A stretch of DNA of 64,000 nucleotides, from positions 3,263,260-3,327,259 of the forward strand of contig CP070758.1 of NCBI GenBank assembly GCA_020348925.1, in the 5' to 3' direction. Shown here piece after piece: positions 1 to 64,000 of this stretch. Source of the stretch: Gemmatimonadota bacterium. GTDB lineage: Bacteria; JBHIER01; G020348925. The number at the start of each line of letters is the position of its first letter. The first letter of the stretch is position 1. The position numbers and the translations under genes were made by a program. The notes beneath the pieces are model-generated. The model was not told the DNA's origin and made no database searches. It saw nothing but the letters and a program-made list of their open reading frames with translations.

Positions 1-831
1 GTGGTGGTCAAATCGAAAGTCGGGGAGATCAGGAACAGATTGGCTCCGGTCGGCCGCCGATACGGCTTGCGGACCCTCTACCTTCAAAATGGTGCCCAGT
101 GGAGCCCGTATGAACCGAACCACCCCATGATGGTCCTGGACAAGGTCTATCCCAGAGGGATCGAGATCCCGGAATTCTTCATCGGGAAAAATATCATTCA
201 TCTTCCCACGATGAAGACCCATGTTTTTACGACCATGACAGGGGCGATGAAGAACGCCTTCGGGGGATTGCTTCAAACCCACCGGCATTGGACGCACAGC
301 GTCATTCATGAGACCCTCGTTGATCTGCTCACCATTCAGAAGGAGATACACCCCGGTATCTTTGCCGTGACCGATGGCACGCTTGCCGGTGATGGTCCGG
401 GCCCCCGGGCCATGATACCGAAAGTAAAGAATTATCTGTTGGCCTCGAGTGATCAGGTCGCACTCGATGCCTGCGCTGCTCACATGATGGGATTTGATCC
501 CCTGTCTCTTGATTTTCTTCGATTGGCTCAGGAACGGGGATTGGGATGCGGGTCTGTCTCGGACATTGAGATCATTGGCGAGGATATTTCCGATGTCAAT
601 TTCGGCTTCCATTGCGCCGACACCTTCGCCAGCCGCGGCCAGAAAGCGATCTATCACGGCTGGTTGAAACCGTTTGAAAAGATTCTTCTGAGAAGTCCCC
701 TGGTCTTCTGGTCCTATATTGCTTCGAAGGTCTATCATGACTGTTTTTGGTATCCATTTGTGGGGCGGAAGCGGGTCAACAAGATCCTGGAAACGGATTG
801 GGGGAGACTGTTTCAAGAATATGCAGGCTGA
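1..831 (+). CDS. DUF362 domain protein, 5' end outside window
   Basis: The reading frame is open from the first base, so the N-terminus probably lies outside the window; the GTG at base 1 need not be the start. The 276 visible residues match the DUF362 family: a KTH motif followed by a TGAMKNAFGG stretch (about residues 72-89) and a later segment in which a residue run ending in ALDACAAHMMGFDP resembles the second half of the domain. DUF362 proteins are often linked to iron-sulfur proteins, but no ferredoxin-type Cys cluster is visible here and the biochemical role is unknown. It is followed by a 291-bp repeat-bearing gap and then glycan genes on the same strand. The family call is firm; the function is not assigned. 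Confidence 0.8.
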   Translation: MVVKSKVGEIRNRLAPVGRRYGLRTLYLQNGAQWSPYEPNHPMMVLDKVYPRGIEIPEFFIGKNIIHLPTMKTHVFTTMTGAMKNAFGGLLQTHRHWTHSVIHETLVDLLTIQKEIHPGIFAVTDGTLAGDGPGPRAMIPKVKNYLLASSDQVALDACAAHMMGFDPLSLDFLRLAQERGLGCGSVSDIEIIGEDISDVNFGFHCADTFASRGQKAIYHGWLKPFEKILLRSPLVFWSYIASKVYHDCFWYPFVGRKRVNKILETDWGRLFQEYAG

Positions 832-863
832 AGTGAGCAATTCTTTAAGAGACTACGACTTCC

Positions 864-1011
864 TTGTCATTCTGGGTCCGAGGCACTGCGCGGAGCCCGC
901 GCCTTCACTTTATTCAGGACAGGTCCTGAACGAGAGAAGGGTCAGGGCAACGGATGCTTCGACCCGGCGTATTTATCCCGAACGTGATTCGGGCTCCGGT
1001 CAGAATGACAA
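864..1011. repeat. Composite palindromic intergenic element
   Basis: A perfect 11-bp inverted repeat, TTGTCATTCTG (864-874) and CAGAATGACAA (1001-1011), bounds 148 bp of non-coding DNA. Inside are a palindrome TTCAGGAC-AG-GTCCTGAA (913-930) and CCCGAA/TTCGGG arms (977-993). The inner part resembles a second copy at 59541-59581. It looks like a dispersed REP/MITE-like intergenic repeat and fills the gap between the DUF362 gene and the next gene. No transposase is present. Confidence 0.6.
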
Positions 1012-1122
1012 TTCCTGGAAACTCGTCTGGGAAAAGCGCGCAGCGGTGGCCGAATCCTGTGAAGGACACCTGAACCCTGAGAGGACCGCCTTGAGAGCAG
1101 GGGGCTGATTTCACAAAAGATT

Positions 1123-2100
1123 GTGTGGCACAAATTCAAAGGAAGATTGATCATTACGACGGCTGGTGCGATCGGTATTTTTTTTCTCCTGGGAATGTAC
1201 GCCGATTTTCAAGAGGTCCGGACGTCATTTCGCCACTTCCAATGGGACTTTCTGCCTTTGATTTTGGGTTTGGCTTTCGTAAATTATGTCTTGCGTTTTT
1301 TCAAGTGGAATTTTTATTTGAGAGTGTTGGGTGTACCCCTGAATGCAAAGGAGAGTCTGGCCATCTTTTTCGCGGGATTAGCTATGTCATTGACACCTGC
1401 AAAGTTCGGGGAAGTGTTGAAATCGTTTCTGGTGAAGCAACGATGCGGGGTCCCGATGAGCAGGACGGCTCCCATTATATTCGCCGAACGGTTTACGGAT
1501 TTTGTCGCCTTGGTGGTCCTGGCTCTCATAGGGCTTGTCAGTTTTCATTACGGCTGGTATGTGCCGCTTGCAAGCCTTGTGTGTATCGTTCTCTTTTTTG
1601 GGCTCATCTCCTGCCGGAGATTTTGGGAGGGGTTGCTCTCCAGGGGCGGACGGTTTCCCAAAATCGCAAAATGGGCGGAGAGGGTGCGGATCGCGTATGA
1701 GAGTACACGACATCTGCTCAGTATCAAGCGGTTGGGCCTGGCCGTGGGATTGAGCATTCCGGCGTGGCTTGCCGAAGGCTTCGCATATTTCTTTGTCTTT
1801 CGAGCTCTGGACGTGCCGTTCTTGCTCCTCGGTGCCATCTTTATATACTCTTTTTCGACCCTCGTCGGTGCAGTCACAATGTTGCCCGGAGGGCTGGGAG
1901 GGACTGAGGGTTCGCTCGTGGCCCTGGCTATGATGAGGGGAGTGACAAAACCCGTGGCCGTGTCGTCAACACTTCTCGTCCGTGGGTGTACTCTGTGGTT
2001 TGCAATCCTCCTCGGGATCTCGGTCCTGCTGTGGCATCGGAGAAAATGGGAGACGGCCGCTGTCTTTGATACGATGACTGAAAAGGAAACCGCACGTTGA
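1123..2100 (+). CDS. AglD/UPF0104 (LPG synthase TM-like) integral membrane protein
   Basis: 325 residues with about eight hydrophobic segments and the family signature LPGGLGGTEGS near residue 255, typical of the lysylphosphatidylglycerol synthase transmembrane/UPF0104 fold. Members lacking the soluble aminoacyl-transferase domain, as here, are proposed flippases or partners of polyprenyl-phosphate sugar synthases, for example archaeal AglD-associated proteins. The start is GTG at 1123. The gene is followed after a short gap by a dolichol-phosphate-mannose-synthase-like gene, a common pairing that supports a role in lipid-linked sugar handling. The substrate cannot be read from the sequence. 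A second family member lies at 14014-14949 on the other strand. Confidence 0.82.
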   Translation: MWHKFKGRLIITTAGAIGIFFLLGMYADFQEVRTSFRHFQWDFLPLILGLAFVNYVLRFFKWNFYLRVLGVPLNAKESLAIFFAGLAMSLTPAKFGEVLKSFLVKQRCGVPMSRTAPIIFAERFTDFVALVVLALIGLVSFHYGWYVPLASLVCIVLFFGLISCRRFWEGLLSRGGRFPKIAKWAERVRIAYESTRHLLSIKRLGLAVGLSIPAWLAEGFAYFFVFRALDVPFLLLGAIFIYSFSTLVGAVTMLPGGLGGTEGSLVALAMMRGVTKPVAVSSTLLVRGCTLWFAILLGISVLLWHRRKWETAAVFDTMTEKETAR

Positions 2101-2127
2101 AAATTGCACAAAGAGGAGCGTAATCAT

Positions 2128-2847
2128 ATGGCGAAATCTTTGATAGTTGTTCCGACGTATAACGAAAAAGATAATGTCGAAAAGATTGTTGAAACAGTTT
2201 TCTCGGTTGAACCGGGCCTTGAGATCCTCGTCGTCGATGACAACTCACCTGATGGCACAGGGCGAATTGCGGATGAATTGTCTCAGCGGGACAAGCGCGT
2301 TCATGTTCTCCATCGGCCGGGGAAATCGGGCCTGGGCTCGGCCTATATTGCCGGTTTTAAATATGCCCTCGAGCGGGATTACGAATACATCTTCGAGATG
2401 GATGCGGATTTTTCCCACGATCCGAAGTACATACCCCACTTTCTTGAGAAGATTCGAGACTTCGATCTCGTCTTAGGGTCGCGATATATCAGGGGCGTCA
2501 ATGTGGTCAACTGGCCTATGACACGCTTGCTGCTGAGCTATTTCGCCAATGTTTACGCCCGATTCATAACCGGCTTGCCAGTGAGGGATGCCACGGGCGG
2601 GTTCAAATGTTTTCGGCGTCACGTGTTGGAGGCTATCGACCTGGATGCCGTCCAGTCTGACGGCTATTCATTTCAGATTGAAATGACCTTTAAGGCTTGG
2701 AAGAAGGGATTCACGATCAGCGAAATTCCCATCATCTTCGTTGATCGGCTGGTCGGCTCCTCAAAGATGTCGAAGAAAATTGTCCGTGAGGCGATCGTCA
2801 TGGTGTGGAGACTCCGCTTTCAAAGCCTTCTCGGCCGGATGAAATAG
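2128..2847 (+). CDS. Polyprenyl/dolichol-phosphate mannosyltransferase-like GT2
   Basis: A 239-residue GT-A fold family 2 enzyme. The N-terminal VVPTYNEKDNV, the VVDDNSPDGT motif, the MDADFSHDP metal-binding motif and GSRYIRG in the middle are the standard DPM1 landmarks. It should transfer a hexose from a nucleotide sugar to a polyprenyl phosphate on the cytoplasmic face. There is no C-terminal membrane domain, so it probably works with a separate membrane partner; the UPF0104 protein directly upstream is the obvious candidate. ATG at 2128 is chosen over an upstream TTG because GAGGAG lies about nine bases before it. The donor sugar (mannose, glucose or other) is not determinable. Confidence 0.85.
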   Translation: MAKSLIVVPTYNEKDNVEKIVETVFSVEPGLEILVVDDNSPDGTGRIADELSQRDKRVHVLHRPGKSGLGSAYIAGFKYALERDYEYIFEMDADFSHDPKYIPHFLEKIRDFDLVLGSRYIRGVNVVNWPMTRLLLSYFANVYARFITGLPVRDATGGFKCFRRHVLEAIDLDAVQSDGYSFQIEMTFKAWKKGFTISEIPIIFVDRLVGSSKMSKKIVREAIVMVWRLRFQSLLGRMK

Positions 2848-3015
2848 CGAAATGCTTCACCGAAGAGACACTTAAAACACACTGCGATATGAATTCCGAA
2901 TGCAAAAGATTGTTCAGATCAGATCAGAGACGGAAGCTTCAGGCGTACATTTCTGTTTGTTGCACACCTTCGTTGTTTAGGCATTCTTAAAGACAGAACA
3001 GAAGGACGACGATGC

Positions 3016-5178
3016 ATGATTGACGTCACCATCATAATTGTCAATTACAATGTGAAAGATTATCTCGAACAGGCTCTGCGATCCCTCCGGCGGACAGTGA
3101 AAGGGCTCTCCTCGGAAATTATGGTCGTTGACAATAGCTCCTCTGACGGTTCGGTGGCCCTTATCGAGTCCGAGTTCAAGGAAGTTGTGCTGATCGAGAA
3201 CAGGGAAAATCTCGGATTTGCCAAGGCCAACAATCAAGCCCTGAAACTGGCCCGTGGCCGGTTCATCCTGTTGCTCAATCCCGACACGATCGTCCAAGAA
3301 GATACGATCCGCGTCATGATGGATTTCATGGAGAATCATTCGGAGGCAGGCGCGGTGGGATGTAAGGTCCTCAACCCCGATGGGTCGTTGCAAGCCGCCT
3401 GCCGCAGGAGTTTTCCAACACCCAGCGTCGCCTTTTTCAAGTTGATTGGCTTGAGTCGACTTTTTCCGAAAAGTCGGCTCTTCGGCCGGTACAACCTGAC
3501 CTTCCTCGATCCCGACGAGGTCAATGAAGTGGACGCTCTTTCAGGGTCGTGTATGTTTCTCAGGCGTGAGGTTATCGATGACGTGGGTCTTCTGGATGAG
3601 GACTTCTTTATGTTCGGGGAGGACCTCGATTGGTGTTACCGTATCAAGAGGCGTGGCTGGAAGATCTATTATGTTCCGACAACTCAGATCGTACACTACA
3701 AAGGTGAGAGCATCCGCAGGAGTGAGGTGAACAGCCTCTTCGCTTTCTACAACGCGATGTATATTTTCGTCCAAAAGCACATGAGACGGCGGTATTTGAT
3801 CCCCTTCAAATGGTTTATCACCTTGGGGATCATTCTCAAGGCCACTTTTTCAATTGTCGGCCGTCTCTTTCGAAAAAGTGTTGTTCCGCTGATCGACCTG
3901 ATGCTCATCAACGGGGCCGTCTCCCTGGCTATCGTTCTCCGGTTTGGTGCCCTCGTGTCTCTGCCGCCACACTATTCTTTGAAATCCTATGGCGTTGTCC
4001 ACGGAGTCTCGTCGATCGTGTGGATGCTCAGCTTGGCCATCATGGGTCTGTACGGACGGAGAAAACACTCAATTTCCCGGGCTTTCACTGCAGCCGTGGC
4101 GGGAGCATTGCTGGTGGGATTCATCTATCTTTTCAAATTTGAAGAATATGGATTTTCCCGAAGAGCGCTGGCCTACGCCGCAGTGGGCGTGACGTTCCTC
4201 CTGCCTGGGTGGCGAATCCTCTTTCGTCTCTTCTCACGGCAAGCCTTAGGAAGAGCTCTCCGTCGGAGAAGGGCGGTTGTCGTTGGCACGGATGATCATG
4301 GAAGGGCTCTCGTGGAGCGCCTCCGGCGTCATCCGGAGGTCGGATACGACGTCGTAGGTCTGGTCAACGGGGATAGAGCTCGCGTCGGTGAGACGGTTGA
4401 CGGTGTGGAAGTGTTGGGCACGGTCGAAGAATTGCCCCAGATCGTGCGGACCTGTCAGGCCGAGGAGGTCATCCTGTCCACCGATTCGTTGCCGTATCGG
4501 CAGACACTTCAACTTATGTCCTCCGTGCGTGATCCGAAAGTCCATGTGAAACTCGTTCCATCACCCTTCGAGATAATGATCGGTCAGACCAGCATCGAGA
4601 ACTTGGGGATGATGTCATTTGTTGACGTCTCTGATAAGCCGCCTCATCCGTGGCCTCGTGTGATCAAACGAAGTTTCGATATCGTTGTCGCCGGCATGGG
4701 TTTCGTCCTCCTTTCCCCCCTCCTGATCGTGCAGGTGCTCATGGTGAGAATTGGCAGAGGAGCGTTCAACTTCCAGAGCAGGGAGTATTGCGGTGTGAAG
4801 AACTCACGGGTTACTTTAAGGGAATTTTCGAGGGGAACTGCCACCGATGGCCGAGTTTCTCCTGTCTATCGTTTTATGGAACGATGGTACGTCCATCGGG
4901 TGCTGTGGTTGTGGCCTGTTTTAAAAGGTGACATCAGTTTGGTCGGTTCCTGCCTGAGGCCCAGCACCGCCCGGAGTGGGAACAACGGTTGGAATGCATA
5001 TCACAAACCTGGTCTCACAGGATTAATCCAACTCGAAGAAAAACTCAATCTGGATCCTGAGGAGAGGTTGAAGTACGAACTGTATTACCGCCGAAATCAG
5101 TCTTTTCTGTTGGATGGAGAGATCGTGTTGAGATTCTTGTGGCACCTCATTTCCGGGTCAAAGGGGATTCAGGGATGA
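3016..5178 (+). CDS. GT2 glycosyltransferase fused to a degenerate polyprenyl phosphoglycosyltransferase
   Basis: 720 residues in two halves. Residues 1-270 form a GT2 rhamnosyltransferase-like domain ([37 protein letters not shown]). Residues about 275-410 hold several membrane segments, 420-545 resemble the nucleotide-binding domain of WbaP/WcaJ-type enzymes, and 550-720 align with the bacterial sugar transferase domain ([29 protein letters not shown]). The LDELPQ segment, which carries the catalytic Asp-Glu dyad in PglC-type enzymes, reads VHRVLW here, so His627-Arg628 occupy the Asp-Glu positions. The usual PRP after LVG is also altered. The phosphoglycosyltransferase half may therefore be inactive or act as a scaffold. 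The stop overlaps the accA start (ATGA). Confidence 0.85.
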
Positions 5179-6164
5179 ACGAGACCGGTCATGATTTTGA
5201 GCGAAAGATTATTGCGCTTCGCAGGGAACTCGACGACGTGCGAGCCCGTTCGCTGGATCACGATCCCGCCTTCAAAGATGACTTGAAGCAACAGGCGCAG
5301 AAGCTGGAGAAGGCCATCAGAGACATCCATTCGAAGTTGAACCGGTGGCAACGTGTTCTGCTCGCCAGGCACCCCCAGCGTCCGTACACCATGGATTACA
5401 TACGATTCATGATAACCGATTTTGTAGAGCTCCACGGCGATCGCCTTTTCGCCGATGATAAGGCTATCGTCGGCGGTCTGGGGAAGTTGGCCCACAGGAC
5501 GGTTGTGATAGTGGGGCATCAAAAAGGCCGCAGTACTAAGGAGAACTTGTATCGAAATTTCGGAATGGCCAATCCTGAGGGCTATCGAAAGGCCCTTCGG
5601 TTGATGCGATTGGCGGCCAAATATAAACGACCCGTTGTGTGCCTCATCGACACACCGGGTGCATATCCCGGTATTGGAGCTGAGGAGAGGGGCCAGGCCG
5701 AGGCCATTGCCCGAAACCTCTTCGAGATGTCACGACTCCCCGTGCCCATCATTGTGGTCGTCATAGGCGAAGGGGCGAGCGGTGGAGCTCTGGGTATTGG
5801 TGTCGGCGACAGATTGCTCATGATGGAAAACACCTGGTACTCGGTTATTTCACCCGAAGGGTGCGCATCTATCTTATGGCGTAGTGCCGAAAAAAAGGAA
5901 CAAGCTGCAGAGGCCTTGAAACTGACCCCTCAGGATCTGATGGTCCAGGGGCTGATCGATGAGATCATTCCGGAACCGCTGGGCGGAGCGCATTTTGACC
6001 ACGAGGAGGCGGCCTCGATTCTGAAAAGGACCCTCGAGAGAGTTTTAGGGGAGTTGGGAGGGATGCCTCCTCAAGAGTTGTTGGACAAACGGATCGAAAA
6101 ATTTTCCCGTATGGGTTTGTTTCAGGAACCGAACGCCGAAAAGGAGGAAACGAATGTTGGATAA
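5175..6164 (+). CDS. accA: Acetyl-CoA carboxylase carboxyltransferase subunit alpha
   Basis: 329 residues, close to the roughly 319 of E. coli AccA. With AccD it transfers carboxyl from carboxybiotin to acetyl-CoA, giving malonyl-CoA for fatty acid synthesis. Diagnostic segments are the GHQKGR stretch, the [18 protein letters not shown] region, [18 protein letters not shown] and [15 protein letters not shown], followed by [11 protein letters not shown]. The start ATG at 5175 overlaps the upstream stop in an ATGA arrangement and is preceded by a purine-rich AGGGG; an upstream in-frame start would intrude further into the preceding gene. No accD, accB or accC is present here, so the partner subunits are encoded elsewhere. 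Location inside a glycan cluster probably reflects co-transcription, not shared function. Confidence 0.96.
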
Positions 6165-6321
6165 AGCCCTCTTGGAAATCCTGGCCTGTCCGGCGTGTAA
6201 GGGTGACCTCGAATATGATCGGGAACGCCAGAAACTCAACTGTCATGCGTGTAAACTCCGGTACAGCATCAAGGACGATATCCCCATCATGCTTATCGAC
6301 GAGGCTGAACAGTTCGAATAA
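6154..6321 (+). CDS. Trm112-family small zinc-binding protein
   Basis: A 55-residue protein starting at ATG 6154, behind a strong AAGGAGG at 6141-6147, with its start inside the end of accA (11-base overlap). It reads as a Trm112/YcaR-type protein: [16 protein letters not shown] near the start, then a CHAC pair about 15 residues later and the [11 protein letters not shown] ending. The four cysteines form the usual zinc-binding pattern. Eukaryotic Trm112 activates methyltransferases; the bacterial role is unclear, and these small proteins are often found near lipid A or cell envelope genes. Translational coupling to accA is likely. Confidence 0.85.
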
Positions 6322-6360
6322 TTCCTGGTTCATGAAGCCGGTTGCGGCAGGCAGGTGTGT

Positions 6361-9165
6361 ATGGGGCAAAAGAAATTCACTCAAAGCAATCACATTCCTG
6401 ATAGGTCCTATTATGTCTTACTTGTTCTCTTCGTCTTCTCCGCGTTCTTTTTCCTCAAACCTGCACTCTTTAATCCTGACGGTATAGGCTATTACTCATA
6501 CCTCCGATCGTTGGTCATTGATGGCGATTTCTCTCTTTTTAACGAATTTTCGCACTATCAGACGTCCAAATATTTCTTCCATCTCACCTCTGAAGGCCAC
6601 GTCCGGAACGTCTTCGCCTTCGGTTCTGCCCTGGTATGGGCTCCATTTTTTCTCATAGCCCATGTGCTGACACTTGGATTGAATCTTTTTGGGTTCCATA
6701 TTCCCCCTGACGGGTACTCCTTTCTGTACATATTCATGACCAATTTCGGCACGTGTTTCTATGGTTTCCTGGCCCTCATTTTGGCCTACGAGGTGGCCAA
6801 GGACTACGTTTCCCGAAGAGCAGCCTGTGTTTCTGTCCTTGCCATCTGGTTTGCTACCAATTTCTGGAATTACATGTTCTTCGACGGGACGTTCTCACAC
6901 ATACCTTCGGCCTTCTCCGTTTCACTCTTCATCTATATCTGGCACAAAACCAGGCATGGTCGGACGTCCTTTCAATGGATACTGTTGGGAGCTGCGGGGG
7001 GACTTATGTCGATGATCAGATGGCAGAACGTTCTGTATGTCATCATCCCGATTCTGGAAGCGCTCTCGGCCTTTCTGCGAAGTTCGATACATGAAAAAGC
7101 TGTCAAACCGAACGATGCAAGATGGAGAGGGATCATCGGGCCTATTGAACTGCGCGTGCATTCAAAATTCTTTGGTGGGAGTGGGCGGGAGGAGCTTCGC
7201 CGCATTCCGTTCTTCGTCAAGAGAACCCTCTTTTTTCTGTCAGCTTTTCTGTTCGCTTGTCTGCCCCAGATGATCGTCTGGAAAGTCCTGTACGGCTCCT
7301 TTATCACCATTCCACAGGGAAAATGGTTTTTGGAAGCGCACGACGCTGCGATCAACGCCGTTCTCTTTTCGTCCCACCACGGTCTCTTTGCCTGGTCGCC
7401 GGTATTAATCCTGGCGACACTGGGCTTTTATTTCCTGTACAGGAGAGACAGATTTCTATCCCTTGCGCTGCTTGTGGCCTTTTGCCTCCAGGTCTACATA
7501 AATTCAAAAGCCCTTGATACCTATGCGGGTGTATCCTTCGGACATCGCAGATTTATCAATTGTCTGCCCCTCTTTGTTTTTGGATTGGCAGCCCTTTTCG
7601 ATAGGCTCAAACCCCTCCCTCAATATCTCATCACATCTCTTTTTGTTTTTTGGAATTATCTTCTCTTTCTTCAATTTCATTTTGGCTTGATCGAACCCCA
7701 CTGGTACGTCTCTTTTTCTCAGATTTTTCAGGGGCAGGTTGGAGTTTTCGGCAGATTCTTTGAGCTCAGTCCGTTGGTTGTGAGAGACACCATGTTGGAT
7801 CAATTAAAATATCTGGGAGCCTTTCGCTGGTTCGTCCTCTTCGTGGTGCTCTTGATATCATGTTTCACCCTCTTTTTCATGAAACGGCTCTCGAGCTGGT
7901 TTCGTGGACAGCATACGAGGCATCTCCGTGTATCCACTGTTTTCTTTTTTCTTGTTTTGATTTCAGCGAATGTTTTGGTTCTTCTGGGTGGGATGAATAC
8001 GTCTCCTGCCCCTGTCAATTACAAGATGCAAGACAATTTTGCCATGGTGGACTTCGGCTGGTATGTCAATTCCAAGTACCATCGCGATCCGTTTCGATCC
8101 GATTGGACCGAAGGTGTCATGAACCACTTCCCGGATTTGAAGGCCGACACGATTGTTTGGAATTCTGTGCCCTTTCGAATACTTCCTCCTTTTCGCAATC
8201 CGGAGGATCGCGGTTCAACCATTACGACCGCTTACCGTCCCGATTTCAGAATTGATGTCCCTCTGAAAAAGTTCCCGACGCAGGCCATCTGGCTGGCCAT
8301 CGATGGCGGACTCATGTTGGGCTTGAAGGTTGCGTGTACGGACATCGTGGTCCATTACGCGGACGGATCCGTGACGACAAAGGAGGTTTTCTCCAGTGTT
8401 GACGTTTGGGATTATCGCGAATTGCCACCGGAGGAGAATGTGTTGTGGCAGGGAGATGGTGCGCAGAGTCTGACACCGCTGCAGATTGTGACCGAGTCCG
8501 ACAAGATACCCGAGCGCATAGAGTTCATGAGTGTCACCAATGTGGGAAATGAGAATAAGAATGCCGGTATTGCTGTTTTTGCCATCACCCAGGTATTGAC
8601 GGATGGTACGTTTGAGACTCTCGATTTCAAAGAGCTCAGTAACTCCGATTATCGTCAGGACCCTTTCAAGCCGGAGATCGTGCAGAACCATTTCGCTGAT
8701 CTTGAGGGGGGCATGATGAAATGGCAAGGTGTCCCCTTCTCAATTTTATCGGAGTCCGACTTTCCATGGCGGGGGACGACGATTACGACCGCCTATATGT
8801 CGGATTACCGGATCAAGATCCCATTGAAAAGAGTCCCTACGAGGAGTCTGTGGTTGGCCGTCGACGGGGCTGCTGTCGTGGGCTTGATAATGCACTGCGC
8901 GGATATTGTTCTTCATTACACGGACGGTACGTCTGTCAAGAAAGAGGTTGTTTCGGGGATCGACGTCTGGGATTACTGGGAGGATCCGCCGAAGAGCAAG
9001 CTGATCTGGAAAGGTGACGGGAGGCAGAGTCTCACGGTCTTGGAGATTGAGACAGATGCCAGGAAGATGCCAGCGTATCTTGAAATCAGAAGTGTGAGGG
9101 GTGTGGGAAACAATTTTCAAAATCCGGGCATTGCCGTTTTTGCCATCACGCAAGGGCTCGAATAA
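6361..9165 (+). CDS. GT39-like polytopic membrane protein with duplicated C-terminal domain
   Basis: About 934 residues. The first 550 or so contain roughly a dozen hydrophobic segments and, in the first predicted periplasmic loop, an NPDGIGYY...DGDF arrangement of acidic residues resembling GT39/ArnT-like glycosyltransferases that use polyprenyl-phosphate sugars. The last 370 residues are two tandem copies of a soluble domain with a period of about 193 residues: YHRDPF and YRQDPF open them, TTAYxxDxRI, DVWDYxExPP, WxGDGxQSL and NxGIAVFAITQ recur in both. That domain is unrecognised, probably a beta-sandwich facing the periplasm. ATG 6361 is preferred over GTG 6355, though the ribosome site (AGGCAGG) is weak. 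Acceptor and donor are unknown; a transferase of lipid-linked sugar is inferred from topology. Confidence 0.75.
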   Translation: MGQKKFTQSNHIPDRSYYVLLVLFVFSAFFFLKPALFNPDGIGYYSYLRSLVIDGDFSLFNEFSHYQTSKYFFHLTSEGHVRNVFAFGSALVWAPFFLIAHVLTLGLNLFGFHIPPDGYSFLYIFMTNFGTCFYGFLALILAYEVAKDYVSRRAACVSVLAIWFATNFWNYMFFDGTFSHIPSAFSVSLFIYIWHKTRHGRTSFQWILLGAAGGLMSMIRWQNVLYVIIPILEALSAFLRSSIHEKAVKPNDARWRGIIGPIELRVHSKFFGGSGREELRRIPFFVKRTLFFLSAFLFACLPQMIVWKVLYGSFITIPQGKWFLEAHDAAINAVLFSSHHGLFAWSPVLILATLGFYFLYRRDRFLSLALLVAFCLQVYINSKALDTYAGVSFGHRRFINCLPLFVFGLAALFDRLKPLPQYLITSLFVFWNYLLFLQFHFGLIEPHWYVSFSQIFQGQVGVFGRFFELSPLVVRDTMLDQLKYLGAFRWFVLFVVLLISCFTLFFMKRLSSWFRGQHTRHLRVSTVFFFLVLISANVLVLLGGMNTSPAPVNYKMQDNFAMVDFGWYVNSKYHRDPFRSDWTEGVMNHFPDLKADTIVWNSVPFRILPPFRNPEDRGSTITTAYRPDFRIDVPLKKFPTQAIWLAIDGGLMLGLKVACTDIVVHYADGSVTTKEVFSSVDVWDYRELPPEENVLWQGDGAQSLTPLQIVTESDKIPERIEFMSVTNVGNENKNAGIAVFAITQVLTDGTFETLDFKELSNSDYRQDPFKPEIVQNHFADLEGGMMKWQGVPFSILSESDFPWRGTTITTAYMSDYRIKIPLKRVPTRSLWLAVDGAAVVGLIMHCADIVLHYTDGTSVKKEVVSGIDVWDYWEDPPKSKLIWKGDGRQSLTVLEIETDARKMPAYLEIRSVRGVGNNFQNPGIAVFAITQGLE

Positions 9166-9271
9166 CTCCCCTTCCTTTGTGACGATGACGGAGGGTATGG
9201 CGGGTGAATTTTTAACATCCATTCTCAGGTCCTTGTGAGAGGGGAACCAGAGGGATCGCCTCAGAGTTCTT

Positions 9272-10426
9272 ATGGCTGCAAAGGGGTACAAAAGGATGCG
9301 CTTCATCGATCGAAATGTCGGCGTACCTCTCTGTTTTTTGTTCGGACATTTCGACAGACTTCTGGGGTTGATCAGAAGACGGAGATCCGTTCATCCGCTC
9401 GAGAAGATTTTGGTCGTAGCTCCTCCGGCGATTGGCGATGCCGTCCTCTTACTCCCCTCGCTCCGTTCGATACGGGAGGGATTTCCCGAGGCGGAAATTC
9501 ATCTCGTCGCCTATCCCGTCAATGAGGAGATTTTCGAGAACTGCTCCTATTTCGATCAACAGTTGGTTTTCAATAATCAAGAGTATTTACAAGAACCACT
9601 CAAGGTTTTTCGGTTTCTGCACACGCTCCGCGAATCGAAATATGACCTGGCCATCGATTTCGGCCAATGGTTGAGAACGAGCGCTTTGATCACGTTTTTA
9701 AGCCGAGCCCCGAGGAGAATCGGTTTCCGAACGGTTGGTCAGCATCGCCATTGGGTGTTCACCGAGACAGTCACCCATAAGAATGACCTTCACGAAATGG
9801 AGTGTTTCCTGGAGCTCGTTCGGGTTCTCGGCCTTTCCGGCGAAGCGACACCACCCCGGCTCTCCTATGATGCATCACACGTCCATTTTGCGAAGAATCT
9901 CTCGGGGCAGCTCAAAAAGCGTTCAAAACTGTTGGTCGGAGTTCATCCTGGGGGGGCTCTCCAGGGAAGCTTAAGACTGTGGGATACGGACAAATTCGCT
10001 CTGGTTTGCGATCGATTGATCGAAACATACGAGGCTGCCGTCATCTTGACGGGCGATTGTGACGATCGGAGGTTCACCCATTCTGTTATTTCGAAGATGA
10101 AATGCCCGGCGTTGGACGTTGCAGGCAAGACTTCTCTCAAACAGTTGGCCGCGCTCATTGCCGAATGTGACGTGTACATCTGCGGGAATACGGGGGCAAT
10201 GCATATTGCAGCCGCCGTGGGCACACCTATCGTAGCATTGCACGGGCCGTCGGATTCCAGGAAGTGGGGACCGGTCGGCTCCGACCATGTCATCGTCCGA
10301 AAGGATCTGTCATGCGTCCCCTGTACCTCGCTGGGATGGGAGTATCGGTGTACCTCCGGGAGGTGTATGGAGATGATTACCCCGGATGATGTGTTCCAAG
10401 CCGCGACCCAGCTGCTTCAACTGTGA
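9272..10426 (+). CDS. Glycosyltransferase family 9 (heptosyltransferase-like)
   Basis: 384 residues matching the ADP-heptose:LPS heptosyltransferase family (GT9): VVAPPAIGDAVLLLPSLRSI at about residues 49-68, a GVHPGGA phosphate-binding segment in the middle, and the C-terminal CDVYICGNTGAMHIAAAVGTPIVALHGPSD signature of the nucleotide-binding site. The tail has clustered cysteines (CVPC and CTS), common in bacterial GT9 proteins. It probably adds a sugar to a lipid or core oligosaccharide at the inner membrane. Heptose as donor is only a family default. The start at ATG 9272 lacks a clear ribosome site; ATG 9296 is possible. It ends the plus-strand run of glycan genes and converges on the minus-strand operon. 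Confidence 0.87.
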   Translation: MAAKGYKRMRFIDRNVGVPLCFLFGHFDRLLGLIRRRRSVHPLEKILVVAPPAIGDAVLLLPSLRSIREGFPEAEIHLVAYPVNEEIFENCSYFDQQLVFNNQEYLQEPLKVFRFLHTLRESKYDLAIDFGQWLRTSALITFLSRAPRRIGFRTVGQHRHWVFTETVTHKNDLHEMECFLELVRVLGLSGEATPPRLSYDASHVHFAKNLSGQLKKRSKLLVGVHPGGALQGSLRLWDTDKFALVCDRLIETYEAAVILTGDCDDRRFTHSVISKMKCPALDVAGKTSLKQLAALIAECDVYICGNTGAMHIAAAVGTPIVALHGPSDSRKWGPVGSDHVIVRKDLSCVPCTSLGWEYRCTSGRCMEMITPDDVFQAATQLLQL

Positions 10427-10439
10427 GAGCGCGCTCTCA
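10424..10439. other. 16-bp perfect palindrome at a stop codon
   Basis: TGAGAGCGCGCTCTCA is a perfect palindrome that includes the TGA stop of the GT9 gene. It could form a short hairpin in transcripts from either strand between two convergent genes. There is no T-run after it, so it is not a textbook terminator. Confidence 0.5.
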
Positions 10440-10506
10440 TTCCGGTCTTGCGGAAAATGCTGTGGTGGCTTGTGCGAACAACGTCGCGCACCTGTCGTGC
10501 GTCTGT

Positions 10507-13500
10507 TCAGAGCTCTTCACCTCGGTTTGATATCCCACGTCCGTGAGAGGCGGAGTCACCCTGAGGCACGAATTGTGAGGCGCTGTCCCTCAGTTGGAGA
10601 AGAACGGCGTCGAGAAGTTTCCGGGCACCCGAGTGAAAGGGATCTCTCCGTAGCAGCGCTCTGCATTTTTGCCGTGCCTCATCGTAGAATCGGTGGCGCT
10701 GATACAACGTTGCCAGCTGGAAATCCCGGTCGTTGAGACTTCTGATTTCAGAGATGAAGAGAACTTCCCCGGGGATCAAGGTTTCCCTGGTCTCGCCAGG
10801 AGGAATCCAGGTGAGACAGAGCTCAGCGTTGCCGATACCGTTATCCATGTACCGAACTTCGATTTTATGAAATCCTTTTGACAATCGTCGCAAACCAAAT
10901 CTTTTCTGTATGGGATGGAATCCTCCGTTATTGACCACTTCTTCGTCATCCACATAGAAGTGCGATCCATCGTCTGAGGTTAAAGCGAATTGGTACTCGC
11001 CCTCTGTCTCGATGAAGATGGTTCCTGTCCATTTTGCGCTCAAAGAGTCCGGCAGGGGCCGCGTCTGTTTATCCGTCCAATTGATTGAGATTTCAGGATA
11101 TCTTGTGGTCATTACGGGCTGACCCTGGAAGGCGGTTCCGGAATAGATTTCCCCTGTCAGACCGTTGACATAGGTTTCTTCAACGGCCCGGAGGATCGCG
11201 TTTTTCGAACCAGGAGTCAACGCGGCAGTGGTGAGCCATGCCTCCACGGCTCTGGGCATGTTCCCTTGAGCATGATAATATTCGGCAGAACTCCAGTTGA
11301 AAAAAGACAAAGCATCCTTCTCATTCAAACTGTGTGTCCAGAGATAGATTTCCGGCAGTGGGGTCATCTCCTCATCCGGGGGTCGCCACAGAAGCTCAAT
11401 CTGAGCACCTTCTGTTGAGCTGCGATATTTTATTTCGATGTGATGGAGGCTGTGGTCTAAAAACACCGCTGCTGTGTGGACGGCGCCTGTTGCATCGTCG
11501 CATTCCGGAGTTTTCAAGAGCGGCTCACCATTCAAACTGACGGAAGCTTTGCCCTGTGCCTTCAGCTTGAAATTATACTCCCCGCTTCGTGGCACCCACA
11601 GTTCCCCTGTCCAATGGACAGAGAAGTCCTGACCGGAGTGAAAGGGATGCTTGAGACTCTCACTCCCGAAGGATATGGGCGCATCTCTGCGAGTTAAAAA
11701 CGGCTCTTGATCCTTTTCGGGATCCCAGAAATACGTTCCGTTCAGTCCTGATTCCACCGGCGGTTGATGCTTTTCGGCTCTCTTCACATTGATCATGGCA
11801 CCAACGTGAGAGGGATTCTTTTGCAGCACTCCTTCATATTTCATCCTGGCAGATTGAAAGAGAGCATGCCGGTGATAGATGAGACCGAGCTCGTAATGCT
11901 TTTTTTCCTCGCTGTTGATTTCAGGAATGTAGAAAGCATCTTCCGGGATGATCTCTTTCAACCTTCTGCCCGGTTTCACCCACCACAGATACATTTGTCC
12001 GTCCCCAAGACCATTTTCGAAATACTCGACTGTGACCGGATGAAATCCCTCGGACAGATGCAATGTCACAATACGTTTTTGTCTCTGATGCGTGCCACCG
12101 TTGTCAATGAGATAGACACCGTCCAGAAAGAGTTGTGAGCCGTCATCGGAGTCCAACATGATTTTATATATGCCTGATTGTTCTACGAAGAGGTTGCCGT
12201 TCCACTGCACTGACAGCTCACCGGGTATCGGTCTCGGTTTCTTGTGTATCGTGGCGATATCGATGGCGATGTGAGGGTCCTGTTGTCTGAATTTTTTCTC
12301 TCCGTAATAGTTTTCATAGTAGTCGCCAACCAGGCCGTGGATTTTACCCTGCAGCTGCTGGATGTTTTGGGATCGCCTGTCGAAAACCCTGGGTTCATCG
12401 AGAAACGGTTTTCTGTGAAACGTGTAGGTGTGAGTCGATTGATATATCTGCCATCCGAACAAAAGAGCGATGAGAATGACGAACGATATCAACGTCTCAC
12501 GCCGGTACCTTGTGAACAGGCGTGACATCTCTTTGGTTTTCTCCCTCAGAAAGATTTTGTCCCTGCTGAAATGGAAGAGGGTGAAACTTTCCTTGAGCGC
12601 ACTGCGCATGGCGATGAGTGTCGTGAGAAGACTTAGGATAGGAATGAGGATGATGGATTTCAAAGAGAGCGGTGCATCTGACCTGAGCAGGTCATAAAAC
12701 CAGTACAACACATCGCCATTTTTAATGTATTCGTTCCAGTAGACGATGAGGGGGGACCAGTGGGGAACGAATCGAACCGATTCGATAATATGCCAGCGGA
12801 CGAAACAAAAGTGATCGAAATTCACAGAGGCACCGACCATTTGGACAAATATCCCTGCAAAGCATACGCCGAAGAAGAGAAGCTTCAACGGCAGACTGGT
12901 CTTCATGTGTGCGCTTGTGAGGAGTTGGCCCACCGGAAGGATCATGAAGGGAATGATGGGAACGATGTATCGCGGGCCAAATCCCGCGTCTCCGTGCCAG
13001 AAATCGCTTTTGGAATAGAAGACGATTTGAAAGAGAATAATCCACAGGAACAGGAGGGATTCGAACTTATGGTCGTGATAGAATTTCTTTATGGAAAAGA
13101 AGAACAGGATCACCGGGGGGGACCAGATGAAAATGCTTTTCCCAGGGCTGAAAAGATACCCGTAGAGACCGACATACACCTTTCCCGAGAAGTGGCGAAG
13201 GCCTGTGCCGGAAACATCAAAGATATCGAGGAATCTCACATAATTGTAATAAAAGAGGATAGTCATGGGAAGCATGAATCCGACGCCGAAGAGGAGTACA
13301 TCCCTCACAATTTCAGGCAAACCTCTTCTTCGGCCCTGGTCAAAAATCACAGCCGCAAGCATGTATAATGTGACCGCCGGAAATGCCACGAAAAATCCTT
13401 GGAATCGCGCCAGTGATGACGCTCCCAAAAAGAATCCGGCCAGAAAGAGGTGATAGGGCTTCCTCTCGAGCTTATAACCCAGCAGAAGGTAGAGGGAAAG

Positions 13501-14010
13501 CCAGATCAGGAGCATGAGCAGACCCGTCCCGTAAAAGAATTTTGACATGGGGAGTACGTTCGTGCCCAGGCCTACAATGAGCGTGAGAATCATTGATACG
13601 GATATCGGATACCCAAACTTGCAGCAGAAGAGAAAGAAGACCATACAGAAGAGGGCCATGATGAACTGATTCGTGGTGGTGGTGAAGAAGTAGGGGAGAT
13701 CCCCGTTGGCGAAGTACTGATGGAGCTCGGGAGGGATCACCCTTTCCATGACTTTTCCCCAGGAATAAAAGATTCCCGCCACGGCCGAAAATCCGAGGCC
13801 GTAGGGACTAAAGATCTTGTCGTCGTGTCGGGATTCAGTGGCCATAACGCGCCACGGGATAGCGATACTCCTCCTCTCGACCAAGCTTTTCGTCAGTTCG
13901 TATTTGGGACCGGAATCGACCGAGACGTTCCGACCACCCATGGCCAACAGGTAGACCGAGAGAAAGAAGAAAAAGAGGAGGAGCGCGCACCTTTTTTTTC
14001 GATCCCACAT
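10507..14010 (-). CDS. GT39-like membrane protein with alternating PA14 and TPR-like blocks
   Basis: 1167 residues. The first 530 carry many hydrophobic segments and, near the N-terminus, a SVDSGPKYELTKSLVE segment seen in GT39-like membrane proteins; the enzymatic role is inferred. The remainder alternates three PA14-like beta domains (about residues 560-690, 755-890 and 953-1085; GxVGDYY, DSDDGSQLFLDG, NGGTHQ, SEGFHPVxVEYFENG in the first) with short helical repeats such as HYELGLIYHRHALFQSARMK. PA14 domains commonly bind carbohydrate, so this may be a substrate-recognition arm outside the membrane. The second PA14 copy is the most divergent. The gene starts three bases after the upstream UPF0104 gene, so the two are probably co-transcribed. 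Confidence 0.8.
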   Translation of the reverse strand: MWDRKKRCALLLFFFFLSVYLLAMGGRNVSVDSGPKYELTKSLVERRSIAIPWRVMATESRHDDKIFSPYGLGFSAVAGIFYSWGKVMERVIPPELHQYFANGDLPYFFTTTTNQFIMALFCMVFFLFCCKFGYPISVSMILTLIVGLGTNVLPMSKFFYGTGLLMLLIWLSLYLLLGYKLERKPYHLFLAGFFLGASSLARFQGFFVAFPAVTLYMLAAVIFDQGRRRGLPEIVRDVLLFGVGFMLPMTILFYYNYVRFLDIFDVSGTGLRHFSGKVYVGLYGYLFSPGKSIFIWSPPVILFFFSIKKFYHDHKFESLLFLWIILFQIVFYSKSDFWHGDAGFGPRYIVPIIPFMILPVGQLLTSAHMKTSLPLKLLFFGVCFAGIFVQMVGASVNFDHFCFVRWHIIESVRFVPHWSPLIVYWNEYIKNGDVLYWFYDLLRSDAPLSLKSIILIPILSLLTTLIAMRSALKESFTLFHFSRDKIFLREKTKEMSRLFTRYRRETLISFVILIALLFGWQIYQSTHTYTFHRKPFLDEPRVFDRRSQNIQQLQGKIHGLVGDYYENYYGEKKFRQQDPHIAIDIATIHKKPRPIPGELSVQWNGNLFVEQSGIYKIMLDSDDGSQLFLDGVYLIDNGGTHQRQKRIVTLHLSEGFHPVTVEYFENGLGDGQMYLWWVKPGRRLKEIIPEDAFYIPEINSEEKKHYELGLIYHRHALFQSARMKYEGVLQKNPSHVGAMINVKRAEKHQPPVESGLNGTYFWDPEKDQEPFLTRRDAPISFGSESLKHPFHSGQDFSVHWTGELWVPRSGEYNFKLKAQGKASVSLNGEPLLKTPECDDATGAVHTAAVFLDHSLHHIEIKYRSSTEGAQIELLWRPPDEEMTPLPEIYLWTHSLNEKDALSFFNWSSAEYYHAQGNMPRAVEAWLTTAALTPGSKNAILRAVEETYVNGLTGEIYSGTAFQGQPVMTTRYPEISINWTDKQTRPLPDSLSAKWTGTIFIETEGEYQFALTSDDGSHFYVDDEEVVNNGGFHPIQKRFGLRRLSKGFHKIEVRYMDNGIGNAELCLTWIPPGETRETLIPGEVLFISEIRSLNDRDFQLATLYQRHRFYDEARQKCRALLRRDPFHSGARKLLDAVLLQLRDSASQFVPQGDSASHGRGISNRGEEL

Positions 14011-14013
14011 TTC

Positions 14014-14949
14014 TTAAATCCTTTTACCCATAAGGGATAGAACTCCGTAGGAGAAAAGAGTGTAAGAGCCGAGAAGGCCGACCCACATCATGGTGTAAAA
14101 CGAGGCGAAGGATATGCTTACTGGATAACTGTAACCAAATTGTATCAGGAGCGAGGAGGCAATGCCCTCGGTCGGTCCCACAGGGATGACCATAAAAGTA
14201 CCGGCCAACGTAGAAAGGGAGGAAACAAAAGCTGTTTGTGACAGATTCAAGTTCATGTCCAACGACCGGAGAAGGAGATGATAGGCCAGGATCACGCACC
14301 CCCAGAAAAGGAAGGACAGGATGAAGAGCATGGCCATGTGTGAACCTGTTCGCGAAAGGGCCGTGACGGTCTCGAGGAACAGATCGACGTGATGACTCGT
14401 CTTTTCAAAAGAGAGGAGCTTCTGCCTGATTTTGCCAATGATCCAACCTCTTTTCATCCAGAGGATCACTCCAAGCGCAAGTGCGAAGAGAATCCAGGCG
14501 AGAGGATAGAGTCTCTTTTGGGATCCCAAGAGAAGGTCGAGGTTGATCAGAGTGGAGCAGGTCATGATGATAAAAAGGACCAACATGTGGGCGATGCGCT
14601 CACAGAAGAGAATAGCGACGACCTTCCCAAACGGAAGTTTGGCCGATGTGCTGACGATCCAGGGTCCGACCAATTCGCCACTTCTCACGGGCAGCGCTAT
14701 GCCTGAAAAGAAGGCGATGATCAACAACGGCAGCAATCTGAAGAACGTGATGGATTCCTGCGCTCTTCTCAAGAGGTATTGCCAGGCGAAAACCCTGGCC
14801 AGAATCGTAGAGGAGAGGAGTCCTCCTGCTGCCAGAGCATAGTCCAAACGGACCATCTGCCACGTGCTCCAGACGGTCTTGAAATCGGCCAGCTTCAGAA
14901 GCACAAACATGATGACGATGGACAGAACCAGTGTCAGCCATTTACTCAC
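14014..14949 (-). CDS. AglD/UPF0104 (LPG synthase TM-like) membrane protein
   Basis: 311 residues with about eight membrane segments and the family loop VIPVGPTEGIASS near the C-terminal third, equivalent to the LPGGLGGTEGS loop of the plus-strand homologue at 1123-2100. Start GTG at 14949. It sits between a GT2 with membrane anchors and a GT39-like protein, an arrangement expected for making, flipping and using a polyprenyl-phosphate sugar. Flippase activity is inferred from family and context; no catalytic soluble domain is attached. Confidence 0.8.
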   Translation of the reverse strand: MSKWLTLVLSIVIMFVLLKLADFKTVWSTWQMVRLDYALAAGGLLSSTILARVFAWQYLLRRAQESITFFRLLPLLIIAFFSGIALPVRSGELVGPWIVSTSAKLPFGKVVAILFCERIAHMLVLFIIMTCSTLINLDLLLGSQKRLYPLAWILFALALGVILWMKRGWIIGKIRQKLLSFEKTSHHVDLFLETVTALSRTGSHMAMLFILSFLFWGCVILAYHLLLRSLDMNLNLSQTAFVSSLSTLAGTFMVIPVGPTEGIASSLLIQFGYSYPVSISFASFYTMMWVGLLGSYTLFSYGVLSLMGKRI

Positions 14950-15025
14950 AGCGTATCTCGACGGTTCTTGAAATTATTCTGAAAGAGTCTGTTTGCGGAT
15001 TGCACCATCTGTAGGGAATGCCGGC

Positions 15026-16216
15026 CTATTCTTTCGAAATACCCAAAATTCCCAAGAGAAATGATGAAAAAATAATCCTGACGCCAATGACAATGCAAAC
15101 GAGTGCGAGCAAGGCCGCTCTCACTTCTTGCAGAGGACCGAATCCACTGGCGATCCATTTGTAGAGAATCCAGGCGTCGATGAGAACACCAATGAGGAAA
15201 AGTCCACCGCCTGAATACAACCCTTTTTCGAGGGAAAATGAACTCTTCAGCATTTTGAAAATTTTGTCCTCCTGTTCAAAGCTGTGTTGTATGGCATAGG
15301 CCTTGGCATAGAGTCCCAAATTTATCACTTCGAATCCCAACAGACCGATCATGCTTCCCAGAACCATGAAGTGTATGTCATACCCATGGCCTCCTATCTT
15401 CAGAGGGCCGGGTAATAACACGATCGTCATCAGCAGCCCAAGAAGAAACAGACTCAAGCCGGGGATGAGAAAGAGATAGGTCGGACAGTGCATCAACATG
15501 AATCTCAGATGCCGCCAGCCGTCTTGAAAAGAATGGAGATGCGAGGGAGTACCGGGTCTGGGATGAAGGGTGATTGGAATTTCAGTGATCTTGAGCCCGG
15601 CTTTCGAAGCTTTGATGACCATTTCCGATGCGAACTCCATACCCCTGGTCTGTAAATCCATCGTCTTGTAAGCCTCTTTGGTGAACGATCTCATGCCGCA
15701 ATGCGCGTCGGAGACGCCGGTTTTGTAAAAGAGGTTCAGGATTCCGGACAAGAGAGGATTGCCAAGGCGGTGGAGAGCGGTCATGGCTCCGGGCAGAATC
15801 TGTCCCTTGAGCCGATTTCCCATGACCATGTCGAAACCCTGTCTGAGCGGCCGGATGAACCTCTCGATTTCGGAGAAATCGTAGGTGTTGTCCGAATCCC
15901 CCATGACGATGTATTTCCCCCTGGCGGCTTCGATGCCCTTCATGTACGCGCTGCCGTACCCCTTAACGTTTTGATGGACGACTCGTGCACCCATCGATGC
16001 TGCGACCTCGGCGGACGTATCGGTGGATCCGTTATCCGAGATGATGATTTCACCCCGTATGTCGTTTTCCTCGAGCGCTCTTTTCGCTTTCTCGATACAG
16101 ATGCCGACCGTCTTCTCCTCGTTCAGACACGGCATGACGACGGAGACTTCAACCTCATGAAGCCGTCGGTAGTCCGCCCCGGGATTTTCGGATTTCTCGC
16201 TCGATTTCGCTGACAT
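15026..16216 (-). CDS. GT2 polyprenyl-phosphate sugar synthase-like with C-terminal membrane segments
   Basis: 396 residues. The N-terminal 230 form a GT2 domain close to dolichyl-phosphate glucosyltransferase and DPM-like enzymes: VVMPCLNEEKTV, IISDNGSTDTS, GYGSAYMKGIEAARGKYIVMGDSDNTYDF and MGNRLKG, with DAHCGMRSF further on. The last 150 residues contain four hydrophobic segments, so unlike the homologue at 2128-2847 this enzyme is membrane-anchored. It is the first gene of a minus-strand operon and has a consensus promoter about 80 bases upstream. Predicted role: loading a hexose onto polyprenyl phosphate on the cytoplasmic face. Confidence 0.88.
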   Translation of the reverse strand: MSAKSSEKSENPGADYRRLHEVEVSVVMPCLNEEKTVGICIEKAKRALEENDIRGEIIISDNGSTDTSAEVAASMGARVVHQNVKGYGSAYMKGIEAARGKYIVMGDSDNTYDFSEIERFIRPLRQGFDMVMGNRLKGQILPGAMTALHRLGNPLLSGILNLFYKTGVSDAHCGMRSFTKEAYKTMDLQTRGMEFASEMVIKASKAGLKITEIPITLHPRPGTPSHLHSFQDGWRHLRFMLMHCPTYLFLIPGLSLFLLGLLMTIVLLPGPLKIGGHGYDIHFMVLGSMIGLLGFEVINLGLYAKAYAIQHSFEQEDKIFKMLKSSFSLEKGLYSGGGLFLIGVLIDAWILYKWIASGFGPLQEVRAALLALVCIVIGVRIIFSSFLLGILGISKE

Positions 16217-16293
16217 CGTAGTTGCTGCTCGTGTCGGTGTGAAAATTTTATTGTATTACACATCAATTGTGGTATATTAATTGTAATTTTACT

Positions 16294-16322
16294 ATTATAG
16301 TGTGATATTCAATAATTGTCAA
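16294..16322 (-). promoter_or_regulatory. Consensus sigma-70 type promoter for the minus-strand glycan operon
   Basis: Read on the minus strand, TTGACA (16322-16317) is separated by exactly 17 bases from TATAAT (16299-16294), a full match to the bacterial consensus, in a strongly AT-rich stretch. Transcription would start near 16287 and leave a leader of about 70 bases before the gene starting at 16216. The divergent gene at 16538 may use another promoter in the same AT-rich region. Confidence 0.8.
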
Positions 16323-16537
16323 GGGCAAAACGGGCGACCGTTCCAAATATTCGGAGGGAAAAAGATTTCACCGCAGCAGGAATGCTTCATCTTTGTTCCG
16401 GTTGTTGGAATGGGGCTTCAAAGAGTCCGGATCTGTTGGGCATGATGAGGCGCAGCACGTTCAGGTCTCAGATATGAGATGGAACACATGTCTCAAGAAA
16501 GACGGAGAGAAATTCCCCTGCCCGAGGAGATATCACT

Positions 16538-18067
16538 TTGAGAACGAAAACACTTGTCTGGTTCAATGTATGTTTTATCTGTGCGCTCTTTCTCCGACTG
16601 TTTCTCTTTGACCTCAAGCCCCTCCATTCAGACGAGGGGGTGCATGCCTGGAACCTGGTCACCCTGTATCGCACCGGTGTCTACCTTTACGATCCCACCA
16701 TGCATCACGGGCCGTTTCTCTCTTACCTGGGTCTTGTCCCTTTTTATCTGCTGGGCATCAACACCTTTTCGCTGCGTTTTTTTCCTGCTCTTTGTAACAG
16801 TGGTCTTCTTCTCCTTTTGATTCCTCTTCGGCGACGTATCGGCGAAGCCGGGGTGGTTGCGGCCGGGATTGTGCTCGCGCTGTCTCCCATTAACGTCTAC
16901 TACTCCCGGGAGATTATTCACGAGAGCTATTTCATCTTTTTCACCTTGACGGCCATTGTTTTTGCTTCCCGTTATTTGGAGAACAGAAAATTGTGGCTGG
17001 TCATTGGATTCGGTGCAAGTCTGGCGTTTCTGTGGACGATCAAAGAAACCTTGATAATAACTCTTGCCGCATGGACAGCTGCTTTGACCGGCACTGTCAT
17101 TATTGGCATCTTTTCTGTTGATGGGGGAATGCGAAAGGCAAGACTCAGGGAGACTCTCGCAAGTATTTGGGCGGAGGCACGGGGACTGAGATCCGTCCTG
17201 ATTTTCTGTTTTTTCTTAATATTGGCAATAGGCGTCCTTCTCTATTCATCCTTTTTCACCAATTGGCATGGGGTGGACGGCTTCTTCTCCGGGGTGAGGA
17301 TCTGGGCGAGTCAGGGGATCGCCGGTCAAGGGCACCAGAAACCGTTCTTTTACTACCTAGAGCTTATGATCCGGTTCGAGCTGCCCGTACTCCTGTTCGG
17401 TCTCGTCGGGATGTATTACAGTTTTCGTCGAAGCACTCGGTTCTCAATCTTTATCTCGTTGTGGGCGCTCTTTATCTTCGGAGCTTATTCCATCATCCCC
17501 TACAAAACCCCGTGGCTGCTGATGAATATCGTTCTCCCCTTCGCTCTTTCAGCCGGATATGCGGCCAATGAGATATTGAACAGCCTCGTGAGGAGGAGAG
17601 GACTGCTCATCTTCGCCGTGGATATAGCAATCATCATGACCTGTTTTTTGGGCTATCACTCAATACGGGTGAGTTTTTTCGATTATGATAACGATACGCA
17701 TCCATTAACCTACGTTCAGACGAAACGGGATATTAAGAAGTTGGTCTCCAGGATAGAGCAGGTCTCCGGTGCTTTGCCGGAGGGCACTGGAGTCGAGATC
17801 AAGGTTCTATCTCCTGACTATTGGCCTCTGCCGTGGTATTTGAGAGATTACTCCAGTGTGGGCTATTTTAGTCGCATCATTGACGATGCGGATGCCCCTG
17901 TCATTATAGGATCTCCCGCCCAGCAGAAGGATCTGGAATCCATGCTTGAAGAAAAGTATCATATTGAAAATTATGAGTTACGGCAGGGTGTGCGCTTAGA
18001 CCTTTACATCAGAAACGACGCCTGGGAAAAGTGCTGTGCTTTCCCTGACCGAGGAAATGATCCATGA
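16538..18067 (+). CDS. Agl23-type (TIGR03663-like) membrane glycosyltransferase
   Basis: 509 residues with about ten membrane segments. The first loop has HSDEGVHAWNL, with the acidic pair typical of GT39-like enzymes, then YDPTMHHGPFLSYLG and YYSREIIHESYF and FLWTIKETL, which are hallmarks of the flippase-activity-associated Agl23 family. Such proteins occur beside AglD-like and GT2 genes in archaea and some bacteria and are thought to take part in lipid-linked sugar transfer. The start is a TTG at 16538 with GAGGAG eight bases upstream; no ATG fits as well. It is divergent from the GT2/UPF0104/PA14 operon, which supports a joint pathway. Confidence 0.85.
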   Translation: MRTKTLVWFNVCFICALFLRLFLFDLKPLHSDEGVHAWNLVTLYRTGVYLYDPTMHHGPFLSYLGLVPFYLLGINTFSLRFFPALCNSGLLLLLIPLRRRIGEAGVVAAGIVLALSPINVYYSREIIHESYFIFFTLTAIVFASRYLENRKLWLVIGFGASLAFLWTIKETLIITLAAWTAALTGTVIIGIFSVDGGMRKARLRETLASIWAEARGLRSVLIFCFFLILAIGVLLYSSFFTNWHGVDGFFSGVRIWASQGIAGQGHQKPFFYYLELMIRFELPVLLFGLVGMYYSFRRSTRFSIFISLWALFIFGAYSIIPYKTPWLLMNIVLPFALSAGYAANEILNSLVRRRGLLIFAVDIAIIMTCFLGYHSIRVSFFDYDNDTHPLTYVQTKRDIKKLVSRIEQVSGALPEGTGVEIKVLSPDYWPLPWYLRDYSSVGYFSRIIDDADAPVIIGSPAQQKDLESMLEEKYHIENYELRQGVRLDLYIRNDAWEKCCAFPDRGNDP

Positions 18068-18429
18068 TCTCCTCCAATGAAATGAATACATTGGGTTGTT
18101 CTCTCAATGGTTGGTTCTATCATCGACGGTCGCTGTCCCCTCGTCGAAGAGCCCTTTTCAGATTCATGTCTCCGGTACTTTGGTGCGAACGATCGCTCGG
18201 CTCAGGGAACAATCTGCGGCCCAATCCACAATCAGTGGAGAACCAACGGAACAGGCAGCTCGGGTGGTTTCTAATGTGCGCTCTGGTGAGAAATTACCTG
18301 AATCTTGAAAAATGACACGGGTCGAGGGCTCCTGTGGGATATGGTTTCAAAACAGGCGGATTGGATTTCTCGGATAAGTTTTTCAGAAACATATAAATAG
18401 ATGGTGTAACTAAAAGATGAAAAAAAGAC

Positions 18430-18472
18430 TTGACATCAAGAAGCCGTCCCTCTATTTTACCTATTGTATAAT
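18430..18472 (+). promoter_or_regulatory. Putative promoter for the metzincin-like gene
   Basis: TTGACA at 18430-18435 is followed after 17 bases by TATTTT (18453-18458), and a perfect TATAAT lies at 18467-18472. Both options place transcription start before the ATG at 18518 and argue against starts further upstream. The rest of the 450-bp gap from 18068 holds no convincing gene. Confidence 0.55.
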
Positions 18473-18517
18473 CCTTTGATGGAGTTTCAAGGACGTGTCG
18501 TATTCAAAGGGGTCGAT

Positions 18518-20842
18518 ATGATTCGAGGCGGACGAAAGGGATATAAGACATTACTCGTCTTTTGCCTCTCTCTCATTTTTCTGTGCGCACCACATATCGA
18601 AGGCTCGGTTGTCAAGGTTGGTGAGTACGATGACGCACCCTTTGCGCCCGGCAAGACATCGCTGTCAGCAGCCGAGACGTTCTCCCCGGTCCTCCCCAAG
18701 GCCGCCCTGTCACCGGATTCCCTTGTTGTTCACCATTTTACCTTTACCGAGATGGTCTGGTCGAGTCATGATGTTCTTTTCGGCAACGGCGAGCAACTTT
18801 TCGCCTATCAGGATCCGACGGCCATGGATTTTCCGGATAGGATCAATCCCTTCGAGGTGAAAGAGATCTGGATCGGGCCCCTCTGTTTTCCAACCCCATG
18901 TTTGTTCGAAGCCAGGGCCCTTGTGTGTGAAGCCGACATGAGCTTTCCCGAGTGTCCGGAGATAGGACCTGTCATTTCTGAGACGGCCGTTCATTCGGAC
19001 GCCATTGAGGAACCCGGCTGGTACTATTTCTACTATCCTCTGGAAGAACTGGTCTGCGTCGATGCGCCCTACTTCTCGTCCATCCAGATCCTCTCCCCAC
19101 TATGTGAAGGGGTCTGTGTCACCTCCGATTACGATGGCTGCACCCCGTGTCTGAACTGGACGTTCCGCTACGAGATGTGGTCCGATATGTGCTCATTACT
19201 GCCGGGAGATATCCGCATGTGGTCCTGGGGATTTACGGCAGATACCAACGAATGCGAACCTACCCCAGAGGTGGAGCCTGTGGTCATTTATGTCGGGATT
19301 ATCTGGCACATCCCCTGTCCGGAGCCGGAACCATCGCCGACACCGTCCCCCTCTCCGAGCCCTTCACCGAGCCCCTCACCAAGCCCGTCTCCGTCACCCT
19401 CACCGAGCCCTTCACCGAGCCCCTCACCAAGCCCGTCTCCGTCACCCTCACCGAGCCCATCTCCGTCACCCTCGCCCAGTCCCTCACCCAGTCCTTCGCC
19501 GAGCCCTTCACCGACACCGCACTGTGTCGTCTTGTCCGTGACACCCAGCGGCGATACCAAGGTGATGATCTCAACGCTGCATGACAACGTCTACCGGACC
19601 ACTGAACAGACTCAGGATCGTATTGTCAAGGTCACCGCCACGACGAACAGCGGTTCCGGGCAAATCGTATACTTCAGAACGAGGGATCCGGATGATCGAT
19701 CGTCCTATGAGACGGATAACACTGATAACGATAATCACGACGCCACGTTTCGAAGAGGAAATCTGGGTTCTGCCACCGGTTTCACGGAGGCGCCGGGAAC
19801 GAGAAAGACCGATGGCAATGGCCGTGTCATCAGGATCGGTATTCGGACCAATGCCCAAGGGAAAGCCGCCGTGAACTTGACCGTCACCAACCGATACGCC
19901 GGCGACAACTATATTGTCGACGCCAGTTGCGGAGATTCCACCTTCACTGAAAAGAAATCTTCAGGGCTTCTCGTCGCTTGGAAGAGAATCTATATTGAAG
20001 AGGACCAGATGTATCAATTCGGGACAGATCTAACAGCCGATTTTAATGCCGATGCGGACAACAATCCCGATAATATTTCGGTTCGGAGCACTAATGGAAT
20101 AAATGTGGGTGATACGTTGACTCTCTTTGATGCCAATAGTCCCAATGGGGAGGGAATAGTGGTGAGAGGAATAGCCGGCAACACTCTGACTGTGGTAAGT
20201 GCTGCAGATTCCAACAGAGACATCCAAAGTAACTATGACGCAGAATATCCACGGGCAAATGGACGAGGTGCTGCTGTTGCTGATCCAAGACGAGGCGTTT
20301 ACGATGCGGATGTTACAGGCCGCACGGACAATGCTTTTGGCGGGAGAGCTGACGGCTCAGATGGAGGATGTTTTGTCGAGGTGAGTATTCTTGCCGATGG
20401 TGGAAATAGAGTGCCCTATCGGCGGGACTGGACGGGGGGTGTTTCGCGAGCAGACTACACCGATGTCTGGTTCAAAAACAGGGGGGATGTCAATTACATC
20501 CATGTGGTAGGCTGTGCCTACAATCAGGTAGGGGATAATGTTTATGGAGTATCTCATGCGGGGAATAACTATAATTATATTTTCCTGGAAGAAATACAGG
20601 ATGATTTTGCCGCGAATGCCCCTACTGTTAACGCAGATACCGACGCTCATGAAATCGGTCATCATTTCAACTTAGCCAATACTGATAATGCGCACCCAGC
20701 CGGCGTATGGTGTCATGAGGGCAACGGCACAGATTACTGTCTGATGAGTTATCAAAGGGATAGAACAGATGGCGTTACGGAGTTCTGCCACAGTGCTCCG
20801 AATCACCTTGATGAAGTCCGAGATGAAAATGATAGCCTATAA
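18518..20842 (+). CDS. Secreted metzincin-like protein with Pro-Ser linker
   Basis: 774 residues from ATG 18518 (AAAGGGG ahead of it), which gives a clean signal peptide with a hydrophobic core LLVFCLSLIFLCA. Residues about 25-265 form an unknown Cys-rich domain; about 270-330 is a (Pro-Ser)n linker; a beta-rich middle follows. Near the C-terminus HEIGHHFNLAN (His711-Asn721) gives HExxH, and CLMSY (741-745) looks like the Met-turn of metzincins. The consensus HExxHxxGxxH/D is not kept: position 8 is Asn and the third ligand position is Asn. A glutamate is retained, so activity is possible but unproven. No YPNPFN sorting domain is present, so export may be Sec-dependent only. Confidence 0.75.
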   Translation: MIRGGRKGYKTLLVFCLSLIFLCAPHIEGSVVKVGEYDDAPFAPGKTSLSAAETFSPVLPKAALSPDSLVVHHFTFTEMVWSSHDVLFGNGEQLFAYQDPTAMDFPDRINPFEVKEIWIGPLCFPTPCLFEARALVCEADMSFPECPEIGPVISETAVHSDAIEEPGWYYFYYPLEELVCVDAPYFSSIQILSPLCEGVCVTSDYDGCTPCLNWTFRYEMWSDMCSLLPGDIRMWSWGFTADTNECEPTPEVEPVVIYVGIIWHIPCPEPEPSPTPSPSPSPSPSPSPSPSPSPSPSPSPSPSPSPSPSPSPSPSPSPSPSPSPSPSPSPSPTPHCVVLSVTPSGDTKVMISTLHDNVYRTTEQTQDRIVKVTATTNSGSGQIVYFRTRDPDDRSSYETDNTDNDNHDATFRRGNLGSATGFTEAPGTRKTDGNGRVIRIGIRTNAQGKAAVNLTVTNRYAGDNYIVDASCGDSTFTEKKSSGLLVAWKRIYIEEDQMYQFGTDLTADFNADADNNPDNISVRSTNGINVGDTLTLFDANSPNGEGIVVRGIAGNTLTVVSAADSNRDIQSNYDAEYPRANGRGAAVADPRRGVYDADVTGRTDNAFGGRADGSDGGCFVEVSILADGGNRVPYRRDWTGGVSRADYTDVWFKNRGDVNYIHVVGCAYNQVGDNVYGVSHAGNNYNYIFLEEIQDDFAANAPTVNADTDAHEIGHHFNLANTDNAHPAGVWCHEGNGTDYCLMSYQRDRTDGVTEFCHSAPNHLDEVRDENDSL
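19356..19451 (+). repeat. Two perfect 48-bp tandem repeats coding for the Pro-Ser linker
   Basis: A 48-bp unit beginning CGAGCCCTTCACCGAGCC at 19356 is repeated exactly from 19404. It lies in a longer run of PSPSP codons (about 19325-19515). Exact repetition points to recent slippage or unequal exchange, so linker length may vary between strains. Confidence 0.85.
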
Positions 20843-20881
20843 TTGAAATTTATAATACCTTCTGTTTTGAAAGGCAAGGTT

Positions 20882-21544
20882 ATGATTCGAGACATAAAAT
20901 TGAACTTACCGATAGCCGGCTTCTTTGTTCTCACCATAATGCTCGCGATAGCAGTTGATTCTGTTCTGTGGAGGGGGAGAGTGGAAGCGGGAATGCAGGA
21001 AGACAATCAACAGAAAACACCGACAGCTCAGAATTCAGAACAATTGTCGGAAGAAACTGTGGTCGAGATTAAGAGGAGATTGGAGCAAAAGGATCTTGAG
21101 ATTCCAGAAAAACGGAGAGAATTTCGAGACTTTTTTAAGAATTTGGAAGGGAGAGCCTTTCCTGTATTGGAGGACTCATTAAACAGTACGAATATCGCAA
21201 TACGGAGAAATGTAACTCTTGCTTTAGGATATATGACTCGACCCCGGGAATTGCGTGATGATGAATACATGCAAACTGAGAAGATCCTGGCGAAATTGCT
21301 CATCGTGGCTCTTGAGGATACGAGTGCTGAGATCCGGAGGAGTGCTCTTGGACCACTTCGAGCAATTGCCTATTGTGGCTTACCGTCTCCCGAGCCGAGT
21401 GTCGTGGAGGCATTGAAGTCCATGCTCACGGATCCGGAATCCTCGATTCGGGAATTGGCAGCAAGCTACCTTATGAGTCTTGGTATGAAGGAAGCTGTCC
21501 CTGAAGAGTTGATTGAAAAAGTGAAGGGGGAACATATCGACTGA
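20882..21544 (+). CDS. Membrane-anchored HEAT-repeat protein
   Basis: 220 residues from ATG 20882. An N-terminal hydrophobic segment (LPIAGFFVLTIMLAIAVDSVLW) acts as signal or anchor; a charged linker rich in Gln and Glu follows; from about residue 85 helical HEAT-like repeats are visible (IRRNVTLALGYM, IRRSALGPLRAIA, SIRELAASYLMSLGM). These repeats usually mediate protein contacts; no enzymatic motif is present. It follows the metzincin-like gene by 39 bases and may be its partner, which is inference from position only. AT content is higher than in neighbouring genes. Confidence 0.7.
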   Translation: MIRDIKLNLPIAGFFVLTIMLAIAVDSVLWRGRVEAGMQEDNQQKTPTAQNSEQLSEETVVEIKRRLEQKDLEIPEKRREFRDFFKNLEGRAFPVLEDSLNSTNIAIRRNVTLALGYMTRPRELRDDEYMQTEKILAKLLIVALEDTSAEIRRSALGPLRAIAYCGLPSPEPSVVEALKSMLTDPESSIRELAASYLMSLGMKEAVPEELIEKVKGEHID

Positions 21545-21653
21545 AGTTGGAAACTATAGATTTCGCTGATATGATTCAAAAATTCTAGGAAGTAGCAATG
21601 TAATGTAAGGCGAGGAGGAATAATTATTTTTCTGATATAAGGGTGTGTTGAGA

Positions 21654-23378
21654 ATGTCAAAGAAAACATCGTTTCTTATCACTGTCATTCTGTGTTGCCT
21701 GTGTTTGCTGATATCGGGCGTGCGGGATTGTGTCCCTCAGAATGCTGTTGAAGTTGGATCTTCGGATAATATTCTTATTATTGAAATCTGGAACATATGT
21801 GTGTGGTGTGGTATTCCGTTCGTTACCATTTCAGTGATTCATATTCCCTGGTTTTTACCTCGAATCTGGCCGCTGGAAATAACAACAGTTCCAGAGAATA
21901 TTGTCAAAGGAGACAAAGGAAGAGCGGTCTTTACGTTCGATGTCGCTTCGGATTTAGGACTCAGAGGGAAGAGTGATGGCGAGCTCACCGGGTCTCTCGT
22001 TTTCCACATATCATCAGGTAGTGGCTATGACACAACACAAACTGTGGAGTTGGTTGTTTCGGCCGAGCAGATACTCTCTGCTGAGACTGGGTATGGAATT
22101 CCCGGAATGATAAGCCAGGCTGTCAACATGGATCTGGAAAATGAGGCTGATGTGAGCTTTGTGCATTTTACATTGAATTATGTGGGTGATCTCATGGAAG
22201 TGTCCGAAATAAGTCCCACTTCTCGGACATCGGGGATGAAATTAAGTTGGGAGGAAATCGAGCCGGGTAAAACTCGGGTGAGTATGGCAGCTCCTGAGAT
22301 TATTGGTCCTGGAGAGGGCCCTATCGCCCAATGTTATTTCAATGTCTATCAAGCGACGACACCTGGTGAGTCTATTTTTGTAACCTTGTCAGATGTATTT
22401 CTCCAGGACCCCGAAGTAAGCCCTCTCAGTGTCGGCTTAAAGTCCGGCCAGTTTCTGTTCGGTAAAAAGGGAGAGGTCAACGGGGATGGGGCGATCAATG
22501 TGCTGGACCTCCTGACGGTTGTCAATATAATTTTGGAAATCCACGTGCCGACAGGATACCAATTATGGGCCGCCGATTGTAACGGGGACGGAGTGATCAA
22601 TGTTCTGGACGTTCTGGGCATTGTCCGTGTCATTTTGGGTTTGGGTCCGTGTTCATCGCTCGCGCCACCCTTGAAGGGGACGTTTGTCCAGACCCAGGTG
22701 ACCGTCTCAAATCCCTTGGTGCACACCAGGGGAGAGGTGTTGATACCGATTGATGTCAGGGCAACCCAACCGGCAGCCGGTTTTCAGTTGCGGATGTCCT
22801 ACGATGCCAGCAAGCTCGTCCCCGGAAAACCTCAGAGCACACCGCGCAGCGCCGCCATGACTCTGGCATCGCAGGCCCAATCCGGGGCGATCACGCTGCT
22901 CCTTTACGGCCAGAGAGGAGAACGGATACCTGTCGGCGCCGGACCGGTTGTCGTCCTGCCGTTTCGAATTCTTGACGGGGTTCGGGGGGATGCCGGACTG
23001 GAGTTTGAGGACATTCTTGTGGCCGGTCTTGACTGCGCTTCCATGCCCGTTGAAGTGCCTTATCCCGACATCTCATTGGATCTGGGGCTGCCGCTGCCGA
23101 CCGTCTATTCTCTCGCCCAGAACTACCCCAATCCTTTCAATCTGCAGACGGTGATCGAATATCAGCTTCCCCGCGAGGGTCGTGTCGTTCTGACAGTTTA
23201 CAACATTGTGGGCCAAGAGGTGTGCACTCTGACCGATGAGGTCAAGGAGGCCGGCTACTATACGATCAGATGGGACGGCAGAGACACCAGTGGGGTATCG
23301 GTGGCCAGCGGGCTCTATTTCTACCGGCTCCAGGCCGGCACCTTTAGGCAGACGATGAAGATGTTGCTTCTCAAGTAG
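21654..23378 (+). CDS. T9SS cargo with dockerin-type repeats and cohesin-like domains
   Basis: 574 residues from ATG 21654, opening with a signal peptide. Residues about 75-265 look like a cohesin-type beta domain. At about 271-330 two calcium-loop repeats (NGDGAINVLDLLTVVNIIL and NGDGVINVLDVLGIVRVIL) form a type I dockerin-like module. A second cohesin-like domain follows (about 345-480). The tail (about 485-574) starts with [12 protein letters not shown] and ends in a basic LLLK, the T9SS type A sorting/FlgD-Ig-like domain. Dockerin and cohesin-like parts within one chain could support self-association or assembly with other cargo. Exported through the outer membrane, probably processed by PorU-like sortase. 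Confidence 0.85.
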   Translation: MSKKTSFLITVILCCLCLLISGVRDCVPQNAVEVGSSDNILIIEIWNICVWCGIPFVTISVIHIPWFLPRIWPLEITTVPENIVKGDKGRAVFTFDVASDLGLRGKSDGELTGSLVFHISSGSGYDTTQTVELVVSAEQILSAETGYGIPGMISQAVNMDLENEADVSFVHFTLNYVGDLMEVSEISPTSRTSGMKLSWEEIEPGKTRVSMAAPEIIGPGEGPIAQCYFNVYQATTPGESIFVTLSDVFLQDPEVSPLSVGLKSGQFLFGKKGEVNGDGAINVLDLLTVVNIILEIHVPTGYQLWAADCNGDGVINVLDVLGIVRVILGLGPCSSLAPPLKGTFVQTQVTVSNPLVHTRGEVLIPIDVRATQPAAGFQLRMSYDASKLVPGKPQSTPRSAAMTLASQAQSGAITLLLYGQRGERIPVGAGPVVVLPFRILDGVRGDAGLEFEDILVAGLDCASMPVEVPYPDISLDLGLPLPTVYSLAQNYPNPFNLQTVIEYQLPREGRVVLTVYNIVGQEVCTLTDEVKEAGYYTIRWDGRDTSGVSVASGLYFYRLQAGTFRQTMKMLLLK

Positions 23379-23440
23379 CGGCAGTCATAATGCTGAAGAG
23401 GGATGGCGAGCGAAACACCTTTTTGAACTTGTGTTGCATG

Positions 23441-23473
23441 AGGCCGCGGGAGGAACTCTCGCGGTGGCTTTTC
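23441..23473 (+). terminator. Possible intrinsic terminator after dockerin-type cargo gene
   Basis: CCGCGGGAG (23444-23452) pairs with CTCTCGCGG (23456-23464) with one wobble or mismatch around a three-base loop, then TGGCTTTTCG. The T-run is short, so termination may be partial. Confidence 0.45.
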
Positions 23474-23536
23474 GTCTAAGAATTGTGATGTGAATACGGC
23501 GCGATGGAGCGACTCTGCTCGACTGAGAAAAAATGC

Positions 23537-23565
23537 TTGACATGATCTTTTTTCATTTATATCTT
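23537..23565 (+). promoter_or_regulatory. Putative promoter upstream of porU
   Basis: TTGACA (23537-23542), a 17-base spacer and TATCTT (23560-23565). The expected transcript begins near 23572 and has a leader of about 235 bases before the porU start, long enough for the paired structures seen at 23651-23775. Confidence 0.6.
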
Positions 23566-23650
23566 AGTGCACGCATTTTGCATGAGATCGTGTGGAGAAT
23601 TGATAAGAGAATAGAAGAGAAAAGGATTAGCGTATAAAAGTTCGTTAAAG

Positions 23651-23775
23651 GGTTTGGTTGTATCGCTCTTTTGAGCATGTTTTTCAAGAGTCACGAGAGG
23701 CTCAAAAGGAAGAAATACTAAGGCATCCAACCACAGGCCCTGAGGCGAGCTTTCTTTTTTAGAAGGCCGGGTTGG
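23651..23775 (+). promoter_or_regulatory. Candidate structured 5' leader of porU
   Basis: Several perfect complementary arms lie in the predicted leader: CTTTTGAGC (23668-23676) with GCTCAAAAG (23700-23708); CCAACC (23727-23732) with GGTTGG (23770-23775), enclosing GCTTTCT (23749-23755) with AGAAGGC (23761-23767). CCAACC could alternatively pair with GGTTTGG at 23651-23657. I do not recognise a known riboswitch class. Regulation is an inference from structure and position. Confidence 0.4.
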
Positions 23776-23807
23776 AGAGAGTACCAGACCCGGTATTTTT
23801 ATGTTCT

Positions 23808-26800
23808 ATGAATTTTGGACGAAACATAGCCGTGGTTTTCGGAGTACTCATGTGGGGTGCTCCCTTGAACAGCGCCCTGGAGACGGCCCGATCCGGAGAG
23901 ACGGGGCTTCTCCTGCGGAGAACCGATGAGACAGGAGTAACCTTCGACTATTACGTGCCGGAGATTGAGGACATGACCTTTCCCTTCGATGGTCAGATAT
24001 ACCATCGCGTCAGGCTCGCCGGTTTCGGGTGTACGGATCAGGTGGGCGCTCCTCAATTGCCTCAGATGAGGCTTCTGGTGGGTGTTCCCCTGGAGGGTGA
24101 TGTTGAGGCAGCACTTATTGATGCCGCGTATGAGGAGAGGGGGGGCTATCGCGTTGGTCCGGTTCCGACACTCGTTCGTCCCACCGAAGCTGAGGATACC
24201 TTCTTTCGGGAGGAGTACATCCCTCATCCGGAGTTTTACTCCGAAGACGCCTTTACCCCGGAGCGTGTCATCGAGGTTGAACAACCCTCCTTTCTCAGAA
24301 ATCAACGGGTCGCGGCAATCATTCTCCGCCCCCTTCAATTCAATCCGGTTACAGGTATCCTCCGAATTCATTCCAAAATATCCGTGTCCATCCGCTTTCG
24401 AGGAAGCGGGACTGTATCGCCCTATCCCCAAGGGTCCTCGGTGGATCACTTCGAGAACGTCTATCAAAGGACGCTCATCAATTATGAGACGTCCAAGCGA
24501 TGGCGAAAGCGACCGCACGTACGACTGGAAAAGGGCTCTCTTTTTCAAGACGATGCGGAATGGATCAAGATGACGGTCAGAGAAGATGGTATCTATCGAG
24601 TGGATTTTGATGATCTGTCGGAAGTCGTTGAAGATATGGCGGCCATCGATCCCGCCACAATCAGGATCTCCTATGGGGGTGGGAGGGAGCTCCCGAGAGA
24701 TGTCTTTGAGCCGCGTCCGGATTCTCTCACAGAGATTGCCATCATTGTGAATGGGGAGGAGGATGGGACTTTTGATGCTGGGGATCACATCATTTTTTAT
24801 GGGCAGGGGGTCTCAGGTTGGGATTACGACCCCGATGTGGATGACTACGCGCACTACTTCCACAGGTTTACGGACGACAACGTCTACTGGTTGACCTTTG
24901 GGCCGAATGGGCAGCAGGGCAAGCGGATGACCGCCAAAGACGGTTCGCCGACCGCTCCCAATCCAGAGCGCTTTCATGGCTTTCGAGACAGGATCCACGA
25001 AGAACATGAGGGCATCAACCCCAAGGCTTCGGGCTTGACGTGGTATTGGCGGACCTCCTCCGGAGGAGAGACGGGGTCCTTTCGGGCGGATTTGCCCGGG
25101 GCCCTGCAGGACTCTGTGTGCACGGTATCGCTCAGGATGAAGGGGAAGACGAGGGGTCAAGTGGCTGTCCATGAGGTCAAGGTCTCCTTCAATAATCGAC
25201 TCATTTCCCACGAAACGTTTCACAGTGAAAACGTACTCACGATTCAAGAGAGTGGGCGTGGTTGGGTCGTTGACGGGGAGAACGAGCTGAGAGTCGAGCA
25301 TGTGCGACAACCGGGCTCAGATCCCACGATCCAGGATCAGTTCTATTTCGACTGGTATGAAATCAGATACTGGAGGCGCTTTGAGGCTCATCACGGCTCG
25401 CTTGCGTTTTCGGCTCCGCGGGGCTCGGAGGTTGTCGAGTATCGTCTGTCCGGTTTCCCGGAGGATTCAATCCTGGTGTTCGATGTCACCGATCCGGAGA
25501 ATGTGGCCGCCCTGTATCATGTGACTCGAGACGAGACGCTTGCATTTCAGGATGTTCAAGATCCTTTCATCGAGAAACGATACCTGGCTGTGGCATTGGA
25601 GCGGATGAAGAGTCCCATAAGTATCGTCGGAGCAGAGCCCTGGGAACTGAGGGATCCATCGAACAGGGCCGACTATCTTATTGTGACCCACGAGGGTTTT
25701 GTCCCGGACGTGGAGCCGTTGAGAGCCCATCGCCGGGATTTTGACCCCGGATACGAGGCGAAAGTGATCACCACCTCCGCCATTTATGACGAGTTCTCCT
25801 GGGGGCTCTTCGATCCGACGGCGATCCGGGATTTTTTGAAATATGCTGCCGGAAACTGGGAGGTTCAGCCGGAATATGTCCTTTTAGTGGGGGACGGTAA
25901 TTACGATTATAAGAACAACTCTCTCACAAGTCCTGGAAACTGGGTCCCGCCCTACGAGAACGGCAGTGAGGCCTACGATGACTGGTACGTCTATCTGGAT
26001 GCAGGTATCCTGCCTGATATGTGTATCGGTCGGCTCCCGGCCCGGTCGAGACAGCAGGTGCAACATATGGTGGCGAAGATCATCGACTACGATCTTCGGC
26101 CCACGTTCGGACAGTGGCGGAACCGAATGCTCTTCATGGCCGATGACGAACTGGTTGGCTGCCAGGAGGAATCCTGGAACGTCCGTCATACCAATGACTC
26201 CGAGACGGTGTCCGACACTCTTCCGAAGAATTTCCAGCAGATCAAAATCTATCTCATGGGGTACGAGCTCGGCCAAAACTGCGAAAAACCCTCGGCCAAC
26301 GAGGATCTGTTGACGCATTTGAACAAGGGCGTTCTTCTCTTCAATTATATCGGTCACGGGGGATACAACGTCATGGCCGACGAGCATGTCTTTCGAAGTT
26401 CCAGAGATCTGCCGAGGCTGACGAACGAATCGATGCCATTTCTTTTAGCCGCCTTCACCTGCGATGTGGGGGTGTTTGATCATCCCATTGAGGAGAGTAT
26501 GGCGGAGGATCTGGTCAGGCTGGAGAACCGGGGAGCCATTGCCTCGGTTGCCGCTTCGCGACTGACCTCGTCCGGACCGAACCTTGACCTGAGCCAACAA
26601 TTTTATTCCAATCTTTTCTTGAGTGGTTTTGGGCATGGGAAAACCCGGCCCCTCGGGATGGCCCTGTTGGAAGGAAAGGTGGAAGCGGCCAGCGCCTCAA
26701 ACGGCCGTCTGTACCTCCTCTTCGGAGATCCGGCCCAGACGCTTGGTACCCCCCGTCATGAAGTCGTTCTGACGCACCTCGAGCCGGCGACGTTGCAGGC

Positions 26801-27797
26801 TTTAAATATGATCACCCTTGAAGGAGCTGTGGTTGATAGTACTGGAACGATCCTGCAAGAGTTCGAGGGGACAGCGATTGTGGATGTTTTCGATTCGCTC
26901 AGAGATATTATCCACATCACTCCGGAGACGAACAGGGAGGTCCGCTATCAGCTCCCAGGTGCGGTCCTTTTCCGAGGGTTCGTGCCCGTGACACAGGGAA
27001 CGTTTCGGACGCAGTTCGTTATTCCGAAAGATATAACATATGACGGTACGACGGGGCGACTGTGTGTCTACGCGTTCAGAGAAGCGTCGGACGGAGTCGG
27101 CTACAGAGACTCCTTATCCACGGTTGGGGGGAGTGTTGAGGTCGTCGATTCCGTCGGACCCCTGATCGAATTGACCATCAAGGGACGTGAGGAGACGTTC
27201 GCCGAAGGCGATTACGTTCGATCCGATGAGATCTTGACGGCGACACTCTTTGACAGCAGCGGCATCAATCTTACCGGGGAGACGGGCCATTGGATTGTGC
27301 TGCGAATAGATGGAGACGATGGCACCCGCCAGGATCTGACCTCCTCCTTCGTCTACGAGGAGGGCAGTTATCAGAAGGGTACCATCGAGTATGAATTGTC
27401 GGATCTGAATGCCGGCGATCATACGATAGAAGTCAAAGCCTGGGACAATCATAACAACGCCTCGGTACAGTTGCTTTCGCTGCGAGTGGCTTCGGCCGAG
27501 GATTTTCGTCTCCTGCATGTGATGAATTATCCCAACCCTTTTTTCAGAGAGACGAACTTCACGTACGAGTTGACAGGACCGGCCAGAGAGGTTCTCATCA
27601 AGATCTATACTGTGGCCGGACGCCTGATCGAGACCTTTTCTGCTCCCGGTGATCTCGGTTTCAATCATATCTCGTGGGAGGCGTATGATAGAGATGGCGA
27701 TGCCCTGGCCAACGGTGTCTATCTGTACAAAATGATCGCATCAGGGATCGAAGGGAGACGCCACGAGGTCATTGGGAGACTTATCATTATGAAATAA
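23808..27797 (+). CDS. porU: T9SS C25 sortase-like protein
   Basis: About 1329 residues, the usual size of PorU, the gingipain-like (peptidase C25) sortase that removes the sorting signal of T9SS cargo at the cell surface and attaches cargo to the membrane. The C25 core is clear: LLVGDGNYDY, FNYIGHGGYN with catalytic His850 and FTCDVGVFDHP with catalytic Cys885 (numbering from ATG 23808), then GAIASVAASR. N-terminal beta-rich regions precede it. The protein itself ends in a YPNPF-type tail. The start is uncertain: ATG 23808 gives a signal peptide but has no good ribosome site; a TTG at 23772 is in frame. PorV follows immediately, as expected for the PorU-PorV complex. Confidence 0.87.
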   Translation: MNFGRNIAVVFGVLMWGAPLNSALETARSGETGLLLRRTDETGVTFDYYVPEIEDMTFPFDGQIYHRVRLAGFGCTDQVGAPQLPQMRLLVGVPLEGDVEAALIDAAYEERGGYRVGPVPTLVRPTEAEDTFFREEYIPHPEFYSEDAFTPERVIEVEQPSFLRNQRVAAIILRPLQFNPVTGILRIHSKISVSIRFRGSGTVSPYPQGSSVDHFENVYQRTLINYETSKRWRKRPHVRLEKGSLFQDDAEWIKMTVREDGIYRVDFDDLSEVVEDMAAIDPATIRISYGGGRELPRDVFEPRPDSLTEIAIIVNGEEDGTFDAGDHIIFYGQGVSGWDYDPDVDDYAHYFHRFTDDNVYWLTFGPNGQQGKRMTAKDGSPTAPNPERFHGFRDRIHEEHEGINPKASGLTWYWRTSSGGETGSFRADLPGALQDSVCTVSLRMKGKTRGQVAVHEVKVSFNNRLISHETFHSENVLTIQESGRGWVVDGENELRVEHVRQPGSDPTIQDQFYFDWYEIRYWRRFEAHHGSLAFSAPRGSEVVEYRLSGFPEDSILVFDVTDPENVAALYHVTRDETLAFQDVQDPFIEKRYLAVALERMKSPISIVGAEPWELRDPSNRADYLIVTHEGFVPDVEPLRAHRRDFDPGYEAKVITTSAIYDEFSWGLFDPTAIRDFLKYAAGNWEVQPEYVLLVGDGNYDYKNNSLTSPGNWVPPYENGSEAYDDWYVYLDAGILPDMCIGRLPARSRQQVQHMVAKIIDYDLRPTFGQWRNRMLFMADDELVGCQEESWNVRHTNDSETVSDTLPKNFQQIKIYLMGYELGQNCEKPSANEDLLTHLNKGVLLFNYIGHGGYNVMADEHVFRSSRDLPRLTNESMPFLLAAFTCDVGVFDHPIEESMAEDLVRLENRGAIASVAASRLTSSGPNLDLSQQFYSNLFLSGFGHGKTRPLGMALLEGKVEAASASNGRLYLLFGDPAQTLGTPRHEVVLTHLEPATLQALNMITLEGAVVDSTGTILQEFEGTAIVDVFDSLRDIIHITPETNREVRYQLPGAVLFRGFVPVTQGTFRTQFVIPKDITYDGTTGRLCVYAFREASDGVGYRDSLSTVGGSVEVVDSVGPLIELTIKGREETFAEGDYVRSDEILTATLFDSSGINLTGETGHWIVLRIDGDDGTRQDLTSSFVYEEGSYQKGTIEYELSDLNAGDHTIEVKAWDNHNNASVQLLSLRVASAEDFRLLHVMNYPNPFFRETNFTYELTGPAREVLIKIYTVAGRLIETFSAPGDLGFNHISWEAYDRDGDALANGVYLYKMIASGIEGRRHEVIGRLIIMK

Positions 27798-27865
27798 GGA
27801 ACAATTGTGTTCGGGATGTGTCTAATAGAAATGTTTCACAGTACATCTTTGAAGGAGGTAACGTC

Positions 27866-28921
27866 ATGAAAAGACTTCTTCTTATCATGGTATTGGGAGC
27901 GGTCCTCATGGTCTGCTCGTCCGAGGTCTATGCCCAAAGCGAGGCAGCGGTTCTGTACCTCATGATCAAACCGGGTGCTCGGGCCGCGGGATCTGGAGAG
28001 GCCTTTGTCGCTACGGCCGATGATGCCTGGGCAACCTACTATAATCCGGCGGGTTTGGGTTTTCAGAAAGGAAAAGTATTTGGAATGTCTCATACGAATT
28101 GGCTGCCTGCCTTCGCCAACGACCTCTATCATGAATTTTTCGCCTACGCCTGGGAGCAGGAGGGTTGGGGTAATTTTGGCGTGAGCGCTATTTACATGTC
28201 GTACGGTGAACAGGTGAGGACGAGCGAAGTCGGAGATATCTTGGGGACCTTTCGCTCATTTGATACGGCGGTCGGACTCTCGTACGGAGCGCTCCTGTCG
28301 GATCGGTCATCGGCGGGCGTCACGATGAAGATTCTTTACAGTCGTTTGGCTCCCGAGGGGACGGGGGGCGAGAAGGGTTCCGGCACCGGGACGTCCTACG
28401 CCATCGATTTGGGTTTTCTGAAAAAAAAGTTTCTGCTCAGCGGCCTCTCCTTGGGGATTGCGCTTCAGAATGTCGGACCGTCCATTGCTTACATCGACGC
28501 CGAACAGGCTGATCCGTTGCCCCAGAATTTAAAAATCGGATTTGCCTATGAAATCTTCAAGACCGAATATAACAGCCTCATCCTGTCGGCCGATTTCAGC
28601 AAGATACTGGTCAAGAAAGAGGAGGATAAAGCCGATGTCTTCTACAAAGCACTCCTTACCTCCTGGTTTGATAAACCCTTTAAAACCGAAATGGACGAAG
28701 TGATCGAAAATATCGGTTTCGAGTATTGGTACGGATCCTGGGTCGCATTGAGAGCGGGATTCTTCCGGGATACCTATTATAATACAGGAGAGGGGAAGCC
28801 CTATTTAACCTTTGGGGCAGGGCTGAAATACAGCATGTTCGTCTTCGACGCCGCTTTCATACCGGCACCGGATTCTCCCCTGGCCGACAATACCCGTTTT
28901 TCATTGAGCATCAGATTCTGA
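27866..28921 (+). CDS. porV: PorV/PorQ-family outer membrane protein of T9SS
   Basis: 351 residues from ATG 27866, preceded by GAAGGAGGT at a good distance. It has a signal peptide ending near VYAQS and the PorV/PorQ signature GARAAGSGEAFVATADDAWATYYNPAGL, then alternating beta strands of a FadL-like barrel. PorV shuttles cargo from the T9SS translocon to the PorU attachment complex. The gene lies about 70 bases after porU and is probably in the same operon. PorV and PorQ are hard to separate by eye; pairing with PorU favours PorV. The core T9SS components (PorK, L, M, N, SprA) are not in this window. Confidence 0.85.
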   Translation: MKRLLLIMVLGAVLMVCSSEVYAQSEAAVLYLMIKPGARAAGSGEAFVATADDAWATYYNPAGLGFQKGKVFGMSHTNWLPAFANDLYHEFFAYAWEQEGWGNFGVSAIYMSYGEQVRTSEVGDILGTFRSFDTAVGLSYGALLSDRSSAGVTMKILYSRLAPEGTGGEKGSGTGTSYAIDLGFLKKKFLLSGLSLGIALQNVGPSIAYIDAEQADPLPQNLKIGFAYEIFKTEYNSLILSADFSKILVKKEEDKADVFYKALLTSWFDKPFKTEMDEVIENIGFEYWYGSWVALRAGFFRDTYYNTGEGKPYLTFGAGLKYSMFVFDAAFIPAPDSPLADNTRFSLSIRF

Positions 28922-28992
28922 TGGAGATGGCCAAGTGAGGACGCTTGATGTAGGAAATGATGCTGCAGAGATTCAATAGAAGGGAAGGGCAC

Positions 28993-31900
28993 ATGGCTTT
29001 CAAACGACTGGCATCTGTCATACTCTCCGTCGGGATCAGCCTCCTGAGTTCCACCGGCGTCAAGGGAGACGGGCAAGGCGATGACTCTGGGAAGCTCCAT
29101 GCACTCCGGAAGAGCGGTGTCTCGACGTCAAACCTTTTGGGGTTGAACCGGCAGGGACCCGGACGTCTCCCCAAAGTGTTCGCTTCGGAGGAATCCGACA
29201 CCATAAGACTCTTGGCCTTGCGGATTGAATTCCAGCCGGACAGCAGCGATCCTGAAATCACCGGAGATGGTACCTTCGATCTTTCCACGGATTCTGAGGC
29301 CGAGATCGATCCGCCGCCTCATGATTACGACTACTTCGAACGCCATTTGCGATTCTTGAAGAATTACTACGATGCCGTGTCTCACGGAAGATTGATTCTT
29401 GCGTACGATCTCTTTCCGCAGGAAGCCGAAGCTCCCTTAGTTCTTCCAGGCACCATGGCTCGTTATACCTCAGGTGCGACGGAGGCGGAGAACGACAGTC
29501 TCTTGGCCGTCTTCTTCCGCGACGCCATTCAATTGGCCGACTCGTCCCTTCAGGAATTGACCTTCTCCTCGTACAACAGCTTTCTCGTCTTTCACGCAGG
29601 GGTAGGGCGCGAGAGCGACCTGCGGCGGGACTCCAAAAAAGATATTCCTTCAGCCTTTTACAATTTCGATGAATTCAAAAAATATTTGGCTGGCGATGCT
29701 CCTAATTATCAGGGCATTCCGTTTCAAGGCGGGTTTGTCCGGGAAGGATGGTGGTTGCCGGAGACGGAGAGTCAGGACGGATATGAACTGGGGCTCAATG
29801 GGATCGCAGCGCATCTGTTCGGGTATCAATTGGGATTGCCGAGTCTGTTCGATTCCAATACCGGTCGGTCCGGTATCGGCTTATGGGGACTCATGGATCA
29901 TGGGTTCGAGAACTATGCAAGCCGCATTCCGGCGCAGCCCTGTATCTGGTCTAAGGCTTTTCTGGGATGGGTGGCGCCTTTCGAGGTTCGGAACAGAAGG
30001 GAGGATCTCGAGATTGCAGCATGGGCCCTGAATAGCGGCAGCGCCGAAGCCGTCAAGGTGAACATCACGCCGACCGAATATTTCTTGATCGAGAATCGGC
30101 AGCGGGATGTTGACGGCGATACGACAATAACGGTCGAAGGGGGCGTCGTTGTGGCTGCCGATGATTACGATTGGGGCCTTCCCGGATCAGGACTGCTGAT
30201 CTGGCATATCGATGAGCAGGTCATTGCCGATGGGCTCTCGAGCAATGCGGTCAATGTCGATGCCACACACAAGGGCGTTGATCTCGAGGAGGCCGACGGC
30301 GTGCAGGAGATCGGGGCCAGCTACGGATGGATTTTCGGCCATGATGAGGACGCCTACTATGCCGGGAATGAATCAGCGGCGTTGGCCAACGGGATCTCCT
30401 TCACCCCGACATCGGTTCCCGACAGCAGGAGCTCTTCGGGGGCGAACAGTCATATTCACGTGACGCATATCAGCGAGTCCGGTCCTGTCATGAGTCTCAA
30501 AGTGTCCCTGGATACGTACCAGGACGGCTGGCCGCAATTCCTGGGTGCAACGATCGGTACGAATTCGCCGGTTTCTGGTGATCTGAACAATGATGGAGAT
30601 ATAGAAGTTGTGTTGGCTTCAGAGGAGGGAAAAGTTTTTGTCTGGAATCACGATGGATCGAAGTTCATCTCGAATGCTGACTCGGTATTTATGATTGATC
30701 CAAAAGGCGACACAACCTGGGTGCAAGCGGCGGTCTTCGCGGAGACCGAGGATTCCATCCTGTCTTCCCCGGCATTGGGTGATCTGGATGGGGACGGGAC
30801 TTTGGAGATTGTCGTGGCCACGGCTCAGGGTGCCGTTTATGTCTGGCATCCCCGGGATACTGATGCGGATGGACGTGCGGACATTAAAAATGGATTTCCC
30901 GTTCTCATAGAAAGTGGCATTGTGGGATCTCCGGTGCTGGCTGACGCGGGGCGGGGGGCGGAAGGTTTCGAAATCGTCATGGCCATCGAGGATGGTCTCG
31001 GCGTCGCTTTGGAGGCAGATGGGGATACGTATTGGACGGACGCGAGCCGGTGGTCTAATTCGACAACGCCTTCGGCTTCGGATCTGAATGGTGATGGATT
31101 TTCTGAAGTCGTGTTCGGATCTGACGACGGGTTCACGAAGATCTGTGATATTGATTTGATGCAACCCAGTCTGACGCTGGGTTCGAGTGATGGGCCTGTT
31201 GTTGGCTTGGCCATCGGTGATCTTGACAGAGTTGAAGGAAATGACGTCGTGACTGTTCTGCAAAATTCGATAAAAATGCATTACGATTTTGCTTCAGGCG
31301 ATGGAGACAGAGGCAACGCTGTGGACGCGCCTCTCCAGAGCCCACCGGCGTTGGGTGACCTCGATGGCGATGGTTTCTTGGAGGTCGTGGTCTCGGGATC
31401 AAACAAAATCCATGTTTTCAACTATAATGCGTCCTTTTCCCCAAATTGGCCGGTGACGGTGAATCGAGCGAGCCCGAGAGACGGCCCGTATTCTTCGGCG
31501 GCAATCGGTGACATTGATGGTGATGATGAACTCGAGGTTCTTGCCGGATCACCAGGGGGACAACTCCTGGCCTATCATCACGATGGAAGTGTGGTTGATG
31601 GTTTTCCTTTAGCCTGCGGTGGAGCGGTGCATTCGACGCCGGCTCTGTTGGATGTCGACGGTGATGGGGATGTTGAGGTGATGGTCGGAGCCGATGACGG
31701 GTACCTGTATATGTGGGACCTTCCCGGGATATACGATGTAGAAAATATACCCTGGCCCATGTATGCCCACGATGCGCAGCATACTGGGGCATATCCGGCA
31801 TCTCACCTTCCGCCGGATATTCCTGAGGAGGAATTGCTCTCGGAGGCATCGGTCTACAACTTTCCCAATCCGACGGAGGGGAATTCGACATTGATCCGAT

Positions 31901-32115
31901 ATCGACTGGGCCGTGAGGCATCGGTCACGATTAAAATTTTCAATCTCGCTGGGGAACTGGTGGACGAATTCACAGGACCCGGTTCCGCGCATACCGAAAA
32001 CGAGGTGCGCTGGGATCTCACCGACTTTGCCTCAGGGGTATACATCTGCCGGGTTGAGGCGAGCGGTTCCCAGGGGACAGAGGCGGCTTTCTGTAAAATA
32101 GCCGTGACGAAATAA
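28993..32115 (+). CDS. M6-like pseudoprotease with FG-GAP repeats, T9SS cargo
   Basis: 1040 residues; ATG 28993 follows GAAGGGAAGGG and opens a signal peptide. Residues about 50-500 resemble the M6 (immune inhibitor A) domain, including the GSGLLIWHIDEQVI segment. The active-site region reads AAHLFGYQLGLPSLFD where catalytic members have AHExGHxLGLPDLYD, so the Glu and second His are Leu275 and Tyr278; zinc catalysis is not expected. Several FG-GAP/VCBS-type repeats (GDLDGDGTLEIVVA, GDLDGDGFLEVVVSG, GDIDGDDELEVLAG) probably form a beta-propeller. The tail begins YNFPNPTEGN and is a T9SS sorting domain. A surface binding protein is more likely than a protease. Confidence 0.82.
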   Translation: MAFKRLASVILSVGISLLSSTGVKGDGQGDDSGKLHALRKSGVSTSNLLGLNRQGPGRLPKVFASEESDTIRLLALRIEFQPDSSDPEITGDGTFDLSTDSEAEIDPPPHDYDYFERHLRFLKNYYDAVSHGRLILAYDLFPQEAEAPLVLPGTMARYTSGATEAENDSLLAVFFRDAIQLADSSLQELTFSSYNSFLVFHAGVGRESDLRRDSKKDIPSAFYNFDEFKKYLAGDAPNYQGIPFQGGFVREGWWLPETESQDGYELGLNGIAAHLFGYQLGLPSLFDSNTGRSGIGLWGLMDHGFENYASRIPAQPCIWSKAFLGWVAPFEVRNRREDLEIAAWALNSGSAEAVKVNITPTEYFLIENRQRDVDGDTTITVEGGVVVAADDYDWGLPGSGLLIWHIDEQVIADGLSSNAVNVDATHKGVDLEEADGVQEIGASYGWIFGHDEDAYYAGNESAALANGISFTPTSVPDSRSSSGANSHIHVTHISESGPVMSLKVSLDTYQDGWPQFLGATIGTNSPVSGDLNNDGDIEVVLASEEGKVFVWNHDGSKFISNADSVFMIDPKGDTTWVQAAVFAETEDSILSSPALGDLDGDGTLEIVVATAQGAVYVWHPRDTDADGRADIKNGFPVLIESGIVGSPVLADAGRGAEGFEIVMAIEDGLGVALEADGDTYWTDASRWSNSTTPSASDLNGDGFSEVVFGSDDGFTKICDIDLMQPSLTLGSSDGPVVGLAIGDLDRVEGNDVVTVLQNSIKMHYDFASGDGDRGNAVDAPLQSPPALGDLDGDGFLEVVVSGSNKIHVFNYNASFSPNWPVTVNRASPRDGPYSSAAIGDIDGDDELEVLAGSPGGQLLAYHHDGSVVDGFPLACGGAVHSTPALLDVDGDGDVEVMVGADDGYLYMWDLPGIYDVENIPWPMYAHDAQHTGAYPASHLPPDIPEEELLSEASVYNFPNPTEGNSTLIRYRLGREASVTIKIFNLAGELVDEFTGPGSAHTENEVRWDLTDFASGVYICRVEASGSQGTEAAFCKIAVTK

Positions 32116-32124
32116 GGAACAGAC

Positions 32125-35100
32125 ATGCGTCGAATAGGCTTTCAAGGAGCGAAACTCATACTTCTGACTGTCGGAGTGATGTGCGCATTGCAGCTGCAAG
32201 CTCACGGATACAACCACCCGGAGTTGAACTGGCGGACTTTTGAGACCGAGCACTTTCTCATCCACTACCATGAGGGGGTGGAGCGCACGGCGGGGAAAGC
32301 GGCCCAGATTGCCGAGGAAATTTACGGCCCGGTGACCTCCCTGTACGACTATGAGTTTGAGGACAAAATACATCTCATCTTTCGCGATGATGATGACTAC
32401 GCCAACGGAATTACGTATTACTACGATCACAAAATCGTCATCTGGGCGACGAGCATGGATTACGAATTGCGCGGCACGAGCGATTGGCTGTGGAACGTGA
32501 TCACCCATGAGTTCACCCATATGGTCAGCCTGAATGCTGCGCGAAAAATCTATCGTCAGATTCCGGCCTTCTATTTTCAGTATATCGATTATCAAGAAGA
32601 GAAGCGACCCGATGTGTTCATCGGTTATCCCAATCGTCTCGTCTCGTATCCCTTTGCCATGACGGTCGTACCCATGTGGTTCGCCGAGGGGATGGCCCAG
32701 TGTCAGGCTCCGAGTTGCAGTTACGATTGCTGGGATTCCCATCGGGATATGATCCTGCGCATGGCCGTTCTCGAGGGGAACATGCTCAGCTACGACGAAA
32801 TGTGTGTTTTCGGGAAATCGGGTCTGGGGAACGAACAGGTGTACGATCACGGTTACGGATTGGCACGGTATATTCTCGACGCCTACGGTCCTGAAAGCCT
32901 GGGGAAAATATGTCGGGCGATGAGGCCGTTGCACCGCATTAATTTCGACGGAGCGACAAAGCGGGTCCTGGGGAAAACGGGGGAGGACCTGTACCAAGAG
33001 TGGGTCGTCAAAATGAGGGACACGTATGAAGCCGTCAGGCGGGAGCGCGGTGAGCCTCAGATCGAAGGGGAGATGCTCACGACGACGGACGATGGCTACC
33101 TGAATATTCATCCCTGTTGGTCGCCGGACGGCAAGTCACTGGTCTATCTGTCCAACAGAGGCAGTGACTACAGTGCTCTCGGTCTGTATCTGCTCACGTT
33201 TCCCGACAGGCACGCCCAAAAAATTACTGGTGGTATCAGCTCTCCACCATCGTGGTCGTCGGACGGTACGGAGATCGTGTACTCCAAGCGGAACCGCCCG
33301 AACAGGCACGGCTCCCGTTTCAACGACCTCTACATATATACTATTGGAGAACGCAGACAGAAGAGAATTAGCCGCGATCTTCGGGCCAAGGATCCCGCCT
33401 TCTCGGCCGATGGAAGACAGATTGTGTTTGTGTCCAACAGCGATGGGAGCAATAACTTGGGGATAATGAACGTTGATGGGTCTGACATACGATATATAAC
33501 CAATAGTGATGATGGCACCCAGTACTACAATCCGCAGTGGTCCCCGGATGGCCAACGGATCGTCTTTTCAGAATCGAAGGGGACCCACAGGAACATTGCC
33601 ATGATCGCACCTGACGGTTCCGACTTCCGATACCTCGTCGTCTCTCCGGGTGACGATCGAGATCCCTGCTGGACGCCTGACGGAAAGGAGATCATTTTCA
33701 GTTCCGATATCGACGGCATCTTCAACCTCTATTCCTACTCCCTGGAGAACGAGCAGTTCTCTCGCCTCACCAACGTTCTGGGCGGAGCCTTCATGCCCTC
33801 TTATTCGTCCAAGAAGCAGATCTCCTACGCCTCGTACAGTTCGAAGGGTTACAGCCTTGTCGTTTTCGCGGATACGTTCGAACGTCATGAGGTGGCCTTT
33901 GCCCAGTATGATCCTTCGGAGGTCGCCGAGTGCGTTCCCAATCCCGGGGACCCGGTTGATGTGACATCCGTCTCCGAGCCTTACAAGATGACCTTTTCCA
34001 GCTTCTTCATCTATCCCCGAATTGCCGTCGATTACGGGACGCTGAAAGGCGGATTCTACTTCTCGAACGGCGATATCCTTGAGAAGCAATCGCTCTTCGC
34101 CGGGGCTCAGATGAACAGGGACAAGGATCTTGACCTCTTCATTTTGTATGAGGTGCGACAATTTGCCCCAACGCTCTTTCTTGAATTCTACAAGCAGACG
34201 AGACACGAGAAGATCGCCGGGATCGACTCGTTCTACTATGAGGACCAAGATTACCAGACCCGGTTGGTCGAGTATTTGGATCAAGAGCGCTCGTTTAATT
34301 TGAATGAAGCGAATGTCGGATTACGCCACAATCTCAATATTCTGCCCCTATTCTCCAATAATCAGGAGGTCAGTTTCACGGCACGATACAGCTCCTACGC
34401 CGGTGATTATCAGGCCATCGCAAAAAACTATGTCCATCCGGACACGGCAGAAGCCTTCGTCGATTTTTTCAAGTATACTTATTTTAAAGGTTTTGATTTT
34501 ATACTGAGCTGGAAAGACCGGTTCCTGAATGGGACATTCGATGAGGAAATTAATCCCTCGGCCGGACATAATATTGAGCTGACCTACGCGCGCCTCTATC
34601 ACAAATTCCTCGATCCCGAGAATCCCTTTAAATTGGGGACGTTTGGGATTCAATGGATCTATCGGAACTATTTCTACAATCGGCTCACCCTCGACTGGGA
34701 GCAATATATTCCGATGCCCCTGGACCGGCACACCCTCACGGCCAAACTTCGGGCCGGAATCATTCGGGCCGGGATCTTAGACGACCCGGAGATCGATGAT
34801 TTCTTCAATTTTTTCGTCGGCGCTATCGACGGATTGCGGGGCTATTCGTACTACAGCATCGAAGGCAAGAAAATGCTGCTGGGACGGTTGACGTATCGGT
34901 TTCCTATCTTCAAGAGCATGGGGAAACAACTTCTTCATCTTCATTTCGACAAGCTGTACGGGGCGGTCTTCGCTGATGCGGGGAACGCCTGGAACGGCGA
35001 TAAGCTCGATCTGTGGGAGTTCAAGAAGGATGTGGGGGCCGAACTTCGTCTGGAAACCTACTCCTTCTATACATATCCCACAAGGGTTTTCTTTCAAGCG

Positions 35101-35217
35101 GCCTACGGCTTCGATCGTATAGTGAAAGAAGAGCGGGTCAACGGGAACGTTTTACGGGACGTCATATCGGAGCCGGGATGGCGTTGTTATTTCGGCGTTC
35201 TTTTCGGATTTCTGTAG
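32125..35217 (+). CDS. HExxH peptidase-like, PD40 propeller and beta-barrel protein
   Basis: 1030 residues with a signal peptide. Residues about 30-300 contain HEFTH (His128-His132) and WFAEGMA (Glu188), the gluzincin arrangement of a zinc metallopeptidase (peptidase MA-like). From about 310 to 570 PD40/TolB-like propeller repeats recur (HPCWSPDGKSLVYLS, NPQWSPDGQRIVFS, DPCWTPDGKEIIFSSD). The C-terminal 450 residues are rich in alternating strands and end like an Omp85 barrel (YRFPIF, GAVFADAGNAW, terminal Phe-Leu). It probably sits in the outer membrane with its protease and propeller on one side. Nine bases follow the preceding stop, so it is in the same transcript as the M6-like gene. Substrate unknown. 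Confidence 0.8.
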   Translation: MRRIGFQGAKLILLTVGVMCALQLQAHGYNHPELNWRTFETEHFLIHYHEGVERTAGKAAQIAEEIYGPVTSLYDYEFEDKIHLIFRDDDDYANGITYYYDHKIVIWATSMDYELRGTSDWLWNVITHEFTHMVSLNAARKIYRQIPAFYFQYIDYQEEKRPDVFIGYPNRLVSYPFAMTVVPMWFAEGMAQCQAPSCSYDCWDSHRDMILRMAVLEGNMLSYDEMCVFGKSGLGNEQVYDHGYGLARYILDAYGPESLGKICRAMRPLHRINFDGATKRVLGKTGEDLYQEWVVKMRDTYEAVRRERGEPQIEGEMLTTTDDGYLNIHPCWSPDGKSLVYLSNRGSDYSALGLYLLTFPDRHAQKITGGISSPPSWSSDGTEIVYSKRNRPNRHGSRFNDLYIYTIGERRQKRISRDLRAKDPAFSADGRQIVFVSNSDGSNNLGIMNVDGSDIRYITNSDDGTQYYNPQWSPDGQRIVFSESKGTHRNIAMIAPDGSDFRYLVVSPGDDRDPCWTPDGKEIIFSSDIDGIFNLYSYSLENEQFSRLTNVLGGAFMPSYSSKKQISYASYSSKGYSLVVFADTFERHEVAFAQYDPSEVAECVPNPGDPVDVTSVSEPYKMTFSSFFIYPRIAVDYGTLKGGFYFSNGDILEKQSLFAGAQMNRDKDLDLFILYEVRQFAPTLFLEFYKQTRHEKIAGIDSFYYEDQDYQTRLVEYLDQERSFNLNEANVGLRHNLNILPLFSNNQEVSFTARYSSYAGDYQAIAKNYVHPDTAEAFVDFFKYTYFKGFDFILSWKDRFLNGTFDEEINPSAGHNIELTYARLYHKFLDPENPFKLGTFGIQWIYRNYFYNRLTLDWEQYIPMPLDRHTLTAKLRAGIIRAGILDDPEIDDFFNFFVGAIDGLRGYSYYSIEGKKMLLGRLTYRFPIFKSMGKQLLHLHFDKLYGAVFADAGNAWNGDKLDLWEFKKDVGAELRLETYSFYTYPTRVFFQAAYGFDRIVKEERVNGNVLRDVISEPGWRCYFGVLFGFL

Positions 35218-35234
35218 ACTGCAATTTGCGTGTC

Positions 35235-35342
35235 ATGAAAGGAGGGATCGTGGGACTGTTTTTGACTGTCATGAAGGGAGAGATCAGGGGACTCTTTTCC
35301 ACTGTAATGAAAGGGGACGTCATGCGACTTAGTATATGGACG
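35235..35342 (+). repeat. Three 36-bp direct repeats covering the translation start of a DUF5683 gene
   Basis: Units begin at 35235, 35271 and 35307, each with ATGAARGGRG. The third contains the likely ribosome site (AAAGGGG) and start codon ATG 35322; the equivalent positions in units one and two are GTG (35250) and AGG (35286). The period is exactly 36, so the reading frame is preserved. Confidence 0.75.
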
Positions 35343-36347
35343 GTTATGCTGTGCGCTGCGATAGCAGGTGGAGGTTTGACCGATACGAGCAGAGCGAACC
35401 AGACCTTCGGGCCCAGAGCGATCTATTCGCCATTTCAAGCTATCGGAGACGGTTCGGAAACGGCGGAACAGGCTTCTCTTTCCCAGGCCACCGCGGGGCA
35501 GGATACGGTGGCAGAGGAGAAGGTCGAAATCGTTGAGGTGAAGAAACCGGGCAGGGCCTTTTTCATGTCGGCGCTGGTTCCCGGCTTGGGTCAGTGGTAC
35601 GCGGAAGCGAAAATTCGGGCCGCCGTTTTTTTCGGCCTTGAAACCGCGGCGACAGCGTGGGCCATCATGGCTCAACTTTCTGGTAATGATAAGGAGGATG
35701 AGTACAAGGTCTTTGCCGACAAATATTGGGATGTTGAGAAGTATAACGATCAAAGATATGACGAGGTTCAGAATAGAGTGATTCCCCCTACGGCCGCAAG
35801 CTGGTATGGAGCGTGGAGTCAGTGGTATGAGGATAATAGCGCCTTGATCACGCTGGATGAAGAGCTGACCCACAGGTTACCGGAGATTGAGGTCGACAGA
35901 ACGTTTCGGGGCTGGGATAAAACTCATGATTACTACGAAATGATCGGGAAGTACGACCAGTTCGTTTACGGCTGGGATGATGTCTGGGGACCTCCTCTGA
36001 ATCTTTTGCCCGGGGATAGCACGTTGGCTCCGAACCATGATATAGGTATTTGGGTGTTGGCCGGAGTCGATTCTGCCCATTTTGACCCCTATATTGCTGA
36101 CGTGAAATCGGCGCACCGCGATCAATATATGAACATGCGCCACGAGGCCAACAAGGCCTTCAAACGGGCCAAGACAATGTTTGGCGTCATCCTCTTCAAC
36201 CATGTGATCAGCGCCATCGATGCGGCTCGGTCCGCCAGAAGTTACAATCTGAAACACGCCGAGAATAAGACGAGCGTGCGCTTGCGCATGAAGAAGTATG
36301 AAGGTGAGTATATCCCGCAACTTGTTCTATCACATAAATTTTACTGA
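35322..36347 (+). CDS. DUF5683-type membrane protein
   Basis: 341 residues. ATG 35322 is preferred because AAAGGGG precedes it and a signal-like segment follows. At about residue 75 the DUF5683 hallmark appears: PGRAFFMSALVPGLGQWYA, followed by a hydrophobic helix with VFFGLETAATAWAIMAQ. A long soluble stretch with many Tyr and Trp follows, and a second hydrophobic segment VILFNHVISAIDAARSA near the end. Family members are small integral membrane proteins, common in FCB bacteria, of unknown function. The next gene is a clear paralogue, so a tandem duplication is likely. Upstream in-frame ATGs belong to a 36-bp repeat array and lack ribosome sites. Confidence 0.78.
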   Translation: MRLSIWTVMLCAAIAGGGLTDTSRANQTFGPRAIYSPFQAIGDGSETAEQASLSQATAGQDTVAEEKVEIVEVKKPGRAFFMSALVPGLGQWYAEAKIRAAVFFGLETAATAWAIMAQLSGNDKEDEYKVFADKYWDVEKYNDQRYDEVQNRVIPPTAASWYGAWSQWYEDNSALITLDEELTHRLPEIEVDRTFRGWDKTHDYYEMIGKYDQFVYGWDDVWGPPLNLLPGDSTLAPNHDIGIWVLAGVDSAHFDPYIADVKSAHRDQYMNMRHEANKAFKRAKTMFGVILFNHVISAIDAARSARSYNLKHAENKTSVRLRMKKYEGEYIPQLVLSHKFY

Positions 36348-36436
36348 TCACTGTGACGGTTCTTCAGGCTTGGAGTTGGGCCCGTGCCTTTTCCGAAATC
36401 CTGCGGGATTCACTCTGTCACATTAGCTGAGGGCTT

Positions 36437-37207
36437 ATGAAAATACTATCGACAATTCTCATTGGTGTTTTTACGTTTTGTGCAGCGCACGTTTTCGGCG
36501 AAGCGAATTCGGGCTGTGATGGCCTGGCCCGAAGGACATCTGCCAAATTTCCCGCTGTGGTCGAGTGCATCTCGACCCCGGATCCTCAATCGCCATCTCT
36601 GCCCCAGGACAGGCGCGAGGCTCCCAAATCTCCGGGCAAAGCATTTTTTCTGTCTCTCCTTGTGCCGGGTTTGGGCGAATGGTACGCCGGATCGCCCCAG
36701 AAGGGAAAGATCTTTTTGGCTGCCGAGGCGGCCGTGTGGTCAAGCTTCGCAGCCTTTGAACACTATAGCGCCTGGAAAAAGAGAGATTACGAACTTTACT
36801 CCGTGGCTCACGCAAACGTTTCCCTGGAGGGGAAGGATGACGATTTTTTTAAGCATGTCGCGGCATACACTGATGTCAGGAGCTACAACGAGGATCGGTT
36901 GCACGCCAGAGAATGGAATGACGTTTACTGGGACGAAGACTTCTACCATTGGCAGTGGGACAGCCCAGAATCACGGGAAAAGTTCAACGAGGTTCGGGAT
37001 GCCAGCCGCAAGGCTCATCGGCGTGCCCTCAACATGGTCGGAGCAGCCGTGTTGAATCGGGTCATCAGTGCCATCGACGCGGTTCGGACAGCCAAGACCT
37101 TCAATAAGAAAGTTCGGGAAAATGATACCGGTTTTCACCTCGGCTTCAAAGTACGCGGTAGCATTCGAAATCCCAAAGCCCTCATTGTCCTGAATAAGAA
37201 TTTCTGA
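36437..37207 (+). CDS. DUF5683-type membrane protein, paralogue of preceding gene
   Basis: 256 residues. A signal-like N-terminus (LIGVFTFCAAHVFG) is followed by PGKAFFLSLLVPGLGEWYAG, nearly the same as in the preceding protein, a hydrophobic helix, an aromatic-rich soluble region, and near the end GAAVLNRVISAIDAVRTAKTFN, which matches VISAIDAARSARSYN of its neighbour. The two share order and spacing of these blocks but differ in length of the middle. Function unknown. It ends the secretion-associated run; a 364-bp non-coding gap separates it from mraZ. Confidence 0.75.
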   Translation: MKILSTILIGVFTFCAAHVFGEANSGCDGLARRTSAKFPAVVECISTPDPQSPSLPQDRREAPKSPGKAFFLSLLVPGLGEWYAGSPQKGKIFLAAEAAVWSSFAAFEHYSAWKKRDYELYSVAHANVSLEGKDDDFFKHVAAYTDVRSYNEDRLHAREWNDVYWDEDFYHWQWDSPESREKFNEVRDASRKAHRRALNMVGAAVLNRVISAIDAVRTAKTFNKKVRENDTGFHLGFKVRGSIRNPKALIVLNKNF

Positions 37208-37441
37208 CGGACTTCGGAGGGGGACTCCACTCTCACTATGCCCGCATCCCCCCCCAAAAAATAACGCCCCTTTGCCATCCATCCGTTCTGAAGGCGCGGA
37301 CAGATCTCGCTGGTACATTCCTGCGCATGGTGCGGGATGCGACGAGGATCTGCCAATACCTTTCATCTTGTACTCCCTCGGCATAACACATACCACATAT
37401 AGTTAAGTCCCAAAAAATTTTGGTTTTCCTTCATTTTTTCC

Positions 37442-37514
37442 TTGACAATTGGAAAAAATTGGTTTACTTATGGCACAATATGGTATAGATTGGAATGAAT
37501 TGGACGTCGATTGG
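37442..37514 (+). promoter_or_regulatory. Candidate dcw promoter with five TTGG boxes (MraZ operator-like)
   Basis: TTGACA at 37442-37447 could serve as -35, although no good -10 lies at 17 bases (TACTTA). TTGG occurs at 37449, 37459, 37490, 37500 and 37511, that is at spacings of 10, 31, 10 and 11 bases. MraZ in E. coli and other bacteria represses the dcw operon by binding several direct repeats with 10-bp phasing ahead of its own gene. The remaining 37208-37441 sequence shows no gene, only a CCAAAA/TTTTGG palindrome near 37413. Confidence 0.55.
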
Positions 37515-37571
37515 AAGACATCGGTATTATGCTTCATTGAATCCGGATGGTTTCAAAAGGAAAGACTTGCT

Positions 37572-37970
37572 ATGTTCCATAATCTCTGCGGCCAATATCG
37601 TTGTTCAATTGAGAGCGGCAGGTTGAAACTGCCCGCTCCACTCTGTCGGGCCCTGAAAATAGAATCCAAGCAACAATTTCATATGACGAGAGAGAAGAGT
37701 GATAGACTCCATCTCTACTCGCAACAACTTTGGGAAGAGCGGGTCGATGAATTGATGCGGCTGCGAAAGCAGCACGGGGGGGAGGAGAAATTCAGGGAGA
37801 TTGTCGACTCATATTGTCCCATCGATGTGGACAAAAACGGGCGCATGACGATACCCCAGGACATTCGGGAAAGGGCCGGATTGGACAAAAAAGTGGTCGT
37901 CGTAGGTATGCTCGATCACATGGAGATCTGGGACTTTGAGAAATACGAAAGGAGTTTCCGAAGAATGTAA
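37572..37970 (+). CDS. mraZ: Transcriptional regulator MraZ
   Basis: 132 residues in two SpoVT/AbrB-type halves: SGRLKLPAPLCRAL near residue 15 and DKNGRMTIPQDIRERAGL near 85, the DxxGR motif pair of MraZ; a final segment VVVVGMLDHMEIWD closes the second half. MraZ forms a ring-shaped oligomer that represses the dcw cluster. ATG 37572 gives the normal MraZ N-terminus and is preceded by AAAGGAAAG; the longer in-frame extension to 37449 would include the putative operator and is rejected. First gene of the dcw operon; rsmH follows after 66 bases. Confidence 0.9.
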   Translation: MFHNLCGQYRCSIESGRLKLPAPLCRALKIESKQQFHMTREKSDRLHLYSQQLWEERVDELMRLRKQHGGEEKFREIVDSYCPIDVDKNGRMTIPQDIRERAGLDKKVVVVGMLDHMEIWDFEKYERSFRRM

Positions 37971-38036
37971 CTGGTACGGAATAGGCATGGCTCCGTTACA
38001 TGCCTCTATCTGAGTGAACCCTTCTGTTTTCGCGAC

Positions 38037-39023
38037 ATGAATACTCTGTACACGTTGCCATCTCTAGGCGAGCCAACATTGAATCCAGGTTCTCGTGAGC
38101 CGGAACATATCCCGGTACTCAAAGAGACGGTTGTGAGTTCCCTTATCACAGACCGTGAAGGGATCTATGTCGATTGCACCGTGGGCGGCGGCGGTCACGC
38201 GGAGGCGATTCTGGACCGTTTGGGAGCGTCGGGAACCGTCATTGGTCTCGATCTTGACGCTGATGCGGTCGAGGCGACCCGAAAACGACTCGCCCGTTTC
38301 AGGCAGAACGTGAGCCTGTTTCAGGCGGACTTTTCTGCCCTTGGAGAGACTTTGGAGGAGAATGGAATATCTGAGGTGGCCGGAGTTCTCTTCGATTTGG
38401 GGCTCTCGTCCCTGCAGCTCGATGCGCCGGACAGGGGGTTCAGCTACAGCCATGATGGTCCTTTGGATATGCGCCTGAACCGGTCTCAATCGAAAACGGC
38501 ACGGGATGTCGTAAACTGGTATACGAGGAATGAGTTGACACGTATTTTTCGGGACTACGGGCAAGAGCGGTACGCCAGCACGATCAGCAGGGCTGTCATC
38601 AGAGCGCGCGAGGGAAGGCCCATTGAGAGCACGTCCCATTTGGCCCATCTTGTACAATGTGCGATTCCAACGAGAGGTCCTCAGGTGAAGACGCTTTCAA
38701 GAATTTTCCAGGCCATTCGAATCGAGGTCAACGATGAATTGTGCCGTCTGAAAAAGGGTCTCTTGAACGCTATAGCTGTTGTGAGGGGTGGGGGGCGCAT
38801 TGTGACGATTTCATATCATTCTTTGGAGGACAGAATCGTGAAGTCGATCTTCTCCGAAAAGTCGAAGGGATGTATCTGTCCTCCTGATCTGCCGGTCTGC
38901 GCCTGTGATCGGGCGGTGGAGTTGAACGTGCTGACGAGAGGTGCCCTGCGACCGGATGATGAAGAGGTGCGAAGAAACAATCGGGCCCGAAGCGCCCGCC
39001 TGAGGATCGCTGAGAAAATATAA
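38037..39023 (+). CDS. rsmH: 16S rRNA (cytosine1402-N4)-methyltransferase
   Basis: 328 residues of the MraW/RsmH family, which N4-methylates C1402 of 16S rRNA using S-adenosylmethionine. Landmarks are HIPVLKETVV, the SAM loop DCTVGGGGHAEAIL, GLDLDADAVEATRKRL, LFDLGLSSLQLD, DRGFSYSHDGPLDMRLN, FRDYGQERYAS, ARIFQAIRIEVNDEL-like segment (RIFQAIRIEVNDEL) and the SYHSLEDRIVK motif. The N-terminus is about 15 residues longer than usual, and the ribosome site ahead of ATG 38037 is poor. Cotranscribed with ftsL, eight bases downstream. Confidence 0.96.
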   Translation: MNTLYTLPSLGEPTLNPGSREPEHIPVLKETVVSSLITDREGIYVDCTVGGGGHAEAILDRLGASGTVIGLDLDADAVEATRKRLARFRQNVSLFQADFSALGETLEENGISEVAGVLFDLGLSSLQLDAPDRGFSYSHDGPLDMRLNRSQSKTARDVVNWYTRNELTRIFRDYGQERYASTISRAVIRAREGRPIESTSHLAHLVQCAIPTRGPQVKTLSRIFQAIRIEVNDELCRLKKGLLNAIAVVRGGGRIVTISYHSLEDRIVKSIFSEKSKGCICPPDLPVCACDRAVELNVLTRGALRPDDEEVRRNNRARSARLRIAEKI

Positions 39024-39031
39024 GGGGGAAC

Positions 39032-39439
39032 ATGGTCCGACATCACATGGGGCTTGTCAAGCGCCACGCAAAACAGCGCTCTGGCGTTCGGAATGCGGTC
39101 CTGTGGAAATATATGGCTATTCTCTTCGCTGTCGTGTTTCTGATGGTGTTCTATCTCTGGGAACAGTATCAGGTCATCTCTTTCGATTCCACGATTCATA
39201 CCTTGAGGGGCGAGATCCAAGAAGTAGACGATGAGAACAGCCGGCTTTTCGTGCAGGTGGTCTCCTTGTCTAATGGACAGGAGATCACAGCGCGGGCGCG
39301 ACATGATTTGAAAATGACGTTTCCTGAAAGAGAGCGCGTTCTTCTCATTGAACGCTCGCCTGCTGATTGGACAAAGATGCATATCGATCTGGGTGCGGAT
39401 CAAGCGCTTGGTTTCGCTCCCGAAGACTTTTCCGAATGA
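39032..39439 (+). CDS. ftsL: Cell division protein FtsL
   Basis: 135 residues with a short basic cytoplasmic tail, a single membrane helix (MAILFAVVFLMVFYLW, about 30-46) and a periplasmic coiled-coil segment (IHTLRGEIQEVDDENSRLFVQV in part), followed by RARHDLKMTFPE. This is the FtsL pattern: with FtsB and FtsQ it activates FtsW/FtsI. Sequence identity in this family is low, so identification rests on topology, size and position between rsmH and ftsI. AAGGGGGA precedes the ATG. Its stop overlaps the ftsI start. Confidence 0.85.
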   Translation: MVRHHMGLVKRHAKQRSGVRNAVLWKYMAILFAVVFLMVFYLWEQYQVISFDSTIHTLRGEIQEVDDENSRLFVQVVSLSNGQEITARARHDLKMTFPERERVLLIERSPADWTKMHIDLGADQALGFAPEDFSE

Positions 39440-41235
39440 TGATTGAGAAAACACACATCCGACGGTACCGCCTCATTCTCATGGGTGGACTGTTCTTCTG
39501 GCTCCTTTTGGTTGGTCGACTGGTCTACATCCAATTGGAGCGGAGCTCCATTTTTCAGAGCGTCGCCGCGCAGCAGCAGTTGCGCTTCCGGGAGTTGAAG
39601 CCGAACCGGGGTACGGTGTACGACCGGCGGTTGACTCCACTCACGTTAAATCTTGTGTATGATTCTTTCGGCGTCCGTCCGGACTCCTTAAAGGACCGAA
39701 GCCGCGCCGCCTCTCTTCTCTCACCCCTCTTGGGAAAGAGTCGGAAATGTGTGTCGGAGGTTCTGAACAAGTCCGGCGATTTTATCTGGCTGGCCAAAAA
39801 AGTTGAGCCCTCAGTCGGCGAACAAATCAGATCCCTGAACATACCCGGAATTTGTCCTCAAAGAGATGTCTTGCGATACTATCCCTTTGGAAAGCTCGCC
39901 GGCCAGGTGATCGGCTTCACCAACACAACGAATTGCGGCATCGAGGGGATCGAGATGGATATGAATTCCGCGCTGACGGGGACACCTGGGAAATGCATCA
40001 TATTGATGGATGCCAATTGCCGACGGTATTCCGACGTGACGCTTCCCTATGATCCGCCGCAGGACGGGTGTGATATCGTCTTGACTCTGGACGCCCGCTG
40101 TCAATCGATCGTCGAGGAAGAACTCCTGGCCACTGTGGACCAATACGGGGCCAGAGGGGCCATGGGTGTCGTCATAATCCCCCGGACCGGTGAGATCCTT
40201 GCCATGGCCAATATCCCGGAGTTTGATCCCAATCATGTCAATCGTTACAACAAGGCCCAACGAAAGAATCGGGTTGTCACGGACCTGTTCGAACCCGGCA
40301 GTATCTTCAAAGTGGTCACTGCGGCTGCGGCCCTGCAGGAGGGGATCGTCCAGCCCGAGGATTCGATCTATGCGGAGAACGGCTCTTTCCTCTATGCGGG
40401 AACGGTTCTCCACGACTGGAAGAAATTCGGTTGGGTCACCTTTCGTGAGGCCATTGAACACTCTGTGAACATAGCTGTGGCGAAGATTGCCTTGAAGCTC
40501 GGACCCACGACCTTTTACACGTACGCGACCAATTTTGGATTCGGTTGTAAAACAGGGGTTCAGTTTCCGGGGGAGGTCAACGGTGTGCTGAGGGATCAAA
40601 CACAATGGTCGGGGCGATCCTTGATAACCATGGCGCTGGGGCAAGAGGTCTCCGTGACGGCTCTCCAGATGGCGTGTGCGTACGGCGCAGTGGCCAATGG
40701 TGGCTGCCTCATGCAACCGCAGATTGTGAAAAGAGTGGTCGACCACAATGGCGATGTGATCAGAGAGATGAATGTGAAACAGATTCGAAGGGTGCTCAGA
40801 CCGGAGATTGCGGAACTGGTGACCCAGTTTTTAAAGGGGGTGGTGGATCGCGGCACCGGGGTGAAGGCTCAGGTGGATCACATCACCGTCGCCGGGAAGA
40901 CCGCCACAGCCCAAAAGGCCGACCGCGAGGGGTACAGGGAAGGCAAGTATATGGCCTGCTTTGTTGGATTCCTGCCGGCCGAAGACCCTCAGCTTGTGGG
41001 AGTTGTCGTCATCGATGAACCTCAACAAATCTATTGGGGCGGGGAGGTCGCGGCGCCCACCTTCGGGCGGATTATGAAGCGAATCGTCCACCTCCCTGAC
41101 GGCCCTGTCGAGAATTTTCTGTTGGCCCAGGTCGAGAGATTGACCGACGACATGCTCGTCTCAATTCATCGGGAAGCGGGGCTTGCCTCACAGGGAAGAG
41201 GGGAGCTGTTGTCCCAGGTTCTCACAGATGAATGA
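39436..41235 (+). CDS. ftsI: Peptidoglycan transpeptidase FtsI (PBP3-type)
   Basis: 599 residues: a short cytoplasmic tail, one membrane helix (LILMGGLFFWLLLVGRLVYI in part), the PBP dimer domain (PNRGTVYDRRLTPLTLN) and the transpeptidase domain. SxxK is GSIFK, SxN is SVN, and the third motif is KTA (Lys488-Thr489-Ala490) in GKTATAQ, where most homologues have KTG. It crosslinks septal peptidoglycan with FtsW. No PASTA domains follow. The start at 39436 makes an ATGA overlap with ftsL; a tandem ATG follows at 39439. Ends overlapping murE by eight bases. Confidence 0.94.
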   Translation: MMIEKTHIRRYRLILMGGLFFWLLLVGRLVYIQLERSSIFQSVAAQQQLRFRELKPNRGTVYDRRLTPLTLNLVYDSFGVRPDSLKDRSRAASLLSPLLGKSRKCVSEVLNKSGDFIWLAKKVEPSVGEQIRSLNIPGICPQRDVLRYYPFGKLAGQVIGFTNTTNCGIEGIEMDMNSALTGTPGKCIILMDANCRRYSDVTLPYDPPQDGCDIVLTLDARCQSIVEEELLATVDQYGARGAMGVVIIPRTGEILAMANIPEFDPNHVNRYNKAQRKNRVVTDLFEPGSIFKVVTAAAALQEGIVQPEDSIYAENGSFLYAGTVLHDWKKFGWVTFREAIEHSVNIAVAKIALKLGPTTFYTYATNFGFGCKTGVQFPGEVNGVLRDQTQWSGRSLITMALGQEVSVTALQMACAYGAVANGGCLMQPQIVKRVVDHNGDVIREMNVKQIRRVLRPEIAELVTQFLKGVVDRGTGVKAQVDHITVAGKTATAQKADREGYREGKYMACFVGFLPAEDPQLVGVVVIDEPQQIYWGGEVAAPTFGRIMKRIVHLPDGPVENFLLAQVERLTDDMLVSIHREAGLASQGRGELLSQVLTDE

Positions 41236-42718
41236 GAAGGATGCGATGGTTTCAAACCTGAAACAGATACTCTCAGTTCTTCCGGATGCCGACGTTATCG
41301 GTGAGTCCGATATCGGGTTCCGAAAAATTGCCTATGATTCCCGTGCGGTCGAGCCCGGTGATCTGTTCGTCGCGTTGAAGGGGATCGGTCAGGATGGCCA
41401 TGCATTCATCCCCCAAGCCGTGCAGCAGGGAGCTGTGGCCGTGGTGGTGGAGGAGGCGTATCGAGCGCATGGGGTCGTTCAGGTGAAGGTTCCAAATACA
41501 CGACGGGCCTTAGCGCTGTTGGCGGCGGAATACTACGGAGCCCCGGCCCAAGAGCTGAGTTTGATCGGAATAACCGGAACGAACGGAAAAACGACCATCT
41601 CGCGCCTGGTGAAGAGTATTTTGGAGGCTGCCGGTCACAAGGTCGGCCTTATCGGTACGATCGAATATTGGATGGGCGATGAACGGCTGCCGGCAGGTTT
41701 GACGACGCCGGAATCCCTGGATCTCCACGGTCTGTTCAAAAAAATGATCGCCAATGGCATCGGTTCTGTGGTCCTGGAAGTCTCGTCCCATTCCTTGAGC
41801 TTGGACCGTGTCTTCGGACTAAATTTTGACGTGGGCGTCTTCAGCAACCTGTCCAGGGATCATCTCGATTTTCACAAGACCCTCGATGAGTACGAGCGGG
41901 CCAAGAGTATGCTCTTCCAATCCCTCGATTGGGCCAGAGCCAAGGCAGTCATTAACCGCGACGATCCTTCCGGGCGTCATATGATGGAGGTTTCCAAGGC
42001 ACCTGTCCTCTCCTACGGTTTTGATAGAGAGAGTTCCGTCTGGGCGAACGGCTTCTCTCTGACAGCGCAGGCGTCCCATTTCACCGTTCATGCCCCTGAC
42101 TGCGAGTTTGCGGTCGATTTCAGGCTTCTGGGAAGGTTCAACGTTTACAACGCCCTGGCGTCGGTTGGGGTCGGGTATGCCTTGGACATAGAACCATCAG
42201 TGATCAAAGAAGGATTGGAGCGCATCGGTACGGTTGAAGGGCGTTTTGAGCGGATCGACCGAGGTCAGCCGTTTACGGTCATCATCGATTACTCGCATAC
42301 CCCGGATGCACTGGAGCACTGTCTCACCGCTGCCCGAGAGTTGAGCCGGGGCGAGGTGATCGTAGTCTTCGGGTGCGGGGGGGATCGTGATAGCGGGAAG
42401 CGTTCGCTCATGGGGGAGGTGGCCAGCCGACTGGCCGATCGTATTATTATCACTTCGGACAATCCGAGAAGTGAGGATCCGGAACTGATTTTGCGCGACA
42501 TTGAGGAGGGTTTCCCCCCTCACAGCGCTTACGAAAAAATTGCGGATCGGCGGCAGGCCATTGAAAAAGCCCTGGGGTTGGCCCGGCAGGGTGACTGCGT
42601 CGTTATTGCCGGCAAGGGGCACGAAGCGTATCAGATTATTGGCAGGGACAGGATACCGTTCAGTGATCGAGCCGAAGTTGAACGGATTTTGAGAACATAC
42701 CGCGAGACGGTTTCATGA
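41228..42718 (+). CDS. murE: UDP-MurNAc-tripeptide synthetase (meso-DAP adding)
   Basis: About 496 residues. It adds the third peptide residue to UDP-MurNAc-L-Ala-D-Glu in the cytoplasm. The ATP loop is GITGTNGKTTISRL, followed by TTPESLDLH and EVSSHSLSLDRV; the C-terminal domain has VIIDYSHTPDALEHCL and DNPRSEDP. The DNPR motif is known to select meso-diaminopimelate over lysine, which indicates Gram-negative-type peptidoglycan. ATG 41228 overlaps the end of ftsI; ATG 41246 is an alternative with an AGAAGG ahead. Confidence 0.96.
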   Translation: MNEKDAMVSNLKQILSVLPDADVIGESDIGFRKIAYDSRAVEPGDLFVALKGIGQDGHAFIPQAVQQGAVAVVVEEAYRAHGVVQVKVPNTRRALALLAAEYYGAPAQELSLIGITGTNGKTTISRLVKSILEAAGHKVGLIGTIEYWMGDERLPAGLTTPESLDLHGLFKKMIANGIGSVVLEVSSHSLSLDRVFGLNFDVGVFSNLSRDHLDFHKTLDEYERAKSMLFQSLDWARAKAVINRDDPSGRHMMEVSKAPVLSYGFDRESSVWANGFSLTAQASHFTVHAPDCEFAVDFRLLGRFNVYNALASVGVGYALDIEPSVIKEGLERIGTVEGRFERIDRGQPFTVIIDYSHTPDALEHCLTAARELSRGEVIVVFGCGGDRDSGKRSLMGEVASRLADRIIITSDNPRSEDPELILRDIEEGFPPHSAYEKIADRRQAIEKALGLARQGDCVVIAGKGHEAYQIIGRDRIPFSDRAEVERILRTYRETVS

Positions 42719-44151
42719 TGGAACACCTGACGATCGGTGATGTGGTCAAGGCCACGGCCGGGACGCTTCGGGGCGAGGACCTGAAGAGGGCGGGCAAGGT
42801 CCGTCCGACGGGGGTGAGCATCGATTCCCGGACGGTGAACAATGGAGATCTTTTTTTCGCTCTTCAGGGTGAACGGTACGACGGCCATGACTTCACCGAG
42901 GAAGCTTGGCACAAGGGGGCCGTCGCAGCGGTTGTTTCTGAAGATTGGGCCAAGGCCAAGTGTGGGGAGCCAACTCGCGGAGGAAGGTCCATCGTCGTGA
43001 AGGATACGCTCGAGGCGTTTGGTGCGTGCGCCCGATACTATCGCTCCCGATTTTCACTTCCCGTGGTCGCTGTCACGGGGACGAACGGCAAGACGACGAC
43101 GAAAGATATGGTGGCTGCTGTTCTGTCAACGCACGGCGTGTGTCTGAAAACCGAGGGCAACTTGAACAACCACATCGGACTTCCCCTGACGCTTTTTCGC
43201 CTCAGATCCGCGCAGAATTTTGCCGTGGTGGAATTGGGCATGCGGAGCTCCGGGGAGATTGAACGGTTGGCAACGATTTGCGATCCTCAGATCGGTGTTA
43301 TTACCAACGTGGGTCCGGCACACATCCAATTCTTTCCCAGTGTGGAGGAGATTGCGCGGGCCAAGGCCGAACTCCTGGATTGTCTCGGCCCCTCGGGAAC
43401 GGCCGTCCTCAATGCGGATGACGAACTCGTGATGGGACAGCGTCGGCGCATGAGGGGTCGGATCGTGACCTTCGGTCTCAAAGGAGAGGCGGATGTCCGC
43501 GGGACGGGCGTCCGCATAACGGCCTCCGGGGGGATCGCCTTTGAAACGGATGACGGTCTGGATATTGCCCTGCACACGCCCGGGCGGTCGATGGTGTATA
43601 ACGCGCTGGCGGCCATTGCCGTCGGGCGGGAGTTCGGTATTCCGAGGGAGCGCATGAGGGCTGCTCTCGGGGAATTTCAAGCGCAGCCAATGAGAATGGA
43701 AATGCGCGCGATGAATGGCCTTCGAATTATCAACGATGCGTACAACGCCAATCCGGTCTCGATGCGAGGCGCGGTGCAAACACTGATGGACATACCCTGC
43801 AGCGGGAAAAGAATCGCCGTTTTAGGGGATATGCTTGAACTTGGCGATTGGGCCAGGCAAGCCCATCAGGACATTGGGAAGGTCGTCGGCGAATCCGGTG
43901 TCGATTACCTTTTCGCCCTGGGGGACCTCGCGCACTTCGTCGCGCAAGAGGCAGTCGCAGCGGGGATGGCTCAGGAGCGGGTCCAACGGTGTGAGAACAG
44001 AGATGAGGTTGTTGACAGACTCAGAGAGATCGGACGCAGCGGTGACCTCATATTGGTCAAGGGATCGCGGAAGATGGGCCTGGAGGAGATCGTTGAGGGA
44101 CTCCTGCGGGGGAGCTCAGAGGTTGCACAGACATCGGCGGAGACAGGCTAA
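42715..44151 (+). CDS. murF: UDP-MurNAc-tripeptide:D-Ala-D-Ala ligase
   Basis: 478 residues of the Mur ligase family; it joins D-Ala-D-Ala to UDP-MurNAc-tripeptide. SIDSRTVNNGDLFFALQGERYDGHDF is the MurF N-terminal domain, in fragments typical for the family; GTNGKTTTKDMVAAVL is the ATP loop; NAYNANPxSM appears as DAYNANPVSMRGAV, and VLGDMLELGDWA follows. The start overlaps the murE stop by four bases. No ddl gene is present in this cluster, so D-Ala-D-Ala ligase is encoded elsewhere. Confidence 0.96.
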   Translation: MMEHLTIGDVVKATAGTLRGEDLKRAGKVRPTGVSIDSRTVNNGDLFFALQGERYDGHDFTEEAWHKGAVAAVVSEDWAKAKCGEPTRGGRSIVVKDTLEAFGACARYYRSRFSLPVVAVTGTNGKTTTKDMVAAVLSTHGVCLKTEGNLNNHIGLPLTLFRLRSAQNFAVVELGMRSSGEIERLATICDPQIGVITNVGPAHIQFFPSVEEIARAKAELLDCLGPSGTAVLNADDELVMGQRRRMRGRIVTFGLKGEADVRGTGVRITASGGIAFETDDGLDIALHTPGRSMVYNALAAIAVGREFGIPRERMRAALGEFQAQPMRMEMRAMNGLRIINDAYNANPVSMRGAVQTLMDIPCSGKRIAVLGDMLELGDWARQAHQDIGKVVGESGVDYLFALGDLAHFVAQEAVAAGMAQERVQRCENRDEVVDRLREIGRSGDLILVKGSRKMGLEEIVEGLLRGSSEVAQTSAETG

Positions 44152-44153
44152 CC

Positions 44154-45239
44154 ATGTTCTATCACCTGTTATATCCTTTAAAAGAATTTATGAGCGGTTT
44201 CAATCTGTTCCAGTATATAACCTTTCGGGCAGCATACGCCGCCGTCACCGCGCTTCTCATGAGCTTCTTTTTGGGTCCGTACGTCATCAAAAGACTGAAA
44301 AGGACCCAGGTGATCGAGAAGATCAGTCAGTACGCGCCAAAGACCCATCAGAGAAAAACGGGCACTCCGACCATGGGGGGTATTCTCATTCTTATCTCCG
44401 TCTTGGTCCCGACGCTGTTGTGGGCGAAACTCACGAATCCGTATACGTGGCTGATCGTTTTTGTGACCGCCTGGATGGGAATTCTGGGTTTCATTGACGA
44501 CTATCTCAAAGTCGTGAAGGGATTTTCGAAGGGTCTGGTGTTTAAGTATAAAATATCAGGGCAGATTGTACTGGGTATCATAGTCGGCCTTCTTCTGTAC
44601 CTCTTTCCCCTGGCACCGGAGGCGGCGACCCAGACGAGCGTCCCCTTTCTGAAGGATTATCGAATCGATTTCTTTTGGCTGTATGTTCCCTTTGTCGTCC
44701 TCGTCATTACGGGGGCATCCAATGCCGTCAATCTGTCTGACGGACTCGATGGGTTGGCCGTAGGACTCGTGGCTGTGTCGGCCGCAGCCCTGGCCGGCAT
44801 GTGCTACGTCACGGGTCACATGAAGTTTAGTGGGTATCTGAATATCATGTACTTGCCGGGGAGCGGTGAATTGACCGTCTTCTGCGCTGCGCTCCTGGGC
44901 GCCTGTCTCGGTTTTTTATGGTTCAACACGTATCCGGCCGAGGTGTTCATGGGCGATACCGGAGCCTTGGCCCTGGGCGGAGCTTTGGGGATGCTGGCCA
45001 TCCTGGTGAAAAAGGAGTTGCTCCTGATCATAGTGGGGGGGGTTTTCGTGGCAGAAGCCCTGTCCGTTATTCTCCAGGTGGCGTACTTCAAATGGAGGGG
45101 AAAGCGGATCTTTCGTATGTCTCCCCTGCATCATCATTTTGAGCTGAAGGGGTGGAAAGAGCCGAAAGTGGTGGTGCGATTCTGGATTACGGCAGTCCTT
45201 CTGGCTCTTTTAACGTTGAGCACCTTTAAGATACGGTAG
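44154..45239 (+). CDS. mraY: Phospho-MurNAc-pentapeptide transferase
   Basis: 361 residues with about ten membrane helices. MraY transfers phospho-MurNAc-pentapeptide to undecaprenyl phosphate, making lipid I. Family signatures are KTHQRKTGTPTMGG, GFIDDYLKVVKG, NAVNLSDGLDGLA, EVFMGDTGALALGG and SPLHHHFELKGWKE, including the conserved aspartates and the His cluster. Located two bases after murF and directly before murD. Confidence 0.97.
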   Translation: MFYHLLYPLKEFMSGFNLFQYITFRAAYAAVTALLMSFFLGPYVIKRLKRTQVIEKISQYAPKTHQRKTGTPTMGGILILISVLVPTLLWAKLTNPYTWLIVFVTAWMGILGFIDDYLKVVKGFSKGLVFKYKISGQIVLGIIVGLLLYLFPLAPEAATQTSVPFLKDYRIDFFWLYVPFVVLVITGASNAVNLSDGLDGLAVGLVAVSAAALAGMCYVTGHMKFSGYLNIMYLPGSGELTVFCAALLGACLGFLWFNTYPAEVFMGDTGALALGGALGMLAILVKKELLLIIVGGVFVAEALSVILQVAYFKWRGKRIFRMSPLHHHFELKGWKEPKVVVRFWITAVLLALLTLSTFKIR

Positions 45240-46631
45240 GTGCGGAGCAAGAGTGTGTCTCTGGGCAATGTGCGAAAAAAAAAGTGTGTCGTTCTTGGTT
45301 TGGCCAGCAGCGGTGTGGCCGTGGCTTCACTGCTCGCACGGAAAGGAGCAGAGGTGGTGGGAAGCGACGTGCTGACAAAGGAGCAGTTGCCGGAGACGGC
45401 GGAAAAGCTGGAACGTCAGGGCGTTCACATCGAATGGGGCGGGCATCCTGATACTCTTCTGGAGGGTGCGGAGTATGTCGTGATCAGTCCGGGTGTTCCC
45501 CAAAATGTTCCGGTTGTACAACGGGCGCATGAGAGGGGAATTCCTGTCGTTGGAGAGATTGAGGTTGCCTCCTGGTTCTGTCGCGCCCCCATCATTGCCG
45601 TGACGGGTTCAAACGGGAAGACGACGACGACCGCGCTCCTGGGAGAGCTCTTCACCGGGGACGGCTGGGTTGTGACCGTAGCAGGAAATATCGGATCGCC
45701 CTTTTCAGACAGTGCCGACAGCATTCCGCCCGAGGGGATCGCCGTTGTGGAAGTGAGCAGTTTTCAATTGGAGACGATCGTTGCCTTTCGGCCCGAGGTG
45801 AGCGTTCTGCTCAATCTCTCGCCGGATCATCTTGACCGGTACGCCGGCTACGAGGCGTACGTTGCGGCCAAAGCGCGGATCTTTGAAAATCAGGATGAGA
45901 GGGATGTGGCTGTCTTGAATGCCGACGATTCAGGGGTTATGGGACTGGCCGGGCAGATCTCGGCCAAAATCGTTCCCTTCAGCATTGCGCGAGATCTCGA
46001 GGAGGGGGTGTTCGTCTCAGGAGGGGTTCTCACGGCTCGCCTCTCAGGGCAGGAGGAACAGATGTGTTCGGTGGAGGAGATTCGGGTCCCCGGACCCCAC
46101 AATCTTTCAAACGTTGCAGCGGCCCTGGCTGTTTCTAAGACGAAAGGTCTCGGGACCTCCAAACTTCGAAAAGTACTGCGGACCTTTGCAGGTGTTGAGC
46201 ATCGGCTCGAATGGGTGGCCGATGTCGGAGGAATAGCGTTTATCAATGATTCGAAGGCGACCAACGTCGTCTCCGTTCAGTGTGCCTTGCAGAGCTTTCA
46301 AACACCCATCATCCTGATTGCCGGTGGTCGGGAGAAAGGGACCGATTTCGGTCCACTCCGTCGGTCTGTGGCTGAAAAGGTGAAACTCTTGATCCTCATG
46401 GGAGAAGCGGCCCCGAAATTGAGGCATGCCCTAAGTGGTGTCGTTGAGACGGTTGAAGCGGGATCGATGGAGGAGGCCGTGGACAAGGCTTTTCAGTCGG
46501 CGCGGGAGGGCGACACCGTCCTGCTCTCACCGGCCTGCGCCAGCTTCGATATGTACCACAATTATGAGGAGCGCGGGGCTCGCTTCAAGGACGCCGTGCG
46601 CCGCATACGTGACCGAGAGCATCATGGTTGA
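45240..46631 (+). CDS. murD: UDP-MurNAc-L-alanine:D-glutamate ligase
   Basis: 463 residues. It adds D-Glu to UDP-MurNAc-L-Ala. The N-terminal nucleotide-binding fold has VLGLASSGVAVASLLA and VISPGVP; the ATP loop is VTGSNGKTTTTALLGE; VSSFQLET, NLSPDHLDRY and DSKATN are standard, and SPACASFDMYHNYEERGARFK closes the C-terminal domain. The start is GTG 45240, immediately after the mraY stop. The end overlaps ftsW by eight bases. Confidence 0.96.
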   Translation: MRSKSVSLGNVRKKKCVVLGLASSGVAVASLLARKGAEVVGSDVLTKEQLPETAEKLERQGVHIEWGGHPDTLLEGAEYVVISPGVPQNVPVVQRAHERGIPVVGEIEVASWFCRAPIIAVTGSNGKTTTTALLGELFTGDGWVVTVAGNIGSPFSDSADSIPPEGIAVVEVSSFQLETIVAFRPEVSVLLNLSPDHLDRYAGYEAYVAAKARIFENQDERDVAVLNADDSGVMGLAGQISAKIVPFSIARDLEEGVFVSGGVLTARLSGQEEQMCSVEEIRVPGPHNLSNVAAALAVSKTKGLGTSKLRKVLRTFAGVEHRLEWVADVGGIAFINDSKATNVVSVQCALQSFQTPIILIAGGREKGTDFGPLRRSVAEKVKLLILMGEAAPKLRHALSGVVETVEAGSMEEAVDKAFQSAREGDTVLLSPACASFDMYHNYEERGARFKDAVRRIRDREHHG

Positions 46632-47784
46632 AAGAAGATTCCAGCCCGATTTCATACTCTTTGCTGTAACCCTTATTCTCCTGGGCATAGGTACAATTAT
46701 GATTTACAGCGCGAGTGTTCCCTTTGCTGAAGAGCGATTCGGGTCCACCCATTTCTTTCTGTTTCGACATGTGGTGCGGGTTCTCCTGGGATTGATGGTC
46801 ATGTTCGTTTTGATCAGAGTCGACTATCATATTTGGGAGAAATTGTCCCTGCCCTTCCTCTTTTTGGCTTTTGCACTTTTGGTCTGGCTGCTCATTCCGA
46901 ACCTTCCCTTCACTTCGGAAGGCATCAAGGGGGCGAAGAGCTGGCTCAGATGGGGCCCTTTTACGCTGCAGCCGTCCGAGGTGGCCAAACTGGCCCTGGT
47001 GGTGTATCTTGCCGATTCTCTGGCGAGACGTCAGCTTCACCTGTACAGTTTTACAAAAGGGTTCCTGCCACCTTTCATAATCCTGGGTGCTGCCTGCGGA
47101 CTTATTATCAAACAACCCGATCTCGGGATGGCGGCCATCGTTGTGATGATCGGCATGATTCTGCTCTTTGTGGGGAGAGCGCGATTGAAACATCTGGCTG
47201 TCGTCGGAACGACTCTGGTCTCCATCTTGGCTCTGTTCGTGTATCGGTCGCCATACTGGTGGGGGAAGATCGTTGCCTTTCTCAATCCGGAATTGGATCC
47301 CAGGGGAATATGCTATCACGCCAACCAATCCCTGGTGAGCTTGGGGTCAGGAGGATTGTGGGGCCTCGGTTTGGGTCAGGGGCGGCAGAAGCTGTTCTAT
47401 CTGCCCGAAGCCCACACCGACTTCGTCTTTTCAGTCATCGGTGAGGAATTGGGATTTATCGGAACAATGATTGTCATGATGCTGTTTCTTGTCTTCCTGT
47501 GGCGGGGGTTGAAGATCGCGCGGTCGGCTCCGGATCTCTTCGGGTTTCTCCTCGGTTTCGGCCTGACCTTCATGATTTTCGGCCAGGCCCTTATTCAGAT
47601 CGGTGTGGCCTGTGCGGTTCTCCCCACGACTGGTTTGCCGCTGCCGCTGGTGAGCTATGGAGGATCGTCGATTTTGGTTTCACTGGCAGGGATCGGGATA
47701 CTCCTGAACATTTCAACACAGGCGGGTCACGTGCGGGTTCATAAAAGAGATATGAGGACACGGCTACAAGTGTTCAATCGGTGA
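46624..47784 (+). CDS. ftsW: Lipid II polymerase FtsW
   Basis: 386 residues from ATG 46624, overlapping the end of murD. It is a SEDS-family membrane protein of about ten helices that polymerises septal glycan with FtsI. Diagnostic segments are MIYSASVPFA, FTLQPSEVAKLALVVYLAD in part, KQPDLGMA, NQSLVSLGSGGLWGLGLGQG, LPEAHTDFVFSVIGEELGF and PTTGLPLPLVSYGGSS. The longer in-frame extension into murD (from 46435) has no SEDS similarity and is rejected. Confidence 0.96.
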   Translation: MVERRFQPDFILFAVTLILLGIGTIMIYSASVPFAEERFGSTHFFLFRHVVRVLLGLMVMFVLIRVDYHIWEKLSLPFLFLAFALLVWLLIPNLPFTSEGIKGAKSWLRWGPFTLQPSEVAKLALVVYLADSLARRQLHLYSFTKGFLPPFIILGAACGLIIKQPDLGMAAIVVMIGMILLFVGRARLKHLAVVGTTLVSILALFVYRSPYWWGKIVAFLNPELDPRGICYHANQSLVSLGSGGLWGLGLGQGRQKLFYLPEAHTDFVFSVIGEELGFIGTMIVMMLFLVFLWRGLKIARSAPDLFGFLLGFGLTFMIFGQALIQIGVACAVLPTTGLPLPLVSYGGSSILVSLAGIGILLNISTQAGHVRVHKRDMRTRLQVFNR

Positions 47785-47791
47785 GGGAGAA

Positions 47792-48934
47792 GTGTCTTTC
47801 CCTGGAGACCATCTTGATTGTGAAACGCTGAAAGTACTCATTGCTGCGGGCGGGACGGGGGGCCATGTGTTTCCCGCCCTGGTCGTTGCACAGGAACTTA
47901 TGAAGAGAGCGCCCACATCGAAAATGCTCTTTGTCGGAACTCGGAAGGGGATCGAGGCGTCCCTTGTTCCCAAAGCGGGTTTCGATATCACCTTCATTTC
48001 CATTTTTGGATTGAAACGACGGCTGGCTCTTTCAAATGTTCTTCTGCCTTTCGTGGGAGTGAGAGGTCTTGTTCAGAGTTTTCGTCTCATACGACGCTTT
48101 TCACCGGATATTGTTTTCGGGACCGGGGGATATGTGGCCGGTCCGGTCCTTTTGGCCGCGGTCCTGGGCAGGCTGCCAACGATGCTTCACGAGCAGAACA
48201 GTCGTCCGGGTGTCACGACCAAATGGCTGGCCAGATGGGTTTCGATGATGCTCCTGAGTTACCCCCAATCCCGAGTTTTCTATCGGAGAAAAGACAATCT
48301 GCGGGTGACGGGCAATCCGACTCGGATCGGTTTCCGTTCAAATGATCGCAAACAGTCACGTCTCCTCTTCGGGCTCAGGGAGGATCTCGACACGGTTCTT
48401 GTTTTTGGAGGCAGTCTGGGGGCCCGCAGTATCAACATGGCTCTTCTCGCGGCACTGGAGGGCCTCATGGCTGACGGATCCCTGCAGCTTCTGTGGCAGA
48501 CGGGGCTGGCCGATTTCGAGGACGTTAAAAGGAAAGCCTCGAAGTACGGGTTACGGGTCAAGGTTTTGCCCTTCATCGATTCCATGGTTGATGCCTATCG
48601 CAGTGCAGATGTGGTGCTGTGCAGGGCCGGGGCAAGTACGTTGGCTGAGATCACCAGGCTTGGGGTTCCGGCGATTCTCGTCCCCTATCCGTATGCCACA
48701 GGAAACCACCAGGAGCTGAACGCGAGAATTCTCCTTGACGAGGGAGCGGCCACAATGATCTTGGACCGAGCCTTGACCGGAGAAAGGGTCGTTCACGCCA
48801 TCCAACATCTTCTCCAGGACAGGGGGAAAAGAAGGCGCATGATCGAAAGATGTAAAGCCTTGGGATACCCGCAGGCTGCCGCACATATTGTGGGGGCCAT
48901 GTTTGAACTCGCAGGGGGCCAGGAGAAGCCATGA
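47792..48934 (+). CDS. murG: Lipid II synthase MurG
   Basis: 380 residues, GT28 family. It adds GlcNAc to lipid I at the inner membrane. AAGGTGGHVFPALVVAQEL is the N-terminal glycine-rich loop; HEQNSRPGVTTKWLAR, GGSLGARSIN and RAGASTLAEITRLGVPAILVPYP with NHQELNAR complete the UDP-GlcNAc site. The start is GTG 47792 behind GAGGGAGA. It overlaps murC by four bases. Confidence 0.96.
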   Translation: MSFPGDHLDCETLKVLIAAGGTGGHVFPALVVAQELMKRAPTSKMLFVGTRKGIEASLVPKAGFDITFISIFGLKRRLALSNVLLPFVGVRGLVQSFRLIRRFSPDIVFGTGGYVAGPVLLAAVLGRLPTMLHEQNSRPGVTTKWLARWVSMMLLSYPQSRVFYRRKDNLRVTGNPTRIGFRSNDRKQSRLLFGLREDLDTVLVFGGSLGARSINMALLAALEGLMADGSLQLLWQTGLADFEDVKRKASKYGLRVKVLPFIDSMVDAYRSADVVLCRAGASTLAEITRLGVPAILVPYPYATGNHQELNARILLDEGAATMILDRALTGERVVHAIQHLLQDRGKRRRMIERCKALGYPQAAAHIVGAMFELAGGQEKP

Positions 48935-50316
48935 CGCACGAGAGTAACAAAAACAAACATATCCATTTCATCGGCATCGGTGGCGAAGGCATGAGCGGAA
49001 TTGCAGAGGTGGTGGCCAACGTCGGGTATCGGGTTTCCGGATGCGATCTGAGGTGCAGCGAAGTGACCGAACGATTGCAGGAGCTCGGTGTTCATGTCTA
49101 TCAGGGACACGACTCTTCTCATCTCGGGGATGTCGATTTCGTCGTTTACTCGGCCGCCGTCAGTCGATCCAATCCGGAGATTGTGGAGGCTCAGAACCAG
49201 AACATTCCGATCATTCCCCGGGCGGAGATGCTGGCCGATCTGATGCGCATCAAATTCGGCATCGGTGTCGCAGGAACCCACGGCAAGACGACGACCACGT
49301 CTCTCATCGGCTCGGTGCTCACACGGGGGGGGCTCGATCCGACAATTGTCGTGGGGGGAAAGGTGAGGAGCTTTGAGGCGAACGCGAGATTGGGGGAGAG
49401 TGAATATTTTGTTGTTGAGGCGGATGAATTCGATCGGTCCTTTTTAAGACTGTCACCGTCCATTGCCGTGATCACCACCTTGGAGGCGGAACATCTGGAA
49501 TGTTATACCGATCTCGACGATCTCAAGTCGGCCTTTGTGGAGTTTGCCAATAAGGTGCCGTTCTACGGGTCGATCATCCTCTGTATCGATGAGGAAAGCT
49601 TGATGAATATCGTACCGAGAATGGAACGGTCGATTGTCTCGTACGGTCTGTCACCGGAGGCCGATGTGAGAGCCGTGGATATCGAGTTTATCAACTTCGG
49701 TTCCCGGTTTACGGTTGTCACAGCCTCGGGAGCAGCGGGAAGAGTCCAATTGCGTATCCCTGGAATTCACAATGTGAAGAACGCGCTGGCCGCTGTTGCC
49801 GTGGGGGGCGAATTGAAGATTCCATTTGAGACGATCAGGCAGGGGATTGAGGAATTCACCGGTGTTCACCGGAGGTTTGAGATGAAGGGAGTGGAGCGTG
49901 GTGTCACGGTGGTGGATGATTACGGACACCATCCTACCGAGATTCAGGCCGCCCTGAAAGGTGCACGGCACGGGTGGGACGGTCGCATCATCGCCGTGTT
50001 CCAGCCCCATCTCTACACCAGGACGTGGCATTTTTACCGGGAATTTGGCCGCTCTTTCTTCGATGCCGATGTGCTCGTCGTGACCGATATCTATCCGGCT
50101 CGGGAAAAGGAGATGAAGGGGGTCACAGGGGAGCTGGTGGCGAAAGCGGCCCGGGAGGTCAATCATCCCTCAGTCCTCTATATCCAAAACATGACCGAAG
50201 TCCCTGAAACGCTGTTCAAAGGACTGAAGGAAGGGGATCTTCTGATCACCTTCGGTGCCGGCGATATATGGACGGTGGGAGAGCAGATATTGGAAAAACT
50301 GAGAGGCCCCGAATGA
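48931..50316 (+). CDS. murC: UDP-MurNAc:L-alanine ligase
   Basis: 461 residues. First Mur ligase of the pathway: HFIGIGGEGMSGIAEV is the N-terminal fold, GTHGKTTTTSLIGSVL the ATP loop, VEADEFDRSFL and DDYGHHPTEI are MurC-specific, and FQPHLYTRTWHF follows. Position after murG and before murB is canonical. ATGA overlap at the start with murG and at the end with murB. Confidence 0.97.
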   Translation: MTHESNKNKHIHFIGIGGEGMSGIAEVVANVGYRVSGCDLRCSEVTERLQELGVHVYQGHDSSHLGDVDFVVYSAAVSRSNPEIVEAQNQNIPIIPRAEMLADLMRIKFGIGVAGTHGKTTTTSLIGSVLTRGGLDPTIVVGGKVRSFEANARLGESEYFVVEADEFDRSFLRLSPSIAVITTLEAEHLECYTDLDDLKSAFVEFANKVPFYGSIILCIDEESLMNIVPRMERSIVSYGLSPEADVRAVDIEFINFGSRFTVVTASGAAGRVQLRIPGIHNVKNALAAVAVGGELKIPFETIRQGIEEFTGVHRRFEMKGVERGVTVVDDYGHHPTEIQAALKGARHGWDGRIIAVFQPHLYTRTWHFYREFGRSFFDADVLVVTDIYPAREKEMKGVTGELVAKAAREVNHPSVLYIQNMTEVPETLFKGLKEGDLLITFGAGDIWTVGEQILEKLRGPE

Positions 50317-51239
50317 ATACCTGTGGCCCGCTGGCATTCATTGAAAAAAAGTGTCAAGGGCGTGTGCTTCACAACGAACCGCTTTCGTCTCACACCTCCT
50401 TCGGGATAGGCGGTCCGGCGGATGCCTTTGTGTGGGCCGACGGCGTGGAGGATGTGGAAATTGTACAGGACGCTGTTTTATCGAACGAGATCCCCTTTCT
50501 TGTGATAGGGAACGGAACAAATCTCCTGTTCCATGATGAGGGATTTCGAGGCGTCGTTCTGCGCCTCGGTCGGCACTTTAAAGGGATCGTAAGTGAAGGG
50601 ACACGCGTCACAGCAGGAGCTGGGGCAAATCTCTCGAAAACGTTGAGCTTTTGTGCCGAACATGATTTGGGAGGTTTCGAATTCGCAGTCGGCATTCCGG
50701 GTACTGTGGGTGGTGCGGTGTCGTCCGCAGCGTGGACGCGATCCGGGGGGATTCGGGATCGACTCTCGCGCGTCACCGCCATGGGGCCCAAGGGAGATGT
50801 CGTGACAAAAGATGCACCATCCCTGGGAAACGAGCATGGAGACCTCGTTCCGGATGGCTGTATTATTACTGAAGTCTCGTTTCAACTTGAGCCTGCGCCT
50901 GAAAATGCTATTCGTCTGGAAATGGAACGTCTTATGGCCCGTCGCAAACAAACGCAACCGTTGAACAAACGGAGTGCCGGCTGCGTCTTCAGAAATCCGG
51001 AACATCAATCTGCCGGTCGGATCATCGATGAATGCGGATGTAAGGGGATGAGGGTGGGTGGGGCGGTCGTTTCCGAGAAGCACGCCAATTTCATCATCAA
51101 CAGCGGTGGGGCGCGATCGGAGGATGTGCTCGAGTTGATCGAGCGCGTCCGGGAGCGGGTCCACAGCGCGACCGGTGTTCTCCTCGGATTGGAAATCGAT
51201 GTCGTCGATCCTTGGGGCGGTATGAGGAGAGATGCGTAG
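50313..51239 (+). CDS. murB: UDP-N-acetylenolpyruvoylglucosamine reductase
   Basis: 308 residues, FAD enzyme reducing UDP-GlcNAc-enolpyruvate to UDP-MurNAc. HTSFGIGGPADAFV, VIGNGTNLLFHDEG, EFAVGIPGTVGGAV and CGCKGMRVGGAVVSEKHANFIIN mark a short type II MurB. At the proton-donor position the usual Ser is replaced by Cys (SAGCVFRNP), a substitution also found in other MurB proteins. ATG 50313 overlaps the murC stop. Confidence 0.96.
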   Translation: MNTCGPLAFIEKKCQGRVLHNEPLSSHTSFGIGGPADAFVWADGVEDVEIVQDAVLSNEIPFLVIGNGTNLLFHDEGFRGVVLRLGRHFKGIVSEGTRVTAGAGANLSKTLSFCAEHDLGGFEFAVGIPGTVGGAVSSAAWTRSGGIRDRLSRVTAMGPKGDVVTKDAPSLGNEHGDLVPDGCIITEVSFQLEPAPENAIRLEMERLMARRKQTQPLNKRSAGCVFRNPEHQSAGRIIDECGCKGMRVGGAVVSEKHANFIINSGGARSEDVLELIERVRERVHSATGVLLGLEIDVVDPWGGMRRDA

Positions 51240-52074
51240 TACGAAAAAAATGTATTTCAATGAGATTGCGGTGAGAGAACCGAGACACGTCCTGCTCGCC
51301 CTTATCAAAGCCTTCAACCGGACGACGGTCGTAGTTACCGTGTTGGGGTTCCTGGCCCTTATGGGCCATCACGTCTACACGTGGGCTCTTCAGACGCCGT
51401 TCTTTGAGATCCAAGAGATTCGTGTGCGGGGACATCATATCATTTCCGAGGAGAGGGCCTTGAGCTTGATTGGGATCGAGGAGGACTGTAATATCTTCCG
51501 GTGCGATGTCGATGCGGTGGAGCGGAGGGTTGCCCAGGATCCTTTTGTGCGAAAGGCGGACGTGAAACGTCGTTTGCCCTCAAAGCTTCTCCTTTCGATC
51601 GAGGAGAGAAAGCCCTTGGCCTTTTTGGCCGATATGATCGGTATGGTCGACGACGAGGGCGTACTGCTTCCACCCATTGCTCCGGAACAGTGGTCCGATC
51701 TCCCGCTCTTGACAGGGATTGGGGTAGAAAAGATCCGCTTTGGGGAGCCGCTTCAGTCTGAGCCGGTAGCGTGGGCCGTCTCTTTTCTCAAGGCCGCGGC
51801 CGCATTGAACTCGAACGGAGCTCTTGAAATTACCGAGATCGATCTGAGCGATATGGCACATCCGCTTTTGTACGCCGGTGACAGGAGTGTTCCCGTCAGG
51901 ATTGGGGTGACGGGCTCTCTGTCACAATTGACCAGTCTTCCTGTCGTCCTGGCGGATTTAGAGCGGAAGGGGATAGAGGCCGAATATATCGATGTGCGCT
52001 TTTCGAATCAGATTCTTGTCAGGCCGAGAAGATTTACGAACATGGGGCTGGAATCAAAGGCAGTGAAAGGTTGA
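51232..52074 (+). CDS. ftsQ: Cell division protein FtsQ
   Basis: 280 residues: a short cytoplasmic tail, one membrane helix (VVTVLGFLALMGHHVYTWAL region, about 26-46), then a POTRA domain (FFEIQEIRVRGHHIISEERAL in part) and a beta domain with KRRLPSKLLLSIEERKPLAF, which is the typical FtsQ/DivIB core. FtsQ recruits FtsL and FtsB at the septum. The start overlaps murB by eight bases. It is followed by a 391-bp gap before ftsA, unusually long within this tight cluster. Confidence 0.9.
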   Translation: MRSTKKMYFNEIAVREPRHVLLALIKAFNRTTVVVTVLGFLALMGHHVYTWALQTPFFEIQEIRVRGHHIISEERALSLIGIEEDCNIFRCDVDAVERRVAQDPFVRKADVKRRLPSKLLLSIEERKPLAFLADMIGMVDDEGVLLPPIAPEQWSDLPLLTGIGVEKIRFGEPLQSEPVAWAVSFLKAAAALNSNGALEITEIDLSDMAHPLLYAGDRSVPVRIGVTGSLSQLTSLPVVLADLERKGIEAEYIDVRFSNQILVRPRRFTNMGLESKAVKG

Positions 52075-52187
52075 CGCCCAATAATCACACTAAAACTCAA
52101 GAAAGGAGAAAATTTCTTTTGATTCCAGCCCCTGATAAAACGTCTATGGAGAACAGCGAAATGGTTTAAACGTGAACATAAAAAATC

Positions 52188-52301
52188 TGAGCAGGTGACT
52201 GGCCAGGGTTCATTGACAAAACGATAAGCAAGCCTACCATTCCTGTCACATCACATTCTCTCTCCGTATTTTGTCCCTCTCAAATGGCCATAGCCTGCTC
52301 A
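52188..52301 (+). ncRNA. Hairpin-bounded element 1 of a tandem pair upstream of ftsA
   Basis: TGAGCAGG (52188-52195) and CCTGCTCA (52294-52301) are perfect inverted ends of a 114-base element. Near its 3' end is TTGTCCCTCTCnnnTGGCnA, repeated almost exactly in element 2. Inside, GACAAAA (near 52215) can pair with TTTTGTC (near 52268), and TGGCCA occurs on both sides next to the outer stem. It may be a cis-acting RNA or a protein-binding DNA site. The strand is assumed from the genes. No known RNA class is recognised. Confidence 0.5.
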
Positions 52302-52321
52302 GAGTCCTGACATGCCGTTGT

Positions 52322-52420
52322 TGAGCAGGTGAGTAGTCGGTGATTGTGACTATTCTACCCGTAACGCTTTGATGTTGAAACAATCGCCATTGTCCCTCTC
52401 TCGTGGCGAAAGCCTGCTCA
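52322..52420 (+). ncRNA. Hairpin-bounded element 2 of a tandem pair upstream of ftsA
   Basis: A 99-base element with the same ends, TGAGCAGG (52322-52329) and CCTGCTCA (52413-52420), a shared 5' GAGCAGGTGA and the same TTGTCCCTCTCnnnTGGC block. Internally GGTGATTG (near 52339) can pair with CAATCGCC (near 52381). The 3' arm of element 1 could also pair with the 5' arm of element 2, giving an exclusive alternative fold. It ends 45 bases before the ftsA start. Confidence 0.5.
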
Positions 52421-52465
52421 ACACCGCATGTTTTCTGCAGTACGGGAGGAGGAACGGTTTCGAGC

Positions 52466-53707
52466 ATGGGGAATGAAAACTCGGTCATTGTGGGTCTCGA
52501 TATAGGCACGACGAAGATCGGCGTCATTGTGGCTGAGATCGGTGCCGATGGTGAGGTGCGCATTGTGGGTGTCGGCACGAGCCCTTCGGAAGGGCTCAGG
52601 CGCGGTGTCGTGGTCAATGTGGAGAAAACGGTCCAGTCGATAAAGACTGCCGTGGCCAGGGCTGAGCGCAGTTCCGGGAAAAAGATTTCGTCCGTCTACG
52701 CCGGGATTGCCGGGGACCACATTCGGTCCATTAACAGCCGGGGTGTTATTGCGGTCTCCAGGGGTGATCATGAGATCACCCCCGGTGATGTGAGACGGGT
52801 CATCGACGCTGCCAAGGCCGTGGCCATTCCCATGGACCGAGAGATTATTCATGTTCTTCCGCAGGGTTACGTCGTGGACGACCAATCCGGTATCAAAGAT
52901 CCCGTTGGCATGGCCGGAGTGCGATTGGAAGCGGAGGTCCATATCGTGACAGGGGCGGTCACTTCGGCTCAGAACATATACAACAGTATTAGGAAGGCGG
53001 GATTGGAAGTGAAGGATCTCGTGCTCCAACCCCTGGCTTCGAGTTACGCTGTCCTGTCTCAAGATGAAATGGAGCTTGGTGTCGGACTGCTGGATATCGG
53101 GGGCGGGACGACGGATATCGCTCTCTTCTTTGAGGGAAGTATCCGACACACGGCCGTCATCGGCTTCGGAGGAAGAAATGTCACCAACGATATTGCCATC
53201 GGACTCAGAACGCCGGTGGACAAGGCCGAGGAGATCAAGATCGAAAAGGGATGCGCCTTACAGACCATGATGGACAAGGATGAGGTCATGGAGGTGGAAA
53301 GCACCGGCGGTCGGCCGTCCCGGCAGATATCGCGCAGCGTCCTGTGCAGCGTCATCGAGCCAAGAGTGGAGGAGATCTTCAGTCTGGCGCGCCGAGAGAT
53401 CAAAAAGTCCGACTACGCGGGCCTTCTGACGACCGGTATCGTCATCACCGGAGGATCCTCGTTGATCGAAGGTTCGGTAGAACTGGCCGAGCAGGTCTTC
53501 GACCTCCCGGTCAAGCTCGGAGTACCGCAGGAGATCGGCGAGACAATGGATGAAGTGAAAAGTCCGGTCTTTTCGACGGGAATCGGGCTCATCCATTATG
53601 CTCAAAAGCATCGGACGGGCGATAACGGATTTTGGGACATCAGTGAGTCGAACCCTTTTGAAAAAATTTTGGAACGTATGAAAGGCTGGTTTCGAGATTT
53701 CTTTTAA
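52466..53707 (+). CDS. ftsA: Cell division protein FtsA
   Basis: 413 residues of the actin fold; tethers FtsZ to the membrane. [17 protein letters not shown] is the first phosphate loop, [18 protein letters not shown] the second, and [13 protein letters not shown] the adenosine motif. The C-terminal amphipathic helix [18 protein letters not shown] is the membrane-targeting sequence. ATG 52466 matches the family N-terminus; GGAGGAGG is about 14 bases upstream, a little far. Start sites further upstream would lie in the tandem hairpin element. ftsZ follows 40 bases later. Confidence 0.96.
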
Positions 53708-53747
53708 CACGTCACAGGCGTTTTGTGCAGCGAAGGAGGTGTTGCCA

Positions 53748-54941
53748 GTGGTCAGTTTTACTATTGCTGAGGAGAACATATCCAAGGCGAAAATGAGAGT
53801 GGTCGGAGTGGGAGGGGGGGGAGGCAATGCAGTGAACCGGATGATTGAGGCACAGCTCAGCGGTGTTGAGTTTATTGCCATCAACACGGATGCCCAGGTT
53901 CTGGATCTGTCACGGGCACAGCGAAAGATTCAGATTGGGAGGACGGGATTGGGTGTCGGCGGTGATCCGGAAAGAGGGAGACAGGCTATTGAGGAGGATA
54001 GGGATAAGGTCGTGTACGTTTTATCAGATACGGATATGGTGTTCGTGACGGCAGGGATGGGTGGGGGGACAGGGACAGGAGTGGCGCCAGTCGTGGCCGA
54101 GATTGCCAAGGACCTGGGAGCCCTGACGATCGCGATTGTGACAAGACCGTTTCTGTTCGAGGGGCGCCAGCGCATGAACCGTGCCAACGAAGGTATCGAC
54201 GAGCTGAAGGAACGTGTGGATACGCTCATCGTGATCCCCAATCAGCGATTGCTGTCCATCGTCTCCGAAAAGACGCCGCTCCGGGAGGCCTTCGGACTTG
54301 CTGACGAGGTGCTGCTCCACGCCACGAAGGGCATCTCCGATTTGATCACCGTTCCCGGGCTCATCAATCTTGATTTTGCGGACGTCAAGACGGTCATGGC
54401 GGAGATGGGCGATGCCCTCATGGGGACGGGATATGGTTCCGGGGAAAATCGGGCCGTTGATGCCGCCAAACAGGCCATCTCCAGCCCGCTTCTGGAGGAG
54501 GTTTCAATGGCCGGCGCCCAGGGAGTGTTGGTCAATATCACCGGAGGATCGGCTCTGACACTGTACGAGGTGAACGATGCCGTATCCATCATTTTGGAGG
54601 CGGCTGGGGCCGATGCCAATATTATCTTTGGCGCTGTTATTGATGAGGACATCGACGATGAGCTGCGGGTCACGGTCATAGCCACGGGATTTAACAAGCA
54701 AGAGCGACTCACGAAAAAGATTGAAATGGCCGAAACAAGATCCATGGATTACATCGGCACAAAACTCGATACATTGGAACGACCGACGTTCCAGAGAAAA
54801 GATGAGATACCGGCGTTTAAGCGGAAAGAGGACATTCAGAAGGAGATGATTTTCGAAGGTGAAGTGGAGACACCGTTTTTCAATACGGCGGATATGGAGG
54901 ACCTGGAGCGGCCGGCGTTTCTGAGGAAGCAGATGGATTGA
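53748..54941 (+). CDS. ftsZ: Cell division GTPase FtsZ
   Basis: 397 residues. The tubulin-like GTPase core shows [16 protein letters not shown], the tubulin signature [27 protein letters not shown], and the [11 protein letters not shown] segment. The GTG at 53748 lies eight bases after AAGGAGG (53733-53739); the GTG at 53739 overlaps that site and is rejected. The C-terminal region is unusual: ERPTFQRK (344-351), EIPAFKRK (353-360) and ERPAFLRK (387-394) are three copies of the motif that normally appears once as the FtsA/SepF-binding tail. Last gene of the dcw operon. Confidence 0.97.
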
Positions 54942-54982
54942 TGAACTTTGAGGGGTTCTCCGGACCATCGTCCTGAGCGATT

Positions 54983-55095
54983 GGAGGGTTGATACGTATC
55001 GCTGATAAGACTATGATTGTCAAATAATCGAGGCAACAGAGCATACGAGACGTATCCCTCCCACTTGGTACCTGTGGATACGTCTCAGACAATCA
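54983..55095 (+). ncRNA. Structured, possibly bistable RNA in the ftsZ 3' untranslated region
   Basis: TGATTGTC (55014-55021) pairs with GACAATCA (55088-55095), enclosing an 11-bp perfect stem GAGACGTATCC (55047-55057) with GGATACGTCTC (55076-55086). Alternatively GGAGG-GTT-GATACGT (54983-54997) can pair with ACGTATC-CCTCC (55050-55061), which would open the inner stem. It lies between the ftsZ stop and a strong terminator. No known class recognised. Confidence 0.5.
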
Positions 55096-55142
55096 CATAT
55101 TTTCTTCTTCCTGCTATGCGTTGTTGAAAGTGCGTATTAGAG

Positions 55143-55171
55143 CGCCCTGGAGCTCACAGGGCGTTTTTTTT
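55143..55171 (+). terminator. Intrinsic terminator of the dcw operon
   Basis: CGCCCTG (55143-55149) pairs with CAGGGCG (55157-55163) around a seven-base loop, followed directly by eight T (55164-55171). A textbook rho-independent terminator for transcripts through ftsZ. Confidence 0.92.
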
Positions 55172-55314
55172 CGCTGTCGACCGCAAAGGCCAAGGCACAT
55201 TTCAATCTCTTCCCATCTCAAATTACCGACCGGAGAACTCCTGCACGATCGGAATCTGGGGGCGATTTTTCTCTTTTCAGATGGTCATCGTTGGTCCCGA
55301 ACCTGGACATGAAA

Positions 55315-55355
55315 AAGCAGAGAAGCCGCCCTCATCCCATGACCAGAGCGGTTTC
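55315..55355 (-). terminator. Possible intrinsic terminator of the TSP3-repeat cargo gene
   Basis: On the minus strand GAAACCGCTCT and AGGGCGGCTTC form an imperfect stem, followed by TCTGCTTTTTC. It resembles the hairpin at 59471-59510 in position and sequence (ACCGCyCT and AGxGCGGT arms). The T-run is interrupted. The rest of 55172-55490 shows no gene. Confidence 0.5.
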
Positions 55356-55490
55356 TTATCGCTCCTTCCATAATAAATGCGACGCACTCTGCTATGGAAC
55401 GCTTGGTCTCTCCTCCGTGTTGAGAGAAGCCCGTACCTTTACACGGGCACAGAGCAATACTACTTTTTGATTTTTCGATCCCTCGCTTTC

Positions 55491-55536
55491 GCTCAGGACA
55501 TGCTTATAGACTCTTCGACCTTTTGACTCTTTGACT
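55491..55536. repeat. 3'-flank repeat, copy 1
   Basis: This 46-bp stretch directly after the stop codon of the TSP3 cargo gene (GCTCAGGACATGCTTATAGA at its start, then CTCTTCGACC) is nearly identical to 59582-59626, directly after the restored stop of the other cargo gene. The likeness continues weakly into the coding region. Confidence 0.75.
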
Positions 55537-58500
55537 CTATTTCATGAGCACCATTCGCTTCGTCGCCGTGAATTGTCCTGCTTCCAGCCGGTAAAAGTAA
55601 ACCCCACTGGGCAAACCCGCCGCATCCCAGATAACGCTATAATACCCACTATCCAACTCCTCGTCAACCAGCACCTTCACGACCTCCCCAAGTGTATTGT
55701 ACACAACCACACTCACGTGGTGCCGTTCAGGAAGAGCAAGGTCAATTGTGGTCTCAGGATTGAAGGGATTGGGGTAGTTCTCCAACAACACAAACTCCTC
55801 GGGAACAACTCCCTCCTTTGTCGCCAATGGCCCACGAAAACGCGGCGGTCGCCTCACCTCCATGATCACGTCCACACTGTGTATCACATTCCCGTCATCG
55901 CCGGTGATGGTCAAGCCATAGTCATCGAGTAGAACCACTCGCGTTACTTCGACCGACAACCTCAAGGTCGCATAGCCACTCGACGTGGGCTCTACCACAG
56001 GATTTTCGGTATTCGGATAAAAAAAGTATCTCCGTGCTCCGGGCGGTAACCCCGATACACTCAATCTCACCGGACGACTGAAACAGCCAAACCACTTGAC
56101 CGTCACATCGTACGTGGCCGAACCAAGCAGCCCCATAAGCCACTCCACCCTGTCCACACCCGGAACAGCCACAAGGCAGTCGTCACATGGATCCCCAATC
56201 CCATCATTGTCCTCATCGGCCTGATCCTCGTTTTCATACAGCGGACAGTTGTCGCAGGCATCGCCATGGGTATCGGCGTCCGAATTGGCCTGATCGGCGT
56301 TGACATCGTTGGGACAGTTATCCACATCGCCGCAAACCCCATCCCCGTCAACGTCGTTGTCCGGATCGTTGGGACAGGCGTCGCAGACATCACCGATACC
56401 GTCATTGTCAGCATCATCCTGACCGGGGTTGGCATCATCGGGGCAGTTGTCCTCCGGGCAGGTATTGGCCACGTAGCCTTGATTGCCGTAGCCATCGCCG
56501 TCAGTATCGGTACAGGTGTCGCAGACATCCCCGGTGCCGTCGCCATCGGCATCCTCTTGGCCGGTGTTAGCATTATTAGGGCAGTTGTCCACATCGCCAC
56601 ACACGCCGTCGCCATCGGCATCGTTGTCCGGATCGTTGGGGCAAGCGTCGCAGACGTCGCCCACCCCATCCCAGTCGTTATCAAGCTGTTCGGGATTGGC
56701 AACGTCGGGGCAGTTGTCGCACTGGGCGCCCCAGCCGTCGAGATCGTCGTCGTGTCCGTATCCTTCGTCCTTGAGGCCGTCGCAGTTGTTGTCTATGCCA
56801 TCACACACCTCAAGGAATCCCGGTGGGTTCTCTATCTTGACCGAGCTTATTCTATCATTGAAATTAAAGTCCCCACTTAGGTCGCTGATATACTTCACTG
56901 AACCGCTTCCCTCTTGCGCTGTTTCAAACCTCTCAAACTCGCCACTCGGGTAGTACACGTCCACCCGAGACAAATTGGTGAGCTTGAGGCAGTAGCCTTC
57001 ATAATCTTCATGTTCACACAGCCAGGCCACTTGCCCCTCCGCCAAGTTCCATCTGACCGAGCTGGTCCAATCACCAAATCCATCGTCGTAATCGTCCAGC
57101 AAACGCCAGTCGTCCTTGTCCCGATCAACGAAGTCAAAAATTAAGCTGCGCTTCGTGGTCCACCAGCCCTCGGCTTCGGCGTACAGCTCCACCCAGCCAC
57201 CGCACCGCGCATTGGGCAGTGAGCCGTCCTGGCGGACGTCGATGTTCCTGAATTCGCCCATTTCCAGGACCGGGTAGCCGTCCCACCCTGGTGGCCCTTC
57301 ATTGTCGTGGTCCGCGGTGTACAACATCAACTGTCCCGACGGACTCACGTAAACGCCAGCCGCCGCGTCAAGATCACCCATCTCTGGGGCACTCAGCCTC
57401 AGTTCTTTCTCAGCAATGTACTCAAGGCTGAACTCATCACCGCTGCGAGTCACCCTGAACAGCCGCGCCAAGTCCTTCCCATCCCCATCAACCACCGGCC
57501 AGTCAAAAGTTGCGGGCGTATTGTTGTCCGTGCCGATGAGATACAGGTCTCCATTGCTGTCGCGCACGAAATTCAGCATCTGCCATTCCAACCTGCACGG
57601 GAGCCACGGGAGGTGTGGCTTTCCACACGTTGTCCCACAGTTGCCACACCAATCGGACTCATCCGGGAGCTCGTCGCTTGTCCATTCGTCAATGAACTGG
57701 AGCTTTGTGTACATATCCAGCCAATCTGTGGTCGATTCAAGGAACCACACGGTTCTGCTCTTGTTGAAACTGCCGCCGGTGATGGCAAAGAGATACTTGC
57801 CGCTCACTGGATCCTTCGTAACAGCGACAACGGCAATCTGGAGGTCGTGGTGAGGGGAGGGGGGGTTGAGAACATCAGTGATATAGATCGGTTTGATCAG
57901 TCTGGGCGCTTCTGGCTCGCTAACGTCTATAAGCATAATGGCGCCATAGTCCATTTTGTCTATGCAACTGGAACTGCCGTCCACCACTTCGAAACCGCCC
58001 GTGCATGGCTGCTCCATGGCGACAAATAGGACGTTGCCAACGAGTTGCATACCGCCCGGATGCATCCATGCGGGCCAATCGCCCCCGTCGAAGTGGATGT
58101 GGGCAGCTCCATAATCCACCACTGGCGGCGTGGTATCCTTCATGTGTACTCCGGTCTCCAGGCGATTCGACCGGAGTCGTTCACCATCCTTATCCCTCGA
58201 TCCCATCTTCACGATCAGTAGTTCGCCAGGGTCGTCATCCTCGGAAGGACACGCGTCGGCGTGGTTCCCGCATCTTGTCAGGAAGAAGTACGGCGTGCCG
58301 TCGGGGCCCTCACCCCGCACGATGCCCTGGTAATGCTTGCATTCCCACGGATCGTCGCCGATAGCCTTACAGAAGGCCAGGGGATCACCGTGAGGCGCCA
58401 GCTTTTTGAAACTCCACTCCACATTATCAACGCGGGGGTTCTCCGGTCTGAAGGCCTGGAGTGCGGCGGCCTCCTCCCTCGCCGTAGGTGGATCTGCGGC

Positions 58501-58632
58501 GTATGCCCCTAACCACAGCGCTGAGACCAAAGGCAGCAACAAGAGGGCCAATGCCAGAACAGAGGTCAGGGGTGCCAAGTCCTTCGTGGCCTGCCACCAT
58601 CTCAACCGTCTCATAATATTCCCGATATTCAT
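55537..58632 (-). CDS. T9SS cargo with beta/gamma-crystallin motif and thrombospondin type 3 repeats
   Basis: 1031 residues with a signal peptide (VLALALLLLPLVSALWLGAYA region). Residues about 50-500 contain LVIVD-like segments (LVGNVLFVAMEQ, GAIMLIDVSEPEAPRLI) that may form a beta-propeller. At about 537-590 WLCEHEDYEGYCLKL with FNDRISSVKI resembles one beta/gamma-crystallin domain. About 600-820 is a run of calcium-binding thrombospondin type 3 repeats (DADGDGVCGDVDNCP, DNDGIGDVCDACP). An Ig-like region precedes the tail [20 protein letters not shown] and GVYFYRLEAGQ, a T9SS type A sorting domain. Likely a calcium-stabilised surface protein of unknown ligand. Confidence 0.85.
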   Translation of the reverse strand: MNIGNIMRRLRWWQATKDLAPLTSVLALALLLLPLVSALWLGAYAADPPTAREEAAALQAFRPENPRVDNVEWSFKKLAPHGDPLAFCKAIGDDPWECKHYQGIVRGEGPDGTPYFFLTRCGNHADACPSEDDDPGELLIVKMGSRDKDGERLRSNRLETGVHMKDTTPPVVDYGAAHIHFDGGDWPAWMHPGGMQLVGNVLFVAMEQPCTGGFEVVDGSSSCIDKMDYGAIMLIDVSEPEAPRLIKPIYITDVLNPPSPHHDLQIAVVAVTKDPVSGKYLFAITGGSFNKSRTVWFLESTTDWLDMYTKLQFIDEWTSDELPDESDWCGNCGTTCGKPHLPWLPCRLEWQMLNFVRDSNGDLYLIGTDNNTPATFDWPVVDGDGKDLARLFRVTRSGDEFSLEYIAEKELRLSAPEMGDLDAAAGVYVSPSGQLMLYTADHDNEGPPGWDGYPVLEMGEFRNIDVRQDGSLPNARCGGWVELYAEAEGWWTTKRSLIFDFVDRDKDDWRLLDDYDDGFGDWTSSVRWNLAEGQVAWLCEHEDYEGYCLKLTNLSRVDVYYPSGEFERFETAQEGSGSVKYISDLSGDFNFNDRISSVKIENPPGFLEVCDGIDNNCDGLKDEGYGHDDDLDGWGAQCDNCPDVANPEQLDNDWDGVGDVCDACPNDPDNDADGDGVCGDVDNCPNNANTGQEDADGDGTGDVCDTCTDTDGDGYGNQGYVANTCPEDNCPDDANPGQDDADNDGIGDVCDACPNDPDNDVDGDGVCGDVDNCPNDVNADQANSDADTHGDACDNCPLYENEDQADEDNDGIGDPCDDCLVAVPGVDRVEWLMGLLGSATYDVTVKWFGCFSRPVRLSVSGLPPGARRYFFYPNTENPVVEPTSSGYATLRLSVEVTRVVLLDDYGLTITGDDGNVIHSVDVIMEVRRPPRFRGPLATKEGVVPEEFVLLENYPNPFNPETTIDLALPERHHVSVVVYNTLGEVVKVLVDEELDSGYYSVIWDAAGLPSGVYFYRLEAGQFTATKRMVLMK

Positions 58633-58647
58633 TTGACTAACCTTTTT

Positions 58648-58980
58648 TTAGGTAGGACGTAGTTCTGTCAAACGTTCTACGCGAATTCGAACACTCGGTG
58701 AATTCCCGCTTCCTGAGCCCCGAGAGGCCCAGCTCGCCTCTTCTGGGGGTCTGGCTTGATTGATATACCACTCCTCCATGTTCAGAGCTCCCACAATGGC
58801 ATCTAAGCGTCAATGTTCGGCCTCACCTCCTTTCCTTTGTCCGTTTTGTCCCTTAACGAGTTCCACACACTCTGTGCCGATGGTGCTTCCCTGGTCTCCA
58901 AGGTTCACCCCAGGTGAGTCCAGATTGGCCCAGTCTCGGATGGCAGGAACGAGTTGACAGGAATACCTTAAGCTAAGGTT
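58648..58980 (-). pseudogene. Open frame of 111 codons with one internal TGA, upstream of the TSP3 cargo gene
   Basis: On the minus strand a frame runs from after a TAA (58983-58981) to TAA (58650-58648), interrupted only by TGA at 58812-58810. The first half includes RDWANLDSPGVNLGDQGSTI, the second MEEWYINQARPPEEASWASR and VRIRVERLTELRP. An ATG at 58779 with GGGAG upstream could start a 43-residue protein. No family recognised. It could be a decayed gene, a short real gene or chance; it lies in the predicted leader of the cargo gene. Confidence 0.25.
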
Positions 58981-59134
58981 TTACTGCGCCACTCCTTAGG
59001 TGATTTGGTAGGACAATAATATAATTATACGATTGACAGTAGTTGGACGCAAAATAGTTTTTTGGATTGAAGATGAATTTCATGAAACGTGACTGACAAC
59101 AGACTCTGTCACCGTCCCCTCAAATAAGGATTTT

Positions 59135-59163
59135 AAAATAATATTATTAAGTAGTCTTGTCAA
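59135..59163 (-). promoter_or_regulatory. Putative promoter for the TSP3 cargo gene
   Basis: On the minus strand TTGACA (59163-59158), 17 bases, then TATTTT (59140-59135), in an AT-rich stretch. The same element pair and spacing occurs at 18430-18458. The transcript would carry a leader of about 490 bases. No other gene is seen in 58981-59222. Confidence 0.5.
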
Positions 59164-59222
59164 TTATTTTTTGAATGGTACGAAATTTTCTCAGGATCGG
59201 TGTCTGGGGGATACATAATGTA

Positions 59223-59253
59223 GACTCCCAAAGTCTTAAAGACTTTTGGAGTC
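59223..59253. repeat. Short palindromic repeat, copy 1 (one mismatch)
   Basis: GACTCCCAAAGTC - TTAAA - GACTTTTGGAGTC, a 13-bp inverted repeat with one mismatched pair. Same design and same TTAAA centre as the copy at 59426-59457. Resembles REP-type elements. Confidence 0.7.
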
Positions 59254-59425
59254 TTGGTCGGTTTGATTGGTTAATCCTTCGTGTCATCACCCTTCGACTC
59301 CGCTCAGGGGGAAGGAATGATTTTACTGCTCAATAAAGGGATAGGCTATTTTTCGAGAACCAAATGAAACGATATTTTTTCTATACCTTTTCGAAGACTG
59401 AAGTCTGTACCACGGTAGGGCCTCA

Positions 59426-59457
59426 GACTTCCGAAGTCTTAAAGACTTCGGAAGTCT
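59426..59457. repeat. Short palindromic repeat, copy 2 (perfect)
   Basis: GACTTCCGAAGTC (59426-59438), TTAAA, GACTTCGGAAGTC (59444-59456): perfect 13-bp arms. It could form a stable hairpin on both strands. REP-like elements of this kind are often mobilised by RAYT transposases, none of which is in the window. The surrounding 59254-59425 holds no gene. Confidence 0.75.
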
Positions 59458-59470
59458 CGTACTTAGCATG

Positions 59471-59510
59471 AAAAAAACCGCCCTGAAACCACAATGTTCA
59501 GAGCGGTTTT
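59471..59510 (-). terminator. Intrinsic terminator of the DUF11-repeat cargo gene
   Basis: On the minus strand ACCGCTCTGA (59507-59498) pairs with TCAGGGCGGT (59486-59477), followed by seven T. On the plus strand TTTT after the stem could give weak termination as well. It lies about 117 bases after the restored stop codon. Confidence 0.75.
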
Positions 59511-59540
59511 CGCACTTTAGATCCTTCGCTATAGTTTATT

Positions 59541-59581
59541 CCTTCACTTCGTTCAGGACAGGCTCTGAGCTAAGTCGAAGG
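59541..59581. repeat. Dispersed palindromic repeat related to 902-941
   Basis: CCTTCACTT, TTCAGGACAGG and GAAGGG blocks occur here in the same order as at 902-941, with complementary CCTTC and GAAGG ends. Shorter fragments (TTCGACTCCGCTCAGGG near 59292; TTTCGCTCAGGACA near 55487) are probably related. Confidence 0.5.
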
Positions 59582-59626
59582 GCTCAGGACATGCTTTTAG
59601 ACTCTTCGACTTTTGACTCTTTAACT
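59582..59626. repeat. 3'-flank repeat, copy 2
   Basis: Nearly identical to 55491-55536: GCTCAGGACATGCTTTTAGA, CTCTTCGAC, TTTTGACTCTTTAACT. It adjoins the stop codon of the frame-restored cargo gene, as copy 1 adjoins the TSP3 cargo gene. Confidence 0.75.
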
Positions 59627-59731
59627 CTATTTCATCAGCACCATCCGTCTCGTTGCCTTGAAGTCGTTCGCCCTGATCCGATAGAAGTAGATGCCACTGG
59701 CCATGTCGGACGCATCCCACATCACCTTGTG
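59627..59731 (-). pseudogene. Frameshifted remainder of the T9SS sorting domain
   Basis: Beyond the early stop of the large cargo gene (59722-59724) another frame reads [20 protein letters not shown] and then NDFKATRRMVLMK to a TAG at 59629-59627. This is exactly the missing end of a type A sorting domain, matching VIWDAAGLPSGVYFYRLEAG and TKRMVLMK of the neighbouring cargo. One missing C in GGCTACACAAGG (expected TACCAC) explains the shift. Either a real mutation or an assembly error. Confidence 0.8.
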
Positions 59732-62700
59732 TAGCCGGGCCCCTGATCGCCGTCCACTAGGACATCAACCGCCTGACCCAAGAGGTTAAAGATCTCCACC
59801 TTCACGTTCGCCGCCTCAGGCAGCGCATACTCGATCTTCGTGATTGGATTGAAGGGATTGGGGTAGTTCTGGGCCAGGCTGTACTCGGTGGGCATGGGAA
59901 CGACCTTGACCGTCGAGCTCATGAGCGTGCTCTCATCGATCCGGGCGGTTACATCGAGCTTGCCCGGCACCAATCTCTCGAAGGTGATGGTGATGACACC
60001 CAGCTCGCTTTCACTGGCAGCCGCCAGGCGCACACCCTTCTCATCCCCGGCCCACTCCGCCAGACCGTCAACCGTCACATCCGTGACCTTCATATCTGCA
60101 CCGGAGATGACCAGGTCCACGGCACTGGCCGACCCCAGATCCACAGTCAGCGTGTTACCGGCGATCTCTGCCTCGAGCTCGCCCGACACCACCTTGGCCG
60201 GCGGACCGGGCCAGTTCTGGCTGACATCACCGATAATGACGCCCTCCCAATTCTCATTGAGATAATCCTGATAGAAATTCCTGTAGCAGACCCACGGCCA
60301 GTACCGATACGCCGGTATCGCTCCGTCGTATTCGAAGACCCAGTCACCGATGTGATGCGACGGAATCAGGTCATTGCCCACGTAGCCGGTCACCACCCAC
60401 TTGAGAATGACCGAGGCATCGAAGGCGGTGATGTCGTAACTGAAAGGCCCGCTGCCGCTGCCCGTCACATCGGCGGCGATGGAATCGTTGTGGCTCAGCG
60501 TCACGGCTCCACATATGGACCGCAGAATGAACGTCGCATCGTAGGAGGTGACGATCTGATCCTGGACTGTCAGTGTGTTCTCCCTGTAAGGTGCAATGCA
60601 AAAGCTGTCGCATCCACTCGGCGGTGGCCAGTGACCCCAAGCAGCAAGAAGACCCTGAGTGGTATCAGAAGCCTCCCCGTCCTCGTTGCTGCAATTTACG
60701 AACGTCTCGTATGGACACCAATATATGATCACATCCGGCACCGGTACGCCTGTATCGCTGTACCGCACTTCGCCCCCTACCACGAAATCCCGGACATGCA
60801 GCCACTGCCGCGGTACCCAGCAGGTCGTAGGAGAGCCCTCGTTTACTTTCAGATGGTCGACACTCAGCCCGTAGTAGGTGCAGCCCACAGCGTCATCCGG
60901 CACCTCGAAGCCGACGTAGAACATCTGGTACCAGTAGTTCCCGACGTTGGTCGGATGACCGACACCGTAGAAATTCGCGATGGCCGCCACGAGATCATCG
61001 TTTAAGGCCAGGGTGACATGAATCTTCCCGTTCTCCTCATCGAGATTGTAGGTCATCGTCCCCAGATCCTCAGTCACAAGCCCCTCGTTGCCCACCTCGA
61101 AGACGGTCAGGGTCGGATCGTAGTCCACCTCAAAGGTGAGGGACCAGATGGGAACGGCGTACGACTCAGGATAGTCGAAGTGGATGTCCACCGGGATCTC
61201 GAACCGGCCGCAGGCCCACACGTCCTGTCCCGCCACGTTGTCCGTGCTGTCGTAAGGCACCAGCAGGGTTCCAGGAAGGAGACCGGGATAGGGGATGGTG
61301 CCGACATCAGGAACATTGGCCGGCTGAGGCGGCCAGTTGCCCCAAGCCGCGGCAATGCCGCAGTCCTGGACGATGAAATCGACCCGCAGGGTATCGTACA
61401 AGGGCTGCCCTGTCTCAAAGGTGGACATGACGACGAAGTCCACGGTCACCGAGTCGCAGTCGTCCCCTTTGGTGGGATGCCACTGGAAATCCCATTCGCC
61501 GTCACTTAAGACAGCGTCGCTCCAGGCCACCGGGCTCAGCCAGGCGGGTGGTTCCTGACAACCTCCAGGCACATAGACTTCCTCGACCCAGACGTGCATC
61601 GAATCGCCGTCCGGATCGTGAGCGTCCAGAGTGAAACTGTACGTGTGACTCTCACTCAGTTGCACCTTGATGGAATCGAAGGGCACGGCCACCGGTGCAC
61701 CGTTCCAGGTGAGGTACGGCTGACGGTTGACACGAAAGAACCCGTTTGTCACTTTAATACAGGGCCATCCTTCATTGAACATCGCCCCACAGAATGTAAT
61801 GGGCGAACTTTCCCCAGGAGAGGCATATCCATTCACGTGAAATTGTAACGCGACCAGGCAACTATCACACTCTACTCCACTCGAGGCTTCACCACCGCCA
61901 GTCAACCTCACGTTGATGAGACTGCGGTCTCCATCAGGATGTTTCCACTTCAAATCCCAGCCTGAAGAATCGAGACACGTATTGTCAAACGTTATCGTGG
62001 AGTCAAAGAATATGACTGTCGTATCAAACCGGAGGCAGAAATTAAAGGAATTAACGTACTCGTCAGCGAGATTGTGCGGACCTGTCCCTGTAGGACAAAT
62101 GCAGACCTGAAAGAGTGAGTCCGGCTTGGCGATGACTCTTTCAGGGCAGATGCCCATTGAAATGACGGGACAGTTCAGCACAGTACCTGTCGGATCGTTA
62201 CTTGGTATCGTGTCCGGATCATCAGTATAGACATCTGGAACTTCGTTGCTTGTCACGACCCCCTGATTCCAAATCTGCGTGACGCCTGTAGGAAATGGAT
62301 CGTTGATAGTAACCAAGAATGTGATCGTTACTGAGTTGCCGGGTAACATCGTACCGATGTTGACACCAACAGCCGTATCCCCGGGCCCGTTCCCCTGGGT
62401 GACGCTCCCCTGGGACGTCGCCACGCTGCCCACGATGAGAGGCGTATTCACATCCGGTGTATCGGCGAAGGCTATACCGGTAACCGCGTTCACTCCATTG
62501 TTCGTAATTGTCACGAGATAGAAAATATCGTCTCCCGGGCTGAACTGGCCGTCACCGTCTCTGTCAGTAAAGAGCAGATCGGATTTCGTAGCCGACAGCA
62601 CAACGGGAAACCCTGAAATCACAGTGGCGTCGTCCGCATCCGGCGGAACTGGATCACCGAACTCGTCAACAGCCTGATCGACGATAGCCCTGTTCGTGGC

Positions 62701-64000
62701 CGAGGCGCAAGCATGATCAGCGTGGAAAGTGACGTCAACGACCACACTGTCATTCGGAGCCAACGGTCCCAGGTTGTTCCAGGTAAGCACAGAACCATCG
62801 TCCCCATTCCACGGCACTGTCGCGCTCACTGGCGATATACACATCTCAGGATAATTGTCAGTCAAAGGAAGGAGGGTGATAGTCGTTGTCCCCTCATTGC
62901 GGACAGTGATACGGAAGGTTAGATTGGTGGACACTTGTGCTATCCCACCTGGAGGATCAATGAGTACCTTTGTTACTTGAAGAAGCGTCTCCACAATGTC
63001 AACACTTGCCGTGTCGGAGTCGTCCGGTACCGGAAAGCCATATTCATCTTTGGCTCCCTCCACACCCGCCGTATCAATCGTCGCACTGCAGACGCTTGTC
63101 GCAACGAAATTGACCGTTATCTCAAAGCATGAAGTTGGACAGGGGCTCGGATCTAAGGGGCCAAGGTTGTCCCATGTGATGATTCCCGCTACGTGTGCGT
63201 CGGGAGGCGGCTCTGCAGAGATAAAAGAGAGACATCCCGGATCATATGTGTCCAGGAGAGGAAGGGTTGTAATGATCGACGTGCCTGTATTGACAACCGT
63301 AATACCGAAGCTGATTGTGTCACCGACTTGAGCAAAGCCGAGGGACGGATGAATGATATTTTTGTCAATCTGTATCTTTGTCTCCACGAGATTGACTTGG
63401 GTAATCCAGGAATCGTCAGGAACCGGTGTGCCCAACTCGGTTTCGGCTCCCTCAACAGAGACAGTATCCTCCGTGACACCGCACGCCGCAAGGGCCTGAA
63501 AGGTCACCTCCACGGTGTCGAACGCCCCCACTGCCAGGGGACCTCTATTGCTCCAGGTGATGTGACCGGGTACGGCCACATTCTCCGCCGGATCGGCTGA
63601 AACGAAACTGAGACAGGCCGGATCATAGTAATCGTGCACCGGCAGGAGCGTCACCACCGTCGCACCCGTGTTTTCAACCACGAGCCGGAAGATCACCGAA
63701 TCGCCCACCAAAGCCACTCCGCCAGCAGGTATGATCAACTCCTTCAGCACATGTATCCCTGACGAATCAATATCAACGAAGGCTGTATCCTGAATGTCCG
63801 GAACCAAAAAACCATGCTCATCAATGGTACCGCTGACTGTCGCCGTGTCAATGACCGACGGACATGCAGCAAGAGCGGTGAAATTGACCGTCACCGTCGT
63901 ACTGTCACCCGCAGCCAAGGGGCCAAGATTCGCCCAGTTTATGGTGCCGGCCACCACACCCGTCTGGACAGGACTGGCAGAAACAAACGCCAGGCAGACC
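59722..64000 (-). CDS. Giant T9SS cargo with DUF11-type repeats; 5' truncated, 3' frameshifted
   Basis: The frame continues past the window end (codons before 63957 still encode repeat sequence such as CLAFVSASP), so the N-terminus is missing. At least 1411 residues are visible. Four or more repeats of about 130 residues ([14 protein letters not shown], YDPxCLSFVSA, ITWxNxGPLA, VPDDSxTxxVDIVET) are DUF11/CARDB-like. A DUF11 domain ([20 protein letters not shown]), a cohesin-like domain, an Ig-like domain ([14 protein letters not shown]) and further beta domains follow. The end, [20 protein letters not shown], starts a type A sorting domain that stops early at PGYTR because of a one-base shift. 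Probably a fibrous surface or adhesion protein. Confidence 0.82.

Follow-up and report, generated by a model that had tools for sequence, protein, structure and literature searches.

Elements between ftsQ and ftsA of a Gemmatimonadota bacterium belong to a multicopy family with a common RNA fold, possibly one of trans-acting small RNAs

Introduction

What is the function of two similar elements that lie one behind the other between ftsQ and ftsA? The question is raised by a window of 64,000 nucleotides, the whole stretch of DNA that was analysed here, from the genome of a Gemmatimonadota bacterium. The gap between ftsQ and ftsA (52074-52466) is the sole long gap in the order murD-ftsW-murG-murC-murB-ftsQ-ftsA-ftsZ, that is the dcw cluster, as a preliminary description of the locus had noted. 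The same description suggested a tandem riboswitch-like RNA or a double protein-binding site controlling ftsA and ftsZ. The present analysis shows that element A is a member and element B a divergent member of a family spread over the genome, which changes the question from the control of ftsA to the nature of the family.

Results

The upstream gene, ftsQ (51232-52074, plus strand), codes for an FtsQ-type POTRA domain (Pfam, E 1.4e-13) and the downstream gene, ftsA (52466-53707, plus strand), for FtsA and SHS2_FTSA domains (Pfam). Both elements lie on the coding strand of these genes. Element A has perfect ends, TGAGCAGG at 52188-52195 and CCTGCTCA at 52294-52301, over a length of 114 bases; element B has the same ends at 52322-52329 and 52413-52420 over 99 bases. 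The starts are 134 bases apart, and 45 bases separate 52420 from the ATG of ftsA at 52466. The common block at the 3' side is a direct repeat of 31 bases (52271-52301 and 52390-52420) with 84% identity. The ends, lengths and spacings agree with the preliminary description. A perfect 15-base inverted repeat, GGGGCTGGAATCAAA and TTTGATTCCAGCCCC, was also seen at 52044-52058 and 52118-52132 with 59 bases between its arms; its left arm lies within the end of ftsQ, it occurs once in the genome and no T-tract follows it. Directly downstream of ftsZ the minus strand codes for two very large predicted surface proteins (55537-58632 and 59722-63957), both of which carry repeats of the calcium-binding or DUF11-like type and end, at the C terminus, in a PNPFNP tail of the sorting type.

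The full RNA copy of element A spans 52186-52303 on the plus strand and scores 107 bits against the family model. The 5' strand of its outer stem P1 (52186-52196) pairs with 52293-52303, and the 5' strand of P2 (TGGCCA, 52200-52205) with 52285-52290; both stems covary among the copies. The hairpin P3 (52207-52234) carries the conserved loop TGACAAAACGATAAGC at 52214-52229. It is followed by a G-poor, C/U-rich joining stretch (52235-52284; 3 G per 51 bases scored), in which TCCCTCT adjoins P2, and by the 3' strands of P2 and P1 (52285-52303), which are placed by the fold and by covariation among the copies. Element B (52320-52422, plus strand) retains P1, the bulged-G module described below (AGTA/GAA) and the 3' block, and most of the conserved P3 loop is absent from it. 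Its outer stem is extended by CATGC (52311-52315), which pairs with GCATG (52426-52430) just before TTTT (52431-52434), as judged from sequence and a matched-flank test. The folds of both elements are better than those of shuffled sequence (z -3.4 for A and -4.7 for B). Together with the recovery of copies by models built without them, this shows that the pair is not due to chance.

A blastn search with A in its own genome, a single contig of 5.04 Mb, gave a match of 82% identity elsewhere and several weaker places. A covariance model (R1) was built from 7 copies, with B and the copy L088 outside the training set; its genome search recovered B (E 1.5e-5) and revealed L088 as a new copy (9.6e-11). 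A second model (R2) added L141 (1.2e-8) and L142 (2.2e-4). Thus four copies were recovered by models untrained on them, with E-values that are to be read as rough. One further match in the same genome, L090 (E 0.55), was set aside as chance. Altogether, the searches gave 11 copies at 10 intergenic places, so that the several homologous intergenic copies expected of a multicopy small RNA are present. In genome coordinates they lie at 675493+, 774460-, 893379+, 915532+, 1402931-, 1798138-, 2881349-, 2973677+, 3315444+ (A), 3315578+ (B) and 3347484+. Pairwise identity ranges from 52 to 87% with a median of 63%. The nearest relative of A is L044 and not B, so the tandem arrangement of A and B is probably not the result of a recent duplication. 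Sequence likeness between the copies L048 and L049 extends beyond the core, by about 38 bases on the upstream side and 16 on the downstream side.

The copies share an outer stem P1 with a GCAGG/CCTGC core of 8-11 pairs and longer, whose arms differ by copy with compensation (TGAGCAGG/CCTGCTCA, CCGCAGG/CCTGCGG, GCGGG/CCCGC), followed by P2 with a GCC/GGC core. The P3 hairpin is of the GGTT/AACC type. Most copies strongly conserve its loop TGACAAAACGATAAGC, which is changed or absent in B, L141 and L142. The joining stretch of 44-52 bases is rich in C and U, contains CCTACC in most copies and ends in a TCCCTC-type sequence, after which the 3' strands of P2 and P1 follow; it has 4.8% G (8 copies) as against 21% in the flanks. 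In 7 of the 11 copies the internal loop between P1 and P2 is an exact bulged-G (sarcin-ricin) module, AGUA/GAA; A, L044, L045 and L141 have a different small internal loop, 3x2 in size, and a longer P2. Bulged-G modules are common in RNAs and are often tied to protein binding (PMC7247131). A candidate pseudoknot, in which the conserved loop would pair with the TTTTGTC stretch, is strong in A and L044 only, and the loop is unchanged in copies where the TTTTGTC partner differs.

Compensatory changes in the outer stem, which had been proposed as a check, are present among the copies. In a MAFFT alignment that was not fitted to structure, standard pairs make up 89% of the pair cells, and 8 pairs are changed on both sides; the score is 0.314 as against 0.162±0.021 in shuffles, and it is at most 0.10 when the partners are slid by one base. 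The alignment of all 11 copies gives 11 two-sided pairs and a score of 0.396 against 0.185±0.021, and being fitted to the model it leans to the structure. Outside the core the flanks are complementary copy by copy and not across copies, as none of 50000 permutations was as good; after an outward shift of 3 bases, 5 of 50000 were. All these comparisons are between paralogues within one genome. On the strength of these sequence comparisons, a common fold across the family is nearly certain.

The kind of variation in the helices indicates on which molecule and strand the fold exists. There are 15 G-U cells and no A-C cells, the former owed in part to common ancestry and corresponding to about 9 independent events by our count. 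In a DNA palindrome the two kinds would be equally frequent, and the bias points to an RNA with plus-strand polarity. A DNA operator or palindrome was rejected on these counts, and the double protein-binding DNA site that was suggested earlier becomes unlikely. The proposed exclusive fold, in which the 3' arm of A pairs with the 5' arm of B, has an ensemble probability of 3e-9, as compared with 0.89 and 0.996 for the elements' own stems. The suggestion of a structured RNA of no known class is upheld, since Rfam gave no match at gathering across the whole window. In a relaxed Rfam search of the element (E up to 10) the three matches all scored well below gathering; two of them were on the opposite strand, and the best on the RNA strand had E 9.9. 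Membership of a family in Rfam 15 is thus not indicated by any covariance-model score above gathering.

Outside this genome no copy of the family was found among 385 further genomes of the domain or among the 14 from the two phyla whose MurC is closest; the nearest available genomes have about 60% identity in MurC. A search with R2 of 38 other, already sampled genomes gave no convincing copy; its one match (L138 in genome G042, E 0.0086) seems by eye to be the signal-peptide start of a same-strand open reading frame and was put down to chance. An exact pattern searched over 84,980 GTDB species had 4 matches, all non-members by the model. Plasmids, phages and viral contigs held no copy. As the sample contains no relative of the same phylum, lineage-specific is used here to mean not seen outside this genome.

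At 7 of the 10 places the element is co-oriented with the next gene, and at L044, L047 and L088 it is opposed to it. The co-oriented next genes code for FtsA, CheY-like and NtrC-like proteins, two membrane or surface proteins and a cyclic-nucleotide-binding protein; at L141 the co-oriented next gene is distant. The link to ftsA that was first proposed finds no support in these neighbourhoods, in which 9 further copies adjoin unrelated genes and 3 of the 10 places are opposed to the next gene. As for the opposed copies, L044 follows an M24-peptidase-like gene, L047 lies between Fic-like and TPR-like genes, and L088 between aspartyl-protease-like and radical SAM genes. Three of the 10 places (L045, L046 and L048) adjoin genes for two-component response regulators (NarL/CheY-like, NtrC-like).

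Of the 11 copies, 6 have a tract of five T in the 20 nt that follow P1, where the background is 2.7% per 20-mer (p 1.5e-7); the other five, A and B included, have no such tract just after P1. Since several copies have runs of A in front of them, the T-tract is only weakly directional. A hairpin and T-tract that the terminator scan did not call were seen by eye after L047, and L141 sits just after the predicted terminator of its upstream gene. A common promoter was not found by consensus scans, which were uninformative. A candidate promoter in the loop of element A (52213-52240; TTGACA, a spacing of 16, TACCAT) was rejected, its second hexamer being lost in other copies. Evidence from orientation and promoters is weak. 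When copies of the family itself are set aside, sequences nearly complementary to the conserved loop occur at about the frequency of controls.

Discussion

The explanation that we tentatively regard as the best, at a little less than an even chance, is that A and B are two members of a lineage-specific, previously undescribed family of at least 11 structured small RNAs that act in trans and measure about 100-150 nt. The T-tracts after 6 of the 11 copies, the hairpin beside L047 and the terminator before L141 favour independent transcripts that act in trans. Most copies would be transcribed on their own and would end at the closing stem and T-tract. The bulged-G module is a candidate protein-binding site, and the exposed C/U-rich strand (TCCCTCT by P2, and CCTACC) together with the conserved loop could pair with mRNAs, G-rich ribosome-binding sites being one possible place. 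We infer in this way that the family is transcribed, that it has targets and that it has a protein partner. Seen in this way, A and B in the dcw cluster would be one locus of the family and not a switch specific to ftsA. A bolder form of this idea, which we hold to be unlikely, is an undescribed multicopy class of ribonucleoprotein RNAs, each copy of which would offer a bulged-G protein site and a G-poor, C/U-rich arm. The diverged siblings would titrate a single protein or else the ribosome-binding sites of numerous mRNAs, and A and B, inside the cell-division operon, would couple this network to division.

The preliminary description had stated that either a lack of covariation or copies scattered over intergenic sites would speak against a regulatory RNA, the latter in favour of a mobile repeat. 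Covariation is present; the copies are indeed scattered over intergenic sites, and a structured mobile repeat therefore stays the main rival. Such a repeat, MITE-like or like BOX or SPRITE, would have spread intergenically without a dedicated host function, and its folding would serve mobility or shield host transcripts. The 10 scattered places, all intergenic and in mixed orientation, fit it, and elements in multiple copies of inconsistent orientation have been filed as mobile or repeat candidates (PMC11109978). The likeness of L048 and L049 beyond the core is also what is expected of copies of one unit. However, the arms vary with compensation and do not form one fixed terminal inverted repeat. 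No target duplication was seen, direct repeats in a copy's own flanks having a mean of 5.4 against 5.9 across copies, with outer boundaries that are uncertain, and neither blastn of A and B in their own genome nor pattern searches gave a longer or autonomous element with the same ends. Copies as old as a median identity of 63% suggests retain the stems, the internal-loop module and variation of the G-U type, which decaying inserts should lose. We consider a mobile repeat rather improbable on balance, and clearly less so than the readings that follow.

It is doubtful that each copy acts in cis on its next gene, ftsA included, as a leader or attenuator of a riboswitch-like or a protein-binding kind. 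Co-orientation at 7 of the 10 places would suit such a role, as would the position of L049 and of A-B, which end 31-45 bases before a start codon, and the possible pairing of TCCCTCT with GGAGGAGG ahead of ftsA. Against this, the three opposed copies mean that a leader role cannot cover all of the family, the next genes differ in function, from FtsA and CheY-like or NtrC-like regulators to a surface protein and a cyclic-nucleotide-binding protein, and the exclusive fold of A with B is practically never formed.

A transcription boundary, with the long outer stem as a bidirectional terminator or a protector of mRNA 3' ends, seems very improbable: several outer stems are A-rich at 5' and T-rich at 3', L044 comes after a convergent gene's stop codon and T-tracts follow 6 of the 11 copies, yet a stem closed around about 100 bases makes a poor terminator, L047 has a separate hairpin with T-tract beside it and L141 a predicted terminator before it, and the conserved loop, the bulged-G module and the G-poor strand are left unexplained. 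A retron or an integron attC site was rejected, as there is no reverse transcriptase among the neighbours read and there are no attC-type boxes.

The family is a strongly supported RNA family that is absent from Rfam and from the other genomes searched, in a lineage without relatives in the sample. That 11 paralogues of 52-87% identity have kept one fold means that covariation within one genome can suffice to support an RNA structure. The family also bears on whether such multicopy RNAs are regulators or selfish repeats.

Among known systems, Y RNAs, the partners of Ro60, are about 100 nt long and have a closing stem with a conserved internal interruption, a pyrimidine-rich loop and a 3' U-tract. 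The family resembles them in size, in the interrupted closing stem, in the pyrimidine-rich part and in the U-tract, but it has no Rfam match to Y RNAs. BOX, RUP and SPRITE of Streptococcus pneumoniae have been described as probable MITEs, a class marked by terminal repeats and target duplications (PMC3049150). Like the family they are short structured intergenic repeats, and some of them are transcribed; in the family, by contrast, the arms vary, target duplications were not observed and the variation obeys RNA pairing. MRSC-65-2 resembles the family in its covarying structure, multiple copies and mixed orientation; it is one long stem, often in dozens of copies per genome and in diverse phyla (PMC11109978), whereas the core of the family is elaborate and its 11 copies come from one genome. 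LhrC of Listeria occurs in several copies per genome, of 111-114 nt, with C/U-rich single-stranded sites and a terminator stem (PMC4132741). Copy number, length and the C/U-rich single strand are thus common to both, but LhrC1-5 are nearly identical, whereas the copies described here are 52-87% identical and highly structured. To our knowledge LhrC1-5 lack a long closing stem that contains a bulged-G module. By analogy LhrC is a functional counterpart of the family and not a relative, the sequence relation being gauged by the Rfam scan alone.
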